Below, piece after piece: positions 1 through 64,000 of a stretch of DNA of 64,000 nucleotides. Position 1 is the first letter of the stretch, and the number at the start of each line of letters is the position of its first letter. Below the pieces are notes generated by a model, which ran no database searches, had not been told where the DNA came from, and worked only from the letters and a program-made list of their open reading frames with translations. Source of the stretch: Blastopirellula sediminis (lineage in GTDB: Bacteria > Planctomycetota > Planctomycetia > Pirellulales > Pirellulaceae); contig NZ_JAJKFT010000010.1 in the NCBI RefSeq assembly GCF_020966755.1, positions 2,754,720 through 2,818,719 on the forward strand, given 5' to 3'. The position numbers were made by a program, and so were the translations under genes.

Positions 1-272
1 TGGAGGTTGTCGCAGACGACGATCGCCAGCTTTGTTTTGCCGTCGTCCAGCACCAGGCAGCGAGCGTGGAGTTGATCATGAATGTAAGCGGCTGGCGTCG
101 GCTTCCAACCGCCGACGATCAATTCGCCCAGCGGCGGAGTAATGTTGCTGGTCGCCGCGCCGGCGCGAAAGACCGGCTTCGCATCTTCGGCCGCGAGCGC
201 TGAACCGAAATCTGATATTACGAGAAATCCGATGAGCAAGAGGAAGTGCGCGAGGACGAATCGGCGTGGCAT
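1..272 (-). CDS. Ceramidase-like secreted protein, N-terminal part only (gene runs off the window)
   Basis: Only the first 90 codons are present; the rest lies left of position 1. The ATG at 272 opens a clear signal peptide (MPRRFVLAHFLLLIGFLV, cleavage probably near ALAAEDA). The mature start reads RAGAATSNITPPLGELIVGG, the 'GA.. .ITPP.G' opening typical of neutral/alkaline non-lysosomal ceramidase-like N-terminal domains, which are abundant in planctomycetes. A second stretch, HDQLHARCLVLDDG followed by a hydrophobic strand ending in CDN, also fits that fold. The protein is probably exported and acts on lipid or sugar conjugates, but the substrate cannot be inferred from this piece. It could also be a planctomycete-specific relative without hydrolase activity, since no catalytic region is visible. 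Confidence 0.72.
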   Translation of the reverse strand, partial: MPRRFVLAHFLLLIGFLVISDFGSALAAEDAKPVFRAGAATSNITPPLGELIVGGWKPTPAAYIHDQLHARCLVLDDGKTKLAIVVCDNL

Positions 273-444
273 CGAGAATCTCCGTCAGACGTCGAGAAAG
301 AGTTGGGCCGCGGAAGGAAGGGACGCTTCACGCCAAGGGAGCGATGCGGCGTCGAAGGGGCAGGATCGAGATTTTATAATATCGAATCGCCCAGCGACCA
401 GCAATCAAATTCCGCATGGCGGAACGAATTCTGCGTAGGGCGCC

Positions 445-1521
445 TTAGTTCTGATCGGCGCCGTCTTTTTCTTTTTGCGAGAGATAGCGGCGCAGGTAGA
501 GAGCCCGTTCTGAGTTGCGGCCGGCCGTGTCGAGCGGACCGCCGCGCAGCTTTTGCAGGTGCGCCGGCTGCGTGTCGACGAACAGCTTGTTGATGTCGGC
601 GATCACCAGGTCGTCGATTAGGCCGAGATTGACTCCCATGCGAACGCTGGAGAGCAAGTGCATCGTCTCTTCGCTGCTGATCGTCTGCGCGGTTCGCAAG
701 ATGCCGTAGGCGCGGCTGATCTTGTCGTGCAGATCTTGTTGGTTCTGCTTCAGCAGGAAGTCGCGAGCGCGACGTTCGTAGTCGATGATCATCGGCACGA
801 CGTCGTGCACCTGGTTGCGGAGTTCAATTTCGCTCCGGCCGAGGGTGATCTGATTGCTGATCTGGTAGAAGTCTCCCATCGCCTGCGAGCCTTCGCCGTA
901 CAGTCCGCGGACCGCCAGGTTGATCTTTTGCAAGCTGCGGAAGACCTTTTCGATCTGCTGCGTGATCACCAGCGCCGGCAAGTGCAACATCACGCTGACC
1001 CGCATCCCGGTTCCTACATTGGTCGGGCAGGCGGTCAGATAGCCGAGCTTTTCGTGAAACGCGTATGTCAACTTGGTTTCGAGCAGGTCGTCGACTTCGT
1101 TGATTTGATCCCAAGCGGCGACCAGGTCAAAACCGCTTTTCATCACCTGGATGCGGAGGTGGTCTTCCTCGTTGATCATCAGGCTCAAGCGTTCGTTCTG
1201 ATCGATCGCGACGCTGCGGGCGCCTTCGGCTTCGACCAGTTCGCGACTGATCAACTGACGTTCGGCCAGAAAGTGACGATCGACGTCCGAAAGTTCGTCG
1301 ACGCGGAGGTAGGCCAGGTCGGTCAGCTGCGGAACTTCGGCCAGACGATCGCGAACCGCTTTGTCGATCGCGGCGCGATCGGCGGCGGTGCAGCGGCGGA
1401 TGAACGGAAACTCGGCGATGTTGCGGGCCAAACGAATTCGGCTGCTAATGACGATGTCGGACTGAGGGCCTGCACCCTTCATCCATTCGCCGGCTCGTCC
1501 TGTCAATTCGTTTAGATCCAC
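445..1521 (-). CDS. mcsB: Protein arginine kinase McsB
   Basis: ATP:guanido phosphotransferase family enzyme that phosphorylates arginine residues in proteins; in Firmicutes it marks proteins for ClpCP. The kinase core is intact: SSRIRLARNIAEFPF near residue 30, the nucleotide-loop signature CPTNVGTGMR in the middle, and a C-terminal helical part. Length, about 358 residues, is normal for McsB. A GTG at 1521 is preferred because AAGGA lies six bases upstream and the resulting MDLNELTGRAGEW resembles McsB N termini; ATG 1527 and GTG 1536 are alternatives. It follows mcsA by about 65 bases on the same strand, the usual mcsA-mcsB order, so the two are probably one transcript. No ctsR or clpC is adjacent. 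Confidence 0.93.
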   Translation of the reverse strand: MDLNELTGRAGEWMKGAGPQSDIVISSRIRLARNIAEFPFIRRCTAADRAAIDKAVRDRLAEVPQLTDLAYLRVDELSDVDRHFLAERQLISRELVEAEGARSVAIDQNERLSLMINEEDHLRIQVMKSGFDLVAAWDQINEVDDLLETKLTYAFHEKLGYLTACPTNVGTGMRVSVMLHLPALVITQQIEKVFRSLQKINLAVRGLYGEGSQAMGDFYQISNQITLGRSEIELRNQVHDVVPMIIDYERRARDFLLKQNQQDLHDKISRAYGILRTAQTISSEETMHLLSSVRMGVNLGLIDDLVIADINKLFVDTQPAHLQKLRGGPLDTAGRNSERALYLRRYLSQKEKDGADQN

Positions 1522-1586
1522 GTTCATCCTTGGCACACGTTTGATGTGGCGATTGCTATGAAATCAATTCGGCGGGAAAGCGCGTC

Positions 1587-2120
1587 TTAGACGGAATGCT
1601 CGTCGCCGGGTTGGTCTTCGCTTTCTTCCAGATTGCGAATCGTATCGCGAAGCTCGGAGGCGCGTTCGTATTGTTCGAGACGAATCGCCTCGTTCATCTC
1701 TCGCCGCAATTGTATCAGTTTCGTCTGGCTCTCGGTGCTACGCTTGTGCGTGAGGGGATGTTTCCCCTTATGAACCAGGTCGCCATGGATATTGACGATC
1801 AACGGCTCCAGTTCGCTCGCAAAAAAGACGTAGTCGTGCGGACAACCAAGTCGCCCTTGGTTGCGAAACTCATAAAAGCTGATGCCGCAGATCGGGCAGC
1901 ACTTTTCATCCAGCTTCTCGAGCTCTTTGGCGGTGTCGGCCACCTTCAGCTGCTGAGCCAGCATCCCGGCCAGGCTCGCCTTGCCCGGCATGCCGGTTCC
2001 TGGGGTCTGCATCAGGTATTTCTGCGCACAACCCTCGCAGAGATGGATCTCTTGCGGCTCTGCGCCGGTCAGTTCCGTGATATGGAACGTCGCCGGTTTT
2101 TCGCATTGTTGGCACTTCAC
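1587..2120 (-). CDS. mcsA: McsA-like zinc-finger protein with UVR domain (McsB activator)
   Basis: Small regulator of about 177 residues with four metal-binding CXXC-type knuckles (CQQC, CEGC, CCPIC and CPHD region) and a C-terminal UvrB/UvrC motif (LRREMNEAIRLEQYERASEL). In Bacillus, McsA binds McsB and activates its arginine kinase activity. The start is set at GTG 2120 because AAAGGGGAA precedes it at ideal distance and the protein then begins directly with VKCQQCEKPATFHI, as family members do. An upstream ATG at 2183 would add 21 unrelated residues. The neighbour mcsB lies downstream. The divergent trpE gene starts about 345 bases away. Confidence 0.9.
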   Translation of the reverse strand: MKCQQCEKPATFHITELTGAEPQEIHLCEGCAQKYLMQTPGTGMPGKASLAGMLAQQLKVADTAKELEKLDEKCCPICGISFYEFRNQGRLGCPHDYVFFASELEPLIVNIHGDLVHKGKHPLTHKRSTESQTKLIQLRREMNEAIRLEQYERASELRDTIRNLEESEDQPGDEHSV

Positions 2121-2465
2121 GCGGATTCCCCTTTTACGTCGAAGAGCGACCGGCGAAGCGAACCTTTGCTCGAACTTCGCCACTACATCAGAGCGTCTGG
2201 CTGCGGATGCGTCGACCTAAAGTCAGCCGCCGGGCCTAGATATGCCGCCGACGGACAACTGGATTCTATCGGGGCAGGGGACTGCGTCAAGACGATCGTA
2301 CCCCAGCGGACGGTCGCAATCGCGCGGCCTAAGTCGTGCATTTGCACTGGCTTACCGCTGCGCCGGCATTGCCGCTGAGCCGCCCCCTTGCTAGGCTTGG
2401 ACGCAGCCCGTTTGGTCACCTAGCTATCACCACTAGCCGGCCTTCGCTTGCCGCCCAAAAAACTG
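2121..2465. other. Divergent intergenic region mcsA / trpE
   Basis: About 345 bases between divergent genes. The first bases carry the mcsA ribosome binding site. I see no convincing -35/-10 pair, trp leader peptide with tandem Trp codons, T-box or attenuator hairpin. Open frames on the minus strand here have no signal of a real protein. Confidence 0.5.
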
Positions 2466-3965
2466 ATGCCGCACGCACCTGACTTCGCCCAATTTTCCAA
2501 ACTGGCCGCTAACCACGATCGCGTCCCCGTTTTTCGGCGGTTGATCAGCGATTCGCTCACCCCCGTTTCGGCGTTTCACAAGCTCGATGACGGGCGGCCG
2601 GCCTGTTTGTTCGAGAGCGTGATCGGCGGCGAAAAGATCGGCCGCTACAGCTTTTTGGGGTTTGATCCCGACTACCATCTCTCGGCGACCCGTACCGAAG
2701 TGACGGTCGCCACCGGCGAAAAGGTGGAGAAGTTCTCGTGCGAAAATCCGCTGGAAGAACTTCGCCGCCGTCTGGCGGACGTTCGCGTCGCCCACCTGGA
2801 TGGGTTGCCTCCGTTCACCGGCGGCGCCATTGGCTATGCCGGCTACGACGTAATTCGCTACGTCGAAAATCTCCCCCACGCCCCAGAAGATGATCGCGGG
2901 CTTCCTGATCTTTCCTTCGGTTTTTATCACCGGTTGGTCGTCTTCGATAACGTCGCGAAAACGGTCGACGTCATTGTGCTAGCCAAGTGCGACGCCAAAG
3001 GTGAGGCCGAGCTGAAGAAAACGTACGAAACCGCCTGCGGTGAAGTTGACCAGATCGTCGCCAAGTTGACGGCGTTCGACGCCCAGCTAGTGCCGACCGA
3101 TATCGACACCGGCGGCCCGGTCACCTTGAAGTACACTTCCAACTTCACCCAGGAAGAGTTTGAAAACGCCGTCCGCAGCTGCGTCGAATACATCAAAGCG
3201 GGCGACATCTTTCAGGTGGTGCTCAGCCAACGGCTGCAAACCGAAATCAGCTGCGATCCGTTCGAGATCTATCGAACCTTGCGGATCGTGAACCCGAGCC
3301 CCTTCATGTTCTTCCTCCGCACCGCCGAAACGACCCTGGTCGGCAGCTCGCCAGAGATCATGGTGCGGGTCGTCGAAGGACATGTCACCGTACGTCCGCT
3401 CGCCGGGACGCGTCCCCGCGGCAAGAACGAAGAAGAAGACAACGCCCTGGCCGAAGAACTGCTCGCCGATCCGAAGGAACGTGCCGAGCATGTGATGCTG
3501 GTCGACCTGGGCCGCAACGACGTCGGCCGCGTCGCGCAGTACCGAAGCGTCGAAGTCTCGGACGTGATGGTGATCGAACGTTACAGCCACGTGATGCACA
3601 TCACGTCAAACGTCACGGGCCAACTGCGCGACGACTGCGACGCGTTTGACGCCTTGGCCGCTTGCTTGCCGGCCGGGACGGTCTCCGGCGCCCCGAAGGT
3701 TCGGGCGATGGAGATCATCGACGAGTTTGAAACCCGCCGCCGCGGCCCGTACGCCGGCGCTGTCGGCTACGTCGACTACAGCGGCAACATGGATACCTGC
3801 ATCGCACTGCGGACGATTGTGATCCAAGGGAACACGGCGTACGTCCAAGCGGGCGCCGGCTTGGTCGCCGACAGCGTCCCGAGCAGCGAGTTTCAAGAGA
3901 CGCTGAACAAGGCCCGCGGGTTGCTGAAGGCGATCGAAATCACGGAACGCCGGGCGGGGAAGTAG
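2466..3965 (+). CDS. trpE: Anthranilate synthase component I
   Basis: Chorismate-utilising enzyme that makes anthranilate with ammonia from the TrpG glutaminase, the first step of tryptophan synthesis. About 499 residues. The N-terminal region (PVFRRLISDSLTPVSAFHKL, then GRYSFLGFDP) is the TrpE type that carries the tryptophan-binding part. The catalytic block is complete: PSPFMFFLR, LVGSSPEIM, VRPLAGTRPRG, DLGRNDVGRV, GTVSGAPKVRAMEIIDE and GPYAGAVGYVDYSG. ATG 2466 is chosen; a TTG at 2448 would add six residues. Neither start has a good ribosome binding site. No trpG or other trp gene is adjacent, so the pathway is scattered. PabB is the alternative but fits the N terminus less well. Confidence 0.94.
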   Translation: MPHAPDFAQFSKLAANHDRVPVFRRLISDSLTPVSAFHKLDDGRPACLFESVIGGEKIGRYSFLGFDPDYHLSATRTEVTVATGEKVEKFSCENPLEELRRRLADVRVAHLDGLPPFTGGAIGYAGYDVIRYVENLPHAPEDDRGLPDLSFGFYHRLVVFDNVAKTVDVIVLAKCDAKGEAELKKTYETACGEVDQIVAKLTAFDAQLVPTDIDTGGPVTLKYTSNFTQEEFENAVRSCVEYIKAGDIFQVVLSQRLQTEISCDPFEIYRTLRIVNPSPFMFFLRTAETTLVGSSPEIMVRVVEGHVTVRPLAGTRPRGKNEEEDNALAEELLADPKERAEHVMLVDLGRNDVGRVAQYRSVEVSDVMVIERYSHVMHITSNVTGQLRDDCDAFDALAACLPAGTVSGAPKVRAMEIIDEFETRRRGPYAGAVGYVDYSGNMDTCIALRTIVIQGNTAYVQAGAGLVADSVPSSEFQETLNKARGLLKAIEITERRAGK

Positions 3966-3972
3966 TTCTTCA

Positions 3973-4000
3973 ACTAGCCCGCAGCGCCAGCAAGGGAATG
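3973..4000 (+). repeat. REP-like repeat copy A
   Basis: Diverged forward copy (CTAGCCCGCAGCGCCAGCAA core) directly after trpE. Its nearest well-matched inverse partner is copy D at 5280-5309, beyond the next gene. Confidence 0.8.
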
Positions 4001-4015
4001 TGGTCAGCTCGCATT

Positions 4016-4047
4016 TAGTAGCCCGAAGCGCAAGCGAGGGAAATGCG
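4016..4047 (+). repeat. REP-like repeat copy B (variant)
   Basis: Variant forward copy with GCCCGAAGCGCAAGCGAGGG. Copy C at 4187-4218 carries the same variant bases in inverse orientation, so B and C are a pair. Confidence 0.8.
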
Positions 4048-4186
4048 TCCGCAAGCCGACACGGCGGCGCGAGTCGATTACTCGTTTCCCACGTTCGTTT
4101 CTCATCGCCAGACGGGGTGAATTGCAGAGAGCGTTCTTTGGCGGCAGAACGACGTTGGCGTTTCAAACCCCGTCGCCCATTGAGCA

Positions 4187-4218
4187 CGCATTTCCCTCGC
4201 TTGCGCTTCGGGCTACTA
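4187..4218 (-). repeat. REP-like repeat copy C (variant, inverse of B)
   Basis: Reads CCCTCGCTTGCGCTTCGGGC; the reverse complement of copy B. Immediately downstream a further partial repeat (4222-4236) joins the phosphatase gene fragment. Confidence 0.8.
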
Positions 4219-4233
4219 ATGGCTTGCGCTGCG

Positions 4234-4403
4234 GGCCGGCCGTTTCTAGGTGACCTCCGCCGCCGGGGATCCTGGTGGCCGGGGCGCCCTGGACCGCTTG
4301 GTTTTCTTTGATCGGACAGGGGCGTTCGTACGGGCTTGTATGCCCTGACCAGACGAGGTCGGCGTGGTATTTCTCGACGAGGGGAGCAAGCTGGCGAACC
4401 CGA
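4234..4403 (-). pseudogene. Fragment of purple acid phosphatase gene
   Basis: This stretch is a diverged copy of 5459-5632, the part of the phosphatase gene that encodes the end of the metallophosphatase domain. Read on the minus strand it still gives a continuous frame: RVRQLAPLVEKYHADLVWSG, then a changed HTSPYERP and later GGGGHLETAGP. In the intact gene the same place reads SGHIHSYER, so one metal-binding histidine is lost. It has no start, no signal peptide and none of the other metal motifs, so it cannot encode an enzyme. Its right end stops within the same motif and its left end joins a partial REP-like repeat. Confidence 0.85.
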
Positions 4404-4420
4404 CTTGCCGCGGTCTTTTC

Positions 4421-4473
4421 GCGGCGAAATGGCCCAGAAATTTTCTACTGTCCACCTTTGCGGCGAAATGGCC
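4421..4473. repeat. Two direct repeats of GCGGCGAAATGGCC, 39 bases apart
   Basis: Copies at 4421-4434 and 4460-4473, each preceded by a short pyrimidine run. They lie 64-116 bases upstream of the secreted protein gene at 4537 and could be a pair of protein-binding sites, or the edge of another small repeat. Confidence 0.6.
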
Positions 4474-4536
4474 ACTATCTGGTAGAGCCAAGCCGCTTTT
4501 GGCAAAACAAGCAACCAACAAAACTAGGGCAATACC

Positions 4537-5190
4537 ATGAAATTCTCTCTGATTACGCTGTTCGGTTCGGTGGTGATTCTGGCGTTAATCTGCGGATTCG
4601 CCGAAGAAGCATCGGCCCAATTTCCCAAAATCAAAAACACTCCCTTCGACACCAATACCTGGCCGAAAGTAAAGATCGGCAGCGGCAATCAGAACAACTC
4701 GAATTTGATGGTCTATTCGCCGCCGTACATTGATGCGAACGGCAACGTCTACAGCGCGACCAGCAACACCGGCCAAACCGCGCGATATTTGGGCAAGGCG
4801 AAGATCGAGAAGCTTTCCGACGGCTGTTACTACGTCGCCTACGTCAACGGAAGCGGGCGAATCACGCGAAAGACAAAGTGCCCCAGCTGGATGTCCTCGA
4901 ATAATACGGGGGGCAATATTCAGTTCGACAACCAGGTCAAAAAGAAAAAGATCCAGAAGCCCTCGAGCCAATCGACCACCCAACCCTTGACCATTCCCCA
5001 ACAAACGACCAATTCGACTTCTCAGCAAAACGCCAACGCTCAGCTTGCGGCCGGTATTCTCGACCTCATCGGTAAGGGAATCCAATCCGCTCAGGAAAAC
5101 GAACGCCGCCAACAGCAGTGGCAGCAAAACCAAAATCGTCCCTACCAGCAGCAAGGCTATCCGAACTGGCGACAAAACCGCTGGCCGTAG
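4537..5190 (+). CDS. Secreted Q/N-rich protein of unknown function
   Basis: 217 residues. A signal peptide is clear (MKFSLITLFGSVVILALICG, cleavage probably after EASA). The middle (about 40-130) is mixed and could form a small beta-rich domain: a motif ARYLGKAKIEKLSDGCYYVA with two Cys in the region. The C-terminal third is low complexity, rich in Gln, Asn, Ser and Thr, and ends QQGYPNWRQNRWP. I do not recognise a family. The gene is followed by a strong intrinsic terminator at 5224-5256, so it is probably monocistronic. The composition suggests a periplasmic or surface protein. Confidence 0.75.
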   Translation: MKFSLITLFGSVVILALICGFAEEASAQFPKIKNTPFDTNTWPKVKIGSGNQNNSNLMVYSPPYIDANGNVYSATSNTGQTARYLGKAKIEKLSDGCYYVAYVNGSGRITRKTKCPSWMSSNNTGGNIQFDNQVKKKKIQKPSSQSTTQPLTIPQQTTNSTSQQNANAQLAAGILDLIGKGIQSAQENERRQQQWQQNQNRPYQQQGYPNWRQNRWP

Positions 5191-5223
5191 TCCGATCGAC
5201 CATTAGCAGCAGCTAAAATCGCA

Positions 5224-5256
5224 ACACGCCCTGGTATATCCAGGGCGTGTCTTTTT
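5224..5256 (+). terminator. Intrinsic terminator after the secreted Q/N-rich protein
   Basis: Perfect 11-bp stem ACACGCCCTGG / CCAGGGCGTGT with a five-base loop, followed by CTTTTTCTT. Confidence 0.9.
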
Positions 5257-5279
5257 CTTGCGAAACGAAACTGGCGACC

Positions 5280-5309
5280 GCATTCCCTCGCTGGCGCTGC
5301 GGGCTAGTG
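5280..5309 (-). repeat. REP-like repeat copy D
   Basis: Inverse copy (CGCTGGCGCTGCGGGCTAGT core) lying just before the stop codon of the convergent phosphatase gene. It shares the CGCCAGC/GCTGGCG variant with copy A, so A and D are probably the two ends of one older element that now brackets the 4537 gene. Confidence 0.8.
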
Positions 5310-5311
5310 TT

Positions 5312-7195
5312 CTACTTCGCCTTCTTCTCAATCGTAAACGTATCGAACAAGTGATTATCAAGGTCATACGCCTTGAACTCCAACTTCCCGTGGTTCACAT
5401 AGACCATCGCCCAGTGGTGGCCGCGGTAGATGTTGTTTTGGAAGTAGGGACGCGTGGGGCCGGCCGTTTCTAAGTGACCTCCGCCGCCGCCGGTGATCAT
5501 GTAGACCGGGGCGCCATCCTGGACCGCTTTGTTTTCTTTGATCGGCCAGGTACGTTCGTACGAGTGAATGTGGCCGGACCAGACGATGTCGACGTGGTAT
5601 TTCTCGTAGAGGGGAGCAAGCTGGCGAACCCGCAGGTCGCCGTGCGTTCCTTTGTTTGTCTTCCAGAGATTGCCGTAGTCGTCGCCGTCGGACGAATAGG
5701 CGGGGTGATGGTGGCAGACGATTTTCCAAACGGCGGTCGACTCGGCGAGTTGCCGCTCGAGCCATTTGTATTGTTCGCTCTGGGGATCGACCTTCTGGTT
5801 GGTGTCGATCATGAAGAACTGCGTGTTGGCGTAGCGGAAGGTGTAGTAGTACTCCGGATCGGGGAGCGACATGTAGCGATAGTAGTTGATCGAGCGGCCA
5901 TCTTTGTAGCGATAGGTCTCGTGGTTGCCGATCACCGGATAGAACGGGACGCGGCTGATCAGCGGGTTCATGCTGCTGAAAAACTCGTGCGTCCATTGGC
6001 GATCGTCGCTGCCGGTGTTGACCAGGTCGCCGGCATGCAGCAGAAAGCTGGGACGCTGTCCCCACGCATACTCGGCCAACTTGCCGGAGACCGCCGGATT
6101 CCCCTGCGTGTCGCTCATGACCGCAAAGGCGAACGGCGTGTCGCGATCGTCGATCGCGGTGCGGAAGGTGAGAACGTCGCTCGTGAGCTTCGCCCCGTCG
6201 GCGGCGACCGTTTCGGTGCGATAGAAGTATTGCGTGTCTGGCGTTAGCCCTTCGATCCGCACTTCGTGCATCTCGTCGGCGCCGGCCGCTTCGACCTGTT
6301 TGGTGCAGGCGTCGGTCTCGCCGTAACGAACGACGGTCGTCCCTTTCTTATTGGTTCGCCACATCATCGTCATGCCGGTCTGCGTGCCGTATTGCAGGTA
6401 GGGCTTGATGATGTAGCTGAGGGGACCGCTGACGTCGAACGCCGGGAGTTTGGCGAGCGCCTGGCCATGTTCAAAATCATGCGCGACCCACGCCGCTTTG
6501 GCCGCCATGTCGTAAAGCGAAAGTTCGCGGATGCGGCCATGCATTGGGTGGTTTTCGTTGGAGTCGCGATAGCCGCCGACGACGACCGGCGCCGACTTCG
6601 GATAGAGGATCTCGCCTGACTGCTCGTCGCTCGAAGCGTCGAGCTTGCCGTTCACGTAGAGTTCGAGCAGCTTGCCGTCGTAGACCGCAACGACGTGATA
6701 GAGCTTGCCTGGCTCGTACTTCGTTTGCCCTTTCAGGTAGGTCATCTTGCCGTCGCCGTCATCGGCGCCTTTGGTCGCCAGACCGACGTAGAACGACTGC
6801 TGGTCGTAGCCGAGGATCCAACCTTGCTCGGCGTTGCCGTTGTCTTGGATCGCGCCGAGGATCCCGCCCCACTCGGTCGGCGAATGAACGGCGACCCACG
6901 CGGCGACGGTAAAGTCCCGCTTCGGCAAGAACTCGGCGACGCTTTTCAGATCGTCGGCGAGCACGCCGCCGGTTTGTTGACCAGAGAAGAGCAGCGACTC
7001 GCCGAGATCATCCTTGGCGATCGCATGATCGGTCGCCAACTTCACGTCCGGTCCCAGTCGCGACTTTAGCGTGTCGCCGTCGATCGACTCGGCTCGAAAC
7101 TTCCAGTGGGCGACCGGGTCAGGCCCGTCATGCGCCAACAGAGGGGAAGCGAACGTCGAAATCGTCAGCAGCAGAATTGCGGTGAGCCGTCGCAT
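5312..7195 (-). CDS. Secreted purple acid phosphatase-like metallophosphoesterase with LamG domain
   Basis: 627 residues with a signal peptide (MRRLTAILLLTISTFASPLLA). Residues about 30-245 form a LamG/concanavalin-like domain (HWKFRAESIDGD, GGILGAIQDNGN, HGRIRELSLYD). About 258-345 is a fibronectin-III-like purple acid phosphatase N domain (YLQYGTQTGMTMMWRT). About 350-600 is the metallophosphatase domain with the metal-binding series VMSDTQ, HAGDLVNTG, VIGNHE, CHHHPAYSS and SGHIHSYERTWP. It is predicted to release phosphate from esters outside the cytoplasm. A degenerate copy of its 3' part lies at 4234-4403. No pho-type regulator is nearby; the other phosphatase in the window is at the far right end. 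Confidence 0.93.
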   Translation of the reverse strand: MRRLTAILLLTISTFASPLLAHDGPDPVAHWKFRAESIDGDTLKSRLGPDVKLATDHAIAKDDLGESLLFSGQQTGGVLADDLKSVAEFLPKRDFTVAAWVAVHSPTEWGGILGAIQDNGNAEQGWILGYDQQSFYVGLATKGADDGDGKMTYLKGQTKYEPGKLYHVVAVYDGKLLELYVNGKLDASSDEQSGEILYPKSAPVVVGGYRDSNENHPMHGRIRELSLYDMAAKAAWVAHDFEHGQALAKLPAFDVSGPLSYIIKPYLQYGTQTGMTMMWRTNKKGTTVVRYGETDACTKQVEAAGADEMHEVRIEGLTPDTQYFYRTETVAADGAKLTSDVLTFRTAIDDRDTPFAFAVMSDTQGNPAVSGKLAEYAWGQRPSFLLHAGDLVNTGSDDRQWTHEFFSSMNPLISRVPFYPVIGNHETYRYKDGRSINYYRYMSLPDPEYYYTFRYANTQFFMIDTNQKVDPQSEQYKWLERQLAESTAVWKIVCHHHPAYSSDGDDYGNLWKTNKGTHGDLRVRQLAPLYEKYHVDIVWSGHIHSYERTWPIKENKAVQDGAPVYMITGGGGGHLETAGPTRPYFQNNIYRGHHWAMVYVNHGKLEFKAYDLDNHLFDTFTIEKKAK

Positions 7196-7331
7196 CAGGC
7201 GAGCCTCTGTGCGGTGAGCGAAGTGGTGGATTGGCGAGAAAACTCTACCTTATGCTAGTTCTTGCCGGCGGAAAGGGTAATGACAATACGCGCATTTCCA
7301 TTGACCGTATGCACCAGCGGTAAACCGAGCG

Positions 7332-7820
7332 TTAACCGATCCACCCTTGGACGATTTCCTCGACCTGTTCGCCGTCGAGCGTTTCGTGGGCCAGCAGATT
7401 GTCGGCGATCACGGCGAGGGCCGCCCAGTGGTTTTCGGCGTCGAGCAACTGATGCAACTGCCGCGTCGCTTCCTCGAGATAGCGGAGTCGCTTCTGCTGG
7501 TCGCGGAACAACGGGTTCGCCGCTTCCCACGCGGCTTGCCAATCGTCGGCCCACTCGGCGACGTGCCCGGGATGAAAGGGCTCGCCGCTGTAGAGCATCT
7601 CGGCGACCGGTCCGGCCAATGCGACCAGGACGAATTTCTCTTGCCGCTGTTTGGGCGTGAACTGCGACAGCCGCCACTCGATCTGGGCGTCGCCAAACCT
7701 GCGCGGGCCCTCGTCATCTTCCGGTTCGATGGTGATGCGGCGCACGCGAGCGCCGACCAGGACCGCCATCAACGCGTGTCCCGATTCGTGGTAGGCGACT
7801 ACTTCTTGATCTTCGTCCAT
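7332..7820 (-). CDS. Small stand-alone peptidase M41-like protein
   Basis: 162 residues. Near the N terminus it has VVAYHESGHALMAVLVG, which matches the HEXGH zinc-protease motif of the FtsH peptidase domain (family M41), and it continues with a pattern like the FtsH C-terminal region (ALAGPVAEMLYSG, later LLAHETLDGEQVEEIV). There is no AAA ATPase module and no membrane segment. ATG 7820 is chosen because AAAGG lies nine bases upstream; longer frames add a low-complexity, unrelated N terminus. It could process small or unfolded substrates without ATP, or be a regulatory relic. Planctomycetes carry several such short M41-like proteins. Function not established. Confidence 0.82.
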   Translation of the reverse strand: MDEDQEVVAYHESGHALMAVLVGARVRRITIEPEDDEGPRRFGDAQIEWRLSQFTPKQRQEKFVLVALAGPVAEMLYSGEPFHPGHVAEWADDWQAAWEAANPLFRDQQKRLRYLEEATRQLHQLLDAENHWAALAVIADNLLAHETLDGEQVEEIVQGWIG

Positions 7821-8020
7821 GGCGACCTTTCTGCGTCGCGGCAGCATAGCAGATTGTAGCGGCGGCGACGATTTGCCGCCGGCGATTTGGTCAATTGGAG
7901 GGGGGCGGAATGAGGTTCTAGCGTGATTTGATCTCGGCGGTCTGGTAGACTTGCTCGGCGGCTCACCTTGCATCGCCTCTCTCGCTCCCTTCCTGCGCAA
8001 TTTGATATATCGCCTCGGTT

Positions 8021-10945
8021 ATGAAAAAGCTGTTCCAGCCTGATCCGCTTCTGATTCGTCCCGTTGATCACCAACCGACCGCCGATCGCGCGCCGGATGA
8101 AATCGCCGCCGGTTCGCCGGCCTGGCTGCGTGACGATCTGGTCGAGATGTTGGGCGCCGATCAGGTCCTCTCGCGACCGATCGACCTGATCAAGTACGCC
8201 AGCGACGCGAGCCCCTATCGGTTGTTTCCGAAGGTGATCGTGCTGCCGAAGCATGTCGAAGAGGTACGGCAGATCTTCGCTTACGCCAAACGAAAAAATC
8301 TGCCGGTGACGATCCGCGCGTCGGGCTCCAGTCTGAGCGGCCAGGCGCAAGGGGATGGCATCTTGATCGAAGCGCGGCGGCATTGGGCCGGGTGGACGAT
8401 CGAAGAAGAAGGACGACGCTTGCGGGTACGCCCCGGCACGGTTCTCTTCCGCGCGAATCTCGCCTTGGCGCCGTATGGCTATCGCTTGGGACCTGATCCG
8501 GCGAGCGGCAGCGTCTGCACGATCGGCGGCGTGGTGGCGAACAACTCGAGCGGCATGTGCTGCGGCACGGCTCAGAATTCGTACCAGACGATTGAGTCCC
8601 TTACGTTCCTGCTGCCAAGCGGCCATTTGATCGACACGGCGTCGCCGACCGCTGCGGAAGATTTTGCTGCTGCGGCGCCTGAGCTGTGCGCGGGGCTGTT
8701 GGAAATCAAGCAAGAAATCGAAGCGGACGCTCCGCTGGTCGAACGGATCCGCCGCAAGTTCAGCATCAAGAACACGACCGGCTATCACATGGAGGCGTTT
8801 CTCGACGCCGATACTCCTCTGGAGATCTTCCGGCGGCTCTTGATCGGTTCCGAAGGGACGCTGGCGTTTCTCTCCGAAGCGGTCTTCCGGACGGTGCCGG
8901 ACGACAAGCATCGCCTGACGGCGTTTCTGATCTTTCCCGACATGTATGCGGCGGCTGCGGCGGTGGCGCCGTTTGTCGAAGCCGGGGCTGCCGCGGTTGA
9001 GCTAACTGATCGAGCGTCGCTTCGTTCGGTCGAAGGGAAGCCGGGCGTGCCAGATCGTTGGCGGGAATTGGGAGAATCGGCGACCGGCTTGCTGGTCGAG
9101 TTTCGCGAAAGTACCGCCGAGCGTCGTGACGCCGCACTGTCTGCCGCCAATCGCGTGCTCGAAAAATTGAGTTTGGTCGAGCCGGCCGAGTTTACGACCG
9201 ATCGCAAACTGGCGGCTCATTTCTGGAGCGTGCGGAACGGGTTGTTGCCGTCGGTCGGCGGATCGCGGCCGCCGGGGACTTCGCTTATTCTGGAAGATGT
9301 CTGCTTCCCGAAAGATCGTCTGGCCGACGGTGCGATCGACCTGCAAAAGCTAATGGCCCAGCACCACTACGAAGGCTTTGTGTTCGGGCACGCATCGGCC
9401 GGCAACTTGCACTTCCTGATTACCCCCTCGCTCAACACGCAGTCGGAAGTCGATCGGTACGATGCGTTCATGGCCGACGTCGTGGCGCTGGTGGTCGACA
9501 AGTACGACGGTTCGCTGAAAGCGGAACATGGAACGGGACGCAACGTCGCGCCGTTCGTCGTCCGCGAATGGGGACCGAAGCTGACCGGGCTGATGTGGAA
9601 GCTGAAGCGGCTGACCGATCCGGATGGGATTCTCTCGCCGGGGGTGCTGCTGTCGGAAGACTTGATGTCGCACCTGCAGAATCTGCACACGACGCCGATT
9701 GTCGAAGACGAAGTTGATCGCTGCGTCGAATGCGGTTACTGCGAACCAGTTTGTCCGAGCCGTAACCTCTCGACCACGCCGCGGCAGCGAATCATTTTGC
9801 GACGCGAGATGATGCGGCAACCGGTTGACTCGCCGGTGACGTTGGCGCTGTTGCGAGACTATGAATACGAAGCGATAGAAACGTGCGCCGGCGACGGGGT
9901 TTGCTCGATCGCTTGTCCGGTGAACATCAACACCGGGCACTTGATGAAAGAATTTCGGCGGCAAGAGCATACGGCGACGCAGGAATACGCGGCGAAGAAG
10001 GCGGCGCAGAACTGGTCGACCGTCGAAAGCGTCACGCGCACGGCGCTGCGGGCCAATCAATGGTCGGCCGGCACATTGGGCGAGTGGCCTGCGAAAGCGC
10101 TGACCGGCGCGGCGCGAGCCGTCGTCAGCGAAGATGTCGCGCCGGCGTGGCTTCCCAACTTGCCGGCCGCGGCGAATACGAAGCTGCCGAAGACCGATCC
10201 CGAGAAGGCGACCGCCGTTTACTTCATGGCTTGCGTGAACCGGATCTTTGGCGATTATCCTGGCGCCAAGCCGGCGATGAGTCTCGCCGACGCGCTGGTT
10301 GCTGTCTCGGAACGTGCAGGGATGCCGATCTTCATTCCGAGGGACGTTTGGGGGAACTGCTGCGCGACGGTCTGGCACTCGAAGGGATACGAGCAGGGGA
10401 ATGCCTTCATGGCGAACAAGATCGTCGAGAGCCTTTGGCGATGGAGCGACGCCGGCCGCTTGCCGATCGTCTGCGACGCTTCTTCCTGCACGCTAGGGAT
10501 CGCCAGCGAAATCATCGAATACCTAAACCCGGAGAATCGGGAGCGTCATACGCAGTTGTCGCTGCTCGATTCGATCGATTGGGCGCACGACTATCTGTTG
10601 CCGCGACTGACGATCAAACAGCCGGTCGGTTCGGTCGCGATCCATCCGACCTGTGCGACGCAGCATTTGGGACTCGGCGAGAAGCTGAAAACGCTCTGCG
10701 GCGAACTCGCCAAAGAGACGGTCGTGCCGATCCATGCGACCTGCTGCGGCTTCGCCGGCGATCGAGGACTTCTCCATCCCGAACTGACGAAAAACGCGAC
10801 CGCCGAACAAGCGGCCGAACTGGAAGATCGCCAGTTCGATCGTTATCTCTCGAGCAACCGGACGTGCGAGATTGGTTTGAATCAGGCGACCGGCGCCGAT
10901 TATCGCTCGGTGATTTTCTTGTTGGAAGAATTGACGAGAGACTAA
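8021..10945 (+). CDS. FAD-linked oxidase / Fe-S protein, D-lactate dehydrogenase (Ydi J/Dld-like) type
   Basis: 974 residues combining a flavoprotein and an iron-sulfur half. Residues about 60-290 are the FAD-binding type 4 domain (PVTIRASGSSLSGQAQGDG, GGVVANNSSGMC). About 295-545 is the FAD-oxidase C domain (GHASAGNLHF, AEHGTGRNVAPF). From about 565 there is a ferredoxin pair (CVECGYCEPVCPSRN and CAGDGVCSIACP), then a CCG-type domain with GNCCATVWH and HATCCGFAGD. This layout is found in D-lactate dehydrogenases and 2-hydroxyglutarate dehydrogenases that pass electrons to the quinone pool. Which 2-hydroxy acid is used cannot be read here. It stands alone and is followed by a REP-like element at 10947. 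Confidence 0.9.
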   Translation: MKKLFQPDPLLIRPVDHQPTADRAPDEIAAGSPAWLRDDLVEMLGADQVLSRPIDLIKYASDASPYRLFPKVIVLPKHVEEVRQIFAYAKRKNLPVTIRASGSSLSGQAQGDGILIEARRHWAGWTIEEEGRRLRVRPGTVLFRANLALAPYGYRLGPDPASGSVCTIGGVVANNSSGMCCGTAQNSYQTIESLTFLLPSGHLIDTASPTAAEDFAAAAPELCAGLLEIKQEIEADAPLVERIRRKFSIKNTTGYHMEAFLDADTPLEIFRRLLIGSEGTLAFLSEAVFRTVPDDKHRLTAFLIFPDMYAAAAAVAPFVEAGAAAVELTDRASLRSVEGKPGVPDRWRELGESATGLLVEFRESTAERRDAALSAANRVLEKLSLVEPAEFTTDRKLAAHFWSVRNGLLPSVGGSRPPGTSLILEDVCFPKDRLADGAIDLQKLMAQHHYEGFVFGHASAGNLHFLITPSLNTQSEVDRYDAFMADVVALVVDKYDGSLKAEHGTGRNVAPFVVREWGPKLTGLMWKLKRLTDPDGILSPGVLLSEDLMSHLQNLHTTPIVEDEVDRCVECGYCEPVCPSRNLSTTPRQRIILRREMMRQPVDSPVTLALLRDYEYEAIETCAGDGVCSIACPVNINTGHLMKEFRRQEHTATQEYAAKKAAQNWSTVESVTRTALRANQWSAGTLGEWPAKALTGAARAVVSEDVAPAWLPNLPAAANTKLPKTDPEKATAVYFMACVNRIFGDYPGAKPAMSLADALVAVSERAGMPIFIPRDVWGNCCATVWHSKGYEQGNAFMANKIVESLWRWSDAGRLPIVCDASSCTLGIASEIIEYLNPENRERHTQLSLLDSIDWAHDYLLPRLTIKQPVGSVAIHPTCATQHLGLGEKLKTLCGELAKETVVPIHATCCGFAGDRGLLHPELTKNATAEQAAELEDRQFDRYLSSNRTCEIGLNQATGADYRSVIFLLEELTRD

Positions 10946-10946
10946 A

Positions 10947-11096
10947 CACTAGCCCGCAGCGCAAGCGAGGGAATGCGCTGGGCTAAATGACGAATGTCGA
11001 AACCAGAATGACGATAGGAAGAGGGTTCGTCATTCAAGCTTCAACATTCGTCAGGTTCTTGCGACCGCATTCCCTCGCTTGCGCTGCGGGCTAGTG
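10947..11096. repeat. REP-like element E/F: 31-bp perfect inverted repeats around a 119-to-150 bp palindromic unit
   Basis: Forward copy at 10947-10977 (CACTAGCCCGCAGCGCAAGC start) and its exact inverse at 11066-11096. Between them is a second inverted pair, TGACGAATGT near 10988 and ACATTCGTCA near 11043. It separates two convergent genes. No transposase and no target duplication were seen. Confidence 0.92.
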
Positions 11097-11106
11097 TTGG
11101 GGGCGT

Positions 11107-12564
11107 CTACGGGCGTTTTTCGACGTCGATCTTGGCGTCGTTCGCTTGAGCGGGGCCAGGGGTACTGCGACCATTGTCGATGATGCGATCGAGTTCGCCG
11201 CGTAGCTCGGCGACTTTGTCAGGCATGTCAGTCGCCAGGTTATTGGTTTCGCCGAGATCATCGCTCAAGTTGTAGAGTTGCAGCGGGAGGAGTTTGCCGG
11301 CGGCGACTTGTTTCCAGGCGGGGCCAGGTTTCGGAGCGGTCCAGCCGCCGGACCCGGGACAGCACGCCAATTTCCAGACGCCGTCGCGGATGGCGAAATA
11401 ACCGGAAATGGAATGGTGAATAACCGGCGTTCGCGGCTCGATCGCTTTCCCTTCCAACACCGGCAAAAAGCTGACGCTATCCTCGGCCGCGTTTGCCGGC
11501 AGGTCGACGTTCAACAAATCGGCGAGCGTCGACATGACATCAGTCAGGCAGACAAGTTGATCGGTGCGCGAGCCCGATTTGACGACCGCTGGCCACGATA
11601 CGAGAAACGGCACGCGATGTCCCCCGTCCCAGATGTCCGCCTTCGAGCCGCGGAGATCGCCGCTGGGAAAGTGCCCCAGTTGTTGCAACTGCGACATTTT
11701 CGAAGTTGGGGCCGACGTACCGTTGTCGGCGCTGCAGATCACCAACGTGTTGTCATAGAGGCCATTGGCTTTCAGCGCGTCGATCACCTGGCCGAACGCA
11801 TCGTCGGTTTGCATCACGAAATCGGCATGTTCGTTGAGCCCGCTCTTGCCTTTCCATTGGTCGCTGGGGACCACGGGGCTATGGGGCGAACTCCAGGGAA
11901 TGTAGAGGAAGAAGGGCACCGTTTGATCCTTGCGGCTTCGGACGAACTCGACTGCCGTTTGCGCCAAGCGAGGGAGCATCTCGACCGGCTTGATCGTCGC
12001 GGTAACTTGATCGTTATCAATCCAGGTTTCGATTTGTCGCGCGTGGTGAAAACCATGGAACTCATCGAAGCCGCCCCGATCAATCGGACCATGCGTGACG
12101 CGGGCGCCGACCGGAACGGCGTCTTCTATTTTTTTGCCGTCAAACAACATGCCGAGATGCCATTTGCCGATGATCGCCGTGTGGTAACCTTGTAGGTGCA
12201 GCAGCTTTGCCACCGTCAGGCGATCGGCCGCGATCAACGACTCGCCTCCGGTGAGAACGCCTGATTGCAGACGTGTACGAAACGCATACCGCCCCGTCAT
12301 CAGACCGTAGCGGGTTGGCGTGCAGACCGACGAACCGCTATGAGCGTCGGTGAAGATCATCCCGCTCGCTGCGATTGCGTCGAGTCGCGGAGTCGGAATC
12401 TTGCCGCGAGTCGGATTCAGGCATTGCAATTCGCCAAATCCAAGATCGTCCGCCAGCATGACGACGATATTGGGACGAAGCAGCGCAGACTCTTCGGCGG
12501 CCAGAGGCGTTGCCAGCGCCGTCAGGCAAAACGCCGTCAATACTTTCCAAGTGGGGCGATTCAT
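11107..12564 (-). CDS. Secreted sulfatase (arylsulfatase family)
   Basis: 485 residues with a signal peptide (MNRPTWKVLTAFCLTALATP). The sulfatase signature SSVCTPTRYGLMTGRY starts at residue 78; Cys81 in C-T-P-T-R is the residue converted to formylglycine. Metal-site residues are visible in MLADDLGFGE (Asp39-Asp40) and CSADNGTSAP. The C-terminal part carries the usual HSISGYFAIRDGVWKL. Sulfatases are very numerous in planctomycetes and release sulfate from algal polysaccharides; the substrate is unknown here. No sulfatase-maturating enzyme is in the window. A REP-like element follows the stop codon. Confidence 0.95.
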   Translation of the reverse strand: MNRPTWKVLTAFCLTALATPLAAEESALLRPNIVVMLADDLGFGELQCLNPTRGKIPTPRLDAIAASGMIFTDAHSGSSVCTPTRYGLMTGRYAFRTRLQSGVLTGGESLIAADRLTVAKLLHLQGYHTAIIGKWHLGMLFDGKKIEDAVPVGARVTHGPIDRGGFDEFHGFHHARQIETWIDNDQVTATIKPVEMLPRLAQTAVEFVRSRKDQTVPFFLYIPWSSPHSPVVPSDQWKGKSGLNEHADFVMQTDDAFGQVIDALKANGLYDNTLVICSADNGTSAPTSKMSQLQQLGHFPSGDLRGSKADIWDGGHRVPFLVSWPAVVKSGSRTDQLVCLTDVMSTLADLLNVDLPANAAEDSVSFLPVLEGKAIEPRTPVIHHSISGYFAIRDGVWKLACCPGSGGWTAPKPGPAWKQVAAGKLLPLQLYNLSDDLGETNNLATDMPDKVAELRGELDRIIDNGRSTPGPAQANDAKIDVEKRP

Positions 12565-12689
12565 GAGCGCGTTGGTCCAAGCGGTTCGGGGCGTTGTTGG
12601 GTTTCCCCCCAGCCTACTCGCTACGTCCGCAGAAAGAAATTGTGCGGCGTCGTTTCCGGCGCCCGAAAACTTGTCGCGCGGGCCGTCGC

Positions 12690-13580
12690 TTACGCGAAGT
12701 CGGGGCCGACGATGATCTTTTGGGCCTGGGGCAGGGTAGTGAATGTGAACTCGTGTCCGACGACCATCTCGCCATCAACGGAGAACTCGAACTCCTGTTC
12801 GCTGCGGAGGCGAATCTTGCTCGCTTGACGATGGAAGACCGACGGGTGCTCCAGGTAGGCGCCTTGCAGGAAGCTGGCGGCGATGGAACCGAGTTCAATC
12901 AGGCTTTCCCCTTGGAGGCCGGTCACCTCCAGAAGTCCATCGTCCACTTTCGCACGTGGCGCCACTTCAACTCCGCCGCCGACCGTCCGTCCGTTGGCGA
13001 TCGTCAGCGTCCAGAGATCGATTGAAAACGGATCGGCGTCATCGAGCCACATCTGCAACTGGTACTTTTCGATCTCCGGCAGCGCTTCCAAACTGCAACG
13101 CGCATAAGCGAATGGTCCCCAGAATTGTTTTACCTCGTCGCTGACGCGCTCTTCGACTTTGCGTTGATTGCCGCCGGCGGCGACGTTGATGAACCAGCGC
13201 GATTCACCGTCATGGTCGAGCTGGATGACGTCGACGTCAGCGGTTTGACCAGCGCGAATCGCGTCAATGGCGGCGAGCGGATCGGGGGGATAGCCGAGCG
13301 AGCGGACGAAGTCGTTGCCGGTACCGAGCGGCACGACGGCCAGCGTCGGGCGAGTTTCGCCGGAGTGGAGATGGTGAATGATGCCGCTGATCCCGCCATC
13401 GCCGCCGGCGACGATCACCAGGTCTTCGTCGGCGACGTGCTCGAGACAGCGGCAGGCGTCCTCGAACGACTCCGTTTCATGAAACGAGTCGCCGGCCAGG
13501 GCGATCAACTCGGCTTTCGCTTCGGCGGCAGCGGCGCCTTGGCGAGCGTTGCGATTCCAGATGACGACGTAGCGGCGCAT
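12690..13580 (-). CDS. Diacylglycerol/sphingosine kinase family lipid kinase
   Basis: 296 residues, close to YegS/DagK-like lipid kinases. The N-terminal catalytic domain starts YVVIWNRNARQGAAAAEA and contains VAGGDGGISGIIHHL and the GTGNDFVRSLG motif that binds ATP and the lipid. The C-terminal beta domain carries VGGGVEVAPRAKVDDGLLEV and the closing EFSVDGEMV. It probably phosphorylates a lipid alcohol at the inner membrane. The ATG at 13580 has AGGAAG seven bases upstream. A hairpin at 13591-13623 separates it from the upstream gene on the same strand. Confidence 0.9.
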   Translation of the reverse strand: MRRYVVIWNRNARQGAAAAEAKAELIALAGDSFHETESFEDACRCLEHVADEDLVIVAGGDGGISGIIHHLHSGETRPTLAVVPLGTGNDFVRSLGYPPDPLAAIDAIRAGQTADVDVIQLDHDGESRWFINVAAGGNQRKVEERVSDEVKQFWGPFAYARCSLEALPEIEKYQLQMWLDDADPFSIDLWTLTIANGRTVGGGVEVAPRAKVDDGLLEVTGLQGESLIELGSIAASFLQGAYLEHPSVFHRQASKIRLRSEQEFEFSVDGEMVVGHEFTFTTLPQAQKIIVGPDFA

Positions 13581-13590
13581 CGATACTTCC

Positions 13591-13623
13591 TAGAACGGGG
13601 AGAGAACCTTTTCCCCTGTTCTA
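13591..13623 (-). terminator. Hairpin between the large unknown gene and the lipid kinase gene
   Basis: TAGAACGGGGA pairs with TCCCCTGTTCTA with one bulge. It lies just upstream of the kinase ribosome binding site and after the 13739 gene. There is no long T-run, so it may be a weak terminator or a leader structure. Confidence 0.5.
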
Positions 13624-13738
13624 GAGCAGATTGGGCGCCAAACAGCGCGGCGCCGATTCTGTGCGAGAATCAGACGCCGCTATTGGTGGAAATTGATCGT
13701 CGGGCGATCGAAGTTCGGGCGAAGTGATCGCCAGACGA

Positions 13739-16333
13739 TCAATGCAAGATCTTTTGCAGAATAGCGCCGTGCCCGATGCGGACTTTCGGCTCTTCCGGCG
13801 TTTCGGCGGCGATCGCTTGCTTGGGGCTGATCGCCAGCGCAACCCAACCGTCGTACAGGGCGAGTTGCGTCAACTCGAACTGCTCCAGCCGCTTGTCGTC
13901 GGCGACTTGCGGCGGAATGATCGGAAGGGAACGTTGCTTGGAAAAGACCTTGGCGAAGACCCCACGTAGCGCGATTTGTCCGCCGAAGCCAAGCTCCGAA
14001 CCGTCGAGTTTGATCGTGCCTTCGCGGACCAACTCGGCACGCAAGCCGTTGATCTGCGGCGCGTAAGAAACGAAGACGCGGAAGTTGCGATAGACGCGTG
14101 AGCCGCTGGTGAGTTCGGCGATCGCGATCGACATTTCGACCTTGCCGTCCTGGATCCGAATCTCGATCGGGTTCTCGTCGGCGAAGACGACTTCGACCCC
14201 TTCCGGAAGTTGATCGAGCAAGGCTCCTTCGGTCGGCGGCAGACGCGATTCGATTTTGCGAACGACCTCATCGAGCGAATAGCGGCGGCCGGCCAGTTTC
14301 AATTGGCGAACGCTGTTGTTAAGGCTCGACTCGTGCAGCTGGAGACTGAGAGCGGCGTCCTCGAAAGCGACCGGACGAGGCGTGTGCGCGGCAAGTTGCA
14401 TGTCGCCGGCGATGCGGAAGCGGCCGATCAGTTGATCTTCGGTGGTGTTCATGTCGATGACGGCCGGCGAGAGCCCCATCTCACGCAGCGGATCGACTGC
14501 CAGGCTGACGAGTTTGTCTTGCCAGACGTCGACTTTGTCGTTGAGCCCGGCGTCGAGCTGCTGGATCGCGTTTTGTTCGACTTTCCGCTCGACCACATGG
14601 CGAGCTTCCAGTTGCTTCGCTTCCGATTGATTGCGAGCGACGGAGCGGACGATCGAACCGATGAGCGGCACGTCGTCGTAATCGGTACGCAGGCCGTTGA
14701 TGCCGGTCGACGTTTGGGCCGATGCGGTCGCCGGCGAAACCCAGAAGCCAAGCGGATTGACGACGAGCTGCTTCGACGCGTAGTAGTGCGAGCGACCATG
14801 GTTGAAGACGGTCACCGGGCCGGAGCTGCTCGAGGTGTTGCTATCGACCACGCCGATGACGTCCAGCTGCACGCGCCATTGATTCGGATCAGGCGAAAGT
14901 CGCAGCTTCAAATCGGTTTCGCGGCGACTGCGTCCCAGGACGCGATTTCCCAGGATGTGATCGTCGACATCTTGTTCGGCCGGCTCCATCTGCGGCAGGA
15001 GCGCGTCGAGCAGCGATGAAGTGACCGCGATGCGACAGTTGGCGTTGCGGTAGTGTCCGTTAATCCGGTCGGCCAGCTCGACCACTTCGGGGTTGTCGCT
15101 GTAGTGCAACGAGAGGCAGTAATCGGCCAGACGCGTCGCGTCGTCGGAGGTCAGGGTCGATTCAAATCGTTCGATCTGCGAAAGGGCGGTCGCCAACGAA
15201 ACGTCTTCCGCCGCCCATTCGATCAGCTCCTGCTGGAAAGGTTCAAACGGAGCGCTAGCGAGCAGCTTTTGTTGCGCCTCGTCGAGTTCGGTCGAATTCA
15301 TCCGCTGCAGGACCTTGCGGGCCAGCTTGCGTCGTTCCAGTTCGGGATAGCCGAGCGACATCGCGTCTCGAATGTGATCGAGCATCAGAAAGTCGTTCCA
15401 GCTGAGGAGCTGACCGCCGACGCGCAGTTCTTGTTCGACGCCTGCCAGCGGAGTCGCCATCAGCTCGGGATTCAGCGACGGGCGTTTGGCGCCAACGACC
15501 GACTGAGCGCACGCATGGAGCGGACGCCAGATCGCGAGTCGTCGCTGCAGGGCGAAGCCGACTTGCAGCATATCGGTCCGCTTCCAGGAATAGCCGAGTT
15601 GTTCGGCCAGCGTGGATGCGTCGTTATGGATCACCACCAGTTCGTCGAGGATTTCGCCTGACTCGTTCGATTCGAGTGGGAGTCCTTCCAGCTTGTTCAG
15701 GGCGCCGTCGAGTCGCGCCGCCCAGGCTTCGCACTCGGGGTGAACCGCCACGCGGGCGACCAATGCTTTCAGTTGGGGCGTCGGCGGCCAGACTTCGCCC
15801 AGCGGCTTGGCAGGCGCCAGAGGCTGGGTGATGACCAGCGGGGCTCGCTGCGGCGCTTCTTCGGGGCGAACGGTCGCCGAGGCTCGCGGCAACGTCGGCA
15901 GCACCGGATCCGGCGTTTCGACGCGCGGAGCAGGCATCGCCAGCAGCGGTTCGACCGGCTGCATTTCTTCCGACGACGACGGCGACAGATCGAGCGAGAA
16001 TTGCTTTTCGACGCGGGGGGCCAATTCGGCCTCCAGCGGACGCGTGTGCGGATCGGCTAGGGTCGGTCCCATTTGGGCGACCTGGGCTGGCGGCTGGGCG
16101 AGAGTCGGTTCTCCCTCGATCCGCGTTATCGGGAAGGTCGGAGTTGGTTCTTCCTTGGCAGGGGTCGGAGCTGGGGCTGGCGCAGCCGGCTTCGCTTCCG
16201 CTAAACGTGAAGCGGAACTGGGTGCTGCGGATTGCTGCCAAAGCCAGGGAGAGGCTGCGCTGAGCCCTAGCAACAATACGCCGTACGCCCAATAGGCCGG
16301 ATGGAGGATTTGGGGATTCCGCCTAGAAGTCAC
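13739..16333 (-). CDS. Large membrane-anchored protein of unknown function
   Basis: About 864 residues. Start set at GTG 16333, which places one membrane segment (WAYGVLLLGLSAASPWLW) at residues 10-30 and avoids overlap with rsmD; GAGGG lies about ten bases upstream. Residues about 35-200 are a Pro/Ala/Glu-rich linker (for example TPAKEEPTPTFPITRIEGEP). The remaining 650 residues are mixed alpha/beta and presumably periplasmic, with several RV.L.. strand repeats near the C terminus (YRNFRVFVSYAPQINGLRAE). I recognise no catalytic motif. Such proteins are common and poorly described in Pirellulaceae; an envelope-structural role is only a guess. Confidence 0.8.
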   Translation of the reverse strand: MTSRRNPQILHPAYWAYGVLLLGLSAASPWLWQQSAAPSSASRLAEAKPAAPAPAPTPAKEEPTPTFPITRIEGEPTLAQPPAQVAQMGPTLADPHTRPLEAELAPRVEKQFSLDLSPSSSEEMQPVEPLLAMPAPRVETPDPVLPTLPRASATVRPEEAPQRAPLVITQPLAPAKPLGEVWPPTPQLKALVARVAVHPECEAWAARLDGALNKLEGLPLESNESGEILDELVVIHNDASTLAEQLGYSWKRTDMLQVGFALQRRLAIWRPLHACAQSVVGAKRPSLNPELMATPLAGVEQELRVGGQLLSWNDFLMLDHIRDAMSLGYPELERRKLARKVLQRMNSTELDEAQQKLLASAPFEPFQQELIEWAAEDVSLATALSQIERFESTLTSDDATRLADYCLSLHYSDNPEVVELADRINGHYRNANCRIAVTSSLLDALLPQMEPAEQDVDDHILGNRVLGRSRRETDLKLRLSPDPNQWRVQLDVIGVVDSNTSSSSGPVTVFNHGRSHYYASKQLVVNPLGFWVSPATASAQTSTGINGLRTDYDDVPLIGSIVRSVARNQSEAKQLEARHVVERKVEQNAIQQLDAGLNDKVDVWQDKLVSLAVDPLREMGLSPAVIDMNTTEDQLIGRFRIAGDMQLAAHTPRPVAFEDAALSLQLHESSLNNSVRQLKLAGRRYSLDEVVRKIESRLPPTEGALLDQLPEGVEVVFADENPIEIRIQDGKVEMSIAIAELTSGSRVYRNFRVFVSYAPQINGLRAELVREGTIKLDGSELGFGGQIALRGVFAKVFSKQRSLPIIPPQVADDKRLEQFELTQLALYDGWVALAISPKQAIAAETPEEPKVRIGHGAILQKILH

Positions 16334-16490
16334 CGTGGTATGACCCTCGAGAAGTGGCTTGTGCGCTGCGAGTCCGTAAAGGGACGTACCCCTAAAATCG
16401 GATTCTCCGCTCGCGTAGTGAAATCCGATTCGCGCAAACGGTACCGCGCGGCGGGCTTTTTTCACAAGCGAAGTAAACTTGCGCGCGACG

Positions 16491-17141
16491 CTAGCTGGCC
16501 AACTCGCTCCAATCGCGCAAGATTCCAACCACGGCTGGCGGATACTCGCGGACATCCCACGCTGCGGCGTGGGGGAGGCTAGCAAAGTCGAAACGCTGAT
16601 CCGACTCGACCACGAAGACGCTCTCCAGCGGCGCCGCCGCTAGCAGCGTGCTAATCAGCGTCAGCATGTCGTCCGCCTGACTGATGAACAGCTCGTAGGG
16701 CGGGCTGCAAAAGACAACCCAGGGGGTGTCGTCAAACTTGGGCAAGCGTTTCGCCCAAAAGAAGGTGTTCGCCGCGAAGAGCTGGGAACGTTCGCCCAGT
16801 CCCAGGTTATCCAGGTTTTGGCGGACGAGTCGCGAGGTCGGGATGTGACGCTCGATAAAGGTGGCGCTGACGGCGCCGCGACTGAGCGCTTCGATCCCCA
16901 GCGCGCCGGTCCCGGCGAACAGGTCGATCGCGTGCTTCCCTTTGATGGACGGCCCGACCAGGTTGAAGACCGAGGCGCGAACCCGCTCCTTCATCGGGCG
17001 AGTCACGTCTTCGCCGGAGTAAAGGAGCTTTTTGTTCTTCAGCTCGCCGCCGATGATGCGGATCGGCGCATCCAAACGGAGCTCTTTCCCGCCAGAGGCT
17101 GGCTTCGACTTTGGTTTCGGTTTCCCAGGGCGGCTTGGCAT
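16491..17141 (-). CDS. rsmD: 16S rRNA (guanine966-N2)-methyltransferase RsmD-like
   Basis: 216 residues. The N-terminal 30 residues are basic and Lys/Pro-rich. The family core follows: RIIGGELKNKKLLY, TRPMKERVRASVFN, the SAM-binding DLFAGTGALGIEALSRGA, then FIERH and the catalytic-loop equivalent VFCSPPYELF, where the usual D/N-PPY reads SPPY. RsmD methylates G966 of 16S rRNA during 30S assembly. The Ser in place of Asp before PPY is a departure that might lower activity or mark a subgroup. The gene is read away from the small membrane protein at 17237. Confidence 0.88.
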   Translation of the reverse strand: MPSRPGKPKPKSKPASGGKELRLDAPIRIIGGELKNKKLLYSGEDVTRPMKERVRASVFNLVGPSIKGKHAIDLFAGTGALGIEALSRGAVSATFIERHIPTSRLVRQNLDNLGLGERSQLFAANTFFWAKRLPKFDDTPWVVFCSPPYELFISQADDMLTLISTLLAAAPLESVFVVESDQRFDFASLPHAAAWDVREYPPAVVGILRDWSELAS

Positions 17142-17236
17142 TCGGCTACAATCAAACGCAGAGACGTCAAAACAATCCGATCAGACGACCAGAATCTGGG
17201 GCCGCCGTCAACCGGTTCCGCCCCACGGAAAACCTC

Positions 17237-17494
17237 ATGAGCGACGCCGAGCCGATCAGCGAACTGGAGAAAGAGATTCAGCGACACCGTCGCGCCCAGA
17301 TCTTGTCGGTGGCGATCGGCAATGGAGCGACGCTGCTGATGCTAATTGGGCTGATGATGCAGTGGAGCATGCTGGCGGTCGGGGGAGCGCTGACGACCGC
17401 GATTTGCTTCGTCTCGATTCTGTGGCGCGGCTGGAAGTCGGCCGCGGCGGCGAAGAAGCTCGATCAGAGCCGCCAAGAAAAAACCCCGGCCTGA
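17237..17494 (+). CDS. Small two-helix membrane protein of unknown function
   Basis: 85 residues from ATG 17237. A charged N terminus (MSDAEPISELEKEIQRHRRA) is followed by two hydrophobic helices (AIGNGATLLMLIGLMMQW and MLAVGGALTTAICFVSILW) and a basic tail. The helices form a probable hairpin in the inner membrane. A longer frame from 17111 is possible but its extra N terminus overlaps rsmD and looks non-coding. No family recognised. An inverted repeat overlaps its stop codon (17488-17523). Confidence 0.65.
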   Translation: MSDAEPISELEKEIQRHRRAQILSVAIGNGATLLMLIGLMMQWSMLAVGGALTTAICFVSILWRGWKSAAAAKKLDQSRQEKTPA

Positions 17495-17523
17495 AAGGGC
17501 GAGGCGGAACACCCTTACAGGCC
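17488..17523 (+). terminator. Hairpin overlapping the stop of the small membrane protein
   Basis: GGCCTGAAAGGG pairs with CCCTTACAGGCC across a 12-base loop; no T-run follows, so it is only a possible terminator. Confidence 0.45.
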
Positions 17524-17571
17524 ATTGGGGTCGAACTTCTGGCCCAGGCAAAGGCCGAAGTATCAGCGAAA

Positions 17572-17599
17572 GGTGAGCCTGGCCGCAGCCAGACTCACC
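17572..17599 (-). terminator. Hairpin downstream of the ammonium transporter gene
   Basis: GGTGAG-C-CTGGC-CGCA-GCCAG-A-CTCACC, just past the transporter stop codon at 17613. On the minus strand TTTCGCT follows, a weak T-run. Confidence 0.55.
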
Positions 17600-17612
17600 A
17601 TGACATTTCTCA

Positions 17613-19148
17613 CTAGGCGCCGTGGGTAACGGCTCCGGAAGTCGAGGACGCAGTCGCCGGGCTGCCGCCAGGGGTGCCGCCGAGCGATTCCGAGACCAAG
17701 TGCGGCGGGTAGGCGTACATACCGTGTTCGGTGATGTCCAGACCCTTGATTTCTTCTTCCGCCGGAACGCGAAGCCCAATGGTGAACTTCAGGAGGAGGA
17801 AGATGATCAAGCTGGTGCCGAAGGCCCAACCGAAGGCCGACGCGACGCCGATCGCTTGCGTGATCAGCTGAGCAGGACCGCCGCCGGTCAGGATACCGAC
17901 GTCGCCAGCCCACAGACCGATCGCCAGGGTACCCCAGGCGCCGCAGACGCCGTGTACCGAGACGGCGCCGACCGGGTCGTCAATTTTGATCTTGTCGAAG
18001 AAGACGCAGCTGAAGACCACGATCATGCCGGCGATCAAACCGGTGATCGAGGCGTAAACCGGCGACATGATATCGCAGCCGGCGGTGATGCCGACCAGAC
18101 CAGCCAGGGCGCCGTTCAAAGCGAACGAGGTATCCGGCTTCTTGAACATGATCCACGAGACCATCAGAGCGCCGATGGCGCCAGCGGCCGCCGACAAGTT
18201 CGTCGTGACGGCGATGTAGGCGAAGCTGCCGCCGCCAACCGCGGTGGTGCTACCCGGGTTAAAGCCAAACCACCCCAACCACAGGATGAACACGCCGAGA
18301 GCAGCCAGCGGAATGTTGTGACCCGGGATCGGCTTGATCTTGCCGTCCGCGGTGTACTTGCCGATACGGGGACCGATGACGATGGCGCCCGCCAGAGCAG
18401 CCCAACCGCCGACCGAGTGAACGACGGTCGAACCAGCGAAGTCGAGGAAGCCCTGGCCTTCGAGCCAGCCGCCGCCCGCATACAGACCGCCCCAAGCCCA
18501 GCTACCGAAGATCGGGTAAACGATCAAGGTGATCAGGAACGAGTAGCAGAGGTAAGCGACGAACTTGGTGCGTTCGGCCATGGCGCCCGAGACGATCGTC
18601 GCGGCCGTCGCGGCGAACACCGTTTGGAAGATCAAGAAGGCCCAGTTGAAGCCTTCGTTCGAGTTGGTTTCGAGAGCGGCTTCGCTGGCGCCGTCGAAGA
18701 CGAACAGCGTCGTGCCGCAGAAGCCGTTGGTCACGCCGAACATCAAGCCGAAGCCGACCAGCCAGAACACCAACGAACCGACGGAGAAGTCCATCAGGTT
18801 CTTCATGATGATGTTACAAGCGTTCTTCGCACGGGTGAAACCGCATTCCACCAACGCGAAACCGGCCTGCATGAAGAAGACGAGAAACGCCGCCAAGCAG
18901 GTCCAGAGAGTGTCGACGTCGCCTTGGAAAGCGGCGAGGTCAGCGCTGAGCGATTCGATCGTCGGAGGGGCTTCCTCCTCTTCGGCTTCCGCTTCGGGAG
19001 CCATTTCGCCTTCCGCGGCAGCTTCCGCAGCGGGCGCTTCCGTCGCATTCGCGTCTTGCGCTCGCAACGGGGCGGCGACTACCATCGCAACCGCCAGTGC
19101 ACAAAACATGCACCATAGTTTGGGATTAAGGGAGAGGGAACTCAACAT
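17613..19148 (-). CDS. amt: Ammonium transporter (Amt/Rh family) with acidic N-terminal extension
   Basis: 511 residues. A signal-like segment (residues about 10-30, ending VVAAPLRAQ) is followed by a very acidic Ala/Glu stretch (EGEMAPEAEAEEEEAPP, about 45-65). The Amt core then begins DTLWTCLAAFLVFFMQAGFA and shows VECGFTRAKN, DFAGSTVVHSVGGWAALAGA, WLGWFGFNPGS and DDPVGAVSVHGVCGAWGT, with about eleven membrane helices. Conserved His in VVHSVGG and VSVHGVCG are the pore histidines. It imports ammonium or ammonia. No glnK lies beside it. A sigma-54 promoter at 19287-19304 implies nitrogen-responsive control. Confidence 0.95.
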   Translation of the reverse strand: MLSSLSLNPKLWCMFCALAVAMVVAAPLRAQDANATEAPAAEAAAEGEMAPEAEAEEEEAPPTIESLSADLAAFQGDVDTLWTCLAAFLVFFMQAGFALVECGFTRAKNACNIIMKNLMDFSVGSLVFWLVGFGLMFGVTNGFCGTTLFVFDGASEAALETNSNEGFNWAFLIFQTVFAATAATIVSGAMAERTKFVAYLCYSFLITLIVYPIFGSWAWGGLYAGGGWLEGQGFLDFAGSTVVHSVGGWAALAGAIVIGPRIGKYTADGKIKPIPGHNIPLAALGVFILWLGWFGFNPGSTTAVGGGSFAYIAVTTNLSAAAGAIGALMVSWIMFKKPDTSFALNGALAGLVGITAGCDIMSPVYASITGLIAGMIVVFSCVFFDKIKIDDPVGAVSVHGVCGAWGTLAIGLWAGDVGILTGGGPAQLITQAIGVASAFGWAFGTSLIIFLLLKFTIGLRVPAEEEIKGLDITEHGMYAYPPHLVSESLGGTPGGSPATASSTSGAVTHGA

Positions 19149-19697
19149 GGGCCATTACCTTAAGTTGGAGTGAAAACAGTCAGCCTCTAATGCCAGGGCC
19201 AATTTCTTTTTTGGGTCCGCGTTTCATGTTTGCCCAATGCGGGCAACCGCCAGAATCACGAACCCGACGTGCACGTCTGGGTGGAAAAGCAACAGTTGTG
19301 CCACGCAGTGCTGGCGCCGTTTATGAAAAAGGGGGAGAAAATAATGCAAATAGCAACAAACCGTGTGGAGAGAAGTAGTTGCAGCCGACAACGGTTTGTT
19401 CATAAACCGGAAAGATTTTGCGCCAGTTGGTCACTTTGCTGCGATCCTGCGCATCGGTTCTGCGCGATCTCTTAGCAATCAGCCGCCTCAATCGCGGCAT
19501 TTACTCCACCGATGGAAGATGAACGGACCGCAATAGGCCGTTTGAGCCAGTTAGAGGTAGATCGATTTCCAGAGGCCTTTTCCCCCCTTCGTCGCTGTGC
19601 CCTGACGAATCAGGCTGTTTGAGTGGGGAAAAGTTGCGGCGGAGAGCCTCCGGCGTCTAGGCTCCTTTGGTCGCCGCTTGCGCCAAAACCAGATCGG
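19149..19697. other. Divergent-free intergenic region upstream of amt
   Basis: About 550 bases between amt and the TadG-like gene. It holds the sigma-54 promoter, a 6-bp stem hairpin in the amt leader (TTGCCC at 19230-19235 and GGGCAA at 19241-19246), and a 9-bp inverted repeat AACAAACCG / CGGTTTGTT at 19356-19364 and 19393-19401 upstream of the promoter, where an activator would bind. The rest up to 19697 shows nothing I can name. Confidence 0.6.
19287..19304 (-). promoter_or_regulatory. Sigma-54 (-24/-12) promoter of amt
   Basis: On the minus strand TGGCACAACTGTTGCTT: GG and GC are separated by exactly ten bases and both core elements match TGGCAC and TTGCT. Transcription would start near 19277, giving a leader of about 130 bases. 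Confidence 0.85.
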
Positions 19698-20357
19698 TTA
19701 GGGAGACGCGATCGAATCGATCCGGACAATCCGGGCTCGGCCGTCGTCGTCAATCATCGCGACGGTTTCGGCTTGGATCGCATAAGGCCCCAGCGTAAAG
19801 CCGCCGAAGCTGAACTCACTCGCGACCGGGTAAGCCGAACGCGCCAACACGGCATAGAAGTAGTTGGGATTGTGAGGGTCGGCGTTGGGGTCGAAGATCA
19901 CGGTCGGCTGCACCTGGGTGATCGCTCCGAAGACGAGCACGCCTCCGCTCGACGCATTTTGGTTGCCATTGCCGTTGGAATGATGGTTCAGGCTAGGATC
20001 GTGCAGCGAGAAAGCGCTCCCGAGTACGGTATTGCTCGCAGCAAAGTCCGCCGCGACCTGGCGAGCCGCCAGCGTCGAGTTGGGACCATGGTGATCGGCG
20101 TGTGGATTTTGGGGAGGATGGGGATGCGGGTGAGGGCCGTGATGATGGTGGTGATGGCCCCATTCGATCACAGCGGCGAGAGCGGCCGCTTCCAGGGCAT
20201 CTTCCACTTCGGCCCGAGCCAACCACAAACGTCCCGTTTCGATAGTCATCAGCAGCCCGATCAGCGCGAGCGGCAGAAAGACGATCAGCCACAATACAGA
20301 GACCCCGCGACGCGAACGGCGTGCGCGAGATCGACGATTTGGGGCGATGATCGACAT
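19698..20357 (-). CDS. TadG-like pilus assembly pseudopilin with histidine-rich segment
   Basis: 219 residues. The N terminus is Arg-rich and leads into one membrane helix (SVLWLIVFLPLALIGLLM, residues about 20-38) followed by TGRLWLARAEVEDALEAAALAA, the TadE/TadG pattern; the usual Glu of TadE pilin-like signals is replaced by Trp. Residues about 67-95 are extraordinarily His-rich: six consecutive His, then alternating Pro-His and more His. The remainder (about 95-215) is a globular domain ending EDGRARIVRIDSIASP-like. It probably sits in the envelope as part of the Tad apparatus. It is co-directional with a TadE-like gene 35 bases upstream. Confidence 0.82.
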   Translation of the reverse strand: MSIIAPNRRSRARRSRRGVSVLWLIVFLPLALIGLLMTIETGRLWLARAEVEDALEAAALAAVIEWGHHHHHHGPHPHPHPPQNPHADHHGPNSTLAARQVAADFAASNTVLGSAFSLHDPSLNHHSNGNGNQNASSGGVLVFGAITQVQPTVIFDPNADPHNPNYFYAVLARSAYPVASEFSFGGFTLGPYAIQAETVAMIDDDGRARIVRIDSIASP

Positions 20358-20392
20358 GAAACTTGTTGTGCGTAATTAAGTAGTATCGCTGG

Positions 20393-20953
20393 TTAAGGGC
20401 CGCCGCTATGTTGCGGCGGATGAATCGGCATATCGTGGTGACGCAGCGTCGTCGTCTGCCAGACGATCCGCCCCGAGATATCCATTCCCAACGTCTTCAA
20501 TAGATTGGGAGTCAGGCCGGTCATCGGCATTTGAACGGCGACGCGCACGTAATCTCGCGATGTCGGCAGGTTATTGAGCAGGTCGGTCGGGACCGGGTAA
20601 GTCGTGCCGGCGGTTAGTTGGTGCGTCCCGCCTTGGGTGTTGTGCAGCAGAATAATCTGTCGTCCGGGGAGATTCAGCGTTTCCAGTTGCCGATCGACGG
20701 CGACGATGACGCTGCCGGGTGGACTTCCGTTGGAGGGAAGGGGAATTCGCGATGCGACGAGCGCTCCGGCTCGGCTGGCTGCTTCCAGGCGAGGCAAGTT
20801 CGCGTATAGAAGATAGAACTCGACGATCGCTAGTAGCAGGATTAGTAATATCGGGAGCGTCAGAATCAGTTCCAGCACCACCCCGCCAGGCCGCCGACTA
20901 GTCGCGCGCTGGATCCCCTTAGGGCTCAAAAGTTGGAGGTTTAGGTAGTTCAA
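20393..20953 (-). CDS. tadE: TadE-like pilus assembly pseudopilin
   Basis: 186 residues in the longest form, from a TTG at 20953; the start is uncertain because no ribosome binding site is seen. The signature is RRPGGVVLELILTLPILLIL followed by LAIVEFYLLYANLPRLEAAS, a TadE-type prepilin segment. If TadV cuts between the two glycines, Glu stands at +5. The C-terminal 120 residues form a small extracytoplasmic domain (VAVDRQLETLNLPG, DYVRVAVQMPMTGLTPNLL) like that of the plus-strand homologue at 21492. It is divergent from the pilin gene at 21234 and in one operon with the TadG-like gene. Confidence 0.83.
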   Translation of the reverse strand: MNYLNLQLLSPKGIQRATSRRPGGVVLELILTLPILLILLLAIVEFYLLYANLPRLEAASRAGALVASRIPLPSNGSPPGSVIVAVDRQLETLNLPGRQIILLHNTQGGTHQLTAGTTYPVPTDLLNNLPTSRDYVRVAVQMPMTGLTPNLLKTLGMDISGRIVWQTTTLRHHDMPIHPPQHSGGP

Positions 20954-21160
20954 GCGGATCGTGACGCGTAGGGGAGTATGGTGGCCAGCGACAACTATTC
21001 ATTAACGTGAGCGGGCTTCGCCACGTCAACTATTTACCGCCGTATCGACGCAAGTTTCGCCATATAAGTCGGTTATGCACATATTTTAACTGATGGGAAG
21101 TTGAAAGCGGTTGTCCGCGTCATTACCGTAGGGATTAAGCCAAAGAGCGCATTTGGCGAA

Positions 21161-21189
21161 GATTCGCTATCTTTGCAGGATAGCGAATC
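21161..21189 (+). promoter_or_regulatory. Perfect 11-bp hairpin in the leader of the first pilin gene
   Basis: GATTCGCTATC and GATAGCGAATC around a seven-base loop, ending 44 bases before the ATG at 21234. No T-run follows. It may control translation or mRNA stability of the pilin. Confidence 0.6.
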
Positions 21190-21233
21190 CTGGATGTTCC
21201 TCCCCACCCAGCAACTACGGATTTCGCGCGAAC

Positions 21234-21419
21234 ATGAATTTTTTGAAATCTCGATTGAGCAAACTTGCCGCGGATCAGGATGGCGGCGTGTTTGTCGAGT
21301 ATCTGATCCTCCTCACATTGATCGGGATCGGGGCGATTGCAGGCTTGGCGACCGTGCGCGGAGCGCTATTGAACGAGTTGATTGATCTGGCGGATGCGAT
21401 TTCGCAAATCCAGATCTAG
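21234..21419 (+). CDS. flp: Short Flp-type pilin
   Basis: 61 residues from ATG 21234. A basic N terminus (MNFLKSRLSKLAADQDGG) leads to VFVEYLILLTLIGIGAIAGL, the Flp/class III pilin pattern. Cleavage between the two Gly would put Glu at +5 and Tyr at +6, as in known Flp pilins processed by TadV. The mature part is about 45 residues and ends LADAISQIQI. It shares GLATVR...NEL.DLADAI with the four longer pilins downstream, so all five are related. It is the best candidate for the major pilin. A hairpin lies in its leader. Confidence 0.85.
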   Translation: MNFLKSRLSKLAADQDGGVFVEYLILLTLIGIGAIAGLATVRGALLNELIDLADAISQIQI

Positions 21420-21491
21420 CGGAGGCATTCCGCAGTTTGCGGATGCGTCTCTTCTTACTCGTTCATCGGTTTAGCGGAATTTGCTGCCTGT

Positions 21492-21980
21492 ATGCGCGCC
21501 TTGATCTCAAACACGGTGTCGACGCGAAAGCGATTGCGCTCCGGCGTTCAAACGTTGGAGTTGGTAATCGCTTTTCCACTGCTCTTGATCACCTCGCTGG
21601 CGATCGTGCAGTTCGCTGCGCTCTCGGCGTTTGAAGCGACGGTCGAAGCGGCCGTCGCCGAAGCGGCTCGCGAAGCGGCGAAGACGATCGACCCGATGGA
21701 CGCACCGCAGGCGGCGCTCGTCACCTTCAATCAGGCCATGCAGTTGCATGGACTCTCGACCAATACCCCCAAGATCGCCTTGGCGGTTGATCAGGTCGGC
21801 AAGCACACGGTATACGGCGATCCGATGTTCGCCCCTTCGCCGGGTTCGGTGATGGTGGGAGAAGTTCGGGTGACCGCCGCCATATCGCTGCAAAGCGCGC
21901 CGACGCTGAATTTGTTGAAAACGTTCGGGCTCGATTTCGACCAACGAACTATTGAGACGACCCATGTTAGCGGCGCCTAA
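21492..21980 (+). CDS. TadE-like pilus assembly pseudopilin
   Basis: 162 residues. After a basic N terminus (STRKRLRSG) comes VQTLELVIAFPLLLITSLAI with Glu at +5 after Gly, a textbook TadE/TadF prepilin segment, then FEATVEAAVAEAAREAAKTI. The C-terminal domain (VGEVRVTAAISLQSAPTLNLL) resembles that of the gene at 20393. It lies 72 bases after the short pilin and 16 bases before the GT-C-like gene, so it is probably part of the pilus operon. TadE-type proteins are minor pilins needed for assembly. Confidence 0.85.
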   Translation: MRALISNTVSTRKRLRSGVQTLELVIAFPLLLITSLAIVQFAALSAFEATVEAAVAEAAREAAKTIDPMDAPQAALVTFNQAMQLHGLSTNTPKIALAVDQVGKHTVYGDPMFAPSPGSVMVGEVRVTAAISLQSAPTLNLLKTFGLDFDQRTIETTHVSGA

Positions 21981-21996
21981 GCAGGAGCACCTTGGC

Positions 21997-23583
21997 ATGG
22001 ATCCGGCCAACGACAAGTCGAACGACGCTTTGCAACCAGCGGCGACGCCGGTATTGAGCGATCGATACGCGCTCTCGGCGCTCGACTTCGCCGTCGTCAG
22101 CTTCTTTGTCGCCGCTTATCTCCTGTTTTACTACTTGCCGTTACCGACCGTTGGAGTTTGGCGGGATATCACGGTCGGGCGAACGATTCTGGAAGAATCT
22201 CAGCTGCCGCAACATCCGGTTCAACTTCCGCTCGCGGCGACCAGTTCGTACCGTGCGACCAATTGGTTGGCCGACCTGTCGTTGGCGCTGATCAATCGGG
22301 CCGGCGGACCGGAAGCGATTTCGCTCGCCTCAACGCTGGTCGCCTGCGGATTCTTGCTGTTCGTCTACTTCGTGCTTTGTCGCGGCGAGGCGCCGAAGTG
22401 GCTCAAGCTGGTCGCGGTCGCACTTGCGGCGGCGACGCTACTGTTCCAGTGGCAAGGGCTCACGCCGGCGATGGCTTCGTCGGTACCATTGGCTCTGTTG
22501 CTGGCGCCGCTGGCGATTTTCGCTCGCTGGCGAGAAGCGGAGGGAACGCCCTCGATCTGGACCTGGATCATCGCCCCCATCGCGATTGTCGCGTGGGCCA
22601 ACACGCACTGGACGTTTATCGCCGGTCCGCTGCTAATCTCGGCGATCGCCAAGGGAGTCGCCTACGACTCGCTGTTTGCCGGCAAAACGCTGAGGGAAAC
22701 GCTCGGCAGCCGCAAGGTGCAAGCGTGGGCCTGGCTCGCGCAGCTTTGCTGGTTCGCAACGCTCCTCAATCCATGGGGCTTTGGCGTTTGGGCCGAAGCA
22801 TTCGAACAAATTGTCCGCCCGCTCGACGGTTCGGCGCCGCTGGTCTTGGCGTCTGGTCCTGGCGTGATTGTCGCGCTGCTGGTTGCGGCGCTCGCCTTTC
22901 TGCTCCGACGCTCCAAGGCGCCGGTCCATGGCGGCGACGTCATGCTGTTTGTGGTCGCGACGATTCTGGCCGCTTGCAATACGCATTTTGCGCTGACGCT
23001 GGTTGCGGTGGCGACGATGGTCTGTTTGCCGATGACGGTGGGCATGTTCCCGCAAAGAGAAGCCGCCAAGTCGCCTGTCTCCACCGAAAAGAACGAAGAG
23101 CCGCGTCCGCTACGATTCGCCTTCACGCTGTTGTCGCTGCTGGCGATCTGGATTGGTTTCGCGCTTAGCCCGATCAGCGCTTCGGTCTTGGGAGGAACTC
23201 CGCGGTCGCTCGCCAAAGCGATCAATGATCCGCCCTTGGGCGTGGTTCGTTATCTCAATGAACATCCGCGTGAGCGATTCATCTTCGCTCCGGTCGCGTG
23301 GAGCGACTTTATCGCCTTTGCGACCGTCGATTCGCCGGACATGTTCGCGACGTCCGACTTTGACCGGCTGCCGCAGCAGGCGAAGTTCGACTATCGCGGA
23401 TTGGTCCAAGGGGGCGCGCAGTGGCAGCGCATTCTCGACCGGTACGACGTCGACACGCTGGTCATCGACAAGCGAACGCAAAGCGAGTTCGCAACGCAGG
23501 TCGTAGGGGACCTGAACGCCGAATGGGAACTGGCCTGGGAAAGCGATCGCGCATTAATCGTTCAGCGGAGGATCGCCGGATGA
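21997..23583 (+). CDS. Polytopic membrane protein resembling GT-C glycosyltransferases, embedded in the Tad locus
   Basis: About 528 residues from ATG 21997 (GGAG eleven bases upstream; a frame from 21952 would overlap the previous gene). Some ten membrane helices. The first external loop reads VWRDITVGRTILEESQLPQH and later SYRATNWLADLSLALINRAG, the layout (acidic residue, 'G..IL....LP.HP', then W-L-D) seen in GT-C-fold transferases of planctomycetes. The C-terminal 130 residues are soluble (RYLNEHPRERFIFAPVAWSD, RYDVDTLVIDKRTQSE), as in that class. I infer, without proof, a lipid-linked sugar transferase, possibly acting on pilins. Its stop overlaps the next start. Confidence 0.72.
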   Translation: MDPANDKSNDALQPAATPVLSDRYALSALDFAVVSFFVAAYLLFYYLPLPTVGVWRDITVGRTILEESQLPQHPVQLPLAATSSYRATNWLADLSLALINRAGGPEAISLASTLVACGFLLFVYFVLCRGEAPKWLKLVAVALAAATLLFQWQGLTPAMASSVPLALLLAPLAIFARWREAEGTPSIWTWIIAPIAIVAWANTHWTFIAGPLLISAIAKGVAYDSLFAGKTLRETLGSRKVQAWAWLAQLCWFATLLNPWGFGVWAEAFEQIVRPLDGSAPLVLASGPGVIVALLVAALAFLLRRSKAPVHGGDVMLFVVATILAACNTHFALTLVAVATMVCLPMTVGMFPQREAAKSPVSTEKNEEPRPLRFAFTLLSLLAIWIGFALSPISASVLGGTPRSLAKAINDPPLGVVRYLNEHPRERFIFAPVAWSDFIAFATVDSPDMFATSDFDRLPQQAKFDYRGLVQGGAQWQRILDRYDVDTLVIDKRTQSEFATQVVGDLNAEWELAWESDRALIVQRRIAG

Positions 23584-24842
23584 GCGTGACCAATTCCAGT
23601 CCGCGGCGCGGGATGTCGCCCAGTCTGTTCATCCTGGCGCAAGTCGTTTTGCTGGCGACGTTGTCGACCGGGATCGCTTGGGCCCTGTCGAGCGATCATC
23701 AGGCGAGCGTCCCGAGTTTGCCGCGCCTGCGAAATGCGCCGGAGCTGGTCGGCCCGCAGTACGACATGCGGGAGCTGATCACCGACGACCAACTGCGAAT
23801 GGTCCTGGTTCGGCTGCGGCCTCGTCTGCGACACCAGCAACCGAAGATCAATCATGTCGACCACGCGCTCCGGTTCTGGGGAGCCGATGCGAAGTTCGCC
23901 GATCCTGAGTGCCTGTCGGGCGAAGAGATGCGGCGGATGCTGACCAACATGGACGTCTTCCATGAGTATTGGGGAGACGCGACCCGCGATTTGATCACGC
24001 CGGGCGAATCTGGCTGGGGCGTGCGAACGCAGCAAGGCGCCGCAACGGCGAGCCACGTCGATCACACCCTTGGCACGCTGGCCGAGATCGGCACGCCGCT
24101 TGATTTTCCGATCAAGTCGCACGATGCGACGTTGACGGTGCGTGACCTGCTTGTCGGCGCGCTTCGCGACTTCCGGTTGAATCAACAAGAGTACGAGTGG
24201 ACGACGATCGCGGCCGCTTCGTATGCGGCCGACGACGGAGCGTGGGTTTCACGCGAAGGAGAGCGAATCACCTTCGATCAACTGGCGCAGCGGATCATGC
24301 GGCAACAGTGGGTGCAGGGAGTTTGCTACGGCAATCACCGCTTGTTCACCTTGGCCGCCTTGTTGCGATTGGACGAACAAGTCGGCCTGTTCCAAGACGC
24401 AGCGACGCGGGACGAGATCATTGCGCATCTCACCGAAGCGACGCGGCGTCTGGTCGCGAGTCAAAACGAGGCGGGCTACTGGGATCAAAACTGGTACGAC
24501 GGCACGCAAACGCCGGTCGACGAAGGGCTGTCAGATCCGCTATCGCGGCGGCTGCTAGCCACGGGGCATGCGCTGGAATGGTGGGCGATCTCCCCCGCCG
24601 AGGTGCAGCCTCCCCGAGAAACGAAGATCCGCGCCGGCCAATGGCTAGCGACGGAAGTCGAGAAGATGAGCGACGACTCGATTCGCGACAACTACACCTT
24701 TTTAAGCCATGTCGGCCGAGCGCTGGCGCTGTGGCGGGGAGCTTTGCCCGCTGATCAGTGGAGTCGTCTCGAGTGCGACCAGGCCCTGCAAATCAACGCT
24801 ACTCCTGCGGGCGAAAATGAAGATTCGCCCCCTTCCCAATGA
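23580..24842 (+). CDS. Membrane-anchored protein of unknown function, possibly alpha/alpha-toroid
   Basis: 420 residues from the ATG overlapping the previous stop (ATGA), so translation is coupled to the GT-C-like gene. One membrane helix (FILAQVVLLATLSTGIAWAL, about 15-35) anchors a large extracytoplasmic helical domain. Motifs such as GVCYGNHRLFTLAALLRLDE and NEAGYWDQNWYDGTQ resemble repeats of helical-toroid proteins (terpene cyclase or glycosidase folds), but no catalytic DDTA, DXDD or similar motif is visible. The last gene before four pilin genes, it could modify or hold a polysaccharide or the pilins. I do not recognise a named family. Confidence 0.7.
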   Translation: MSVTNSSPRRGMSPSLFILAQVVLLATLSTGIAWALSSDHQASVPSLPRLRNAPELVGPQYDMRELITDDQLRMVLVRLRPRLRHQQPKINHVDHALRFWGADAKFADPECLSGEEMRRMLTNMDVFHEYWGDATRDLITPGESGWGVRTQQGAATASHVDHTLGTLAEIGTPLDFPIKSHDATLTVRDLLVGALRDFRLNQQEYEWTTIAAASYAADDGAWVSREGERITFDQLAQRIMRQQWVQGVCYGNHRLFTLAALLRLDEQVGLFQDAATRDEIIAHLTEATRRLVASQNEAGYWDQNWYDGTQTPVDEGLSDPLSRRLLATGHALEWWAISPAEVQPPRETKIRAGQWLATEVEKMSDDSIRDNYTFLSHVGRALALWRGALPADQWSRLECDQALQINATPAGENEDSPPSQ

Positions 24843-24853
24843 GGTCCGCTAGC

Positions 24854-25261
24854 ATGCGACTATTAAATCGCCTTTGGTCCGACGAATCGGGTTTCGTCAA
24901 CTCGGCCGAGTTGCTATTGTTCAGCACGATTGTCGTGATCGGTCTGATCGTGGGTCTGGCGACCCTTCGCGACGGGATCGTGCAAGAGTTGGGCGACACT
25001 GGGCAAGCCGTCGGTCAACTTGATCAATCTTACGCAGTGGAGTTTCAAGACGGCGGACATCTACAAGTCATGGGGAACCAAGTCATCGTCGACAAGACGT
25101 ACGGCGGCGTTCATGTCGTGACTGGCTTTCGAAACTTTCGGTATATCGACCGACCTGATCTCGGCGACGGCCCAGATGTCGCGGGACAACCACCAGGCGG
25201 AATCGTCATCGGCGGCAACGGCACAAATGAAAGCGGCATGTTGCCGAATCCCGTCCCCTAA
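24854..25261 (+). CDS. Long Flp-like pilin, paralogue 1
   Basis: 135 residues from ATG 24854 (GAGG nine bases upstream). The prepilin segment is SDESGFVNSAELLLFSTIVV; after cleavage behind Gly, Glu would be at +6 rather than +5. The helix continues IGLIVGLATLRDGIVQEL, then GQAVGQLDQSYAVEF, shared with the next three genes. The C-terminal 75 residues are a soluble, Gly-rich domain ending NESGMLPNPVP. It has no cysteines. Probably secreted through the Tad system as a pilin or minor pilin with an exposed head. Confidence 0.8.
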   Translation: MRLLNRLWSDESGFVNSAELLLFSTIVVIGLIVGLATLRDGIVQELGDTGQAVGQLDQSYAVEFQDGGHLQVMGNQVIVDKTYGGVHVVTGFRNFRYIDRPDLGDGPDVAGQPPGGIVIGGNGTNESGMLPNPVP

Positions 25262-25375
25262 CCAGGGAGACGTTGTGCCTGTTCCGCGCAACGTCGTTTA
25301 GAAGAAAAATCAAAGAAGCCTGCTGGTCAATGCCGTTAAAGTCATCACAATCTACGCTGCCTACCAGATAGAATC

Positions 25376-25765
25376 ATGAACCAACATAAAAGCACCTTCC
25401 GATTGATCGCCACTCGGCCGTGGTTACAGCTCTGGCGCGACGAGCGCGGAGTCGCTTCGGCGTATGCGCTGATCTTGGTCGCCGTGATCCTGATTTTGGG
25501 GGCGGTGGTTGGTCTGACCAACCTGCGTGACCACATCGTTCAGGAGTTTGGCGATCTCGGTGTGGCGATTGACAGTCTCGATCAATCGTTCGGCTATCAG
25601 ATCACCGTGACTCCGCAGATGGGACCGCCGCAGGTCGTGGTGTCGGCGCTGTACATCGATCAAGACGAACTCGGTTGGAGCGATCCCAATGGCCAGGCGC
25701 CTGCTGGTTTGAGTTTCGCCCCCGGCTTCCCTGGCAGTCAGGGAGAAGACGGTCCGATTCCCTAA
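25376..25765 (+). CDS. Long Flp-like pilin, paralogue 2, lacking the conserved Glu
   Basis: 129 residues. RDERGVASAYALILVAVILI: after Gly the +5 residue is Tyr, and no Glu occurs in the helix start, unlike its paralogues. The rest keeps the family pattern (GAVVGLTNLRDHIVQEFGDL, SLDQSFGYQI) and a proline-rich tail ending QGEDGPIP. Glu+5 is normally needed for assembly into type IV filaments, so this may be a cap, regulator or dead subunit. The ribosome binding site is weak, which could mean low expression. Confidence 0.78.
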   Translation: MNQHKSTFRLIATRPWLQLWRDERGVASAYALILVAVILILGAVVGLTNLRDHIVQEFGDLGVAIDSLDQSFGYQITVTPQMGPPQVVVSALYIDQDELGWSDPNGQAPAGLSFAPGFPGSQGEDGPIP

Positions 25766-25943
25766 CGAACATCCCTTGTGAAAAAGTTTGGTCGAGCGAC
25801 GTCCCCTATCGTCTCGCGGCCCCACCCAAAGCAAACGATTCACTTGCTTGCCGAAAGTCGAATGGCGGACGAGCGGCGGCAACTTGAGCGTTGTTGATAT
25901 TCAAGTTTTTTTCGATCCGCCGCAAATTGAGGAGTTTTCTGCA

Positions 25944-26300
25944 ATGCAACTGTTGAAGCGATTGTGGAACGATGAAGCTGGTTTCATCGTCTCCACCGAA
26001 TTGATTTTGATCGCGACCATCGTCGTGATTGGTCTGATCGTTGGCTTGGCCGCCGTTCGTGACGCAGTGACCGCCGAATTGTCGGACGTCGCCGGCGCGA
26101 TCCAAGAAATGGATCAGAGCTACATTTTCTACGGAGTCGTAGGGCACTCGGCCGCCGTGTCGGGCAGCGATTACGCCGACCAGAAGGACTTCTGCGATAC
26201 GACGGAAGCCACTCCTGGCACCATCGACAACTGCATCGTGATCGCCGCTGGCGGCAACACGAACGAACAAGGCGTTCTCCCCACTCCGAACAATCCCTAA
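25944..26300 (+). CDS. Long Flp-like pilin, paralogue 3 (tandem duplicate of the next gene)
   Basis: 118 residues with GAGGAG eleven bases before the ATG. NDEAGFIVSTELILIATIVV has Glu at +6 after Gly. The helix goes on to IGLIVGLAAVRDAVTAELSD and EMDQSYIFYG. The head domain contains two Cys (in DFCDTTEATPG and IDNCIVIAAGG), spaced to form one disulfide, and ends NEQGVLPTPNNP. It differs from paralogue 4 at only about six residues. The duplication also covers about 70 bases after the stop, but not the upstream region. Confidence 0.85.
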   Translation: MQLLKRLWNDEAGFIVSTELILIATIVVIGLIVGLAAVRDAVTAELSDVAGAIQEMDQSYIFYGVVGHSAAVSGSDYADQKDFCDTTEATPGTIDNCIVIAAGGNTNEQGVLPTPNNP

Positions 26301-26437
26301 TTTAGGGTTTGGAGTGCACGCATTCAGGAGCCTCCCTGTTATTCCTGATTGCGTCTAAAGAATCGAATCGAAGTCGCGACTTGGATGTCGCGAAGATTAC
26401 TTTCCGTATTTTCCCCAATGTTCTTGGAGAGTTTCTG

Positions 26438-26794
26438 ATGTCTTTGTTGAAGCGTTTGTGGAATGATGAAGCTGGTTTCATCGTCTCCACCGAATTGATT
26501 TTGATCGCGACCATCGTCGTGATTGGTCTGATCGTCGGCTTGGCCGCCGTTCGTGACGCCGTGACCGCCGAATTGTCGGACGTCGCCGGCGCGATCCAAG
26601 AAATGGACCAGAGCTACGTCTTCTATAGCGTGCGTGGTCACTCGGCTGCGGTCTCGGGCAGCGGTTACGCCGACCAGAAGGACTTCTGCGATACGACGGA
26701 AGCCACTCCCGGCACCATCGACAACTGCATCGTGATCGCCGCTGGCGGCAACACGAACGAACAAGGCGTTCTCCCCACTCCGAACAATCCCTAA
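26438..26794 (+). CDS. Long Flp-like pilin, paralogue 4 (tandem duplicate)
   Basis: 118 residues, nearly identical to the gene at 25944; the clearest changes are MSLL for MQLL, VFYSVRGH for IFYGVVGH, and SGSGY for SGSDY. It has its own GGAGAG ribosome binding site, so both copies seem to be translated. The unit length is 494 bases. High identity implies recent duplication or gene conversion. Variation limited to the stalk-head junction could alter subunit packing or surface properties. Same two cysteines, same Glu at +6. Confidence 0.85.
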   Translation: MSLLKRLWNDEAGFIVSTELILIATIVVIGLIVGLAAVRDAVTAELSDVAGAIQEMDQSYVFYSVRGHSAAVSGSGYADQKDFCDTTEATPGTIDNCIVIAAGGNTNEQGVLPTPNNP

Positions 26795-27032
26795 TTTGGG
26801 GTTCGGAGTACACGTATTCAGGAGCCTCCCTGTTGATCCTGACTGCGTCTAAAGAATCGAATCGAGAGATCGTCGGCGATTGGGTCGGCGGTCTCTCTTT
26901 CGACTTCTTTGGAATCAGGGAAGAATCTTTGCGCAACGGACGCGCAACTCATCGACTCTCGTATCGAGAGAGTTGGATGAGTGTTGAAACCAGAGCGATT
27001 CGTCGCTGTGATTGAACCAAGATGAGCCGATT

Positions 27033-27569
27033 GTGGACAAGCTGAACTTCGTCGCCATCCTTTTGGTCGCCCTCTTTACGGCGGTTGCGTTTTACGTCGA
27101 CCTGAGGTCGGGCAAGCTTCCCAATTGGTTGACGATGCCGGCGCTGTTGATCGGCCTCCTGTTTCACGCGGCGGTCAGCGGCTGGGGCGGTCTGCAGCAT
27201 TCGCTGTTGGGCGCTGTAGTCGGTTTCGCCTTGCTATTCGTCCTGTTTATCATCGGGGGAGGCGGAGGCGGCGACGTCAAGTTTATGGCGGCGCTCGGAG
27301 CCTGGTTTGGCCCCGTGTTGATTGTGATTGTATTTATCGTCAGCGCCGTTTTAGCGCTAGTCATTACCGTCGCCATATTTGTGGGGAAGGTGATGTTTGG
27401 CGCCAAAACGGACAAGGAGGAGCCAGCGGAAACCGGCGACTCGAATCGGAAAAAGCTCGATATGGCCCGGCAAACGCTCCCTTACGGAGTGCCAGTTTGT
27501 CTGGCTAGTTGGGTTTTTCTGCTACTGAAACTGGTCGCCCTGTTGCAGACGCCGCTGGAAAACGGCTAA
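27033..27569 (+). CDS. tadV: Prepilin peptidase TadV/CpaA
   Basis: About 178 residues from GTG 27033 (VDKLNFVAILLVALFTAVAF); a TTG at 27012 is also possible. Type IV prepilin peptidase of the short TadV class: the first aspartate is in YVDLRSGKLPNWLTMP and the second in GGGGGGDVKFMAALGAWFGP, the GxGD motif. Six membrane helices are predicted. It cuts Flp and TadE-type signals at the inner face of the membrane. It follows the four long pilin genes, which fits them being its substrates, even though they shift the Glu by one position. Confidence 0.92.
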   Translation: MDKLNFVAILLVALFTAVAFYVDLRSGKLPNWLTMPALLIGLLFHAAVSGWGGLQHSLLGAVVGFALLFVLFIIGGGGGGDVKFMAALGAWFGPVLIVIVFIVSAVLALVITVAIFVGKVMFGAKTDKEEPAETGDSNRKKLDMARQTLPYGVPVCLASWVFLLLKLVALLQTPLENG

Positions 27570-27748
27570 TCGGCGGCAAATGCCCCAAAATATCGGTAGT
27601 TCCCTGAGTGGAAATCAGGGCCAGTAATTAAACTAGGAAACATTCCAAACTTTGGGAAACGACAGGAAGTTGTCCCGCTTACTCGGCATGGATCGCCGCT
27701 GAATTCAGATTTCGAAACAGCAACGATCGCGCTAGCGGAGCGAGCACT

Positions 27749-28672
27749 ATGTCCCGGTTGAGTCCTGGAACCTTATTATTGGGCGTTGTCGCCATCATGT
27801 TCGGGTTGTTGTCCGCTTATGTGGTCCGCAAGAACATGATGCGAGAAACGCCGGCGCCGGTCGTGGAAACGCCTCCCCCGGTCCAGACCTTCGTCGTGCC
27901 GAAAGCGGCCGCCAATCTAATGGCGGGACGCACTCTTACGATGGGCGACGTGGTGATCTATCGCTACACGCAAGAGCAACTTGACGCCGAGCCGCTCCCC
28001 AGCGGCTACATGGTGAGCTCCGAGCAAATCATCGGCCGCACCCTGAAGCAGGAACTGGCCGAGAAGTCGGTCTTTACGCCGGACATGTTCTATCCGGAAG
28101 GGACCGGCCCCGGCATCGTCCAGGATCTGGAGCCTGGCCAGCGAGCGTTCACTGTTCGCGTCGAATATGACGAAGCGGTCGAAGGGTTCGCGCGTCCTGG
28201 AACCAAAGTCGACGTCCTCTTCCGCGTCGACGCCGACGACCAGAACGAGTTGCCCCAGACGACCGTTACGCTGCTGCAAGACGTCAAAGTCTTGTCGTTC
28301 GACGCGAGTCCTTCGTCGCTCAATCCGATTCCTGATCCGCGGACGCAACGTCAACGTCAGACGGCGACTGTCACGCTGGCGGTTCAGCCGCAGGATGTGA
28401 TCAAGCTGCAAGTCGCCGAGAATCACGGCACCTTCGCTCTGGCGCTCGTATCGCCGGAAGGGAACGCCGTTTCGTACGACGGAGCGCCCCGCACGTTAGC
28501 CGAATTGCTCGAGCGTCGACCGCCGGCCCGGACGATGATGCGGGTCTACCGCGGCGCGAACATCTCGGAACTGGAGTTCCGTGAGAACGCCGCCGGCCGC
28601 GAGCAATTGTTCCGCGCTTCGGCGACGCAAGACGCAGCGGACGCTGCGGCGGACGTCGCCGTCGCCAACTAG
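27749..28672 (+). CDS. cpaB: Flp pilus assembly protein CpaB/RcpC
   Basis: 307 residues. One N-terminal membrane helix (LLLGVVAIMFGLLSAYVV), then a periplasmic SAF/AFP-like domain (VPKAAANLMAGRTLTMGDVV, VRVEYDEAVEGFARPGTKVD) and the RcpC repeat region (TVTLAVQPQDVIKLQVAENH). CpaB links the secretin to the inner-membrane platform. About 40 bases separate it from tadA. In many tad loci cpaC and cpaE lie between these two genes; here cpaC has moved to the minus strand at 33899 and no cpaE is present. Confidence 0.92.
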   Translation: MSRLSPGTLLLGVVAIMFGLLSAYVVRKNMMRETPAPVVETPPPVQTFVVPKAAANLMAGRTLTMGDVVIYRYTQEQLDAEPLPSGYMVSSEQIIGRTLKQELAEKSVFTPDMFYPEGTGPGIVQDLEPGQRAFTVRVEYDEAVEGFARPGTKVDVLFRVDADDQNELPQTTVTLLQDVKVLSFDASPSSLNPIPDPRTQRQRQTATVTLAVQPQDVIKLQVAENHGTFALALVSPEGNAVSYDGAPRTLAELLERRPPARTMMRVYRGANISELEFRENAAGREQLFRASATQDAADAAADVAVAN

Positions 28673-28710
28673 TCGAATCTCCTTTTCTCACCTTCGTAGG
28701 CAACTGCGCG

Positions 28711-30159
28711 ATGATCATGTCGAACCCCGCCGCGCCCGACCGTAAAGTCGACCAGGCTGAACTGGAGTTCCAGCGTCTGAAAACGTCGCTGCATGAAGAG
28801 ATGGTCGACTCGCTCGACTTGGGCGCCGTGACCAGCCGCAACGAAGAGGCGATTCGCAGCGACATTCGCAATCTGTCGAGCAAGTACTGCCAGCGCAAGA
28901 ACCTGAAGCTGGATGACGAGACGCGTCGCCGGCTCGAAAAAGAGCTCGACTACGAATTGTTCGGGCTCGGTCCGATCGAACCGCTGATGAAGGACCCGAC
29001 GATCAGCGACATCCTGGTCAACGGCGCCAGCGAAGTTTACATCGAACGTCACGGCCAGTTAGAGCTAACCAACATTATTTTCGCCGACGACGCCCATGTG
29101 CTGCGAATCATTCAGCGCGTGGTGGGGCGGGTTGGTCGCCGGATCGACGAAGTGAGCCCGATGGTCGACGCGCGTCTGCCGGACGGATCGCGTGTGAACG
29201 CCGTTGTGGCGCCGCTGGCGCTCGGCGGACCGAAGATGTCGATTCGCCGCTTCGGCATCGAACATCTCCACCTGAAAAACTTGATCGCGACCGACTCCCT
29301 TTCGCAGGAGATGGCCGAATTTCTGCAAGCTTGCGTCGCGTCGCGGATCAGCTTTTTGATCTCCGGCGGTACCGGCGCCGGTAAGACGACCCTCCTCAAC
29401 GCTTTGTCCGCTTCGATTCCGCACGACGAACGTATCGTCACGATCGAAGACTCGGCCGAACTCTTGCTGCAACATCCGCACGTACTGGGGATGGAAACGC
29501 GTCCGGCCAACGCCGAAGGCGCCGGCGCCGTCACGCAACGCGACTTGGTTCGCAACAGCTTGCGGATGCGGCCTGATCGCATCATCGTCGGCGAAGTTCG
29601 CGGGCCGGAAGCGCTCGACATGCTGCAAGCGATGAATACCGGTCACGAAGGTTCGCTGACGACGATTCACGCGAACGATTCGCTCGACGCTTTGGCGCGA
29701 CTCGAAATGATGGTGGCGATGACCGGCTTTGAACTTCCGGTCAAAGTGGTCCGCCAATACGTCGCCGCCGGGATCAAGCTGGTGATTCACGTCGCTCGCT
29801 TGAAAGGGGGCGTTCGCCGCGTTACCCGTATCGCCGAGATCCGCGAAGTGAACGAAAACGGCGACTACATCCTGGACGACATCTTCGGATTCCGTCAGGA
29901 AGGGCTCGACGATCATGGACGAGCCAAAGGACGCTTCTACGCGACCGGCTATTGGGCCGTTTGTCGCGAACGCTTCGCCGACGCCGGAATTGAGTTCGAC
30001 GAGAACGTGATGCGCAAGCATGAGTCGGGGCTGATTTACTCCAAGTACATCAACTCGGTCGGCCAGGTCGCGCTCTCAAGCGAAGAGTCGGGCGTGATCG
30101 ATCTGGCGGCAGACGCCGACTATCAATCCAAGTCCATTGATCGAGAGGAGGGAGCGTAG
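28711..30159 (+). CDS. tadA: Flp pilus assembly ATPase TadA/CpaF
   Basis: 482 residues. Secretion ATPase of the GspE/VirB11 superfamily that powers pilus extension. A helical N domain ([20 protein letters not shown]) precedes the RecA-like core: [20 protein letters not shown] (Walker A near residue 220), [10 protein letters not shown] (Asp box), [20 protein letters not shown] (Walker B) and [13 protein letters not shown] (His box). The C-terminal tail (about 60 residues) is longer than in the shortest family members. The stop codon overlaps the GTG start of tadB by one base. Confidence 0.96.
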
Positions 30160-31091
30160 TGCTCGATAATCTCGATCCCAACATCATGGCGTTGATCATC
30201 TTCGCCGGCGTCGCTTCGATCGCCGCCTTCATCTTTTTCGCGGTGAAGGAGTTGGCGTACGGCGGCGAGAGCGGTTCGTCCACTTCGGTCGGGCTGCGTC
30301 AGTTTCCGCCGCGGCGAACTTCGGCCGAAGGCTCATCGCTTGGCGAGTTCGATCATTGGCTGACGCGTACCTTGTACTTGTCTGGCGCCGATTTCGGGCC
30401 GACGATGGCCGTCACGTTGTTGCTCGCCGTTGGTCTGGTCTGCGGCACGGCGGCGTTCGTCCTGACCGAGGATCCGCTGGTCACGGGACTTGCAGTGGTG
30501 CTGGGCATCTTCGCCGGTTTGGGCGTGTTGATCTGGATCAAGCGTCGCCGTTTGCAGGCGTTTCAAACGCAGTTTCCGGGCGCCTTGGAATTGATCGCGC
30601 GGGCGGTTCGGGCCGGCGAAAGTTTTGAACAAGCGGTTCACCTGGTTGGCGAAACGAGCGAAGATCCGATCGGGATCGAGTTCCGTCGCGCCGCGAAGCA
30701 ACTCGACATCGGGCTGTCGGTTCCGGCGGCGATGGAGGGGATGGCTGATCGGGTCGAATTGATGGACGTCAAGATTTTCGCCACCACGATCAGCGTTCAC
30801 CGCGAATCGGGGGGCGCGTTGCCGGAGACGCTCGACCGTCTGGCGGCCGTGATCCGCGATCGCATGGCTTACCATCGACAGCTGCGCAGCATCACGAGCG
30901 CCGGGCGAATGTCGGCGACGATCATTTCGATGCTCGCGCCGCTGCTGCTGTTGTTCTTCCTGCTGTTCCAGCCGGAATACTTCAGCGAGTTCTTCTCTCA
31001 TCCGTGGGGACGCTACTTGCTGCTGTTCGCGGTCATCAGCGAAGCGCTTGGTCTTTATTTCGTCTACCGACTGGTGAAGGCCGACTACTAA
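30159..31091 (+). CDS. tadB: Flp pilus assembly inner-membrane protein TadB
   Basis: 310 residues from GTG 30159, with AGAGGAGGGA just upstream. Type II secretion F-domain protein: an N-terminal helix, a soluble region, a helix pair (TVTLLLAVGLVCGTAAFVL, VVLGIFAGLGVLIWIK) and the F domain (FPGALELIARAVRAGESFEQ, ESGGALPETLDRLAAVIRDR), ending with helices around LAPLLLLFFLLF. TadB and TadC together form the platform to which the ATPase binds. The tight overlap with tadA implies coupled translation. Confidence 0.93.
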   Translation: MLDNLDPNIMALIIFAGVASIAAFIFFAVKELAYGGESGSSTSVGLRQFPPRRTSAEGSSLGEFDHWLTRTLYLSGADFGPTMAVTLLLAVGLVCGTAAFVLTEDPLVTGLAVVLGIFAGLGVLIWIKRRRLQAFQTQFPGALELIARAVRAGESFEQAVHLVGETSEDPIGIEFRRAAKQLDIGLSVPAAMEGMADRVELMDVKIFATTISVHRESGGALPETLDRLAAVIRDRMAYHRQLRSITSAGRMSATIISMLAPLLLLFFLLFQPEYFSEFFSHPWGRYLLLFAVISEALGLYFVYRLVKADY

Positions 31092-31125
31092 GCGAATCGC
31101 CGCTACGTTGTGAGTAACCCGTTTT

Positions 31126-32094
31126 ATGAATAATCCCGCACTACTTGTCGTCGGCGCCTTTTTCGGCGTCACCCTGCTGATCTACCTGGTCGGCAGGTTG
31201 CTGCTGTCCAGTGATCGGAACCAGCCGGACGATATGTTGCATCCTGGCGCCAAACCTTCGATCGGACTCGGCGGAATGACTCGCGCGTTCGCCGGGATCG
31301 TGCCGATCTCGAAGTCGTCGTACGAGACGCTGCAAAAAGATATGGTCAAAGCGGGCTACTATCATCGCGACGCCGCCGACGAATTCCTGGCGGTTCGCAA
31401 CGCGGCGTTGGTTGCGTGGATCGTTTTTGTTGGCGTCGCCTTGGTGGCGATTCCCGACTTGAGCGAAGCGACGACCCAGCTGGTGCTGATCGTCAGCCTG
31501 GCGGTGTTGATTCTGATTTTCGCGATTCCCCGCGTTATCATCAGCTCGCAGGCGTCGGCTCGCGTCAATCGAATTCAACACGCGCTTCCCGACGCGCTCG
31601 ACATGATCACAATGACGACCACCGCCGGGCTGCCGCTGCAAAAATCAATCAAGCGGGTGAGCGACGAAATGATTCGTTCGCACGAAGATCTGGCGTGCGA
31701 ACTGATGATCATCGATCGTCAGGCCGAAACCGGCTCGCTGACCCAGGCGATTCAGAACTTCGCCAAGCGACTCGACATTCCGGAAGTGAACGCCCTCTCG
31801 ACGCTGGTGACCCAGGCGCAACGGATCGGCGGCAGCGTGGCGGGAGCGTTTCGCGACTTCGCCGACAGCATTCGTCGGACGCGTCGTCAGTTGGCCGAAG
31901 AGCGAGGGAATCAGAACTCGATCAAGCTGCTGATCCCGGTCATTTTTCTGTTGGCCCCGCCGATCTATATCTTGCTGCTGGGCCCATCCGCATTGCGGTT
32001 GCATGACTTTATGACGAACGGAACCCAAGAGGGCGGGGCGCTCGATCAGAACGTCTCCGCTTCACCAAGTCCGCTGGCGAATCGCTACGAGTAA
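31126..32094 (+). CDS. tadC: Flp pilus assembly inner-membrane protein TadC
   Basis: 322 residues, second F-domain platform protein. An N-terminal helix (LLVVGAFFGVTLLIYLV) and a central pair of helices are followed by ALPDALDMITMTTTAGLPLQ and IQNFAKRLDIPEVNALSTLV, then TRRQLAEERGNQNSIKLLIP and a last helix. It lies 34 bases after tadB and ends the plus-strand tad operon. It faces tadD, whose stop is only six bases away, with no visible terminator or REP-like element between them. Confidence 0.93.
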   Translation: MNNPALLVVGAFFGVTLLIYLVGRLLLSSDRNQPDDMLHPGAKPSIGLGGMTRAFAGIVPISKSSYETLQKDMVKAGYYHRDAADEFLAVRNAALVAWIVFVGVALVAIPDLSEATTQLVLIVSLAVLILIFAIPRVIISSQASARVNRIQHALPDALDMITMTTTAGLPLQKSIKRVSDEMIRSHEDLACELMIIDRQAETGSLTQAIQNFAKRLDIPEVNALSTLVTQAQRIGGSVAGAFRDFADSIRRTRRQLAEERGNQNSIKLLIPVIFLLAPPIYILLLGPSALRLHDFMTNGTQEGGALDQNVSASPSPLANRYE

Positions 32095-32100
32095 CGCTCG

Positions 32101-33144
32101 TTATTCGCTGCGGGTCGTATCTCTCAGCGAGTTCTCCGCAAAGCCGAGTCGTTGCGAGGCGCTCGGGTTGTCGCTCGCGCTCTGTCGCATCTGATTGACC
32201 TTCAGCGACGGCGGAACCGACATGATCTGCGGGTAGTGGAGCCCCGACTTGCTGGTCATCGACGATTCGACTTTCGTTTCAAGCGAAGCCTGACCGGCGT
32301 CGGCGACCATCTGCTGCGTTTTGGCGGCATCGGCGTTGGCCGGGTTGTGAGGCGCCATGTACGAGACCGGCGCGACTTGTTCCGGCGTGACTTCCGCGAC
32401 GTTGGCCGTCGCGTCGTCGTGTTGAGCGACCTGGTCGGCCGTCGACTTTTCGCGATTGGTCGGGGTCTGCTGAACCGGCTGGATATGACCACGCTTGCCG
32501 GCGATCTGCACCAAGGCCTGAGCGGCGCGACGCAGTTCCGGATTCATTTCCAGGGCTCGGTGGTAGTTTCCTTCGGCCGAGTCCAAATCGCCCATTTGCG
32601 ACTGGATGAACGCCAGGTTGGCGTAAGCTTCCCCTTCGTCGACCGCCAGCATGAAGTGCTTCAAGCTTTCTTCGTAACGCTGTTGCTCACCCAGGATCAG
32701 GCCAAGGTTGTTGTGAGCGGCGCGGTACGAACCGTCCACTGCGAGCGATTTCTGGAAGTATTGTTCGGCTGGCTCGGTTTTGTTTTGCAGGTAGAGCCAA
32801 TAGCCGTAGTCGTTATAGAACTCGGCGGTGCGGAGGCCGCCCGCTTCGGCAGTTTGAAAGTAGGTCCCCGCGTCTTCCTGCAGTCCGCGTTTCGCAGCCA
32901 TCACGGCCATGCGGTGATTGGCGACGACGTTGTCCGGCTGCTGTTTCAGGATCGCATGGTAAATACGTTCGGCCGATTCGGTCTTGTTTTGACGTTCGGA
33001 CAAACGGGCCAGGCTCAACTGTTGGCTATAGTCGGTGCGGCCGGGCTGCATCGCGGTGAACAGTCCGCCGCCTCCTTGCGGCGCCGAAGCGCAGCCGACG
33101 CAAGCGACGGAGACGAGCAAAGCGATCGGAGCGTATTTGACCAT
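32101..33144 (-). CDS. tadD: TadD-like TPR lipoprotein
   Basis: 347 residues from ATG 33144. The N terminus is a lipoprotein signal (MVKYAPIALLVSVACVGCAS), so a frame from 33315 with a long Ala-rich extension is rejected. Residues about 40-220 contain five or so tetratricopeptide repeats (AERIYHAILKQQPDNVVANH, AEQYFQKSLAVDGSYRAAHN, AEGNYHRALEMNPELRRAAQ). The last 110 residues are low complexity with Gln, Thr and Ala. In other tad systems TadD is an outer-membrane lipoprotein needed for secretin assembly. Adjacent to the lipoprotein and secretin genes on the same strand, so these three form a minus-strand operon. Confidence 0.88.
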   Translation of the reverse strand: MVKYAPIALLVSVACVGCASAPQGGGGLFTAMQPGRTDYSQQLSLARLSERQNKTESAERIYHAILKQQPDNVVANHRMAVMAAKRGLQEDAGTYFQTAEAGGLRTAEFYNDYGYWLYLQNKTEPAEQYFQKSLAVDGSYRAAHNNLGLILGEQQRYEESLKHFMLAVDEGEAYANLAFIQSQMGDLDSAEGNYHRALEMNPELRRAAQALVQIAGKRGHIQPVQQTPTNREKSTADQVAQHDDATANVAEVTPEQVAPVSYMAPHNPANADAAKTQQMVADAGQASLETKVESSMTSKSGLHYPQIMSVPPSLKVNQMRQSASDNPSASQRLGFAENSLRDTTRSE

Positions 33145-33205
33145 GATGTTCGCTACTGAATACAGTTGAAAGTCAATCAATTCAAGGTGCGGGGGTCGTA
33201 AGCGA

Positions 33206-33832
33206 TTAGAAGAAACCGCCACCGCCGCCAAATCCGCCCCCGCCAAAGCCGCCGCCGAAGCCGCCACCATATCCGCCGCCATATCCACCGCCGTTGCCGA
33301 TGCGAGATCGTCCATAGCTGGTGGCCGCTTCCTGGGCGTTCAAACCTTCGGAGAACGACGGCGCCACGACGACGCGATTCTCGGCGTCATCGATCCCCAT
33401 GTGGACCAGCGCCGAGACGACGACCTGGCGTCGACGTTCGTCGATCTCATCGTTGAAGTGGACCGGGTATTTGTAGGTGCTGCGCGGATCGACGCTCGTT
33501 TCGCTGCGTTCGATCACGACCGGGAAGGCGACCCCTTCCTTCAGTTTGGCGGCGATCTGTTTCACGTGATCCTCGCCGTAGTCGTTAAGCCGCCACGCTT
33601 GCACGTTGCGGATCTTTTCTTCCGGCACGCTCGCTTCAAATTCATGCATGTAGATGACGAACTTGGCCGCTTCGGCGTTCTGTTCCTGCGCCTCATTCAT
33701 CTGATCGATGACCGAGCCGATCGGCGGATAGGGCGCCGGTTCGATGATGCCGTGACGGTGGCAGCCTGTCATGGCGCCGAACATCACGACCGACAGGCCG
33801 AATCCAGCGACAATGTTGCGGCGATTTTTCAT
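33206..33832 (-). CDS. Tad-locus lipoprotein with glycine-rich tail
   Basis: 208 residues. Lipobox in VMFGAMTGCHRHG after a clear signal peptide; GAGGGA lies upstream of the ATG. Residues about 55-165 form a small domain (YMHEFEASVPEEKIRNVQAW, HFNDEIDERRRQVVVSALVH) that resembles periplasmic pilus pilotin or CpaD-like proteins in position, though I cannot show homology. The last 35 residues are almost only Gly, Tyr and Phe with a regular GGYGGGY/GGGF repeat. It lies between tadD and the secretin gene. A CpaD or pilotin role is inferred from context. Confidence 0.78.
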   Translation of the reverse strand: MKNRRNIVAGFGLSVVMFGAMTGCHRHGIIEPAPYPPIGSVIDQMNEAQEQNAEAAKFVIYMHEFEASVPEEKIRNVQAWRLNDYGEDHVKQIAAKLKEGVAFPVVIERSETSVDPRSTYKYPVHFNDEIDERRRQVVVSALVHMGIDDAENRVVVAPSFSEGLNAQEAATSYGRSRIGNGGGYGGGYGGGFGGGFGGGGFGGGGGFF

Positions 33833-33898
33833 CGGGAAGATCCCTCAGTGATGGCGAAGTTGTAAGTGGTTAGGGAAGGGCGAAGGGAGCGAGCGAGA

Positions 33899-35515
33899 CT
33901 AGTCGGAGAAGCCGGCTGGTCCGTGGACGTAATACCCTTCGCTTTCCTGATATTGACCGCGACACTTGCGAGCTTCGCGTTGGAGCCGCACTTGTTCAAA
34001 GTTTTGGTGGTGGATCTGGTGACGGTAGGTCGGCCAGACCGTGCTGCGGAAGTCGTAACCGGGCAAGCCTTCGATCTGCTGGTGCAGGAAGAACTCTTTA
34101 TCGGTCGGTTCCGTCACTTCCATCCCCGGCAGGTAAAGCGGCACCTGGTCGCGTTCCATCGGGTGAACCAGTTCCGGGCTCACCAGGATGACCAGTTCCG
34201 TTTCAATCCGCTTGGTCGACTGGCTGCCGAAGGCGGCGCCGACGTACGGGATGTCGCCCAGCAGCGGGAACCGCGAACGAGTAGCTTCTTGTTCGTCTTG
34301 GATCAAACCGGCGATCGCGAGCCATTGACCTTCGCGAAGATCGACCGTCGTGACGGCGCCCCGAATGTCGAGACCCGGCACTCCGTCGACGGTCAGGTTT
34401 TCGTTCACCGAACTGACCGACGGCGCGACCGACAAGCGAATCATGTCTTTATCGGTGACGGTCGGCGTGAAGCTGACCTGCGTACCGAAGCCGCGGAACG
34501 AAGTGCTGACGGCGCCGATGCCGCCGACGCCGACGGCCGTCGGCACGGCGAATTCGCCACCCGCAATAAAGCTGGCCGATTGGCCGCTCAAAGTCATCAA
34601 GGTCGGCTCGGCCAAGATCTTGGCGGTGCCGTTGCTGCTGAAGGCGCGGATGAAGAGTTCGACGTCGCCGCCATCGAGGATGGCCGACAAGTTACCGGCG
34701 CCTCCCATGATGGTATGGGCGATCGAGAACGATTCTTCCATGACCGAGAAGTCCATCCCCAATTCGCGAGCCGCTTCTCGCGACAATTCCGCGACGCGAA
34801 CTTTCAGCATGACCTGTTGTTCGCCGGGGACTTCCAGCAAGTTGATCAGCGAGGTGGTTTCCAGATCATTCGCGTTCGGCAAGCGAGCTACTGAGCCGAC
34901 GTTGACCGCGCCGCCGTTGGTGATGTTGCCGTTTTGGTTGACCGTTTGTTCGCCGACGACCGCCAGAATCTCGGCCGCTTCTTTCGCGTCGCGAGCCTGG
35001 CCGCGGATGATCAGCTTGTCGGCGATCGGGAAGAGCTGAACGCGGCTGTAGGGGAACAACTCGTTGATGCGAGCCTGCAGCTTGCCGTATTCCAGTTCGG
35101 CCCGGTCGTCTTCGTTGGTCACGATAATCAGGTATCGCAACGTCGAGACGGTGCCGTCTGGGTTGTTGAACCAGAGGGTCATCGTCGTTTGGCCGGCCTG
35201 CGAGCCGATCACTTCCAGCTCGTTCGGCGAGAATTCGTTCACTTCGACCAACGTCGGGTTCGTGATCGCGATGCGAAACACGGGCGCCTTCGTGCGGATG
35301 ATCTTCGACTGCGATTCCAGCAGAGTGAAGATCAGCTCCGGTTCGAGCACTTCGTCGATCAAATTGGATTGCTTTTGCAGCGATTCCGCTTTGGGATTGG
35401 ACAACTGCTCGATCTGATTGGGCGCCGGCAATAGTTCTTGCGCCTGACCGAACGCGAATCCTCCTAAACAGAGCAGGATCGCCAGAGTCGCGAATGCGGA
35501 GTTGATGTTACGCAT
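33899..35515 (-). CDS. cpaC: Flp pilus outer-membrane secretin CpaC/RcpA
   Basis: About 538 residues from ATG 35515 (TAGGA six bases upstream; ATG 35521 is possible). Signal peptide ends near GFAFGQAQ. The N-terminal BON-type/pilus N domain (TNPTLVEVNEFSPNELEVIG, PYSRVQLFPIADKLIIRGQA) is followed by the secretin domain: VPGEQQVMLKVRVAELSREA, PTLMTLSGQSASFIAGGEFA, TPTVTDKDMIRLSVAPSVSS and AIAGLIQDEQEATRSRFPLL, the classic secretin core. It forms the outer-membrane channel of the Tad pilus. About 110 C-terminal residues extend past the core (PLYLPGMEVTEP, then aromatic and basic). Confidence 0.95.
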   Translation of the reverse strand: MRNINSAFATLAILLCLGGFAFGQAQELLPAPNQIEQLSNPKAESLQKQSNLIDEVLEPELIFTLLESQSKIIRTKAPVFRIAITNPTLVEVNEFSPNELEVIGSQAGQTTMTLWFNNPDGTVSTLRYLIIVTNEDDRAELEYGKLQARINELFPYSRVQLFPIADKLIIRGQARDAKEAAEILAVVGEQTVNQNGNITNGGAVNVGSVARLPNANDLETTSLINLLEVPGEQQVMLKVRVAELSREAARELGMDFSVMEESFSIAHTIMGGAGNLSAILDGGDVELFIRAFSSNGTAKILAEPTLMTLSGQSASFIAGGEFAVPTAVGVGGIGAVSTSFRGFGTQVSFTPTVTDKDMIRLSVAPSVSSVNENLTVDGVPGLDIRGAVTTVDLREGQWLAIAGLIQDEQEATRSRFPLLGDIPYVGAAFGSQSTKRIETELVILVSPELVHPMERDQVPLYLPGMEVTEPTDKEFFLHQQIEGLPGYDFRSTVWPTYRHQIHHQNFEQVRLQREARKCRGQYQESEGYYVHGPAGFSD

Positions 35516-35902
35516 TGTCATCCTATTGGTCTTTCTTAATCGCCGCCGTCGTTGCTTGACGTACGAATTTGCCGGCCCTCTGCAAACTCGAGATGATCGG
35601 CAATGTCATCAACAATCGGAAAAGTCACCCAACTCAGTTCAACTTGGTTGGTAAAATCTAACGATTTTGATGATTCTTCAGGCACTAGCAGAGGGATGAT
35701 GGCACGCTACGTCGCTAGCAGACCGCCCCCAAAATGGAAATTCAGGAGGTTTGCGCTTTGCGCAGGAAGCTGCGCAAGGTCTCTCGGTTGATCCGGTTTT
35801 TCTGAGAACATGCGACTGGACGGTCGAAGTTAGGAGAGTGACGCGACCCGAGGAGTGGGGTGCGTCGTATTCCTGACGTTCTATCTGGGAAAGTAGCGGA
35901 CG
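35516..35902. other. Divergent intergenic region, cpaC / Tyr-His-rich protein
   Basis: About 385 bases. It contains a 20-base palindromic hairpin TTGCGCAGGAAGCTGCGCAA at 35758-35777. A TGGCACG at 35700 lacks the second half of a sigma-54 promoter. I see no other clear site. Confidence 0.5.
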
Positions 35903-36505
35903 ATGGTTCAACTCACGTTTCTAGTTGCCGTAGCGGCCGTTGCGGCCCAACCTGGTCATGGCACGACGCGACATTTGACCCCGCCGTCGCTCCGCGAGAC
36001 GCCAGCGGTGCATATGTCTTCCGACGAAGTCGGAACCGGCGTCATGCAGCAAGTGAAATACAACGCGCCGACGATCGCCCAGTACCCAGAGGCCGAAATC
36101 ATTGAGATGACGCCGGAAACGACCGAAATGTCGGTAATGCAGTATGACTCGGCGCCGGTCGAGTACATGCCGCACCACGGCCAAGCCTATTTCGATCGGA
36201 CGTCGCGCCGCAGCGACCACTACTATCATGGTTGCGAGCAGTACTACAGCTTCTGGTCGAACCACTGCATGCCGGCCGTCTGGTGCTGCCCGGGCAACAT
36301 GTGCCAGCACTATCCGTACGAAGCCTCGCCCCACTTCTACTATTACTTCCGTCCGTACAACGCGGCGATGATCGCGCCGCAACAAGCGGTCGCCGAGCAA
36401 TGGGTCTCCAATCCTCGTCTGCCCTACTCGAACGACGTGTTCGACGAAGTCTATCGCGACTTCGACGCGAAGTTCGCACCGCCGGCCGAAGTGATCTCGC
36501 AGTAG
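35903..36505 (+). CDS. Secreted protein rich in Tyr, His and Cys, unknown function
   Basis: 200 residues. A short signal peptide (MVQLTFLVAVAAVAAQ) is followed by an unstructured region. The middle third is aromatic and cysteine-rich: HYYHGCEQYYSFWSNHCMPA then WCCPGNMCQHYPYEASPHFY, with five Cys. I know no family. The composition is that of a surface or appendage-associated protein and the gene sits just beyond the tad secretin, so a role in the pilus or envelope is possible but unproven. A strong terminator follows. Confidence 0.7.
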   Translation: MVQLTFLVAVAAVAAQPGHGTTRHLTPPSLRETPAVHMSSDEVGTGVMQQVKYNAPTIAQYPEAEIIEMTPETTEMSVMQYDSAPVEYMPHHGQAYFDRTSRRSDHYYHGCEQYYSFWSNHCMPAVWCCPGNMCQHYPYEASPHFYYYFRPYNAAMIAPQQAVAEQWVSNPRLPYSNDVFDEVYRDFDAKFAPPAEVISQ

Positions 36506-36543
36506 GTTCCCATCCCCACGGGAATCTCGCGCGAATCCTCTTC

Positions 36544-36576
36544 AAAAAGGCCCCGCCGCCAACAGCGGGGCTTTTT
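36544..36576 (+). terminator. Intrinsic terminator after the Tyr/His/Cys-rich protein
   Basis: A GC-rich stem (GGCCCCGC with GCGGGGCT) with an eight-base loop, flanked by AAAAA and TTTTT; can work in both directions. Confidence 0.9.
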
Positions 36577-36667
36577 GATGCGCCTCGCTCGAAATTAGGG
36601 ATCCCGATACAATCAGAGGCGACGCGGCGGACCCGGCCGCTTTTGCAAAGAAGCTGGTAGGAATGCG

Positions 36668-37168
36668 ATGGAGAGCAGACGAATTCTCGGAATTGACCCG
36701 GGGCTGAACATCACCGGCTATGCGGTGGTCGAAGCCCGGAATCGCCGCATTCAGATCATCGAAGCCGGCGTCGTCCGGGGCAAAACGCGCGGTTCGCTAC
36801 CGGCCCGGGTACGCGAGATCTATGACGGCGTCCGGGACGTGATTGAGACGCTCAAGCCGCATGCGATGGCGATCGAACAGCTTTACTCACATTACGAACG
36901 TCCCAAGACGGCGATCATCATGGGACATGCTCGCGGCGTCCTTTGTCTGGCGGCTGAACAGGCCGGGCTGCCGATCCACCATTATTCGGCGACCCAGATC
37001 AAAAAACTGCTGACCGGATCAGGCCGAGCGCCGAAAAATCAGATCCAGCTTTCGGTCCAGCGCGAGCTGGGATTGGCCGAAATCCCCGATCCGCCCGACG
37101 TCGCCGACGCATTGGCTGTGGCCCTCTGCCACTATTATCTCGAGAGCACGCCGACGCAGGTTGCGTAA
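36668..37168 (+). CDS. ruvC: Holliday junction endonuclease RuvC
   Basis: 166 residues. RNase-H-like resolvase that cuts Holliday junctions as a dimer with Ruv[20 protein letters not shown] carries the first catalytic Asp; later acidic residues appear in AIEQLYSH and [21 protein letters not shown] precedes the ATG. ruvA starts about 60 bases downstream; ruvB is not in the window, so the usual ruvCAB order is broken. Confidence 0.96.
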
Positions 37169-37230
37169 CGGCGTCGGTATCCTCTAAAAACGTGGTTTCG
37201 CTTTCGTTTGCGCATCCAGGAACTCCTGCG

Positions 37231-37857
37231 TTGATTACCAAAATTACGGGAAAAGTGACTTCGGTCAGTGAAGCTGCCTGTTCGCTCGCCGTCGGCGCTT
37301 TTGAATATGAAGTTTTGATTCCCGAGTTCGTTCGTCGACAATTGCAGAACCGTCTGGGCGAGGAAATCTCGCTCCACACGATCGAATACCTGGACGGGAA
37401 CCCTCAACAGGGGCGCCTGACGCCGCGAATCATCGGATTTTCGGACCGGATCGAACGGGAGTTTTTCGAGCTGTTTTGCTCGGTTGACGGGGTCGGCGTT
37501 CGAAAAGCTTTGCGAGCAATGGTCCGCCCGGTCCAAGAAGTCGCCTCTTTGATCGAAGAACAGGACGCCAAGGGCCTTTCGGCGCTGCCGGGGGTTGGTC
37601 CAGCCACCGCCGAGCGGATTGTGGCGAAGCTGCGCCGCAAGGTGCCGAAGTTCGCCCTGCTGGTCGGTCGGGACGACATTCCGGACGATATCGCTCCCCG
37701 CGACGTCATCTCGGAAACGTTCGAGGTGCTCCGCTCGTTGGGGCATAGCGAAAGCGACGCCCGCAAGTTGATCGACCGGGCGCTGGAAGGGAAAAAGAAG
37801 TACAAGGATGTCGAATCGCTCCTCCAGACCGTCTATCAATTAAGTCACTCCAGCTAA
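37231..37857 (+). CDS. ruvA: Holliday junction DNA helicase subunit RuvA
   Basis: 208 residues from TTG 37231. RuvA proteins begin MI..I.G.V, and here the TTG gives exactly [15 protein letters not shown] lies ten bases upstream. An ATG at 37192 would add 13 residues not found in RuvA. The OB-fold domain (residues 1-65) is followed by the helix-hairpin-helix region ([37 protein letters not shown]) and a C-terminal domain that binds RuvB ([19 protein letters not shown]). It tetramerises on Holliday junctions with the RuvB motor. Confidence 0.95.
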
Positions 37858-37884
37858 ACCCTCTCCCCAGAGACAATCGCCCCG

Positions 37885-39006
37885 ATGTCCTCCGCTGAGA
37901 CGTTTTCGCACGAAGAGCTAGTCGAGCCGATCGTCGATGATGTGGTCGACGCGGAAGTCGTACCGCCGTCGGGAGAGCCCTGTCCTTCGTGCGGCTGTCC
38001 GGTCGACCCGCAAGACAAGTTCTGTCCGGCGTGCGGCACGCCGAGCGAAGTGGTCGAGCCGCTCAAACCGGCCGGCAGCGGCGACGACCAGCACAAGTTT
38101 TTTCAGTGCAACAGTTGCGGCGCGAAGGTGAGCGTCTCGGTCGATCAGCGGGCCTTCGTCTGTCCCTTCTGCGATTCGAACTACGTCGTCGAGTATTCGC
38201 CCGACGTCGCCGGTCGACAGCGTCCCGAGTTTGTGATCGGCTTTGGCGTGACGCCGGAGCAAGCGGAAGAGAAGTTCTTCGCTTGGATCAAAGACAACCA
38301 GTGGTTTCGCCCAGGCGATCTACGTCTGGCGAAAGTCGCTGAGAAAATGCGCGGCGTCTATCTGCCGTTTTGGGGATTCACGATGTTGGCCGAGAGCCGC
38401 TGGTCGGCGTCGATCGGTGAGTATTGGTATCGGACCGAAACGTACACCACGATGGAAAACGGCAAGATGGTCACCAAGACCCGGACCGTGACCGAGACCG
38501 AGTGGTGGCCGCTCGATGGCGAACATCATCAGTACTACAGCGGCTATCTCGTTTCGGCCAGCAAAGGGTTGCAGCAAACCGACGCCGATCGAATCAAGCC
38601 GTTCAATCTGCCGGCGCTGAAGCGCTACGAACCGTTCTACCTGGCCGGGTGGAGCGCCGAAGAGTACTCGATCGAAAGAGCGGAAGCGATTCAGATTTGC
38701 CGGCAAGAGTTCTATCGCCGCGAACAAGCGAACATCGCCGGATTCTTGCCAGGCAATACGCATCGCAGTCTGGCGGTCGAAACTCGCTTTAGCCGCGAGA
38801 GTTCGGACCTCTGCCTGTTGCCGGTTTATCTGCTCAGCTACCGCTACAAAGACAAGCTCTATCGCTTTCTGGTCAATGGGCAAACCGGCAAGATCGCCGG
38901 CGACAAGCCGATTTCGTGGCAGCGGATTGGCGGCGTCATCGGCGGAGTCGTCGGACTGATCATTCTGGTGGTGATCCTCATCCTGATTCTTAGTTCGTTG
39001 AAATAG
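37885..39006 (+). CDS. Zinc-ribbon membrane protein, paralogue 1
   Basis: 373 residues. A double zinc ribbon occupies residues about 35-55 (CPSCGCPVDPQDKFCPACGT) and a second ribbon at about 75-100 (FFQCNSCGAKVSVSVDQRAF followed by CPFCDSNYV). A long soluble region, rich in Tyr and Trp, follows (GVYLPFWGFTMLAESRWSAS, TETEWWPLDGEHHQYYSGYL) and the C terminus is a single membrane helix (GVVGLIILVVILILILSSL). The neighbour downstream has the same layout, so the pair arose by duplication. Structure suggests an inner-membrane adaptor facing the cytoplasm. I know no function. Confidence 0.8.
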   Translation: MSSAETFSHEELVEPIVDDVVDAEVVPPSGEPCPSCGCPVDPQDKFCPACGTPSEVVEPLKPAGSGDDQHKFFQCNSCGAKVSVSVDQRAFVCPFCDSNYVVEYSPDVAGRQRPEFVIGFGVTPEQAEEKFFAWIKDNQWFRPGDLRLAKVAEKMRGVYLPFWGFTMLAESRWSASIGEYWYRTETYTTMENGKMVTKTRTVTETEWWPLDGEHHQYYSGYLVSASKGLQQTDADRIKPFNLPALKRYEPFYLAGWSAEEYSIERAEAIQICRQEFYRREQANIAGFLPGNTHRSLAVETRFSRESSDLCLLPVYLLSYRYKDKLYRFLVNGQTGKIAGDKPISWQRIGGVIGGVVGLIILVVILILILSSLK

Positions 39007-39013
39007 GAATCGG

Positions 39014-39997
39014 ATGAGCGAACGCCTGGAAAAGTGCCTGAATTGCGGCGCCTTGATCGACGAAGAGGATCTCTTCTGCGGCAACTGCGGCACCGAAGCG
39101 CCCCATCGCGAAGGACGCGAAGCGGACCAGGCGACGATGTCGACGCTCAGCTTCGATTGCGAGAGCTGCGGTGCGTCGATGAGCTACTCGGCGAAAGAGG
39201 GAACGCTCCGCTGTCCATTCTGCGGTAGTGAAAAGCTGAAACAGAAGAAGGATCATAAGACGATTGCGCCCGAAGCGGCGATTCCTTTTTCGATCGATCG
39301 CTCGCAGGCGGAAAGACTGCTTCGCGATGCGCTCAAGAAAGGGTATTGGCGTCCCAGCGATTTGTCGGACGCGGCGATCATCGAAAAGATCACGCCGGTG
39401 TACGTCCCGTTTTGGGTCTTTCAAGCGAAGGTCTTCAGCAACTGGACCGCCGATACGTCTGACTTGCCGTATGGCGCCCGCGGCGATTGGCGTCCCGTAT
39501 CTGGTCAGCACAACGCCGAGTATCGCGGTCTGTTGGTCGGCGCGAGCGGCGCATTGACTCCGCAAGAAACCGACGCGATCGGGCCGTTTCATCTGAACGC
39601 CGCGGTTCAGCCGTCGTCGATTGACTTCGATTCATACACGGTCGAGGACTTCAAGGTTTCGCGCAAGTACGCTCGGCCGTATGCCCGTAATGGGCTGGAG
39701 GAACTGGAGCGTCAGGCTTGCGACGCCGAGTACGTTCCGCCCCGCAGCCGGAACGTCAAAGTGAATCTGCGGATCCAGGATATGTCGAGCGAGCCGATGC
39801 TGCTGCCGATCTGGATCATGGCCTATCGCTACAAGGATCAGGTCTTCCGCTTCCTGATCAACGGGCAGACCGGCAAGAACTACGGCCAAGCTCCAGTTTC
39901 GTACGCCAAGATCGGAGTTGCGATCGCGGTGACCGTCGGCGTGGCGCTCGTCTTCTTGGCCGCGATGGCCGTTTGTGCCGGAATCGCCGGGCGATAG
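39014..39997 (+). CDS. Zinc-ribbon membrane protein, paralogue 2
   Basis: 327 residues, eight bases after paralogue 1 and co-transcribed. Double ribbon CLNCGALIDEEDLFCGNCGT at the very N terminus, then a second ribbon (FDCESCGASMSYSAKEGTLR, CPFCGSEKL). The central region (PVYVPFWVFQAKVFSNWTAD, PMLLPIWIMAYRYKDQVFRF) and the C-terminal helix match paralogue 1, including the motif YRYKD..FRFL.NGQTGK. It is shorter in the central loop. The shared GQTGK-containing end and single helix suggest that the two form a complex in the membrane. Confidence 0.8.
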   Translation: MSERLEKCLNCGALIDEEDLFCGNCGTEAPHREGREADQATMSTLSFDCESCGASMSYSAKEGTLRCPFCGSEKLKQKKDHKTIAPEAAIPFSIDRSQAERLLRDALKKGYWRPSDLSDAAIIEKITPVYVPFWVFQAKVFSNWTADTSDLPYGARGDWRPVSGQHNAEYRGLLVGASGALTPQETDAIGPFHLNAAVQPSSIDFDSYTVEDFKVSRKYARPYARNGLEELERQACDAEYVPPRSRNVKVNLRIQDMSSEPMLLPIWIMAYRYKDQVFRFLINGQTGKNYGQAPVSYAKIGVAIAVTVGVALVFLAAMAVCAGIAGR

Positions 39998-40102
39998 CCC
40001 TTTTTTTCCGCAAATTGTCCCAATCCGGCGCCAGCTACGCGTTTGTGATTAGTCCCAACCTCCATCCGTGGGACCATCACCAACCATCTCTGGGAGCGGG
40101 CC

Positions 40103-42997
40103 ATGAGCGACCGGCGTCAAGATTACGCCCAGGCGATTCAATTCGCCTTGCAAGCCTTCGAAGTCTGGCGACAAGAGGGATATCTATCGGCCGAACATCA
40201 CGCTGCGATCGCGGGGCAGTACCGCGAACTTGCCGACAATCCGCTGGCGATGCCGCCCGGTGAATTGCCGCTGGCAGAGCAGGGAGAAGAGGAGGGGAGT
40301 CTGGCGCAAGAGTTCCGGTACCTGACCTTCCTTGACCGAGAGATCGATCGCCATCTGCAAAGCGGACGGCTTGATCTGGAAGAAAAGGAGGCGTGCCAAC
40401 GCCGGAATCGCTCTCGCGGTCGCGAAGTTCGAGCGCAGTTGAACCGCCCGGCGAACACTGAAAAGCCGGCCCAGGAATGGACCGCGGCGGCGGAAGTGAT
40501 CGAAGAGCCGCAGCGCAGCTTTCTGGAGGTGGCGCTCGATCCGAAGACGCTGCAGTACCTGATGGCGATCGGCGGCGGTCTGCTGATGATCGGGCTGGTG
40601 ATCTGGCTGGCGACGATCGGCTTCTTTGACGATCCGCTGACGGTAGCGATTTGTTTAGGAGCGGGGAACCTGGCGATCTTGCTGGGAGGCGTCGCAATGA
40701 TTCGCTGGTCGAAGTTTCAAACGGCCGGCCGCGGCGTCGCCTTGTTATCTTGCCTCTTGATGCCGCTCCATCTTTGGTTCTATGACGCACAAGGGTTGAT
40801 CGTCTTGAACGAGGGAGGGCATCTTTGGATTCCGGCCCTGGTGATCTGCATGCTCTACGTCTTGATGGCTCGGCAGATCCGGGACGCGATCTTCGTCTAT
40901 GTGGTTGTTGGAGGAGCGACTCTTACTGGGTTGTTAATTCTCGCGGACCAGCATGTCGCGCAGTTCTGGCAGGGAGCGGCCGCCGCTTCGCTGTTGATGG
41001 CGATCGCCGCGATTGCGATTCACGCCGAGCGGGCCTTTCCGGTCGGCGCGGGAGACTTCAGCCGCGACAAGTTCGGCCGCGCTAGTTTTCGGGCGGGGCA
41101 GATTCTGTTGCTTGGCGCCGTCTCGGTGCTGGTCGGTTGGTGCGTTGCGGCGTGGTGCTACCAGCCGCTACTAGTCGACGTCTGGCATGGTTGGTTCCGT
41201 GGTCCGCTGACGTTTGATCAGCCGCTGCTCGCCGATAACGTCGCACTCAAGACGCTGGCCCTCTTCCTGTCGGTGGGCGCCATCTATCTGTACGCCTATT
41301 CGCACTTCATGGTCGAGCGAAGCGGCAAGTACCTGGTCGCGGCGATCATCAGCTGCTTCTTCGCCGAGTTGATCTTCCTCGACTTGCTGCCGATCGAGAT
41401 CACGCCGGAGACGCTGATCCTGGCGATGTCGTGCACTTCGCTGTTGATCAATGCGATCCGTTTGGTACTGATACGACCGGCCGATGATCGCAGCACGCAG
41501 CTGATCGATCGCCCGGCGGCCGAAACGATTACCCATGCGTTGGCAGTCATGCTGCTGGCGGCGCCGCTGGTGATCGGCATCTTCCAGTACTTGCGAATCG
41601 AATACTTTCAGCCGAGCCTCGGTTGGAGCTGGACCTATGTCGTGGCGATGGTGGTCACCGCGGTCAGTTGCCGCTTTGGCGCTCATGTCGCGCTGCAAGA
41701 CGAAGGGAACGCAGAGCGAGTTTACTTCATCGCGGCGGCCCTGTCGGTGATGCTGGCGACGATCGGCGGACTGGCGCTGTTCGGGTTGGGCGCGTGGCAT
41801 GTTGCGGCGCCGATCATGGTCGTGATTCCGGTCGCTTATTTGCTCGCGTCCCGCTTCTATCCGCCTCGTGCTGCCGGCGGATTGGAAATGGCCGCTCACC
41901 TGGCGACCGGACTGTTGCTCGCCCATGTGATCCTTTCGTCGCTCGGTTGGTTCCAGCCGAGCGATGCGACGCCGATCGAGGCGCGGATGGTTCACCTGCG
42001 GTTGGCGATCTTCTTTGGCGAAGTCTGCTGCTTCTACCTGTTGGCGGCGCGACTGCAACGTCAGGCGTTCGGCGTTTATCTGGCGACCGTGGCCGGCATC
42101 TTGGCGGCCTGGCAAGCGCTCTGGTACGCCGATGCTGGGATCGTCGCTGGGATTGCAACTTTCGCCGCGGCTGGTCTGGTGCAGCTCGGACTTTATCGCT
42201 GGCAAATCCTCGATCGCAACGAGAGCAAGACTGCTTCCAACGCGATGTTCATGGGGGGCAACCTGGTGTTGTCGCTCGCCGGAGCGGCGGGGATCTTGTA
42301 CGCCCTCAATCGTTTGCCGCTGCGGGAGTTTGAGTTCAGCATCGTCGGTTTGATGCTCGGACTCAGCTTGGCGTCGCTCGTCGGAGCGGCGATGGTCGCG
42401 GCGACGCCGTGGCGCCGCGGTTACCTGGTGTTGGCCCTTTGCCAGCTGTTGACGATGGTGGTCTTCTGCGCCGCGTCGAGCAAGCTGCTGATCCATCAAA
42501 AGGTGGAGCTGGCGGCGACCGTGATCGGCGCCTTGGTGCTGATCGCGAGTCACGTCGGCTGGTATCGCGAAGACGACAAAAAGCAGGACGAAGTCTCGCT
42601 CGGCCTGTGGATTGGCAGTTTGCTCTTTGCGATTCCGATGACGGTCGCTCTGCTGTGGCGACGTTTCCAATTCGCGCCCGACCTGTCGGCGTGGGGAATG
42701 TTCCACGAGATCGGCGTGCTGGCGATCGCGTTGATCCTGGTTGGCGTCGGCCTGGTTTGCCGCGTGCGAGGAACGACCATCACCGGCGGCGTCGCGATGC
42801 TCCTCTACTTCGGAACGCTCCTTTGCTACGTGCAACTGCCGAGCATGCTGCAAAACGTTGCGGTCACCATGATGATCGGCGGCGGAGCGTTCTTCGGGAT
42901 CGCGTTGGTGCTGAGCCTCTATCGAGATACCTTGATCGCTTTGCCGGAGCGAGCGAAACGTCACGAAGGGGTCTTCAAAGTGTTGTCGTGGCGGTAG
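40103..42997 (+). CDS. Very large polytopic membrane protein, unknown function
   Basis: 964 residues. A soluble, acidic N-terminal domain of about 140 residues (YAQAIQFALQAFEVWRQEGY, FLDREIDRHLQSGRLDLEEK) is followed by more than twenty hydrophobic helices to the C terminus. The first part resembles DUF2157-like membrane proteins in layout. No transporter or enzyme signature is seen. The helices are Leu/Ala/Val-rich with no repeated charged motif. It may be a receptor, sensor or flippase-like protein. It begins 105 bases after paralogue 2 and is followed by a perfect 13-bp hairpin, so it probably ends that transcription unit. Confidence 0.8.
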   Translation: MSDRRQDYAQAIQFALQAFEVWRQEGYLSAEHHAAIAGQYRELADNPLAMPPGELPLAEQGEEEGSLAQEFRYLTFLDREIDRHLQSGRLDLEEKEACQRRNRSRGREVRAQLNRPANTEKPAQEWTAAAEVIEEPQRSFLEVALDPKTLQYLMAIGGGLLMIGLVIWLATIGFFDDPLTVAICLGAGNLAILLGGVAMIRWSKFQTAGRGVALLSCLLMPLHLWFYDAQGLIVLNEGGHLWIPALVICMLYVLMARQIRDAIFVYVVVGGATLTGLLILADQHVAQFWQGAAAASLLMAIAAIAIHAERAFPVGAGDFSRDKFGRASFRAGQILLLGAVSVLVGWCVAAWCYQPLLVDVWHGWFRGPLTFDQPLLADNVALKTLALFLSVGAIYLYAYSHFMVERSGKYLVAAIISCFFAELIFLDLLPIEITPETLILAMSCTSLLINAIRLVLIRPADDRSTQLIDRPAAETITHALAVMLLAAPLVIGIFQYLRIEYFQPSLGWSWTYVVAMVVTAVSCRFGAHVALQDEGNAERVYFIAAALSVMLATIGGLALFGLGAWHVAAPIMVVIPVAYLLASRFYPPRAAGGLEMAAHLATGLLLAHVILSSLGWFQPSDATPIEARMVHLRLAIFFGEVCCFYLLAARLQRQAFGVYLATVAGILAAWQALWYADAGIVAGIATFAAAGLVQLGLYRWQILDRNESKTASNAMFMGGNLVLSLAGAAGILYALNRLPLREFEFSIVGLMLGLSLASLVGAAMVAATPWRRGYLVLALCQLLTMVVFCAASSKLLIHQKVELAATVIGALVLIASHVGWYREDDKKQDEVSLGLWIGSLLFAIPMTVALLWRRFQFAPDLSAWGMFHEIGVLAIALILVGVGLVCRVRGTTITGGVAMLLYFGTLLCYVQLPSMLQNVAVTMMIGGGAFFGIALVLSLYRDTLIALPERAKRHEGVFKVLSWR

Positions 42998-43015
42998 GAA
43001 AGGAAGAGAATGCGG

Positions 43016-43050
43016 GGAGCCGAATCGTCGTCGCAAAACGATTCGGCTCC
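43016..43050 (+). terminator. Perfect 13-bp hairpin after the large membrane protein
   Basis: GGAGCCGAATCGT pairs with ACGATTCGGCTCC with a nine-base loop, followed by TTC but no longer T-run. Confidence 0.6.
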
Positions 43051-43108
43051 TTCGCTCGTCGTACCGAGAGCAAAGAACGACATTCCCCGTCCTACGAAGG
43101 ATAAAGCT

Positions 43109-43795
43109 ATGTTTACTCGTTTTCTCTCCGCCATGCTGTTGGCTGCAATCGTCGCTCCGTTGGCGATGTCGGCCGAATTGAAAGTCGATCCGAATCAAGA
43201 TTGGTACGGCAAGACGCCTGACAACGCGCTGAAGAAACTGGCGCCGGAGTCGGGCTTCATCAATGACGGCGAGCAATTCAAGAAGCTGTGGAACGCCTGG
43301 CGGCCCGACGAAGCGTTGCCGAACGTCGACTTTGACAAGCAGGTCGTCTTGATCGGAATCGTCGACGGTCCAAATCGCGTGATGCTGCGACCTTCGCTCA
43401 AGGAAAACGACATCCAGTTTATCGCCGCCGGAACTCGCATGGCGGGACCTGGATTCGCCTATCGCCTGGTCGCGGTGAACAAGGGAGACGCACAGAGCGT
43501 CAACGGCAAACCGATCACGGCGTCGCAAAGTGGCGAAGGCTCGATCGAAGTGACGGTGATCGGCAAGATCGAGTCCGGCCTGGTCGCCATCGGCGGCGAA
43601 ACGACCGGCACGACGATCACCGCAAGCGGCATCACCTGGGAACTGGAATTGGGGGAGAATGCGGAGTTTCGTAAACTGGCCGAAGAGCTCAGCGGCAAGC
43701 AGGCGAAGGTGGTGGGAAGCCTGGAGCGCCGCAGCGGCGTGGAAGTCAAAGTGCGGTACATCGTGACCGTCGAAAAACTGACCGCGGCGAACTAA
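43109..43795 (+). CDS. Secreted protein of unknown function
   Basis: 228 residues from ATG 43109, with CGAAGGA upstream. Signal peptide MFTRFLSAMLLAAIVAPLAM, cleavage probably after MSA. The mature protein is mostly beta (GFAYRLVAVNKGDAQSVNGK, ITWELELGENAEFRKLAEEL) and ends with VKVRYIVTVEKL, a typical closing strand of a small beta-sandwich. It has no Cys. The first part (QDWYGKTPDNALKKLAPESG, FKKLWNAWRPDEALPNVDFD) also occurs in other planctomycete secreted proteins. No family name is secure. Confidence 0.75.
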   Translation: MFTRFLSAMLLAAIVAPLAMSAELKVDPNQDWYGKTPDNALKKLAPESGFINDGEQFKKLWNAWRPDEALPNVDFDKQVVLIGIVDGPNRVMLRPSLKENDIQFIAAGTRMAGPGFAYRLVAVNKGDAQSVNGKPITASQSGEGSIEVTVIGKIESGLVAIGGETTGTTITASGITWELELGENAEFRKLAEELSGKQAKVVGSLERRSGVEVKVRYIVTVEKLTAAN

Positions 43796-43822
43796 TCGAT
43801 TTCCATTTTTGGCAGGATCGCG

Positions 43823-44299
43823 ATGACTTCTTTTTTCCGTTGGTCGCTGTCGGTGCTTGCTCTAGTGGTGATCGCCGGCAACGTGTGCGGAGCGGAGCCG
43901 GAAGCGGAATCGCTCGATGGTCGCTGGAACGTCACGCGTTTGGTAATCGGCGGTACTGAGCTTCCCGTCAGGACGTCGCCAACCCCGTTCTTCTTTCAGA
44001 TCGACGGGCAGCTTTGGCGTTACACGTTTGAGGTCAGCGGAAAAGAAGTGACGGCCGAATTTCGCGTCACTTTGGATACGACGGTCTCGCCGGTAGCCGT
44101 AGACGCCGTGCAGTTAGGCGGAAGCAACGAAGGGAAAACGCTCCGAGGTATCTGCAGACAGAACGGAGAAACGCTCACGCTCTACCTCCCCGAGAATCCG
44201 ACGATCTCTCGGCCAACCAAATTTGAGCCGAAGCCAGGGGTGTGGCTGCATCTGTTTGAATTACAGCGACTGCCGGGTAGGGACGAAGCAGGGCAATAG
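43823..44299 (+). CDS. Secreted TIGR03067-like protein
   Basis: 158 residues. Signal peptide (MTSFFRWSLSVLALVVIAGN) then LDGRWNVTRLVIGGTELPVR, the opening of the planctomycete-enriched TIGR03067 domain. Other parts of that pattern follow: a Pro-rich turn near PVAVDAVQLGG and GICRQNGETLTLYLPENPTI, RPTKFEPKPG. The domain is small, beta-rich and secreted; its role is unknown. It lies 28 bases after the previous secreted protein and has a good ribosome binding site (GCAGGATCG), so both may be one unit. Confidence 0.78.
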   Translation: MTSFFRWSLSVLALVVIAGNVCGAEPEAESLDGRWNVTRLVIGGTELPVRTSPTPFFFQIDGQLWRYTFEVSGKEVTAEFRVTLDTTVSPVAVDAVQLGGSNEGKTLRGICRQNGETLTLYLPENPTISRPTKFEPKPGVWLHLFELQRLPGRDEAGQ

Positions 44300-44330
44300 A
44301 TTTTGGCCCCGTTGAGTGGACCCAAGAAAC

Positions 44331-44366
44331 AAAAAAGGACTTCGCGTCATCGACGCAAGTCCTTAT
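44331..44366 (-). terminator. Intrinsic terminator downstream of tRNA-Ser
   Basis: On the minus strand AAGGACTTGCGTC and GACGCGAAGTCCTT form a stem with a GAT loop, followed by TTTTTTG. Confidence 0.88.
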
Positions 44367-44390
44367 CTCTTAGGTCTTTTCGGCCTGAAG

Positions 44391-44472
44391 CGGAGGGCAA
44401 GGGAGTCGAACCCTCAACCGGTTGCCCGGCGCCTGATTTCGAGTCAGGTTGCTAACCATTCGCGTACCCTCC
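44391..44472 (-). tRNA. tRNA-Ser(CGA)
   Basis: The minus strand reads GGAGGGTACGCGAATGGTTA at the 5' end, an anticodon stem-loop CCTGA-CTCGAAA-TCAGG with anticodon CGA, a long variable arm with a CCGG-GCAA-CCGG helix, and the T arm GGGTTCGACTCCC, ending GCCCTCC and discriminator G. The acceptor stem pairs over seven positions with one wobble. The long variable arm identifies a class II tRNA; CGA reads serine UCG. The 3' CCA is not encoded, so it must be added after transcription. Confidence 0.96.
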
Positions 44473-44905
44473 AGGGGAAGTCCCTTAGTTTAACGTTGGA
44501 CGCTTTATAGACAAGTCCGCCCCCGCGATGGTTCGTCAGGGAAATTCCTGCGGCGGCGTCTCATCTTGAAACAGTCGCGGGTCGCGTCTCAGCATGAAGC
44601 GCGCGTTGCGGGAATTCCCGCTCAATTCTGCTGTGCGATTCTGAACTGGAAGTGCGCCGCTTGAGAAGGCTAGCAACTGCCGTTTTTGGACAAAGTTGGC
44701 AGGCCAGAAACCAGGGTGGCGGGGAGCCTGTCGGCGGCACTCCGCAGCTTCGTGAGGGAATTCGCCGAAAAGTGACCAAAAATGAGAAAATTGTCCTTTG
44801 GGGAGGCTTTTCCCCTGTTTGGTTTGCCGTTTGCTTCTACAACCCTATCGCTCAGGCAAGGTAAATGGATTTCCCCTCGATTTTTCCCCCTAGGAGCTTA
44901 AGCAT
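44473..44905. other. Intergenic region, tRNA-Ser / csrA (divergent)
   Basis: About 430 bases. The csrA ribosome binding site (AGGAGCTTAAGCAT) closes it. The AT-rich part near 44770-44815 could hold the csrA promoter. Frames in this stretch look non-coding. The promoter of the tRNA must lie close to 44473 on the minus strand. Confidence 0.5.
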
Positions 44906-45139
44906 ATGTTGGTTCTGACACGCAAACCTGGCGAAACCATCCGCATCGGCGATGACATTGTGATCACCATCAGCCAGTTGAAGGGTGGCCGCGTTCGCGT
45001 CGGTATTGATGCGCCGCCTGAGATGGGGATTCGCCGCGGCGAATTGGCAGCGTCGAGCGACAAGGGTTCGTCCCTGCCGGCCGCGATTCCGTTCTATTCG
45101 CACGCAGGGTCGCACGGCGAAAAGTCATACGTCGGTTAA
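44906..45139 (+). CDS. csrA: Carbon storage regulator CsrA
   Basis: 77 residues. MLVLTRKPGETIRIGDDIVI is the CsrA start and GGRVRVGIDAPPEMGIRRGE the second conserved block, with Arg44 in the RNA-binding surface (V.R.E region). CsrA homodimers bind GGA-containing hairpins in mRNA leaders and change translation or stability. The C-terminal 25 residues (SSDKGSSLPAAIPFYSHAGS) are longer than in E. coli CsrA but usual in planctomycetes. An ideal AGGAG lies nine bases before the ATG. Possible targets in the window include the pilin leaders, but this is not shown. Confidence 0.95.
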   Translation: MLVLTRKPGETIRIGDDIVITISQLKGGRVRVGIDAPPEMGIRRGELAASSDKGSSLPAAIPFYSHAGSHGEKSYVG

Positions 45140-45351
45140 GTTCAACGCCCTTGGCCGATGCATTAGACCGCGCTGGATCACCATGCCGGGTGGTGGGACG
45201 CGCATCGTGCGCATTGTGCCGCTTGTAGCCGATAATCTCGCTTTAAGTCCTTCTCTAGAAAACCTTTGTCTCTGCTAGCAGCCCGTCGATAACTATCCCT
45301 GTCGCCAAGAGCGATCGGTCCAAACGACGAGACACCAGCGGAGCAGGGATT

Positions 45352-45684
45352 ATGGCAAAGAAGGATACTTACCGAATTGTGACCCGCGGACAAAACGGTC
45401 AACTGCGGATCAAAGATTACGATACCGCCGAACCTCTGCTGAAAATGCACATTCAAGTCGGCGTCGAAGATTGCAGCACTGATCTCGGTCTGCGCGGCAT
45501 GCCGATCTTCCGCGGGCTGATCGGCCCGATGCCGGAAGGCAAAAACGTGATTCGCTACGAATCGCCTGACGTTTTTGAATCGCTCACCAAAGAGTGGAGC
45601 ACGACCAAGACCAAGCGTCGTCGGCGCACCGCTCGTCCGGATGGTCTGTCCGCTGACGCCTCGAGCGACGACGCGATGGCGTAA
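45352..45684 (+). CDS. Small conserved basic protein of unknown function
   Basis: 110 residues with a GCAGGGATT ribosome binding site. Soluble: TYRIVTRGQNGQLRIKDYDT, VGVEDCSTDLGLRGMPIFRG, then a basic tail (TKTKRRRRTARPDG) and a short acidic end. There are one or two Cys and no membrane helix. The basic tail could bind nucleic acid. No family recognised. It is about 210 bases after csrA and might share its transcript. Confidence 0.65.
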   Translation: MAKKDTYRIVTRGQNGQLRIKDYDTAEPLLKMHIQVGVEDCSTDLGLRGMPIFRGLIGPMPEGKNVIRYESPDVFESLTKEWSTTKTKRRRRTARPDGLSADASSDDAMA

Positions 45685-45878
45685 CGCTCGCTTTCTACCC
45701 GTATACCTCCCTGCGACTTTGGCGGGACCTGTTGCCGCAAAAGTCGCCGATGTGAGCCGAATGCCGGGGAGTCGAGAGGCGCTTTGTCGAACGCGCGACT
45801 GGGCGCCGAATGACTACTACCCCGAGCCTCTCCACTCTCCGGCCGGCTTGCGTTGCCGTTTCCTGCTGACGAAACGGC

Positions 45879-46403
45879 CTATTCCAGCTCTCCGCCGCTC
45901 TGCTGCTCTTCGATATGGCGGAAGAAGACGATCTTTGAGAGCTCGTACTGCGCTCCATCGACGCCTGACATCGCTAGGCGTCGTTTCAGCTGCGCATATC
46001 GTTCGGTCGAGCCGCCGCAGTGCGAAATCGCGGTGCGAAACTGAATCGCGCGTCGCCAGAAATCGTCGTCGACCGGAGTCAGCAACAAGCGATAGGCAGG
46101 CGTGCTGCCGGCACGCGGGCGACGGTATTCGGCCAGAACTCCTTCTTCCGCTAGCTGGCTGTCGACGGCCGTGAAGCGAAGGCCTTCGATGTAGGGAGCG
46201 ACCAGGGCTAGTTTTTCGGCATTCTCAACGCCGACCAGCAGATCGACCACGCCGTCGCGGGCCGGAGCCATGGGAATTGCGGTGCCGCCGACATGCTCGA
46301 CCTCGGAGATCAGCCCTTCGGCCGCAAACCGCAAGCTCGATTTCATCTGCTCAAAAGCTTGCGGCCAGCGGGGGTCATAGGCGTACAAGACAAGTTGGCT
46401 CAC
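45879..46403 (-). CDS. GrpB family protein (UPF0157, nucleotidyltransferase fold)
   Basis: 174 residues from GTG 46403; GAGGAG lies eight bases upstream, and an ATG at 46589 would add 62 residues that look non-coding. LVLYAYDPRWPQAFEQMKSS, then ISEVEHVGGTAIPMAPARDG and VVDLLVGVENAEKLALVAPY fit the GrpB/UPF0157 family, which has a minimal nucleotidyltransferase fold but no known substrate. Family members often sit beside CoaE domains; here it stands alone and is divergent from the gene at 46569. Confidence 0.83.
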   Translation of the reverse strand: MSQLVLYAYDPRWPQAFEQMKSSLRFAAEGLISEVEHVGGTAIPMAPARDGVVDLLVGVENAEKLALVAPYIEGLRFTAVDSQLAEEGVLAEYRRPRAGSTPAYRLLLTPVDDDFWRRAIQFRTAISHCGGSTERYAQLKRRLAMSGVDGAQYELSKIVFFRHIEEQQSGGELE

Positions 46404-46568
46404 AGCGAACGCTCCTCGGTCAGTGCTAGCGGCATGCGGCAATTGCGATTCGATTCGCTCGATTGTCGCCCCAATCACTCTAGTCGTAAAAGGGAGTGCT
46501 GGCCTATAATCCGCGACCAGTATCTCACCATTGCTAGGATGGCATTTTAACTGAAAATCGACCAGCAG

Positions 46569-49500
46569 ATGGCGTTTTCTCCCGGACAAGGAGGTCCGAC
46601 GGCGAGACGTGCGCGGCGTTGCGGTACGCGTCTTGTCTGTCTCTATGCGCCGATTCTTTTGGCCTGGTCGCTGCTATGCGCAGGAAATTTCGCCGCCGCT
46701 CAGAATCCCAGCCAACCCGTTCAGCTTGATTTGCGGGTCGCTTGGGGGGGAGGACCGGTTCAGCGGTGGAACGGCGACGTTCGCGTTTCCGATGGGAAGA
46801 TCGTGCTGAAACGTTTGCTCGGCATGGAAGCGGATGAGGCTCGATCCGTTCGCCAGGTCGAAAGCGGACTGGCGATCGAACATCGTACCGAACGCGCCTA
46901 CGACGGCTTTGACCTTACCGTCATCGCGCCGCTAACGGCGCAGCTGCAAATTCACATCTATCCCCAATCGAGCGACGGCAAGTCGGAAGCGATCGTCGTG
47001 CCGCTGCAGATGCTGGTCGATCGCTCGCATAGCGCCGCGCTTGACGATCAAGGAACGCAACTGCTGATTCGCCGTACGCCGGGGGATGCGCTCCAGCCGG
47101 TTTTCGATCGGTCGAGCCTGGTCTTCGCACCGGGCGAAACTTTCTCGGTCCGCTACCAGGCGGTGCAGCCGCAATTGCCGCTTGGCGCTAAGTTACGGTT
47201 CGAGTTGAAACTGAGTCATGCCAGGAAGACTGACGCCATCTGGTCGCAAAGCGAAGCGGTCGTCGCCGATCGGAGCGGTGGAGTCGACTTGCCGACCACC
47301 TTCCCCGTCCCGCTGCCGAAAGAAGAAGGGGTTTACGAACTGACGGCGACGCTGGTCGAAGATCGACTGGCCAACCTTGTCTTTTCGGCGAAGCCGCTTC
47401 TCGAGCGGAAAGTGCAACTGGTCGTTATCGATCCGCTGAAGCCGGCGGAGTCGGAAGATGGACCGCTTCGTTCGGTTGTCGACATCGATCCGGCGAGTCC
47501 CGGTTGGTGGCAACGACTATCGCGACTTTCGCAATACAATCCATGGCGTCGCCAACGGCCGACCGAGCTGTTCAATCAGCCTCCGTCGACGCGGACCCAT
47601 CTCGATCGGAAATGGACCGAACTGACGGTCGACGGTTGGCATGCGTTTCCGCTGGCGATCGAACATGTCGGCCAGCCGCACATCCTCGAAATCGAATACC
47701 CGAGCGACATTCCTCAGAGTTTGGGGATCAGCGTCATTGAGCCGAACGCCGCTGGCTCGATTTCGCCGATCGGCGTCGACGCAGGACTGGAGAATCGCGG
47801 CCTGGTTGGCGGCGAGACCGGCGAAGTGAAAACGCATCGGCTCGTCTTCTGGCCGAAGAGCGCCACGCCGCTGTTGGTGCTGACCAATCGTCGCGAAGAA
47901 GGAGCGGCGGTCTTCGGACGGATCCGCGTATTGGCGGGGCAAGCGGCGATTGCGCCGGCGACCGCCCAGCCGCTGGTCGACGGCCGTTTGGCGATCGCTC
48001 ACTACGAGAAGCCCCTCTTCGGCAATACCTTCTCGGCGACGCAAGACGTGAACCCGGTATCGCAGCGCAGTCTCGACGATTGGATCACCTTCTACGAAGG
48101 AGGGGATCGCCTGGTGAAGTATCTGCAACACGCAGGCTACAACGGCGCGTCGATCTCGGTCCTCAGCGAAGGTTCCGCTCTGTTCCCCAGCCCCTGGATC
48201 CGCACGAATCCCAAGTATGACAAAGGGGTCTACTTTTTGGATGGGCGCGACCCGGTTCAAAAAGATGTGCTCGAAATGCTGCTGCGGCAATTTGATCGAG
48301 CAGGCCTAACCTTGTTCCCGGCGATCGAATTCAATGCGCCGCTGGAATCGCTGGAACAAATACGCGAGACCTACGGCGATAATCGACTCGACCTGGTCGA
48401 CGAACAAGGTCGGACGGCGCTCGACGTCAGCAGCGCCGGAGGGCAGGGCGCCTATTACAATCCGCTCCGCAGCGAAGTTCGTGCTGCGATGGCGCAGGTC
48501 GTGCATGATCTGGTCGAGCGTTACGGCCATCACCCGTCGTTCGGCGGCGTGACGTTGCAATTGAACGCCAACGGCTACGCACAACTGCCGGGCGCCAAGT
48601 GGGGCATGGATCGCGAAACGGTGGCGCGGTTTCTGCATGAGACCCGGATCGCCAATTCGATCGAAGAACTGGGGCCACGCCCCTCGACGGCGATTCTGGG
48701 ACAACATCGACAAGCGTGGCTCGCCTGGCGTGCGGAACAGCTGACGCAATTTTATGAGGAAGCGGCGCAACTGGTTCGTCGCAAGAAGCCGACCGGGCTA
48801 TTGATGCTCGATACCGCCGGCGCTTTCCGCGGCTACGACTGGAACGATCGCCTGGCGCCGACGTTGCCGCGCAACATGACGCTCGATGCGGCCCTGCTCG
48901 AAGCGGGCGTCAGCCGACAACAACTGCAGGCCAGCGACGCGATCGCTCTGCTGCGAACCGGCTACGTTCGCCCGGAAGGGGAGCCTGCGAACCTGGGGGC
49001 GTACGAGATGATCAACGCGTCGCAGGAAGAAGCGGCCTACAGTCAACATGCGAATCGCGGCGTGCTCGAATTCCACGTTCCGGCGACGATGCGTCTGACG
49101 AAATTGGATGAGGCGAATCCGTTTGGGGGCGCCGACAACTATTCGTGGATCGCGGCCGAATTCGTCGGCGTCGGTCGCCAGGCGCGGCGTCCGCTGATCG
49201 AAGCGCTGGTCGACGTCGATGCGGCTCTTTTGCTACGCGGTGGCTGGACGGTTCCGCTGGGAGAAGAAGAGGTCGTGCGCGATCTGCTACAGACGATCAC
49301 CGCTTTGCCGCGCGATCGATTTGACGACATCGTCTGGTCGAAGCCGAGCCCGGTCCAACCGGTGGTCGCGCGCCGCGTGGTGAAAAATGGCACGACCTAC
49401 TGCTACTTCGCCAATGCGTCGCCGTGGCCGATCACGTTGAACATGACGGTCCGCCACGCGGCGGCAGCTGCGGCGACTCCGCTCGGTAAGGCGGCGGTCG

Positions 49501-50450
49501 AAAATGTGGAGCTGACGGCCGGAGACGCCGCCTGGTCGTTGACGCTGCCGGCCTATGGACTGGAAGCGTTCGCGATCAATTCGCCCGCTACGACGTTTGA
49601 GTCGGCGGAAGTGTTGTTGCCGTCGGCGATGTTGGCGGCGATTGATCAAAGCAACAAAGAATTCTCGCTGCGGCTGAGAAGCTTGCGGAGCGTTCCGCCG
49701 CTGACCGTGCTGAAGAACCCAGGCTTCGAATCGCCGCAGCAAGGGGAAGGACTTACCGGCTGGACCTTCAACTCGGCGAAGGACGCCAAGATTTCGCTCG
49801 ATACCGACAATCCGCCGAACGGCGTCAACTCGCTGAAGATGGAAAGTTCCGGCGGAGTCGCGTGGATTCGAAGCGAACCGATTCCACGTCCTGCCACAGG
49901 GCGTCTCTTCGTACGAGCGCAGATTCGCAGCAACCGGGCGCAGTTGTCGCCGCCGCTGCGGATTTCGGTAGACGGCGACGTGAACGGCGAAGACTATTAC
50001 CAACCATTGTCGCTGGGCGCCGGACCAAACCCGGCCGTCGAGCCGAACTGGCGGATCTTCGAGCATGGCGTTTACGACCTGCCGGCCAATCTGGATGATC
50101 TGAAGATTGGGTTCGACTTGATGGGCGCAGGCGACGTGTCGATCGACGAAGTCCAGGTCTTCGACGTCGGGTTCAGCGAAGGGGAGAAGCGAGAACTGCA
50201 AAAGCTACGGACCCTCTCTGACGGCAAGTATCATCAGGGACAGTTCGCCGACTGCTACCGGATCCTCGACAGCTATTGGGTCCGTTTCCTTCAGCAACGC
50301 GTCCCGATCGCGCCGGAGCTGACGCAACAGCCGAAGGGAGTCGAACGGACGGCGACGCTCCCCGATCGTCCGGCGCCGACGACCGAGCCGAAAGAAGAGT
50401 CGCGGTTCGAGTGGCTCCGCAAATACACCCCGCGCTTCCCGCGGTTCTAA
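46569..50450 (+). CDS. Very large secreted protein with a glycoside hydrolase-like region
   Basis: 1293 residues with a signal peptide (about 15-45, VCLYAPILLAWSLLCAGNFA). The N-terminal 450 residues are beta-rich. The middle, about 510-750, looks like a TIM-barrel: YLQHAGYNGASISVLSEGSA, FDRAGLTLFPAIEFNAPLES, RYGHHPSFGGVTLQLNANGY and GLLMLDTAGA, the pattern of family-10-like or DUF4434/DUF187-type glycosidases. No certain catalytic Glu pair can be named. A C-terminal carbohydrate-binding-like module (ILKNPGFESPQQGEGLTGWT, RLFVRAQIRS) occupies about 1035-1185. It ends with a basic segment. Probably degrades or modifies a polysaccharide. Confidence 0.85.
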   Translation: MAFSPGQGGPTARRARRCGTRLVCLYAPILLAWSLLCAGNFAAAQNPSQPVQLDLRVAWGGGPVQRWNGDVRVSDGKIVLKRLLGMEADEARSVRQVESGLAIEHRTERAYDGFDLTVIAPLTAQLQIHIYPQSSDGKSEAIVVPLQMLVDRSHSAALDDQGTQLLIRRTPGDALQPVFDRSSLVFAPGETFSVRYQAVQPQLPLGAKLRFELKLSHARKTDAIWSQSEAVVADRSGGVDLPTTFPVPLPKEEGVYELTATLVEDRLANLVFSAKPLLERKVQLVVIDPLKPAESEDGPLRSVVDIDPASPGWWQRLSRLSQYNPWRRQRPTELFNQPPSTRTHLDRKWTELTVDGWHAFPLAIEHVGQPHILEIEYPSDIPQSLGISVIEPNAAGSISPIGVDAGLENRGLVGGETGEVKTHRLVFWPKSATPLLVLTNRREEGAAVFGRIRVLAGQAAIAPATAQPLVDGRLAIAHYEKPLFGNTFSATQDVNPVSQRSLDDWITFYEGGDRLVKYLQHAGYNGASISVLSEGSALFPSPWIRTNPKYDKGVYFLDGRDPVQKDVLEMLLRQFDRAGLTLFPAIEFNAPLESLEQIRETYGDNRLDLVDEQGRTALDVSSAGGQGAYYNPLRSEVRAAMAQVVHDLVERYGHHPSFGGVTLQLNANGYAQLPGAKWGMDRETVARFLHETRIANSIEELGPRPSTAILGQHRQAWLAWRAEQLTQFYEEAAQLVRRKKPTGLLMLDTAGAFRGYDWNDRLAPTLPRNMTLDAALLEAGVSRQQLQASDAIALLRTGYVRPEGEPANLGAYEMINASQEEAAYSQHANRGVLEFHVPATMRLTKLDEANPFGGADNYSWIAAEFVGVGRQARRPLIEALVDVDAALLLRGGWTVPLGEEEVVRDLLQTITALPRDRFDDIVWSKPSPVQPVVARRVVKNGTTYCYFANASPWPITLNMTVRHAAAAAATPLGKAAVENVELTAGDAAWSLTLPAYGLEAFAINSPATTFESAEVLLPSAMLAAIDQSNKEFSLRLRSLRSVPPLTVLKNPGFESPQQGEGLTGWTFNSAKDAKISLDTDNPPNGVNSLKMESSGGVAWIRSEPIPRPATGRLFVRAQIRSNRAQLSPPLRISVDGDVNGEDYYQPLSLGAGPNPAVEPNWRIFEHGVYDLPANLDDLKIGFDLMGAGDVSIDEVQVFDVGFSEGEKRELQKLRTLSDGKYHQGQFADCYRILDSYWVRFLQQRVPIAPELTQQPKGVERTATLPDRPAPTTEPKEESRFEWLRKYTPRFPRF

Positions 50451-50461
50451 TCGACGCCCTA

Positions 50462-50597
50462 CACTAGCCCGCAGCGCAAGCGAGGGAATGTGCTTGCGTA
50501 TTGAAAAAGAAGCTTGTCCCGCTTCTATCTCATTCCGCTACTCGACGCTTTCCAGTGAAGTCCGAACGCATTCCCTCGCTTGCGCTGCGGGCTAGTG
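50462..50597. repeat. REP-like element G/H
   Basis: Forward copy at 50462-50490 and inverse copy at 50567-50597 of the CACTAGCCCGCAGCGCAAGC family, between the convergent 46569 gene and cdsA. The inner 75 bases differ from those of the other elements. Confidence 0.9.
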
Positions 50598-50607
50598 TCG
50601 GAGTTTT

Positions 50608-51633
50608 TTACCCGGCCAGCGTTGTGAAGTAATAGCGGGTAATGTGATAGAAGACCGGCGCGGCGAAGCAGATCGCGTCGATGCGGTCGAGTACGCCGGC
50701 ATGTCCTTCGACCAGCGTGCCGTAGTCGCGGACGCCGCGGTCTCGTTTGATGGCGCTCATCGTCATCGTTCCGGCGGCGCCCATCACGGCGATCACGATC
50801 GACATCAGAGCTGATTGCCACGAGTTAAACGGAGTCGCGCCGGTGAGCGAGAGCGCCGCGCCAATGATCGCCGTGCAACCGGTGCCGGCGAAGAATCCTT
50901 CCCACGTTCGGCTGGCGTTGATCGACGGGGCGATCACGTTGCGGCCGATGAACTTGCCGCAGACGAACTGCAACAGGTCGCTGAGCTGGGCGATCAGGAT
51001 GAAAAAGAAGAGGAGACCGGCGGACGTCGAATAGTCGGAGTTGGTCCACTTCTCGAGGTAGAGCAAAGCCGGGGCGTAACTGAGCGCGTAAACGCAGATG
51101 TAGAGCCCGACCTGAATCTTGGCGACACGCTCCAAAAAGCGTTTGTAGTCGCCCGCGATCGCAATGCGGGCCGAGACGAACAGAAACCCGTAAACCGGGA
51201 TCAAGATCGCGAATAGTTCGTAATAGGCCGAACCCAAACCAACCAGCACGTACTGCGCCGGCGTCAGGACGAAGAAGACCCAGAACAAGGTGCGATGGTC
51301 GCCGAGTCGCGTCGGCGTCAGCGTAATGAATTCCCGCAGCGCCCAAAACGAGATCAGCCCGAACAGGATGACCGTGGCGACCGGCGTTGGAATCAAAAAG
51401 GTGACCGCCAGGATCGCGGTCATCAGCCACCATGCGCGGACGCGATGGATGAAGGCCTGAACGATCGCCGGATTGACGCTCGAGTCGGGCTGACGCTTCA
51501 GCACTTGGCCGGCGGCGGTGGCGATCAACAAGCAGCCGATCACAACTCCCAACAAGACCCCTGTCGGTCCATCGAGGAGATGTCCGCTAGGAGACTGGGC
51601 GAAGAGGGTGAAGATTTGAGAAAGCAAAGTCAT
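50608..51633 (-). CDS. cdsA: Phosphatidate cytidylyltransferase
   Basis: About 341 residues from ATG 51633 (a TTG at 51648 would overlap the acyltransferase stop). It makes CDP-diacylglycerol from phosphatidic acid and CTP in the inner membrane. About eight helices are visible. The CTP-transferase signature region is at the end: DYGTLVEGHAGVLDRIDAIC, with the conserved G-H-x-G-x-x-D-R-x-D. Also RTWEGFFAGTGCTAIIGAAL fits the SRTWEG/G block. It is coupled with the acyltransferase that supplies its substrate. A REP-like element follows the stop codon. Confidence 0.92.
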   Translation of the reverse strand: MTLLSQIFTLFAQSPSGHLLDGPTGVLLGVVIGCLLIATAAGQVLKRQPDSSVNPAIVQAFIHRVRAWWLMTAILAVTFLIPTPVATVILFGLISFWALREFITLTPTRLGDHRTLFWVFFVLTPAQYVLVGLGSAYYELFAILIPVYGFLFVSARIAIAGDYKRFLERVAKIQVGLYICVYALSYAPALLYLEKWTNSDYSTSAGLLFFFILIAQLSDLLQFVCGKFIGRNVIAPSINASRTWEGFFAGTGCTAIIGAALSLTGATPFNSWQSALMSIVIAVMGAAGTMTMSAIKRDRGVRDYGTLVEGHAGVLDRIDAICFAAPVFYHITRYYFTTLAG

Positions 51634-51644
51634 TCCGTGGCCGA

Positions 51645-52298
51645 TCAAATGTCTCGCAATCGCAGCACCGACTGACGCGCACGCGCCAGAAACTCATTCT
51701 TCGTTTCCCCCTCCTCAAGCCAAATCGGAGCGCCGAAAACGACGCGGCTCAAGAGCGGTACCGGCAGGAATTCGCCGCGCGGCAAAATGCGGTTCATATT
51801 GTCCATATAGACCGGAACCAGTTCCAGGTCAGGTCGCTTTTTATTCAGGTAATAGATGCCGCTTTTGAACTCGCGGATTTCGCCGCTGTCGCTGTGCGCT
51901 CGCCCCCCTTCGGGAAAGACGATCAGCGAGTACTTGTCGCCGATCTCCCGAATCATCATGTCGACGGGGCTTTGATGCACTTTGATTTTGTCGCGGTCGA
52001 TCAGCAGAGCGTTCAGCGATTTGGCCAGATGTCGGCGAAACCAGCCCCGCGACCAGTAGTCTTTGGCGGCCGTTGGGCGCGTCACCTTGCGGACGTCCGG
52101 CGGAAGCGAGGACCAGATCACCATCGAGTCGACATGGCTCGTATGATTGGCGAAGTAAACCCGCTGACAGGTGTCCGGCTGGCAGTCGACCCAGCGCACG
52201 CTAGGGCCCGCGAATACCTTCGTTAGAGCTGTTAAAAATGATGCTGTGAGATTCAGGTCCACGGCAATTCTGCGGCGGCGGATCCTTCTGCCGCCCAT
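51645..52298 (-). CDS. 1-acyl-sn-glycerol-3-phosphate acyltransferase (PlsC-like)
   Basis: About 217 residues from ATG 52298. It acylates lysophosphatidic acid. The acyltransferase motifs are intact: VYFANHTSHVDSMVIW (H-x4-D), the middle RDKIKVHQSPVDMMIREIGD and SLIVFPEGGRAHSDSG (block III, E-G-x-R). A further NRILPRGEFLPVPLLSRVVF fits block IV. The N terminus is basic and starts with no clear ribosome binding site; GTG 52262 is an alternative. The stop codon overlaps the possible early start of cdsA, so both genes are translated together. Confidence 0.88.
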   Translation of the reverse strand: MGGRRIRRRRIAVDLNLTASFLTALTKVFAGPSVRWVDCQPDTCQRVYFANHTSHVDSMVIWSSLPPDVRKVTRPTAAKDYWSRGWFRRHLAKSLNALLIDRDKIKVHQSPVDMMIREIGDKYSLIVFPEGGRAHSDSGEIREFKSGIYYLNKKRPDLELVPVYMDNMNRILPRGEFLPVPLLSRVVFGAPIWLEEGETKNEFLARARQSVLRLRDI

Positions 52299-52392
52299 CA
52301 CGATAAGGGAAATGTCGCCGCCTCTATGGTATCGCGCCGCGCTCCCCTGGGATAGTCCGTCGTTAGATTGTAAGGTCTGTAATTGTGGGACC

Positions 52393-53601
52393 TTACGCAG
52401 TAGACGCAGGATTTCCGGGATATCCGGCGTGAGGGCTGATTGCCGCCGATTCCGGGTATTTTGCCGAATAGATCGACTCGATCAGCGTTTCGTAACCGTC
52501 GACCATCGTTTCGAGCGAGCCGTAGCGAATCGCTTTTTCGCGGGCCGACTTCCCCATTTGACGGATCCGATCGGGGGACGACAGGAGGCTTCGCATCGCT
52601 TCGGCGACAGCCGCCAAGTCGCTGGCGGGGTAGAGCAAGCCATTGGCGCCTTCGTCAACTGCCTGCGGAATGCTGCCGACGCGCGGAGCGACGATCGGCA
52701 GTTCGACCGACATCGCTTCGAGAATCGAGACCGGGCTCGCTTCGTTCTTTGACGTCAGCGCGAACAAGTCGCAAGCGGCCAGCACTTCGGGAATGTCGCT
52801 CCGGCTGCCGAGCATCAGCACTTGACGTTCGACCCCCAGCTCACGGCATTTCGCTTCAATCGCCGGGCGTTCCGGTCCATCGCCGACGATCAGAAATCGC
52901 GCTTCGGGAACCGTTTCCAACACCTGCGCCGCCGCGGCGACGAACAGGCAGTGATCTTTCTCAGGACGAAGGGCCGCAACGATGCCGCAGACCGGCGCGG
53001 TTTCGGAGATCTGCAGTTCACGGCGCAGTTTGCGACGGGCTTCCGCGTTCGGGCGAAAGCGTGCGGTGTCGATGCCGTTGCGAATGACGACAACTTTCTC
53101 CGGCGGGAACCCTTCGACTTCGACCAGGTGTTTGCCATGCGGATCGGCGACGCCAATGAAGCGATCGGTGATCGAAGTAAGTCGGCGATTGAGCCAGTTG
53201 ATTGAATCGGGCCAGCCGGTCGAGTGAATCGCCGACGCGATCACCGGCACTCCGGCCATGTAGGCGGCCAAACGTCCCCAGAACATCTTGTCGCCGGCGC
53301 CGACCGTGACGATGGCGTCGATCTGGCGCAAGCGGAAGAGCTCGATCATGCGAGGCAGGACGCGCAGGTCATACTTGCCGCTCAACAGATGATCGAACGT
53401 CGGAATCTCGCGCGCCAGCTCTTCTCCGAGCGGACCGCGCTCTTTGGTGCAGCAAAGTTCCGGAGCGAAACGCGTTCGATCGAGCCGCCGAATCAAGTTG
53501 ACCAGCAGCGTCTCGGCGCCGCCGACCGGCATGCTGGTGGTGATGAACATCACGCGCAAGGGACCACGGCGATCGAGCGGTTGACGGACGTAGCGGCTCA
53601 T
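52393..53601 (-). CDS. Glycosyltransferase family 4 (GT-B fold)
   Basis: 402 residues. The start is ATG 53601, which overlaps the stop of the flippase gene (ATGA) and has GGAG upstream; a frame from 54042 contains 147 residues of non-coding character. N-terminal half: VMFITTSMPVGGAETLLVNL (glycine-rich loop). C-terminal half: PEKVVVIRNGIDTARFRPNA, GIVAALRPEKDHCLFVAAAA, GDGPERPAIEAKCRELGVER and EASPVSILEAMSVELPIVAP, the last with the E-x7-E motif of family 4. It probably adds a sugar to a lipid-linked polysaccharide precursor. Confidence 0.92.
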   Translation of the reverse strand: MSRYVRQPLDRRGPLRVMFITTSMPVGGAETLLVNLIRRLDRTRFAPELCCTKERGPLGEELAREIPTFDHLLSGKYDLRVLPRMIELFRLRQIDAIVTVGAGDKMFWGRLAAYMAGVPVIASAIHSTGWPDSINWLNRRLTSITDRFIGVADPHGKHLVEVEGFPPEKVVVIRNGIDTARFRPNAEARRKLRRELQISETAPVCGIVAALRPEKDHCLFVAAAAQVLETVPEARFLIVGDGPERPAIEAKCRELGVERQVLMLGSRSDIPEVLAACDLFALTSKNEASPVSILEAMSVELPIVAPRVGSIPQAVDEGANGLLYPASDLAAVAEAMRSLLSSPDRIRQMGKSAREKAIRYGSLETMVDGYETLIESIYSAKYPESAAISPHAGYPGNPASTA

Positions 53602-55151
53602 AACGCATCTCCTCGAGGGGCCGGTTGATTGCGACCAGCGTAGCGATTGCGGAGTTTGCCAAGTCCTTCGGCGATTTTCAGTTTTTCGTTGTTCGACAAG
53701 ATCGAGCGACCGCAGGCAGCTTGCCAAACGCACACGATCCAGATCGGCGCGGCGATCATCAGGCCGAAGCCAAGCGTCAGCGGCAATAGCACCGCCATCC
53801 AGGTCGCCGAGTCGACTTCCATTCCCAAACGGCGGCACAGGCTGAGCCCGACGCAGAAGGTGATGCCGTTGGAGACGGCGGTCGCCAGCACGGCGCCTTC
53901 CAGTCCCAGTCGCGGCAACAGCAGAAAGTTCAAGCAGATGTTGAAGGTCAAACCGACCGCATAGAGCAAGCTGACCAGTTTCGCCTTTTCGGCGCAGTAG
54001 AGGTACAGCAGCGTCAAGCCGCCGATGCTGCTCCACGCACACGAAGCGACGGTCCAGGGCAACACGGCCAAACCGCCGTCGTACTTGCCGCTAAAGACGA
54101 CGCCAAACAGCCAAGGCGCCGCCAACAAGATCATCACGCCGCCGCCGGTAAAGACGAGCGAGCCCAGTTTGACGATCAAGTTCGAGCTTTCGCCCACTTC
54201 GCGGCGACGTCCCGCTTCCCAGTCGGCCGACAAGTGGGGCAACAGCACGCCGATCACCAGCCCGGCGACCGAGGCCATCAGCCACGGCACGACGCGACTG
54301 CTGTGATAGTTGGCGACTTCGGCCGCCGCTTGTTCCGGCGTGAACCCGCCGAAGTGGACGATCATGTAACGGTCGATCACCAGGAACAAGTTTGAGAGTA
54401 AATTGGCGATCCACATCCACGCGGCGAACGGCGCCAGTTTGGCCCAGAACTCGCGATGGGTGGAGATTTCGGTTTCGGGGGGCAGCAGCCGATATTTGTT
54501 CGTCAGGAAGTAGGCGCCCAGGATGCAGGTCGCCGCACAAGCGATACCGTACGAAATGATCACCGACATCGAGGTTGGCGCCCAGAATTGAATCAGTCCC
54601 AGGCCAACGATGGCGAAGATCAAGCTATTCACAAACTGCAGCACCGACACGACGCGCATCTGCCGCATGCCGATGAAGAGTTCGACCAGGTAATTGAAGC
54701 CGACGACCGACGCTAACGTGATCGCCGCAGCGACCATCGTTTGGTACGACGTGCTTTCGTTGAACAGGACCATCGCCGCCTGGCGATCCCAGATGATCAG
54801 CACCGAGCAGCCCAGGATCGTCAGAACGAGCGAGACGACGCCGGTTCGCTTCAAGAACGTTTTCAGCTGTTGGCGTTGATTGTAATACTCGACGTAGCGG
54901 CCGAAGGTGCCGGGGACGCCGAGCACGACCAGTGGACCGGCCAGCATCAGGAAGCCGAACAGCAAGTCCCATTGGCCGAGTTGCTCTGGCGATAGCCAGC
55001 GGCAAAAGAGGACGCCCCGCAGGAAGCCGACCAGACGCTGCACCACCGTCAGCACGGCGAGCAGCATCAAGCTCTCGGCGAGCGGCGTGGCGGAGATCTG
55101 CGGCTTGTCGGTCGCGACCGAATCCGAGGCGGAGGTAGCGCCGACGCTCAT
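53598..55151 (-). CDS. Polysaccharide flippase (MATE/Wzx-like)
   Basis: 517 residues, 12-14 hydrophobic helices. It starts MSVGATSASDSVATDKPQIS and the first helix region is LAVLTVVQRLVGFLRGVLFC, followed by LLFGFLMLAGPLVVLGVPGT. The fold is that of the oligosaccharide flippase (MOP) superfamily, moving undecaprenyl-linked units across the inner membrane. It overlaps the deacetylase gene by four bases upstream and the glycosyltransferase gene by four bases downstream. MurJ is the close alternative but such context favours a Wzx role. Confidence 0.9.
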   Translation of the reverse strand: MSVGATSASDSVATDKPQISATPLAESLMLLAVLTVVQRLVGFLRGVLFCRWLSPEQLGQWDLLFGFLMLAGPLVVLGVPGTFGRYVEYYNQRQQLKTFLKRTGVVSLVLTILGCSVLIIWDRQAAMVLFNESTSYQTMVAAAITLASVVGFNYLVELFIGMRQMRVVSVLQFVNSLIFAIVGLGLIQFWAPTSMSVIISYGIACAATCILGAYFLTNKYRLLPPETEISTHREFWAKLAPFAAWMWIANLLSNLFLVIDRYMIVHFGGFTPEQAAAEVANYHSSRVVPWLMASVAGLVIGVLLPHLSADWEAGRRREVGESSNLIVKLGSLVFTGGGVMILLAAPWLFGVVFSGKYDGGLAVLPWTVASCAWSSIGGLTLLYLYCAEKAKLVSLLYAVGLTFNICLNFLLLPRLGLEGAVLATAVSNGITFCVGLSLCRRLGMEVDSATWMAVLLPLTLGFGLMIAAPIWIVCVWQAACGRSILSNNEKLKIAEGLGKLRNRYAGRNQPAPRGDAL

Positions 55152-56035
55152 ACCATCACCCCTACCGCTTCCTGCTCGCAGCTCTCCGGCGTAGCGACGG
55201 CACGCATCGCTTCTGGGGTGTAGCGTGGGACCGAAAGCTTGCGCGGATCGATCGTCAGCCAGTTACGCAATCGCGACAGTTCCGGATCGCCATGAATCCG
55301 CTGCAGGTGAAATGGATCTTCCCCAGGCATGTTGTAGCCGCCGTACGCAGAGCAAACGCCGAGGAGCCCTTCTTCGCGGCACATCTCAAACGCACGGTCA
55401 TTCAAGTTTTTCGGCAGACCATACGGAAAGGCGAAGTAGCGAATCGACTGCCCGACTTCGGCGGCCAGATCGCGGGTCGCCAACACGACTTCGTCGTATA
55501 GCTCGTCTTCGTTGTCGACCGCGCCGAGATCGGCATGGAAACGAGTGTGGGCGCCAATCTCACCGCCGGCGGCCGAGATGTTGCGGAGTTGTTCGATGGT
55601 GTTGACCGGCGCTTGGAACGCGGCGTCCGCTTCATGGGGAAACGGTTTGCCGGTCAGGATGTTGCCGGTGCTTACGAAGTAGGTGAACGGAATCTTCCGT
55701 TTGACGAGGAGCGGAATCGCTTGTTCGCAGTTTTCGGCGTAACCGTCGTCAAAGGTGATCGCCACGGCTGGACGCGGATTGTAGCGGAGGGCGATCCGCC
55801 GCTGCGCTTCTTCCAGCGAAACGAATTCAAAATGAGCTCCGATCCAGTCGAGATGTTTCTCAAACTGGCGATTCGAAATCGTCCAGCTGCTGGGGTTATC
55901 GTCGGCGACGCGATGATAAAACAAGATCATTACCGGCGACAAACCGACGCGCGCACGTCGATGGTTCCAGCGCAGTCGCCAGGGCAACGTGGCGCCGTAA
56001 TAGACGTCGATCAGTCGTTCTCGCAGGATGCTCAT
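55148..56035 (-). CDS. Polysaccharide deacetylase (NodB homology)
   Basis: 295 residues. The NodB domain shows AVAITFDDGYAENCEQAIPL (DD motif), ISAAGGEIGAHTRFHADLGA (H-x3-H metal site) and YFAFPYGLPKNLNDRAFEMC. It removes acetyl groups from N-acetyl sugars, such as those of an exopolysaccharide, or from peptidoglycan. No signal peptide is clear; the first 40 residues are basic and aromatic, so it may be cytoplasmic or membrane-attached. Its stop overlaps the flippase start. Substrate unknown. Confidence 0.92.
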   Translation of the reverse strand: MSILRERLIDVYYGATLPWRLRWNHRRARVGLSPVMILFYHRVADDNPSSWTISNRQFEKHLDWIGAHFEFVSLEEAQRRIALRYNPRPAVAITFDDGYAENCEQAIPLLVKRKIPFTYFVSTGNILTGKPFPHEADAAFQAPVNTIEQLRNISAAGGEIGAHTRFHADLGAVDNEDELYDEVVLATRDLAAEVGQSIRYFAFPYGLPKNLNDRAFEMCREEGLLGVCSAYGGYNMPGEDPFHLQRIHGDPELSRLRNWLTIDPRKLSVPRYTPEAMRAVATPESCEQEAVGVMV

Positions 56036-56068
56036 AGCGTTTTTGGGAGGTTGGACGCCGCGGCCGAG

Positions 56069-57178
56069 TTATTCGGCCGTGGTGATGTTGAGCCCCGTCT
56101 TAACCCAGTTCTTCACTTCTTGTCCGGCCAGCCACAATCCATGGCGGACTTTCGCGGCGGCCCGATTGGGAGTCGCACGCAAATGAATGCAGCGGTGCGG
56201 AGTCGCCCGCCAGTGGGCTTTGTAAGGTTCGTCGCCGCGGAGGAAATCGATCGCAGTATGACGCTGCTCGATCGAGCGGCGAATGATCGCAGCCTGCATC
56301 AAGCTGCCGGGATCTTCGGTCAGACGTTCCGGATCGACGCCGGCCTGGTAGCAGTAGGGAATCTGCTGACCGAGGAAGTGGATCTCGGCGGCGATCGGCG
56401 CTTCGTCCAGATCGAGCCAGAGGATTTCGCACTTGCCGATTGCGATCAGTTCGGCCGCCGCGGTACGGAGGAAACGATCGAACTGCGGCGAAGCGAAGCA
56501 GCCCGGCTGTCCCAGACTACGGCGGCGACGCATATGCAGGTCGATCAGCACTTCCATCGCTTTTGGCAAGTCGCTGACGTTGTCGCAGACATGCAATTGG
56601 GCGCGATCGGTATCGAGGGTCCGCTTGTAGAAGCGGCGAATCTGTTTGCGATGAGATTTCGACTGCGAAGCTTCGTACGCTTCCAGGGTCTCAGGCAGTT
56701 CCAGTCGCCAGCACTGCAGCGCGTCGCGCTCGTGCAGCAGGTTGCCCGCTTGATCGAGTTCGGAGCGAAGCAGGGCGAAGCCTTCGTCGTCGGCCGCGAT
56801 GTTTTCCAGTTCCAGCAGATCCCAGCTGTCGCCGCTGGAAGTTGCCGCTTCGGTCAGCCACTCGGCAAGCGCCGCACATACGCGCGGCAGATCTTCCGGC
56901 GTCGCCAAGACGCTACAGTAGTCAGTACAGACTTCGCCGTCGCCGACCAGACGGAGCATGTTCCCCTTGGCGGCGGAACGAGTGCGATACAGAGGAAGCA
57001 GACCGGCCAGACGATCGCCGTCGTAAACGGTCAGCAGATAAAGTTCGCCCGGCGCGTAGCTGTCCCACCAGGAAGCGAGCCACTGGGGACGACGAAACGG
57101 AACACCACGTACCAGCGACGACCAGTCGGTCGGACGGGAGATCAGGTCCGTAAATGTAGTCAGGCGTTCGACGCGCAT
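56069..57178 (-). CDS. GNAT family N-acetyltransferase, CelD/FemAB-like
   Basis: 369 residues from ATG 57178 (an upstream frame from 57247 adds 23 residues). RVERLTTFTDLISRPTDWSS, PFRRPQWLASWWDSYAPGEL and the end DFLRGDEPYKAHWRATPHRC are typical of the BcsL/CelD-like acetyltransferases found beside exopolysaccharide genes. SKSHRKQIRRFYKRTL fits the conserved FemAB/GNAT core. First gene of the minus-strand polysaccharide operon. It probably adds an acyl group to the polysaccharide precursor or to a sugar nucleotide, which the deacetylase may remove. Confidence 0.85.
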   Translation of the reverse strand: MRVERLTTFTDLISRPTDWSSLVRGVPFRRPQWLASWWDSYAPGELYLLTVYDGDRLAGLLPLYRTRSAAKGNMLRLVGDGEVCTDYCSVLATPEDLPRVCAALAEWLTEAATSSGDSWDLLELENIAADDEGFALLRSELDQAGNLLHERDALQCWRLELPETLEAYEASQSKSHRKQIRRFYKRTLDTDRAQLHVCDNVSDLPKAMEVLIDLHMRRRRSLGQPGCFASPQFDRFLRTAAAELIAIGKCEILWLDLDEAPIAAEIHFLGQQIPYCYQAGVDPERLTEDPGSLMQAAIIRRSIEQRHTAIDFLRGDEPYKAHWRATPHRCIHLRATPNRAAAKVRHGLWLAGQEVKNWVKTGLNITTAE

Positions 57179-57305
57179 ATCGCTACCAAGGGGGTGGGGC
57201 GTACCGACAGAGCGTCGTTCCGATTCGGAAACGTCGTGCCGATACACAACAATTCGCCATGGTCACCTAAATGCAAATTGAATTAACAAAATGTCACCTG
57301 CGTGA

Positions 57306-57323
57306 TGTTGCGAAAACGCAACA
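57306..57323. promoter_or_regulatory. Perfect palindrome TGTTGCG-AAAA-CGCAACA, possible operator
   Basis: Seven-base arms with an AAAA centre, in the region between the divergent operons and about 140 bases upstream of the sigma-54 site. Confidence 0.5.
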
Positions 57324-57464
57324 GGGGCGTTTCGCCGAATCATCACGTGGCGAAAAAGCAACGTCACGGAAGGGCCGTTTTCTCGGTATATTTGCGTGCA
57401 GAACAACGTTAAGTCGTTTCTTTGCAGTGGTTTAGGTGGGCGTTTGCGTGGTCGCCTGGCCGTC

Positions 57465-57482
57465 TTGGCACGCTGCCTGCAT
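57465..57482 (+). promoter_or_regulatory. Sigma-54-like (-24/-12) promoter of the wzz-type operon
   Basis: TTGGCACGCTGCCTGCAT: GG and GC lie ten bases apart; the -24 element matches perfectly (TTGGCACG) and the -12 element has CTGC for TTGC. Transcription near 57492 leaves a leader of about 95 bases and favours the ATG at 57586. Confidence 0.75.
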
Positions 57483-57585
57483 TATCGGTCCAGCACGAAC
57501 TGGGTTGGAGTTGACCGAGACGCCGCCAAGTCAGGTGGCGTCTGGGCCCGCTCCTAAATCGTGCTCTTTCCCCCGGCTATTCGCC

Positions 57586-59067
57586 ATGATCGACCCGCCC
57601 AAAATCCTCGCCCTCCTGCTCGCCCACCGATACCGCTGGATCGTACCGGCCGCCGTTATTACCATCGCGGCGGTCGGTTACGCCCTCCTGAAACCAAAGA
57701 TGTGGTCCGCCTCGCAGACGCTGGTGCTGCGGGAAATCTCGATCGGCGGACTCGACCGACCTGGCGCCTTCGCTCGGCCGGAAGATATGAAGACCGCCCA
57801 AGAGACGATCCAGACGATCGCCCGCTCGCGAGAAGTCGTCACGCGGACGCTCGAAAAGATCGGCGCTCCGCCGACCGGTTTGTTCGGCCAATCGCCCGAC
57901 GCATGGCCGACTGCCGACGATATCGCCACCTATCGCAATTACATCTCGGTCGGCTCTCCCTCCGGCACCGAGTTCGGCACCACCGAAATCTTCTTGATCC
58001 ATGTCGAAGCCGAAACGCAGTCGCGGGCCGCGCTGTTCGCGACCACGCTCTGCGACGAACTCGATTATCAACTCGAACAAGTTCGCGATCACAAAGCGCA
58101 GAGCGTCGTCGCCGAGCTGGAAGAGAGCGAACGCTTGGCCGCTGCGGTTCTGCACAGCTCCACCGAGAAACTCTCGAAGCTGGAAGGAGAAGTCGGCAGC
58201 GATCTGGCCGAACTGCGGATTTTGAACGAATCCGGCTCCGGAGACGGTAATTTGCGGCAGCAATTCGTCCAGGTCGAAGCGGAACTGCGTGCCGCTCGCG
58301 ACCAACAACAGTCGAACGATCAACTGCTGGCGCTGCTGGAAGCGGCGGCCGCCAATCCGCAGGAATTGCTCGCCACGCCGAATAGCTTGCTCGATTCGCA
58401 GCCGGCTCTGCGCCGCCTGAAAGATGGCCTGGTCGACGCTCAACTCCGTACTGCGGAACTGCAAGGAACGCGTACCGCCGATCATCCGTCGGTACAGTCG
58501 GCCCTGGGGGCCGAAAGTGAAGTACGCGATCACCTTTTCAAGGAAATCGCCGTCGCCGTCCGTGGTTTGAAGGCGGAACGGAGCGTCCTGAAACAGCGGA
58601 TCGAAGGTTATACGAAACAGCGCGACCAGGTGAGCGATCGCATGGTTCATCTGGCCGAAGTACGGGCTTCTTACGGCAACCTCGAAAGCGAAGTCCGCCA
58701 GCGAAGCGAAAAGCTGGCCGAAGTGCAGCGCAATCTGTCTGACGCTCGGTCGTCGCTCGCTGCAGCTCATGCGACCAGCTTGCTGACCCGCGTCGGCTTG
58801 CCGGAGGTAAGCGACTATCCGATCGGACCGAGCCGCAAGGCGATCGTCGTCGCCGGGGTGGTAGGCGGATTGGTATGCGGATTTGGTCTCCTCTTCCTGA
58901 CGATCAATCCCGCACAACTGGTAGAACCGGTCCAATCGGCGCCGATCCACCAGGGAGCGGTCAATGGGGCCCGCATCGAAACGGACCTGCAGCCGATCCG
59001 CAAACTATCTTTTACCGACGCTTTGAGACATCTCGCCAAACGTGCGTCGCAGGCAGGTTCGCGCTAG
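57586..59067 (+). CDS. Wzz-like chain-length determinant / polysaccharide co-polymerase
   Basis: 493 residues from ATG 57586. N-terminal helix (YRWIVPAAVITIAAVGYAL, about 15-33) followed by KPKMWSASQTLVLREISIGG, the Wzz N domain. A long coiled-coil region spans about 180-420 (VAELEESERLAAAVLHSSTE, LKAERSVLKQRIEGYTKQRD). A second helix near 425-445 (AIVVAGVVGGLVCGFGLLFL) closes the membrane hairpin, after a proline-containing PIGPSRKA. No tyrosine-kinase domain follows, so it is the two-helix PCP1/2a type without BY-kinase. It regulates polymer length. First gene of the sigma-54 operon. Confidence 0.88.
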   Translation: MIDPPKILALLLAHRYRWIVPAAVITIAAVGYALLKPKMWSASQTLVLREISIGGLDRPGAFARPEDMKTAQETIQTIARSREVVTRTLEKIGAPPTGLFGQSPDAWPTADDIATYRNYISVGSPSGTEFGTTEIFLIHVEAETQSRAALFATTLCDELDYQLEQVRDHKAQSVVAELEESERLAAAVLHSSTEKLSKLEGEVGSDLAELRILNESGSGDGNLRQQFVQVEAELRAARDQQQSNDQLLALLEAAAANPQELLATPNSLLDSQPALRRLKDGLVDAQLRTAELQGTRTADHPSVQSALGAESEVRDHLFKEIAVAVRGLKAERSVLKQRIEGYTKQRDQVSDRMVHLAEVRASYGNLESEVRQRSEKLAEVQRNLSDARSSLAAAHATSLLTRVGLPEVSDYPIGPSRKAIVVAGVVGGLVCGFGLLFLTINPAQLVEPVQSAPIHQGAVNGARIETDLQPIRKLSFTDALRHLAKRASQAGSR

Positions 59068-59113
59068 AAGTGCGCGGGCATGCGACGATCGCCCCCGTTG
59101 AACTGAACGCTTC

Positions 59114-60517
59114 ATGACCGCCATCTACGCCATCCTGGCGATCGCCGGACTCCTGTGGGGAACCATCTGGATGATCCGCGGCTCGCTGCTGCACGGCTGC
59201 ATGGCGCTGTTGGTTTGCACGTCGACCTTCGGCGTGCTCTTCTTCGAATTCAACGCCGGGATCAATCTTTCGATCGATCGTCTGGCGCTAGTCGGACTGG
59301 TCGGCGCCTTCATCGTGCAGTGGAAGCTTGGCAAAGTGAAGCTTCGCCCGTGGATGACGATCGACTACGTGATCGCGACGCTGATGGGGGTAATCTTTAT
59401 CAACAGCTGCTTTCTCCCGTGGGGCGGCGAGTCGCTGGTCATTCAGCACTTTTTGAACGGCTATCTGATTCCACTCACCCTTTACGTGGTTGCGCGGAAT
59501 CTTGATTACACCGAAAAGTCGGTCCGCCAGATCCTGGTCTTCTTTGTGCTGTTCGGCGTTTATCTCGCCGTGACCGGCGTGCTCGAAGGCTTGGGACAAT
59601 ACGGGCTTCTCTTCCCGCGTTACATCGCCGATCCGAAGATCGGGCTCCACTTTGGTCGCGCTCGCGGTCCGATGGTGCAGTCGGTCAGCTACGGCGTTTA
59701 TCTGTCGACCTGCTTGTTGGCGGTCTGGATTTTGCGTGATCATATCGGCGCCAAGTGGCGGCCGTTCCTCTACATGTTGCTGCCGGTCTTTTTGGCGGCG
59801 GTCTTCTTCACCAAGACCCGCACCGTCTGGCTGGGCGCCGGCGGCAGTTTGCTGGTGGTCCTTTGGCTGACGCTGCAAGGTCGAGCTCGCACGATCGTAA
59901 TCGCGAGTCTCTTCGCCGTGGCGCTGCTCGGCGGTCTGTCGAAGATGGACGGCATTATCGGGCTGAAGCGGGAAGGAACCGTGAAGGACACGCGGAACTC
60001 GGTCAGCATGCGGGCCAGCTTCGCGTATGTCTCGTGGAAGATGTTCCTCGACAGTCCGATCGTCGGGCATGGATTTACGCAGTTCAAAGCGGCGAAGCTT
60101 GACTATCTTGGCGATCGTAACGTCGATTTGGTCCTCGAATCGATCCGCGACTACGACCACCACAACACCTTTTTGAGCATCCTGGTCGACCTCGGCATTG
60201 TCGGCTTCATCCCGTTCCTGGCGATGTACTACTACTGGGCCCGCGATGGATGGACGCTCGCCCATCGACAAGAACCGCCGTGGGCCAAATCGCTGGGAAT
60301 CCTGTTCCTGGGGGTGATCGTGATTTCGTGGATGCAGATGTTCGGCCATGAAATCACCTACACGCCGATTGACCACTTACTCATCTTCTGCGTCGCTGGG
60401 ATGGCGATGGGAATCAAGCAACAATTCGACCCGGTTGTCGCCCCAGCGGCAAAAATCTCGCAGGTTGCGAGCCGCCAACAACCGACGCCGATCGTGATGG
60501 AAAGAAGAACAACATGA
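59114..60517 (+). CDS. O-antigen ligase / Wzy-like polymerase
   Basis: 467 residues with about ten helices. The Wzy_C region contains LVVARNLDYTEKSVRQILVF-like loops and the long periplasmic loop with SVSMRASFAYVSWKMFLDSP, GHGFTQFKAAKLDYLGDRNV and YDHHNTFLSILVDLGIVGFI, the hallmark H-N-x-F-L of the O-antigen ligase family. Either polymerises or ligates the exported repeat unit. The stop overlaps the next start (ATGA), so translation is coupled. Confidence 0.88.
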   Translation: MTAIYAILAIAGLLWGTIWMIRGSLLHGCMALLVCTSTFGVLFFEFNAGINLSIDRLALVGLVGAFIVQWKLGKVKLRPWMTIDYVIATLMGVIFINSCFLPWGGESLVIQHFLNGYLIPLTLYVVARNLDYTEKSVRQILVFFVLFGVYLAVTGVLEGLGQYGLLFPRYIADPKIGLHFGRARGPMVQSVSYGVYLSTCLLAVWILRDHIGAKWRPFLYMLLPVFLAAVFFTKTRTVWLGAGGSLLVVLWLTLQGRARTIVIASLFAVALLGGLSKMDGIIGLKREGTVKDTRNSVSMRASFAYVSWKMFLDSPIVGHGFTQFKAAKLDYLGDRNVDLVLESIRDYDHHNTFLSILVDLGIVGFIPFLAMYYYWARDGWTLAHRQEPPWAKSLGILFLGVIVISWMQMFGHEITYTPIDHLLIFCVAGMAMGIKQQFDPVVAPAAKISQVASRQQPTPIVMERRTT

Positions 60518-61296
60518 GCCGCCGCGTGAAACTGTTCGGCGTCGAGATCGACGCGTTACGAATGCCGGAAGTCGTGAGCGAAATCTGGCGCCAAATCGAT
60601 TCGCCCGATTCGACCGCCCAATATGTGGTGACGCCGAACGTCGATCACGCTGTGCTGCTGCAAGAGGATCCTGGCCTGCAGTCCGCCTACGCCGAAGCGC
60701 GGTGGGTGTTGGCCGATGGTTGGCCGGTCGTCTGGGCGTCTCGCTTCTTGCGACAACCGCTGCCGGAGCGCGTGGCCGGATCGGACCTGGTGCCGAACCT
60801 CTTCGCCTCCGCGAGCGAAGAGAAAAAGCTGTCGGTCTTTTTGCTAGGCGCCGCTCCAGGCGTCGCGCAGCGAGCCGCCGCGCAAATCGAACAGCGCTGG
60901 CCAAACGTGACGGTCTGCGGCACCTACAGCCCGCCCCTTGGATTCGAACATGATGAAGCGGAAAACGAGCGGATCATCGAGATGATCAACGCCGCAGCGC
61001 CGCAACTTTTGGTCATTGGCCTGGGGGCGCCGAAGCAAGAGCTCTGGATCGCTCGCCATCACAGCAAGCTGAAGATCAAAGCGGCGGTCTGTGCCGGCGC
61101 GACGATCGACTTCCTCGCTGGCGAAAAACAACGCGCTCCCCGCTGGATGCAGCAAGGGGGAATCGAATGGCTCCACCGGATGCTGGTCGATCCTCGCCGT
61201 CTCGTCCGCCGCTACGTGCGTGACGCGATCGTCTTTCCGACGCTGGTGTGGCGCGAGTGGCTGCATGTCGGCGGTACGCAAGAGCCGCAGTACTAG
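60514..61296 (+). CDS. WecG/TagA/CpsF family glycosyltransferase
   Basis: 260 residues. The family pattern is complete: VVTPNVDHAVLLQEDPGL, YAEARWVLADGWPVVWASRF, RVAGSDLVPNLFASASEEKK, then VIGLGAPKQELWIARHHSKL and CAGATIDFLAGEKQRAPRWM. GT26 family; such enzymes add N-acetylmannosaminuronic acid or a related sugar to lipid-linked GlcNAc. It closes the sigma-54 operon with the Wzz-like and ligase-like genes. A REP-like element and a bidirectional terminator follow. Confidence 0.93.
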   Translation: MSRRVKLFGVEIDALRMPEVVSEIWRQIDSPDSTAQYVVTPNVDHAVLLQEDPGLQSAYAEARWVLADGWPVVWASRFLRQPLPERVAGSDLVPNLFASASEEKKLSVFLLGAAPGVAQRAAAQIEQRWPNVTVCGTYSPPLGFEHDEAENERIIEMINAAAPQLLVIGLGAPKQELWIARHHSKLKIKAAVCAGATIDFLAGEKQRAPRWMQQGGIEWLHRMLVDPRRLVRRYVRDAIVFPTLVWREWLHVGGTQEPQY

Positions 61297-61303
61297 CCAA
61301 GGA

Positions 61304-61436
61304 CACTAGCCCGCAGCGCAAGCAAGGGAATGCGGTTGGACGGCAATAATAAAGCCTCAAAGACGAATGTCGCAAGAGCTTCGACATTCGTCTTTTTCAT
61401 GCGCACGCATTCCCTCGCTTGCGCTGCGGGCTAGTG
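61304..61436. repeat. REP-like element I/J
   Basis: Forward copy at 61304-61334 and inverse copy at 61406-61436 of the CACTAGCCCGCAGCGCAAGC family (with AGCAAGGGAA variant on the left) between convergent genes. The inner GACGAATGTCG palindrome matches that of element E/F and here forms a terminator. Confidence 0.92.
61362..61397 (+). terminator. Bidirectional intrinsic terminator inside REP-like element I/J
   Basis: GACGAATGTCG and CGACATTCGTC form a perfect 11-bp stem with a nine-base loop, followed by TTTTT. On the minus strand TTTGAGG follows. Confidence 0.85.
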
Positions 61437-61454
61437 GGAAGACGTTGACGCTCT

Positions 61455-63383
61455 CTACTTCTTCGCACTCATCTCATGCACCATGTCGACCAGCGCGATG
61501 GCGTTGTCGACGGGGGTTTGTTGCAGGATGCCGTGGCCGAGGTTGAAGATGTGGCCAGGGCGTCCGGCGGCCTGATCGAGCACTTCTTTCGCGCGGCGGC
61601 GGATTTCGAGCGGGTCGGCCAGCAGCGTGACCGGATCGAGGTTTCCTTGCACCGCATAGTTCTCGCCGATCGTGTTCCACGCATCGGCCAGGCCAATTCG
61701 CCAATCGACGCCGACGACCGCCGGGCCGGCTTCGGCCAACAGCGGCAACAAGGCCGGGTTACCGGTCGCAAAGTTAATGATCGGCGTCCCCGGCGTAATG
61801 CCGGCGATGATCTCTTTCATGTGCGGCAGCAAATAGCGACGGTAGTCGGCCGGCGACAAGCAGCCAGCCCACGAGTCGAAGATCTGCACGCACTGCGCGC
61901 CGGCGGCGATCTGAGCGTTGAGGTAAACGGTGATCGCGCGGACCAACCGTTCCATCAGCGCTCGCCACGCGTCGGGGTCGCGATACATCAGCGTCTTGGT
62001 GAACAGATAGTTGCGGCTCGCGCCCCCTTCGATCGCATAGCTGGCGAGCGTAAACGGCGCTCCGGCGAAACCGATGACCGGGATATGTTCCGGCATGTCG
62101 GCTCGCGTTTGACGAACCGTTTCGATCACATAGTGGAGCGAGTCGGCGCTTTCCAGTTCGAGCACGCGATCAATGTCGGCGCTTTCACGAACCGGGTTGT
62201 GAATGACCGGGCCTTCTCCGTGGGCGTATTCCAGGTCGAGACCCATCGGCTCGAGAATCGGCAGCAGGTCGGAGAAGATGATCGCCGCGTCGACGCCCAG
62301 CTTCTTCACCGCGGTGCACATCACTTCGCTGCAGAGCTGCGGATTCTTGCAGAGCTCCAGGAAGGTGGTCTTGGCTCGCACTTCGCGATACTCAGCCATG
62401 TAGCGTCCCGCTTGACGCATCAGCCAAACCGGCGTGACGTCGGTCGGCTCGCGACGGCAGGCTTTCATGAACGGGCTGTCGTACCATTTGGCGGTGCGGG
62501 GATCGGCCTGGGGCGTGCTGGAGGACAAGACGGCTCTCACTTGTTTTTTGCGAACGAGAATAGCGTGGGACTGTTCGGCCGCCGCAGCGACCAGCGGTCC
62601 CATTTTGGGATGGATCGGCTCCACGTCGACCGGCAGGCCGAACTCGCGGAGACGTTCGCTCATCGTCGGTCCAACCGAGGCGATGACGATGCTGCGCAGC
62701 GCCGCGAGCAATTCGTCTTTGCGGCGCTGTTGTTCGGCCAGCTTCAGCAGATGGTTCAGCTGATTGGCCGAAGTGAACATGGCGACGTCGATGTCGCCGC
62801 GAATGATTCGTTCCAGGTTCTTGGCGAGCGGCTGCGTGTCGAGCGGCAAGTCCCAGTCGTAGACGTGCAGCTGAACCACTTCGGCGCCGCGGGCTTCCAG
62901 ACCGGCGATCAAGCTGGGATTCACGACGCCATATTCCTGCAAGCCGATCTTGAGATTGGCGATCGGGAACTGGGCGTCGAGCGTTTGCAGCAGTTCGCGC
63001 CATGTGTTCGGTTCGGGAACGCGAATCGTCGGCGTCAGCCCTTCCGCTTTCATCGCCGCCATCGGTTTGGGGCCGCGGACGATCGTGGGGATGTCGGAGA
63101 GAGCGTTCAGAAACTGCTGGCGATCGACGTGACGTTCGATCGCTTTCATCAGGTGCTGAAAGCCGACGCCGGTCATGAAGATGACGGCGTCGATCTGGCC
63201 GGTGATGACATGGTTGGCGAAGTCGATCGCGTCCCGGTTCTCGTCGAGCGGAACTTCACGCATCGAGGGGCTGACGAAGGCCTGGCCGCCGAACTTTTCG
63301 ATCAGCGATCCCATCTCTTCGCCCCGTCGACTTTCAAACGACGCGACGCGAAGCTGCTCGAAACTGCTTTTTCCCGATGCCAT
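61455..63383 (-). CDS. hemDE: HemD-HemE fusion: uroporphyrinogen-III synthase and decarboxylase
   Basis: 642 residues. The start is ATG 63383 with GGGGAA about ten bases upstream; GTG 63407 is an alternative. Residues about 1-290 are a uroporphyrinogen-III synthase (HemD) domain: VASFESRRGEEM, AVIFMTGVGFQHLMKAIERH, AMFTSANQLNHLLKLA and IASVGPTMSERLREFGLPVD. After a linker (about 290-315) comes uroporphyrinogen decarboxylase (HemE): PVWLMRQAGRYMAEYREVRA, IIFSDLLPILEPMGL, GFAGAPFTLASYAIEGG and IFDSWAGCLSP, FNLGHGILQQTPVDNA. The two catalyse consecutive steps of haem synthesis, so fusion allows channelling. Both domains look intact. Confidence 0.92.
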   Translation of the reverse strand: MASGKSSFEQLRVASFESRRGEEMGSLIEKFGGQAFVSPSMREVPLDENRDAIDFANHVITGQIDAVIFMTGVGFQHLMKAIERHVDRQQFLNALSDIPTIVRGPKPMAAMKAEGLTPTIRVPEPNTWRELLQTLDAQFPIANLKIGLQEYGVVNPSLIAGLEARGAEVVQLHVYDWDLPLDTQPLAKNLERIIRGDIDVAMFTSANQLNHLLKLAEQQRRKDELLAALRSIVIASVGPTMSERLREFGLPVDVEPIHPKMGPLVAAAAEQSHAILVRKKQVRAVLSSSTPQADPRTAKWYDSPFMKACRREPTDVTPVWLMRQAGRYMAEYREVRAKTTFLELCKNPQLCSEVMCTAVKKLGVDAAIIFSDLLPILEPMGLDLEYAHGEGPVIHNPVRESADIDRVLELESADSLHYVIETVRQTRADMPEHIPVIGFAGAPFTLASYAIEGGASRNYLFTKTLMYRDPDAWRALMERLVRAITVYLNAQIAAGAQCVQIFDSWAGCLSPADYRRYLLPHMKEIIAGITPGTPIINFATGNPALLPLLAEAGPAVVGVDWRIGLADAWNTIGENYAVQGNLDPVTLLADPLEIRRRAKEVLDQAAGRPGHIFNLGHGILQQTPVDNAIALVDMVHEMSAKK

Positions 63384-63496
63384 CAATTCGATTCCCCGGT
63401 CGAACACGGAAACACTGACGCCCGTAAGCGTTCAATTGTACGGGCAACCGGGCGTTTCGTCGTTGGGGGGACCCCAGGGGAAGTTTGGGCGGGATT

Positions 63497-64000
63497 CTAG
63501 CGGTTTTCGGGGCGGATCAGCAGTTCTGGCTTGTCCAGGAACATGTAGTGCCCGTGGTCGGCGGTCACGATCAGAACCGACTCGTTCCAGTTGCTGTTCG
63601 CTTCGACCCAATCGGTGATCGCTTTCACCGCAGCGTCGCCGCTGTTGACGGCGCCGATCGACGCGTCGATGTTGTTGGAGTGGTTGGCCCAGTCGACGTC
63701 CCCTGATTCGACCAACAGCCAGAAGCCCTTGTCGTTTTTCGAGAGAACTTCGATCGCCGCTTTGGTCATGTCGACCAGCGTCGGGTTTTCCTTCAGGTCG
63801 GCTTCGTCATACGCGATCGCCTTCTTGGCGACGCCGATCGCCGGATGGAAATCCCCTTCGGCCGAACGGAACGGCAAGTGACCGGCGCCGTCTCCCGAGC
63901 CGCCGACGCCGAAGTAGCCGAGGAGTCGCTCGCCCGACTTCGCCGCTTTGGCGGCTGCGGCGTCGAGAACCTGTTTGCCATCTTCGCCGGGGGTGCGAGT
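63497..64000 (-). CDS. Alkaline phosphatase, C-terminal part only
   Basis: The last 167 codons of an alkaline phosphatase; the rest lies to the right of the window. Motifs: LLGYFGVGGSGDGAGHLPFR, LLVESGDVDWANHSNNIDAS (metal-site E, D and H) and VLIVTADHGHYMFL (the D-H of the alkaline phosphatase family). Members are periplasmic, zinc-dependent and release phosphate. It could be PhoA-like, but PhoX or other alkaline phosphatase-superfamily members were not considered likely because of the DHG..-type ending. Confidence 0.88.
   Translation of the reverse strand, partial: TRTPGEDGKQVLDAAAAKAAKSGERLLGYFGVGGSGDGAGHLPFRSAEGDFHPAIGVAKKAIAYDEADLKENPTLVDMTKAAIEVLSKNDKGFWLLVESGDVDWANHSNNIDASIGAVNSGDAAVKAITDWVEANSNWNESVLIVTADHGHYMFLDKPELLIRPENR

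Follow-up and report, generated by a model that had tools for sequence, protein, structure and literature searches.

Two adjacent genes in a Tad/Flp pilus operon of Blastopirellula sediminis, encoding a membrane protein with the predicted fold of GT-C glycosyltransferases (here GTC) and a membrane-anchored helical toroid (TOR), make up a conserved module that is tied to one type of pilin and comes from two families without a database name. With modest confidence, we favor the view that this pilus-dedicated module descends from an active GT-C transferase, and that in this lineage GTC is non-catalytic while TOR would be the conserved active or binding part.

The window, as we call the whole 64,000-nucleotide stretch of DNA analyzed, belongs to a 7.05 Mb genome with a same-genus relative, Blastopirellula marina DSM 3645, in the search set; the retrieved members of its order are mostly labelled Pirellulaceae or Pirellulales. 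According to the ORF list, Pfam and NCBIfam matches, and the gene order of relatives, the pilus operon occupies positions 21153–32094, where Flp pilins, A24 peptidase, CpaB, TadA, TadB, and TadC all occur together, the combination by which a Tad/Flp locus was recognized. It begins with a short Flp-like gene and continues, all on the plus strand, with a TadE-like minor pilin gene (21492–21980; PF07811 E-value 2.8e-4, slightly under the cut-off, with orthologues in the same place in relatives), GTC (21997–23583, 528 aa), TOR (23580–24842, 420 aa), four long Flp-type pilins, an A24 prepilin peptidase (27012–27569; PF01478, 5.7e-20), and CpaB/RcpC, TadA, TadB, and TadC (27749–32094), CpaB being identified by TIGR03177 (2.6e-39) and the other three by gene order and sequence. 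Pilin 1 (24839–25261) was assigned by alignment A3, pilin 2 (25376–25765) by blast relatives in the same place, with a PF04964 E-value of only 0.083, and pilins 3 (25944–26300) and 4 (26438–26794) by profile A3 (E-values about 1e-46). The last two are nearly identical and in tandem, a recent duplication present as one or two copies in relatives. Genes for a TadG-like protein and a secretin are divergent from the operon; the TadG-like minor pilin (19698–20357, minus strand) has a His-rich stretch (HHHHHHGPHPHPHPPQNPHADHHGPN) that is possibly metal-binding. Another long-type pilin lies distant from the operon (G000:C10:3703599-3703919, minus strand), with similar off-locus matches in another three members of its genus, and a second RcpC match is located on contig C4. 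The sole GTC match and the sole full-length TOR of the genome are the copies in the operon.

The initial annotation had described the two genes as translationally coupled and lying between a TadE gene and four pilins, and this arrangement was confirmed. Both ORFs recur in relatives as real, conserved genes, and ATGA overlaps between GTC and TOR at 23580 and between TOR and the first pilin at 24839 indicate that the coupling is real. The best start of GTC is the ATG at 21997, preceded by AGGAG about 10 nt upstream, with a TTG at 21952 as a possible alternative. Promoter and terminator signals did not exceed chance expectation.

We built AlphaFold2 models from homologue alignments (n = 32 for GTC and n = 29 for TOR). 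The GTC model (pLDDT 91) has a GT-C fold with 11 predicted membrane helices and a periplasmic C-terminal domain, in agreement with the GT-C-like layout and soluble C-terminal domain that had been proposed from the sequence. Its Foldseek matches include DPY19 (6e-7), STT3 (6e-6), and ArnT (6e-5), and VIA alignment gives a Z-score of 15.9 against STT3 (rmsd 5.2, 439 aligned, GTC residues 19–528) and 10.9 against PIG-U. Within the soluble domain (residues 405–528; 23209–23580, plus strand), residues 409–525 align with the globular domain at the C-terminus of archaeal AglB (3vu0; VIA Z-score 9.3, rmsd 2.4, 109 aligned). W435 and D437, which belong to the family motif W-x-D, are retained in the window protein; this motif reads WWGDW in many homologues as compared with WWDYG in STT3, PglB, and AglB. 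At the sequence level, the window GTC had no Pfam or NCBIfam match above cut-off, and hence no Pfam GT-C family, although one homologue matches DUF6541 (1.3e-5); profile searches of PDB sequences returned no relatives for either GTC or TOR.

The part of the earlier prediction concerning a GT-C periplasmic site fared differently: the fold is present in the model, but the site residues of most homologues are missing in the window clade. We scored nine polar or aromatic columns that are fixed in most GTC homologues (53, 57, 74, 156, 204, 278, 279, 330, and 334), calling a site intact with eight or nine of the nine residues and collapsed with five or fewer. By predicted helix order all nine would lie on the extracytoplasmic side, where their placement in loops and helices is compatible with a single pocket. 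The set resembles, by analogy, the catalytic set of GT-C enzymes, with D53, R156, E278, and R330 as putative parallels of D56, R147, E319, and R375 listed for PglB (PMC6801728). Scores among 56 homologues were bimodal, with 40 intact sites, 16 collapsed, and none between. The window GTC scores one of nine, H204 alone being kept, and its clade carries the substitutions D53G, H57D, D/E74P, R156T, E278G, W279S, R330H, and W334T; the columns are flanked by alignment anchors (W55, G61, LP70–71, P157, W200, N202, and NP258–259). In the first extracytoplasmic loop (residues 47–89; 22135–22263, plus strand), homologues have D-x-W-G-H and LPxxDP where the window has GVWRD and LPQHP, so that the acidic position following membrane helix 1, Asp in 42 of the 56 homologues, is Gly53; an acidic motif at this place is essential in various GT-C enzymes (PMC6801728). 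Likewise, the EL2 Arg and the later outer-loop Glu and Arg of most homologues are replaced by Thr156 (22462–22464), Gly278 (in the Gly-Ser pair at 22828–22833 that replaces Glu-Trp of intact-site homologues), and His330 (22984–22986), all on the plus strand.

This loss has happened repeatedly, as at least two independent events are forced on the homologue tree. Twelve collapsed sequences form one group (support 100/96) made up of the window genus and two other genera, all inside Tad operons. Among GTDB loci, which partly overlap the 56-homologue set, 51 copies are intact and 20 collapsed, with Flp/Tad genes nearby for 22 and 18 of them, respectively (Fisher 4e-4, with kinship ignored); site collapse is thus strongly associated with pilus-operon copies. 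The gene is nevertheless under purifying selection in the collapsed clade: dN/dS for four close pairs was 0.13, 0.12, 0.12, and 0.15, alongside 0.10–0.12 for TOR. A pseudogene is ruled out by the open frames together with these values of 0.12–0.15. At 50–56% TOR identity, GTC identity was 42% when both copies were intact versus 27% when both were collapsed. Since the site has been lost while the protein is kept by selection, the window GTC is most likely a non-catalytic partner. Across its homologues, the glycosyltransferase fold has been deprived of its site more than once, and TOR has stayed fixed.

The TOR model (pLDDT 90) is an (alpha/alpha)6 toroid preceded by a single membrane helix at the N-terminus (residues 14–41; 23619–23702, plus strand), consistent with the toroid-like, membrane-anchored helical domain initially suggested for this gene. 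Positive residues precede the anchor, and the toroid should therefore face the periplasm. VIA Z-scores of 17 to 14 were obtained for GH105/GH88, terpene cyclases, transcobalamin, and cellobiose 2-epimerase, no single family being ahead, and the best Foldseek matches were cobalamin carriers (E-values 0.03 to 0.1). The window TOR had no Pfam or NCBIfam family match. Several familiar assignments were rejected: GH88/GH105 is alike in fold, but its hhalign probability is 0.6% and only one member reaches an E-value of 0.22 in Pfam; the GlcNAc 2-epimerase (AGE) family lacks a Pfam match and has an hhalign probability of 0.2% with a two-sequence AGE alignment; and class II terpene cyclases share only the QW motif in their profiles, DxDD being absent from the sequence. 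Three motifs are invariant on the plus strand, namely C249-xxx-H253-R254 (24324–24341), the QW-like Q295-xxx-G299-x-W301 (24462–24482), and T328-G-H330-x-x-E333-W334 (24561–24581), and the invariant residues map to, or next to, six predicted helices expected to form the inner ring. All homologues checked keep 22 or all 23 of the site residues, whether their GTC is intact or collapsed, and R380 is the only one that varies, mainly in standalone pairs.

A strong connection of the pair with pili comes from its co-occurrence with long Flp pilins. A profile of these pilins matches 47 of 197 genomes in the order, and TOR is found at 140 bits or more in 37: both are present in 36 genomes, TOR only in 1, the pilin only in 11, and neither in 149 (Fisher p 1.7e-28, a figure inflated because kinship is ignored). 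Presence and absence are matched even within genera (6 genomes with both and 2 with neither in g2; 2 and 2 in g7) and inside families f2, f3, f10, and f12, and the co-occurrence persists where the pair and the pilins are not adjacent. All 11 pilin-only genomes are from family f17 (e.g. G017, G119, and G127), which makes them a useful comparison for the contribution of the pair. At least two RcpC copies were found in 35 of the 37 genomes with TOR versus 20 of the 160 without, indicating that the pair accompanies a second Tad locus. The pair is almost confined to genomes with one kind of pilus and therefore probably serves that pilus; the link to pilins drawn by the initial annotation from a single operon extends across the order, within two genera, and within several families.

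Beyond the order, a sample of the phylum gave clear orthologues in one other family of class Planctomycetia and a single weak match elsewhere. Members of that family often have a pair next to Tad genes plus a second, standalone pair. Almost all genomes with the two genes have GTC and TOR side by side, which argues for pairing beyond chance; at L074, two ORFs lie between them. One subgroup has the reversed order TOR-GTC, often 3′ of a sigma-54 activator gene; such an activator is upstream of TOR-GTC, or of GTC alone, in L086–L092, L096, and L097, which suggests dedicated regulation of this subgroup. At L074, L077, L070, and L076, the pair adjoins a PrsT-like TPR protein of 1150–1545 aa, and an EpsI/DUF3485-type protein of exosortase systems is also nearby at L074 and L077. 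Pairs far from pilus genes, including those of Planctomycetales, have intact sites, and no common neighbor of standalone pairs was found among the loci read; thus, something other than a pilin may have been the ancestral acceptor.

Taken together, we propose that GTC and TOR would act as a two-protein, periplasm-facing module for a second type of Tad pilus, the one with long pilins. In its ancestral form, GTC was most likely a catalytically active GT-C transferase, which would have transferred a sugar from a lipid carrier to an acceptor on the outer side of the inner membrane. Within the window clade, with its catalytic constellation lost, GTC most likely persists as a non-catalytic partner that would bind the lipid-linked substrate, the pilins, or TOR. 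Tethered by its anchor beside GTC, TOR may use its conserved putative pocket for chemistry or binding that the pilus needs; physical contact between the two, TOR as the active part, and the pilin as substrate are inferred. The original proposal of a pilin modification module built on a GT-C enzyme therefore stands in its folds, coupling, and pilin link; it does not stand for canonical glycosyl transfer by the window GTC, given the one-of-nine site and the failure to find a pilin sequon that tracks the state of the GTC site. The shared pilin motif [ND]QSY, considered as a sequon, has N or D regardless of that state. For other Tad systems, glycosylation of Flp pilins has been proposed and RcpC implicated in it (PMC12307814), so pilin glycosylation is possible in principle, yet the evidence for it at the window locus is weakened rather than strengthened. 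The pair thus probably serves the long-pilin pilus, but not via ordinary glycosylation in the window lineage.

Other explanations account for parts of these data. It is unlikely, in our assessment, that the window GTC still glycosylates pilins through other residues such as D57, with TOR trimming or presenting the sugar or acceptor. The GT-C fold is kept, as is the C-terminal domain with W435 and D437, D57 is found in 4 of 4 genus members, and the proposed RcpC-linked Flp glycosylation (PMC12307814) fits this reading, but D53, D/E74, R156, E278, W279, R330, and W334 are all gone, including the acidic motif essential in various GT-C enzymes (PMC6801728), sister genera sharing the operon do not have D57, and loss of the site goes along with much faster evolution of GTC relative to TOR. 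We are slightly more doubtful still that the pair targets surface polysaccharide or exported proteins other than pilins, with co-regulation as the only reason for its location among the pilus genes. The near one-to-one co-occurrence with long pilins, even when they are not adjacent, and the matched absence in two genera speak against this, although it would suit the standalone intact-site pairs of Planctomycetales and others and the loci with PrsT-like TPR and EpsI/DUF3485 exosortase-system proteins.

A non-enzymatic assembly or quality-control factor for the pilus, in which the TOR pocket would bind a peptide or pilin tail in the manner of transcobalamin and without chemistry, seems improbable to us. 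It draws on the cobalamin carriers at the top of the Foldseek results for TOR, the dispensable GTC site, and the order of the genes relative to the pilins and prepilin peptidase. On the other hand, the 22 fixed TOR residues, with many His, Glu, Arg, Cys, and Trp among them, look more catalytic than groove-like, and no conserved tail was seen in the pilins. A pilus-dedicated module with a non-catalytic GTC and a working TOR remains the reading that we prefer. Should TOR prove to be the active partner, it would represent a new family of pilus enzymes, and GTC would illustrate a GT-C protein without catalysis in bacteria; the intact-site paralogues offer a natural control for the role of the ancestral transferase. 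Tad pili rank with the most common filaments on cell surfaces, and modification of their pilins is poorly known. Pilus-linked modification genes and the GT-C fold are known, whereas the TOR toroid family is undescribed, and we found no description of the GTC-TOR pair in the literature searched.

Compared with characterized systems, GTC resembles the STT3/PglB/AglB and PMT/DPY19 groups in predicted fold over nearly the whole chain, and its C-terminal domain resembles that of AglB. Another shared trait, seen in most GTC homologues, is a D, R, E, R set spread over consecutive outer loops, but this set is gone in the window GTC, which has no sequence-family match and 11 helices as opposed to 13 in STT3. 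TOR has the same predicted fold as other (alpha/alpha)6 toroids (GH88/GH105, squalene-hopene cyclases, the GlcNAc 2-epimerase family, and transcobalamin; Z-scores 14–17), with no profile relation to GH88 or AGE, and it carries one copy of the QxxxGxW motif of terpene cyclases while missing their DxDD. Its distant paralogues are uncharacterised planctomycete toroid proteins (hhalign E-value 1.9e-54) with common CxGxHR and TGHxxE motifs, unpaired with GTC in the examples read; one of them (L147:6891-9743, minus strand) lies next to a small protein whose leader may be of the GG type and another that may be a C39-like peptidase, both assignments being made by eye. As in pilin glycosylation and RcpC-linked Flp modification systems, the GTC-TOR genes adjoin the pilins, although GTC differs by its lost site, and to our knowledge no GT-C and toroid pair has been described in those systems. 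That a modifying complex can contain a GT-C subunit without catalysis has a precedent in PIG-U of the GPI transamidase, which has the GT-C fold and is described as not an enzyme (PMC7801869); it is eukaryotic, its partner is unlike that of GTC, and the resemblance is by fold. A bacterial counterpart of PIG-U, in which a GT-C protein was decatalysed more than once, mainly after entry into pilus operons, to become a membrane platform for a tethered, new-family toroid enzyme that modifies long Flp pilins, is a tentative extension of our proposal that we consider rather less probable than the proposal itself.
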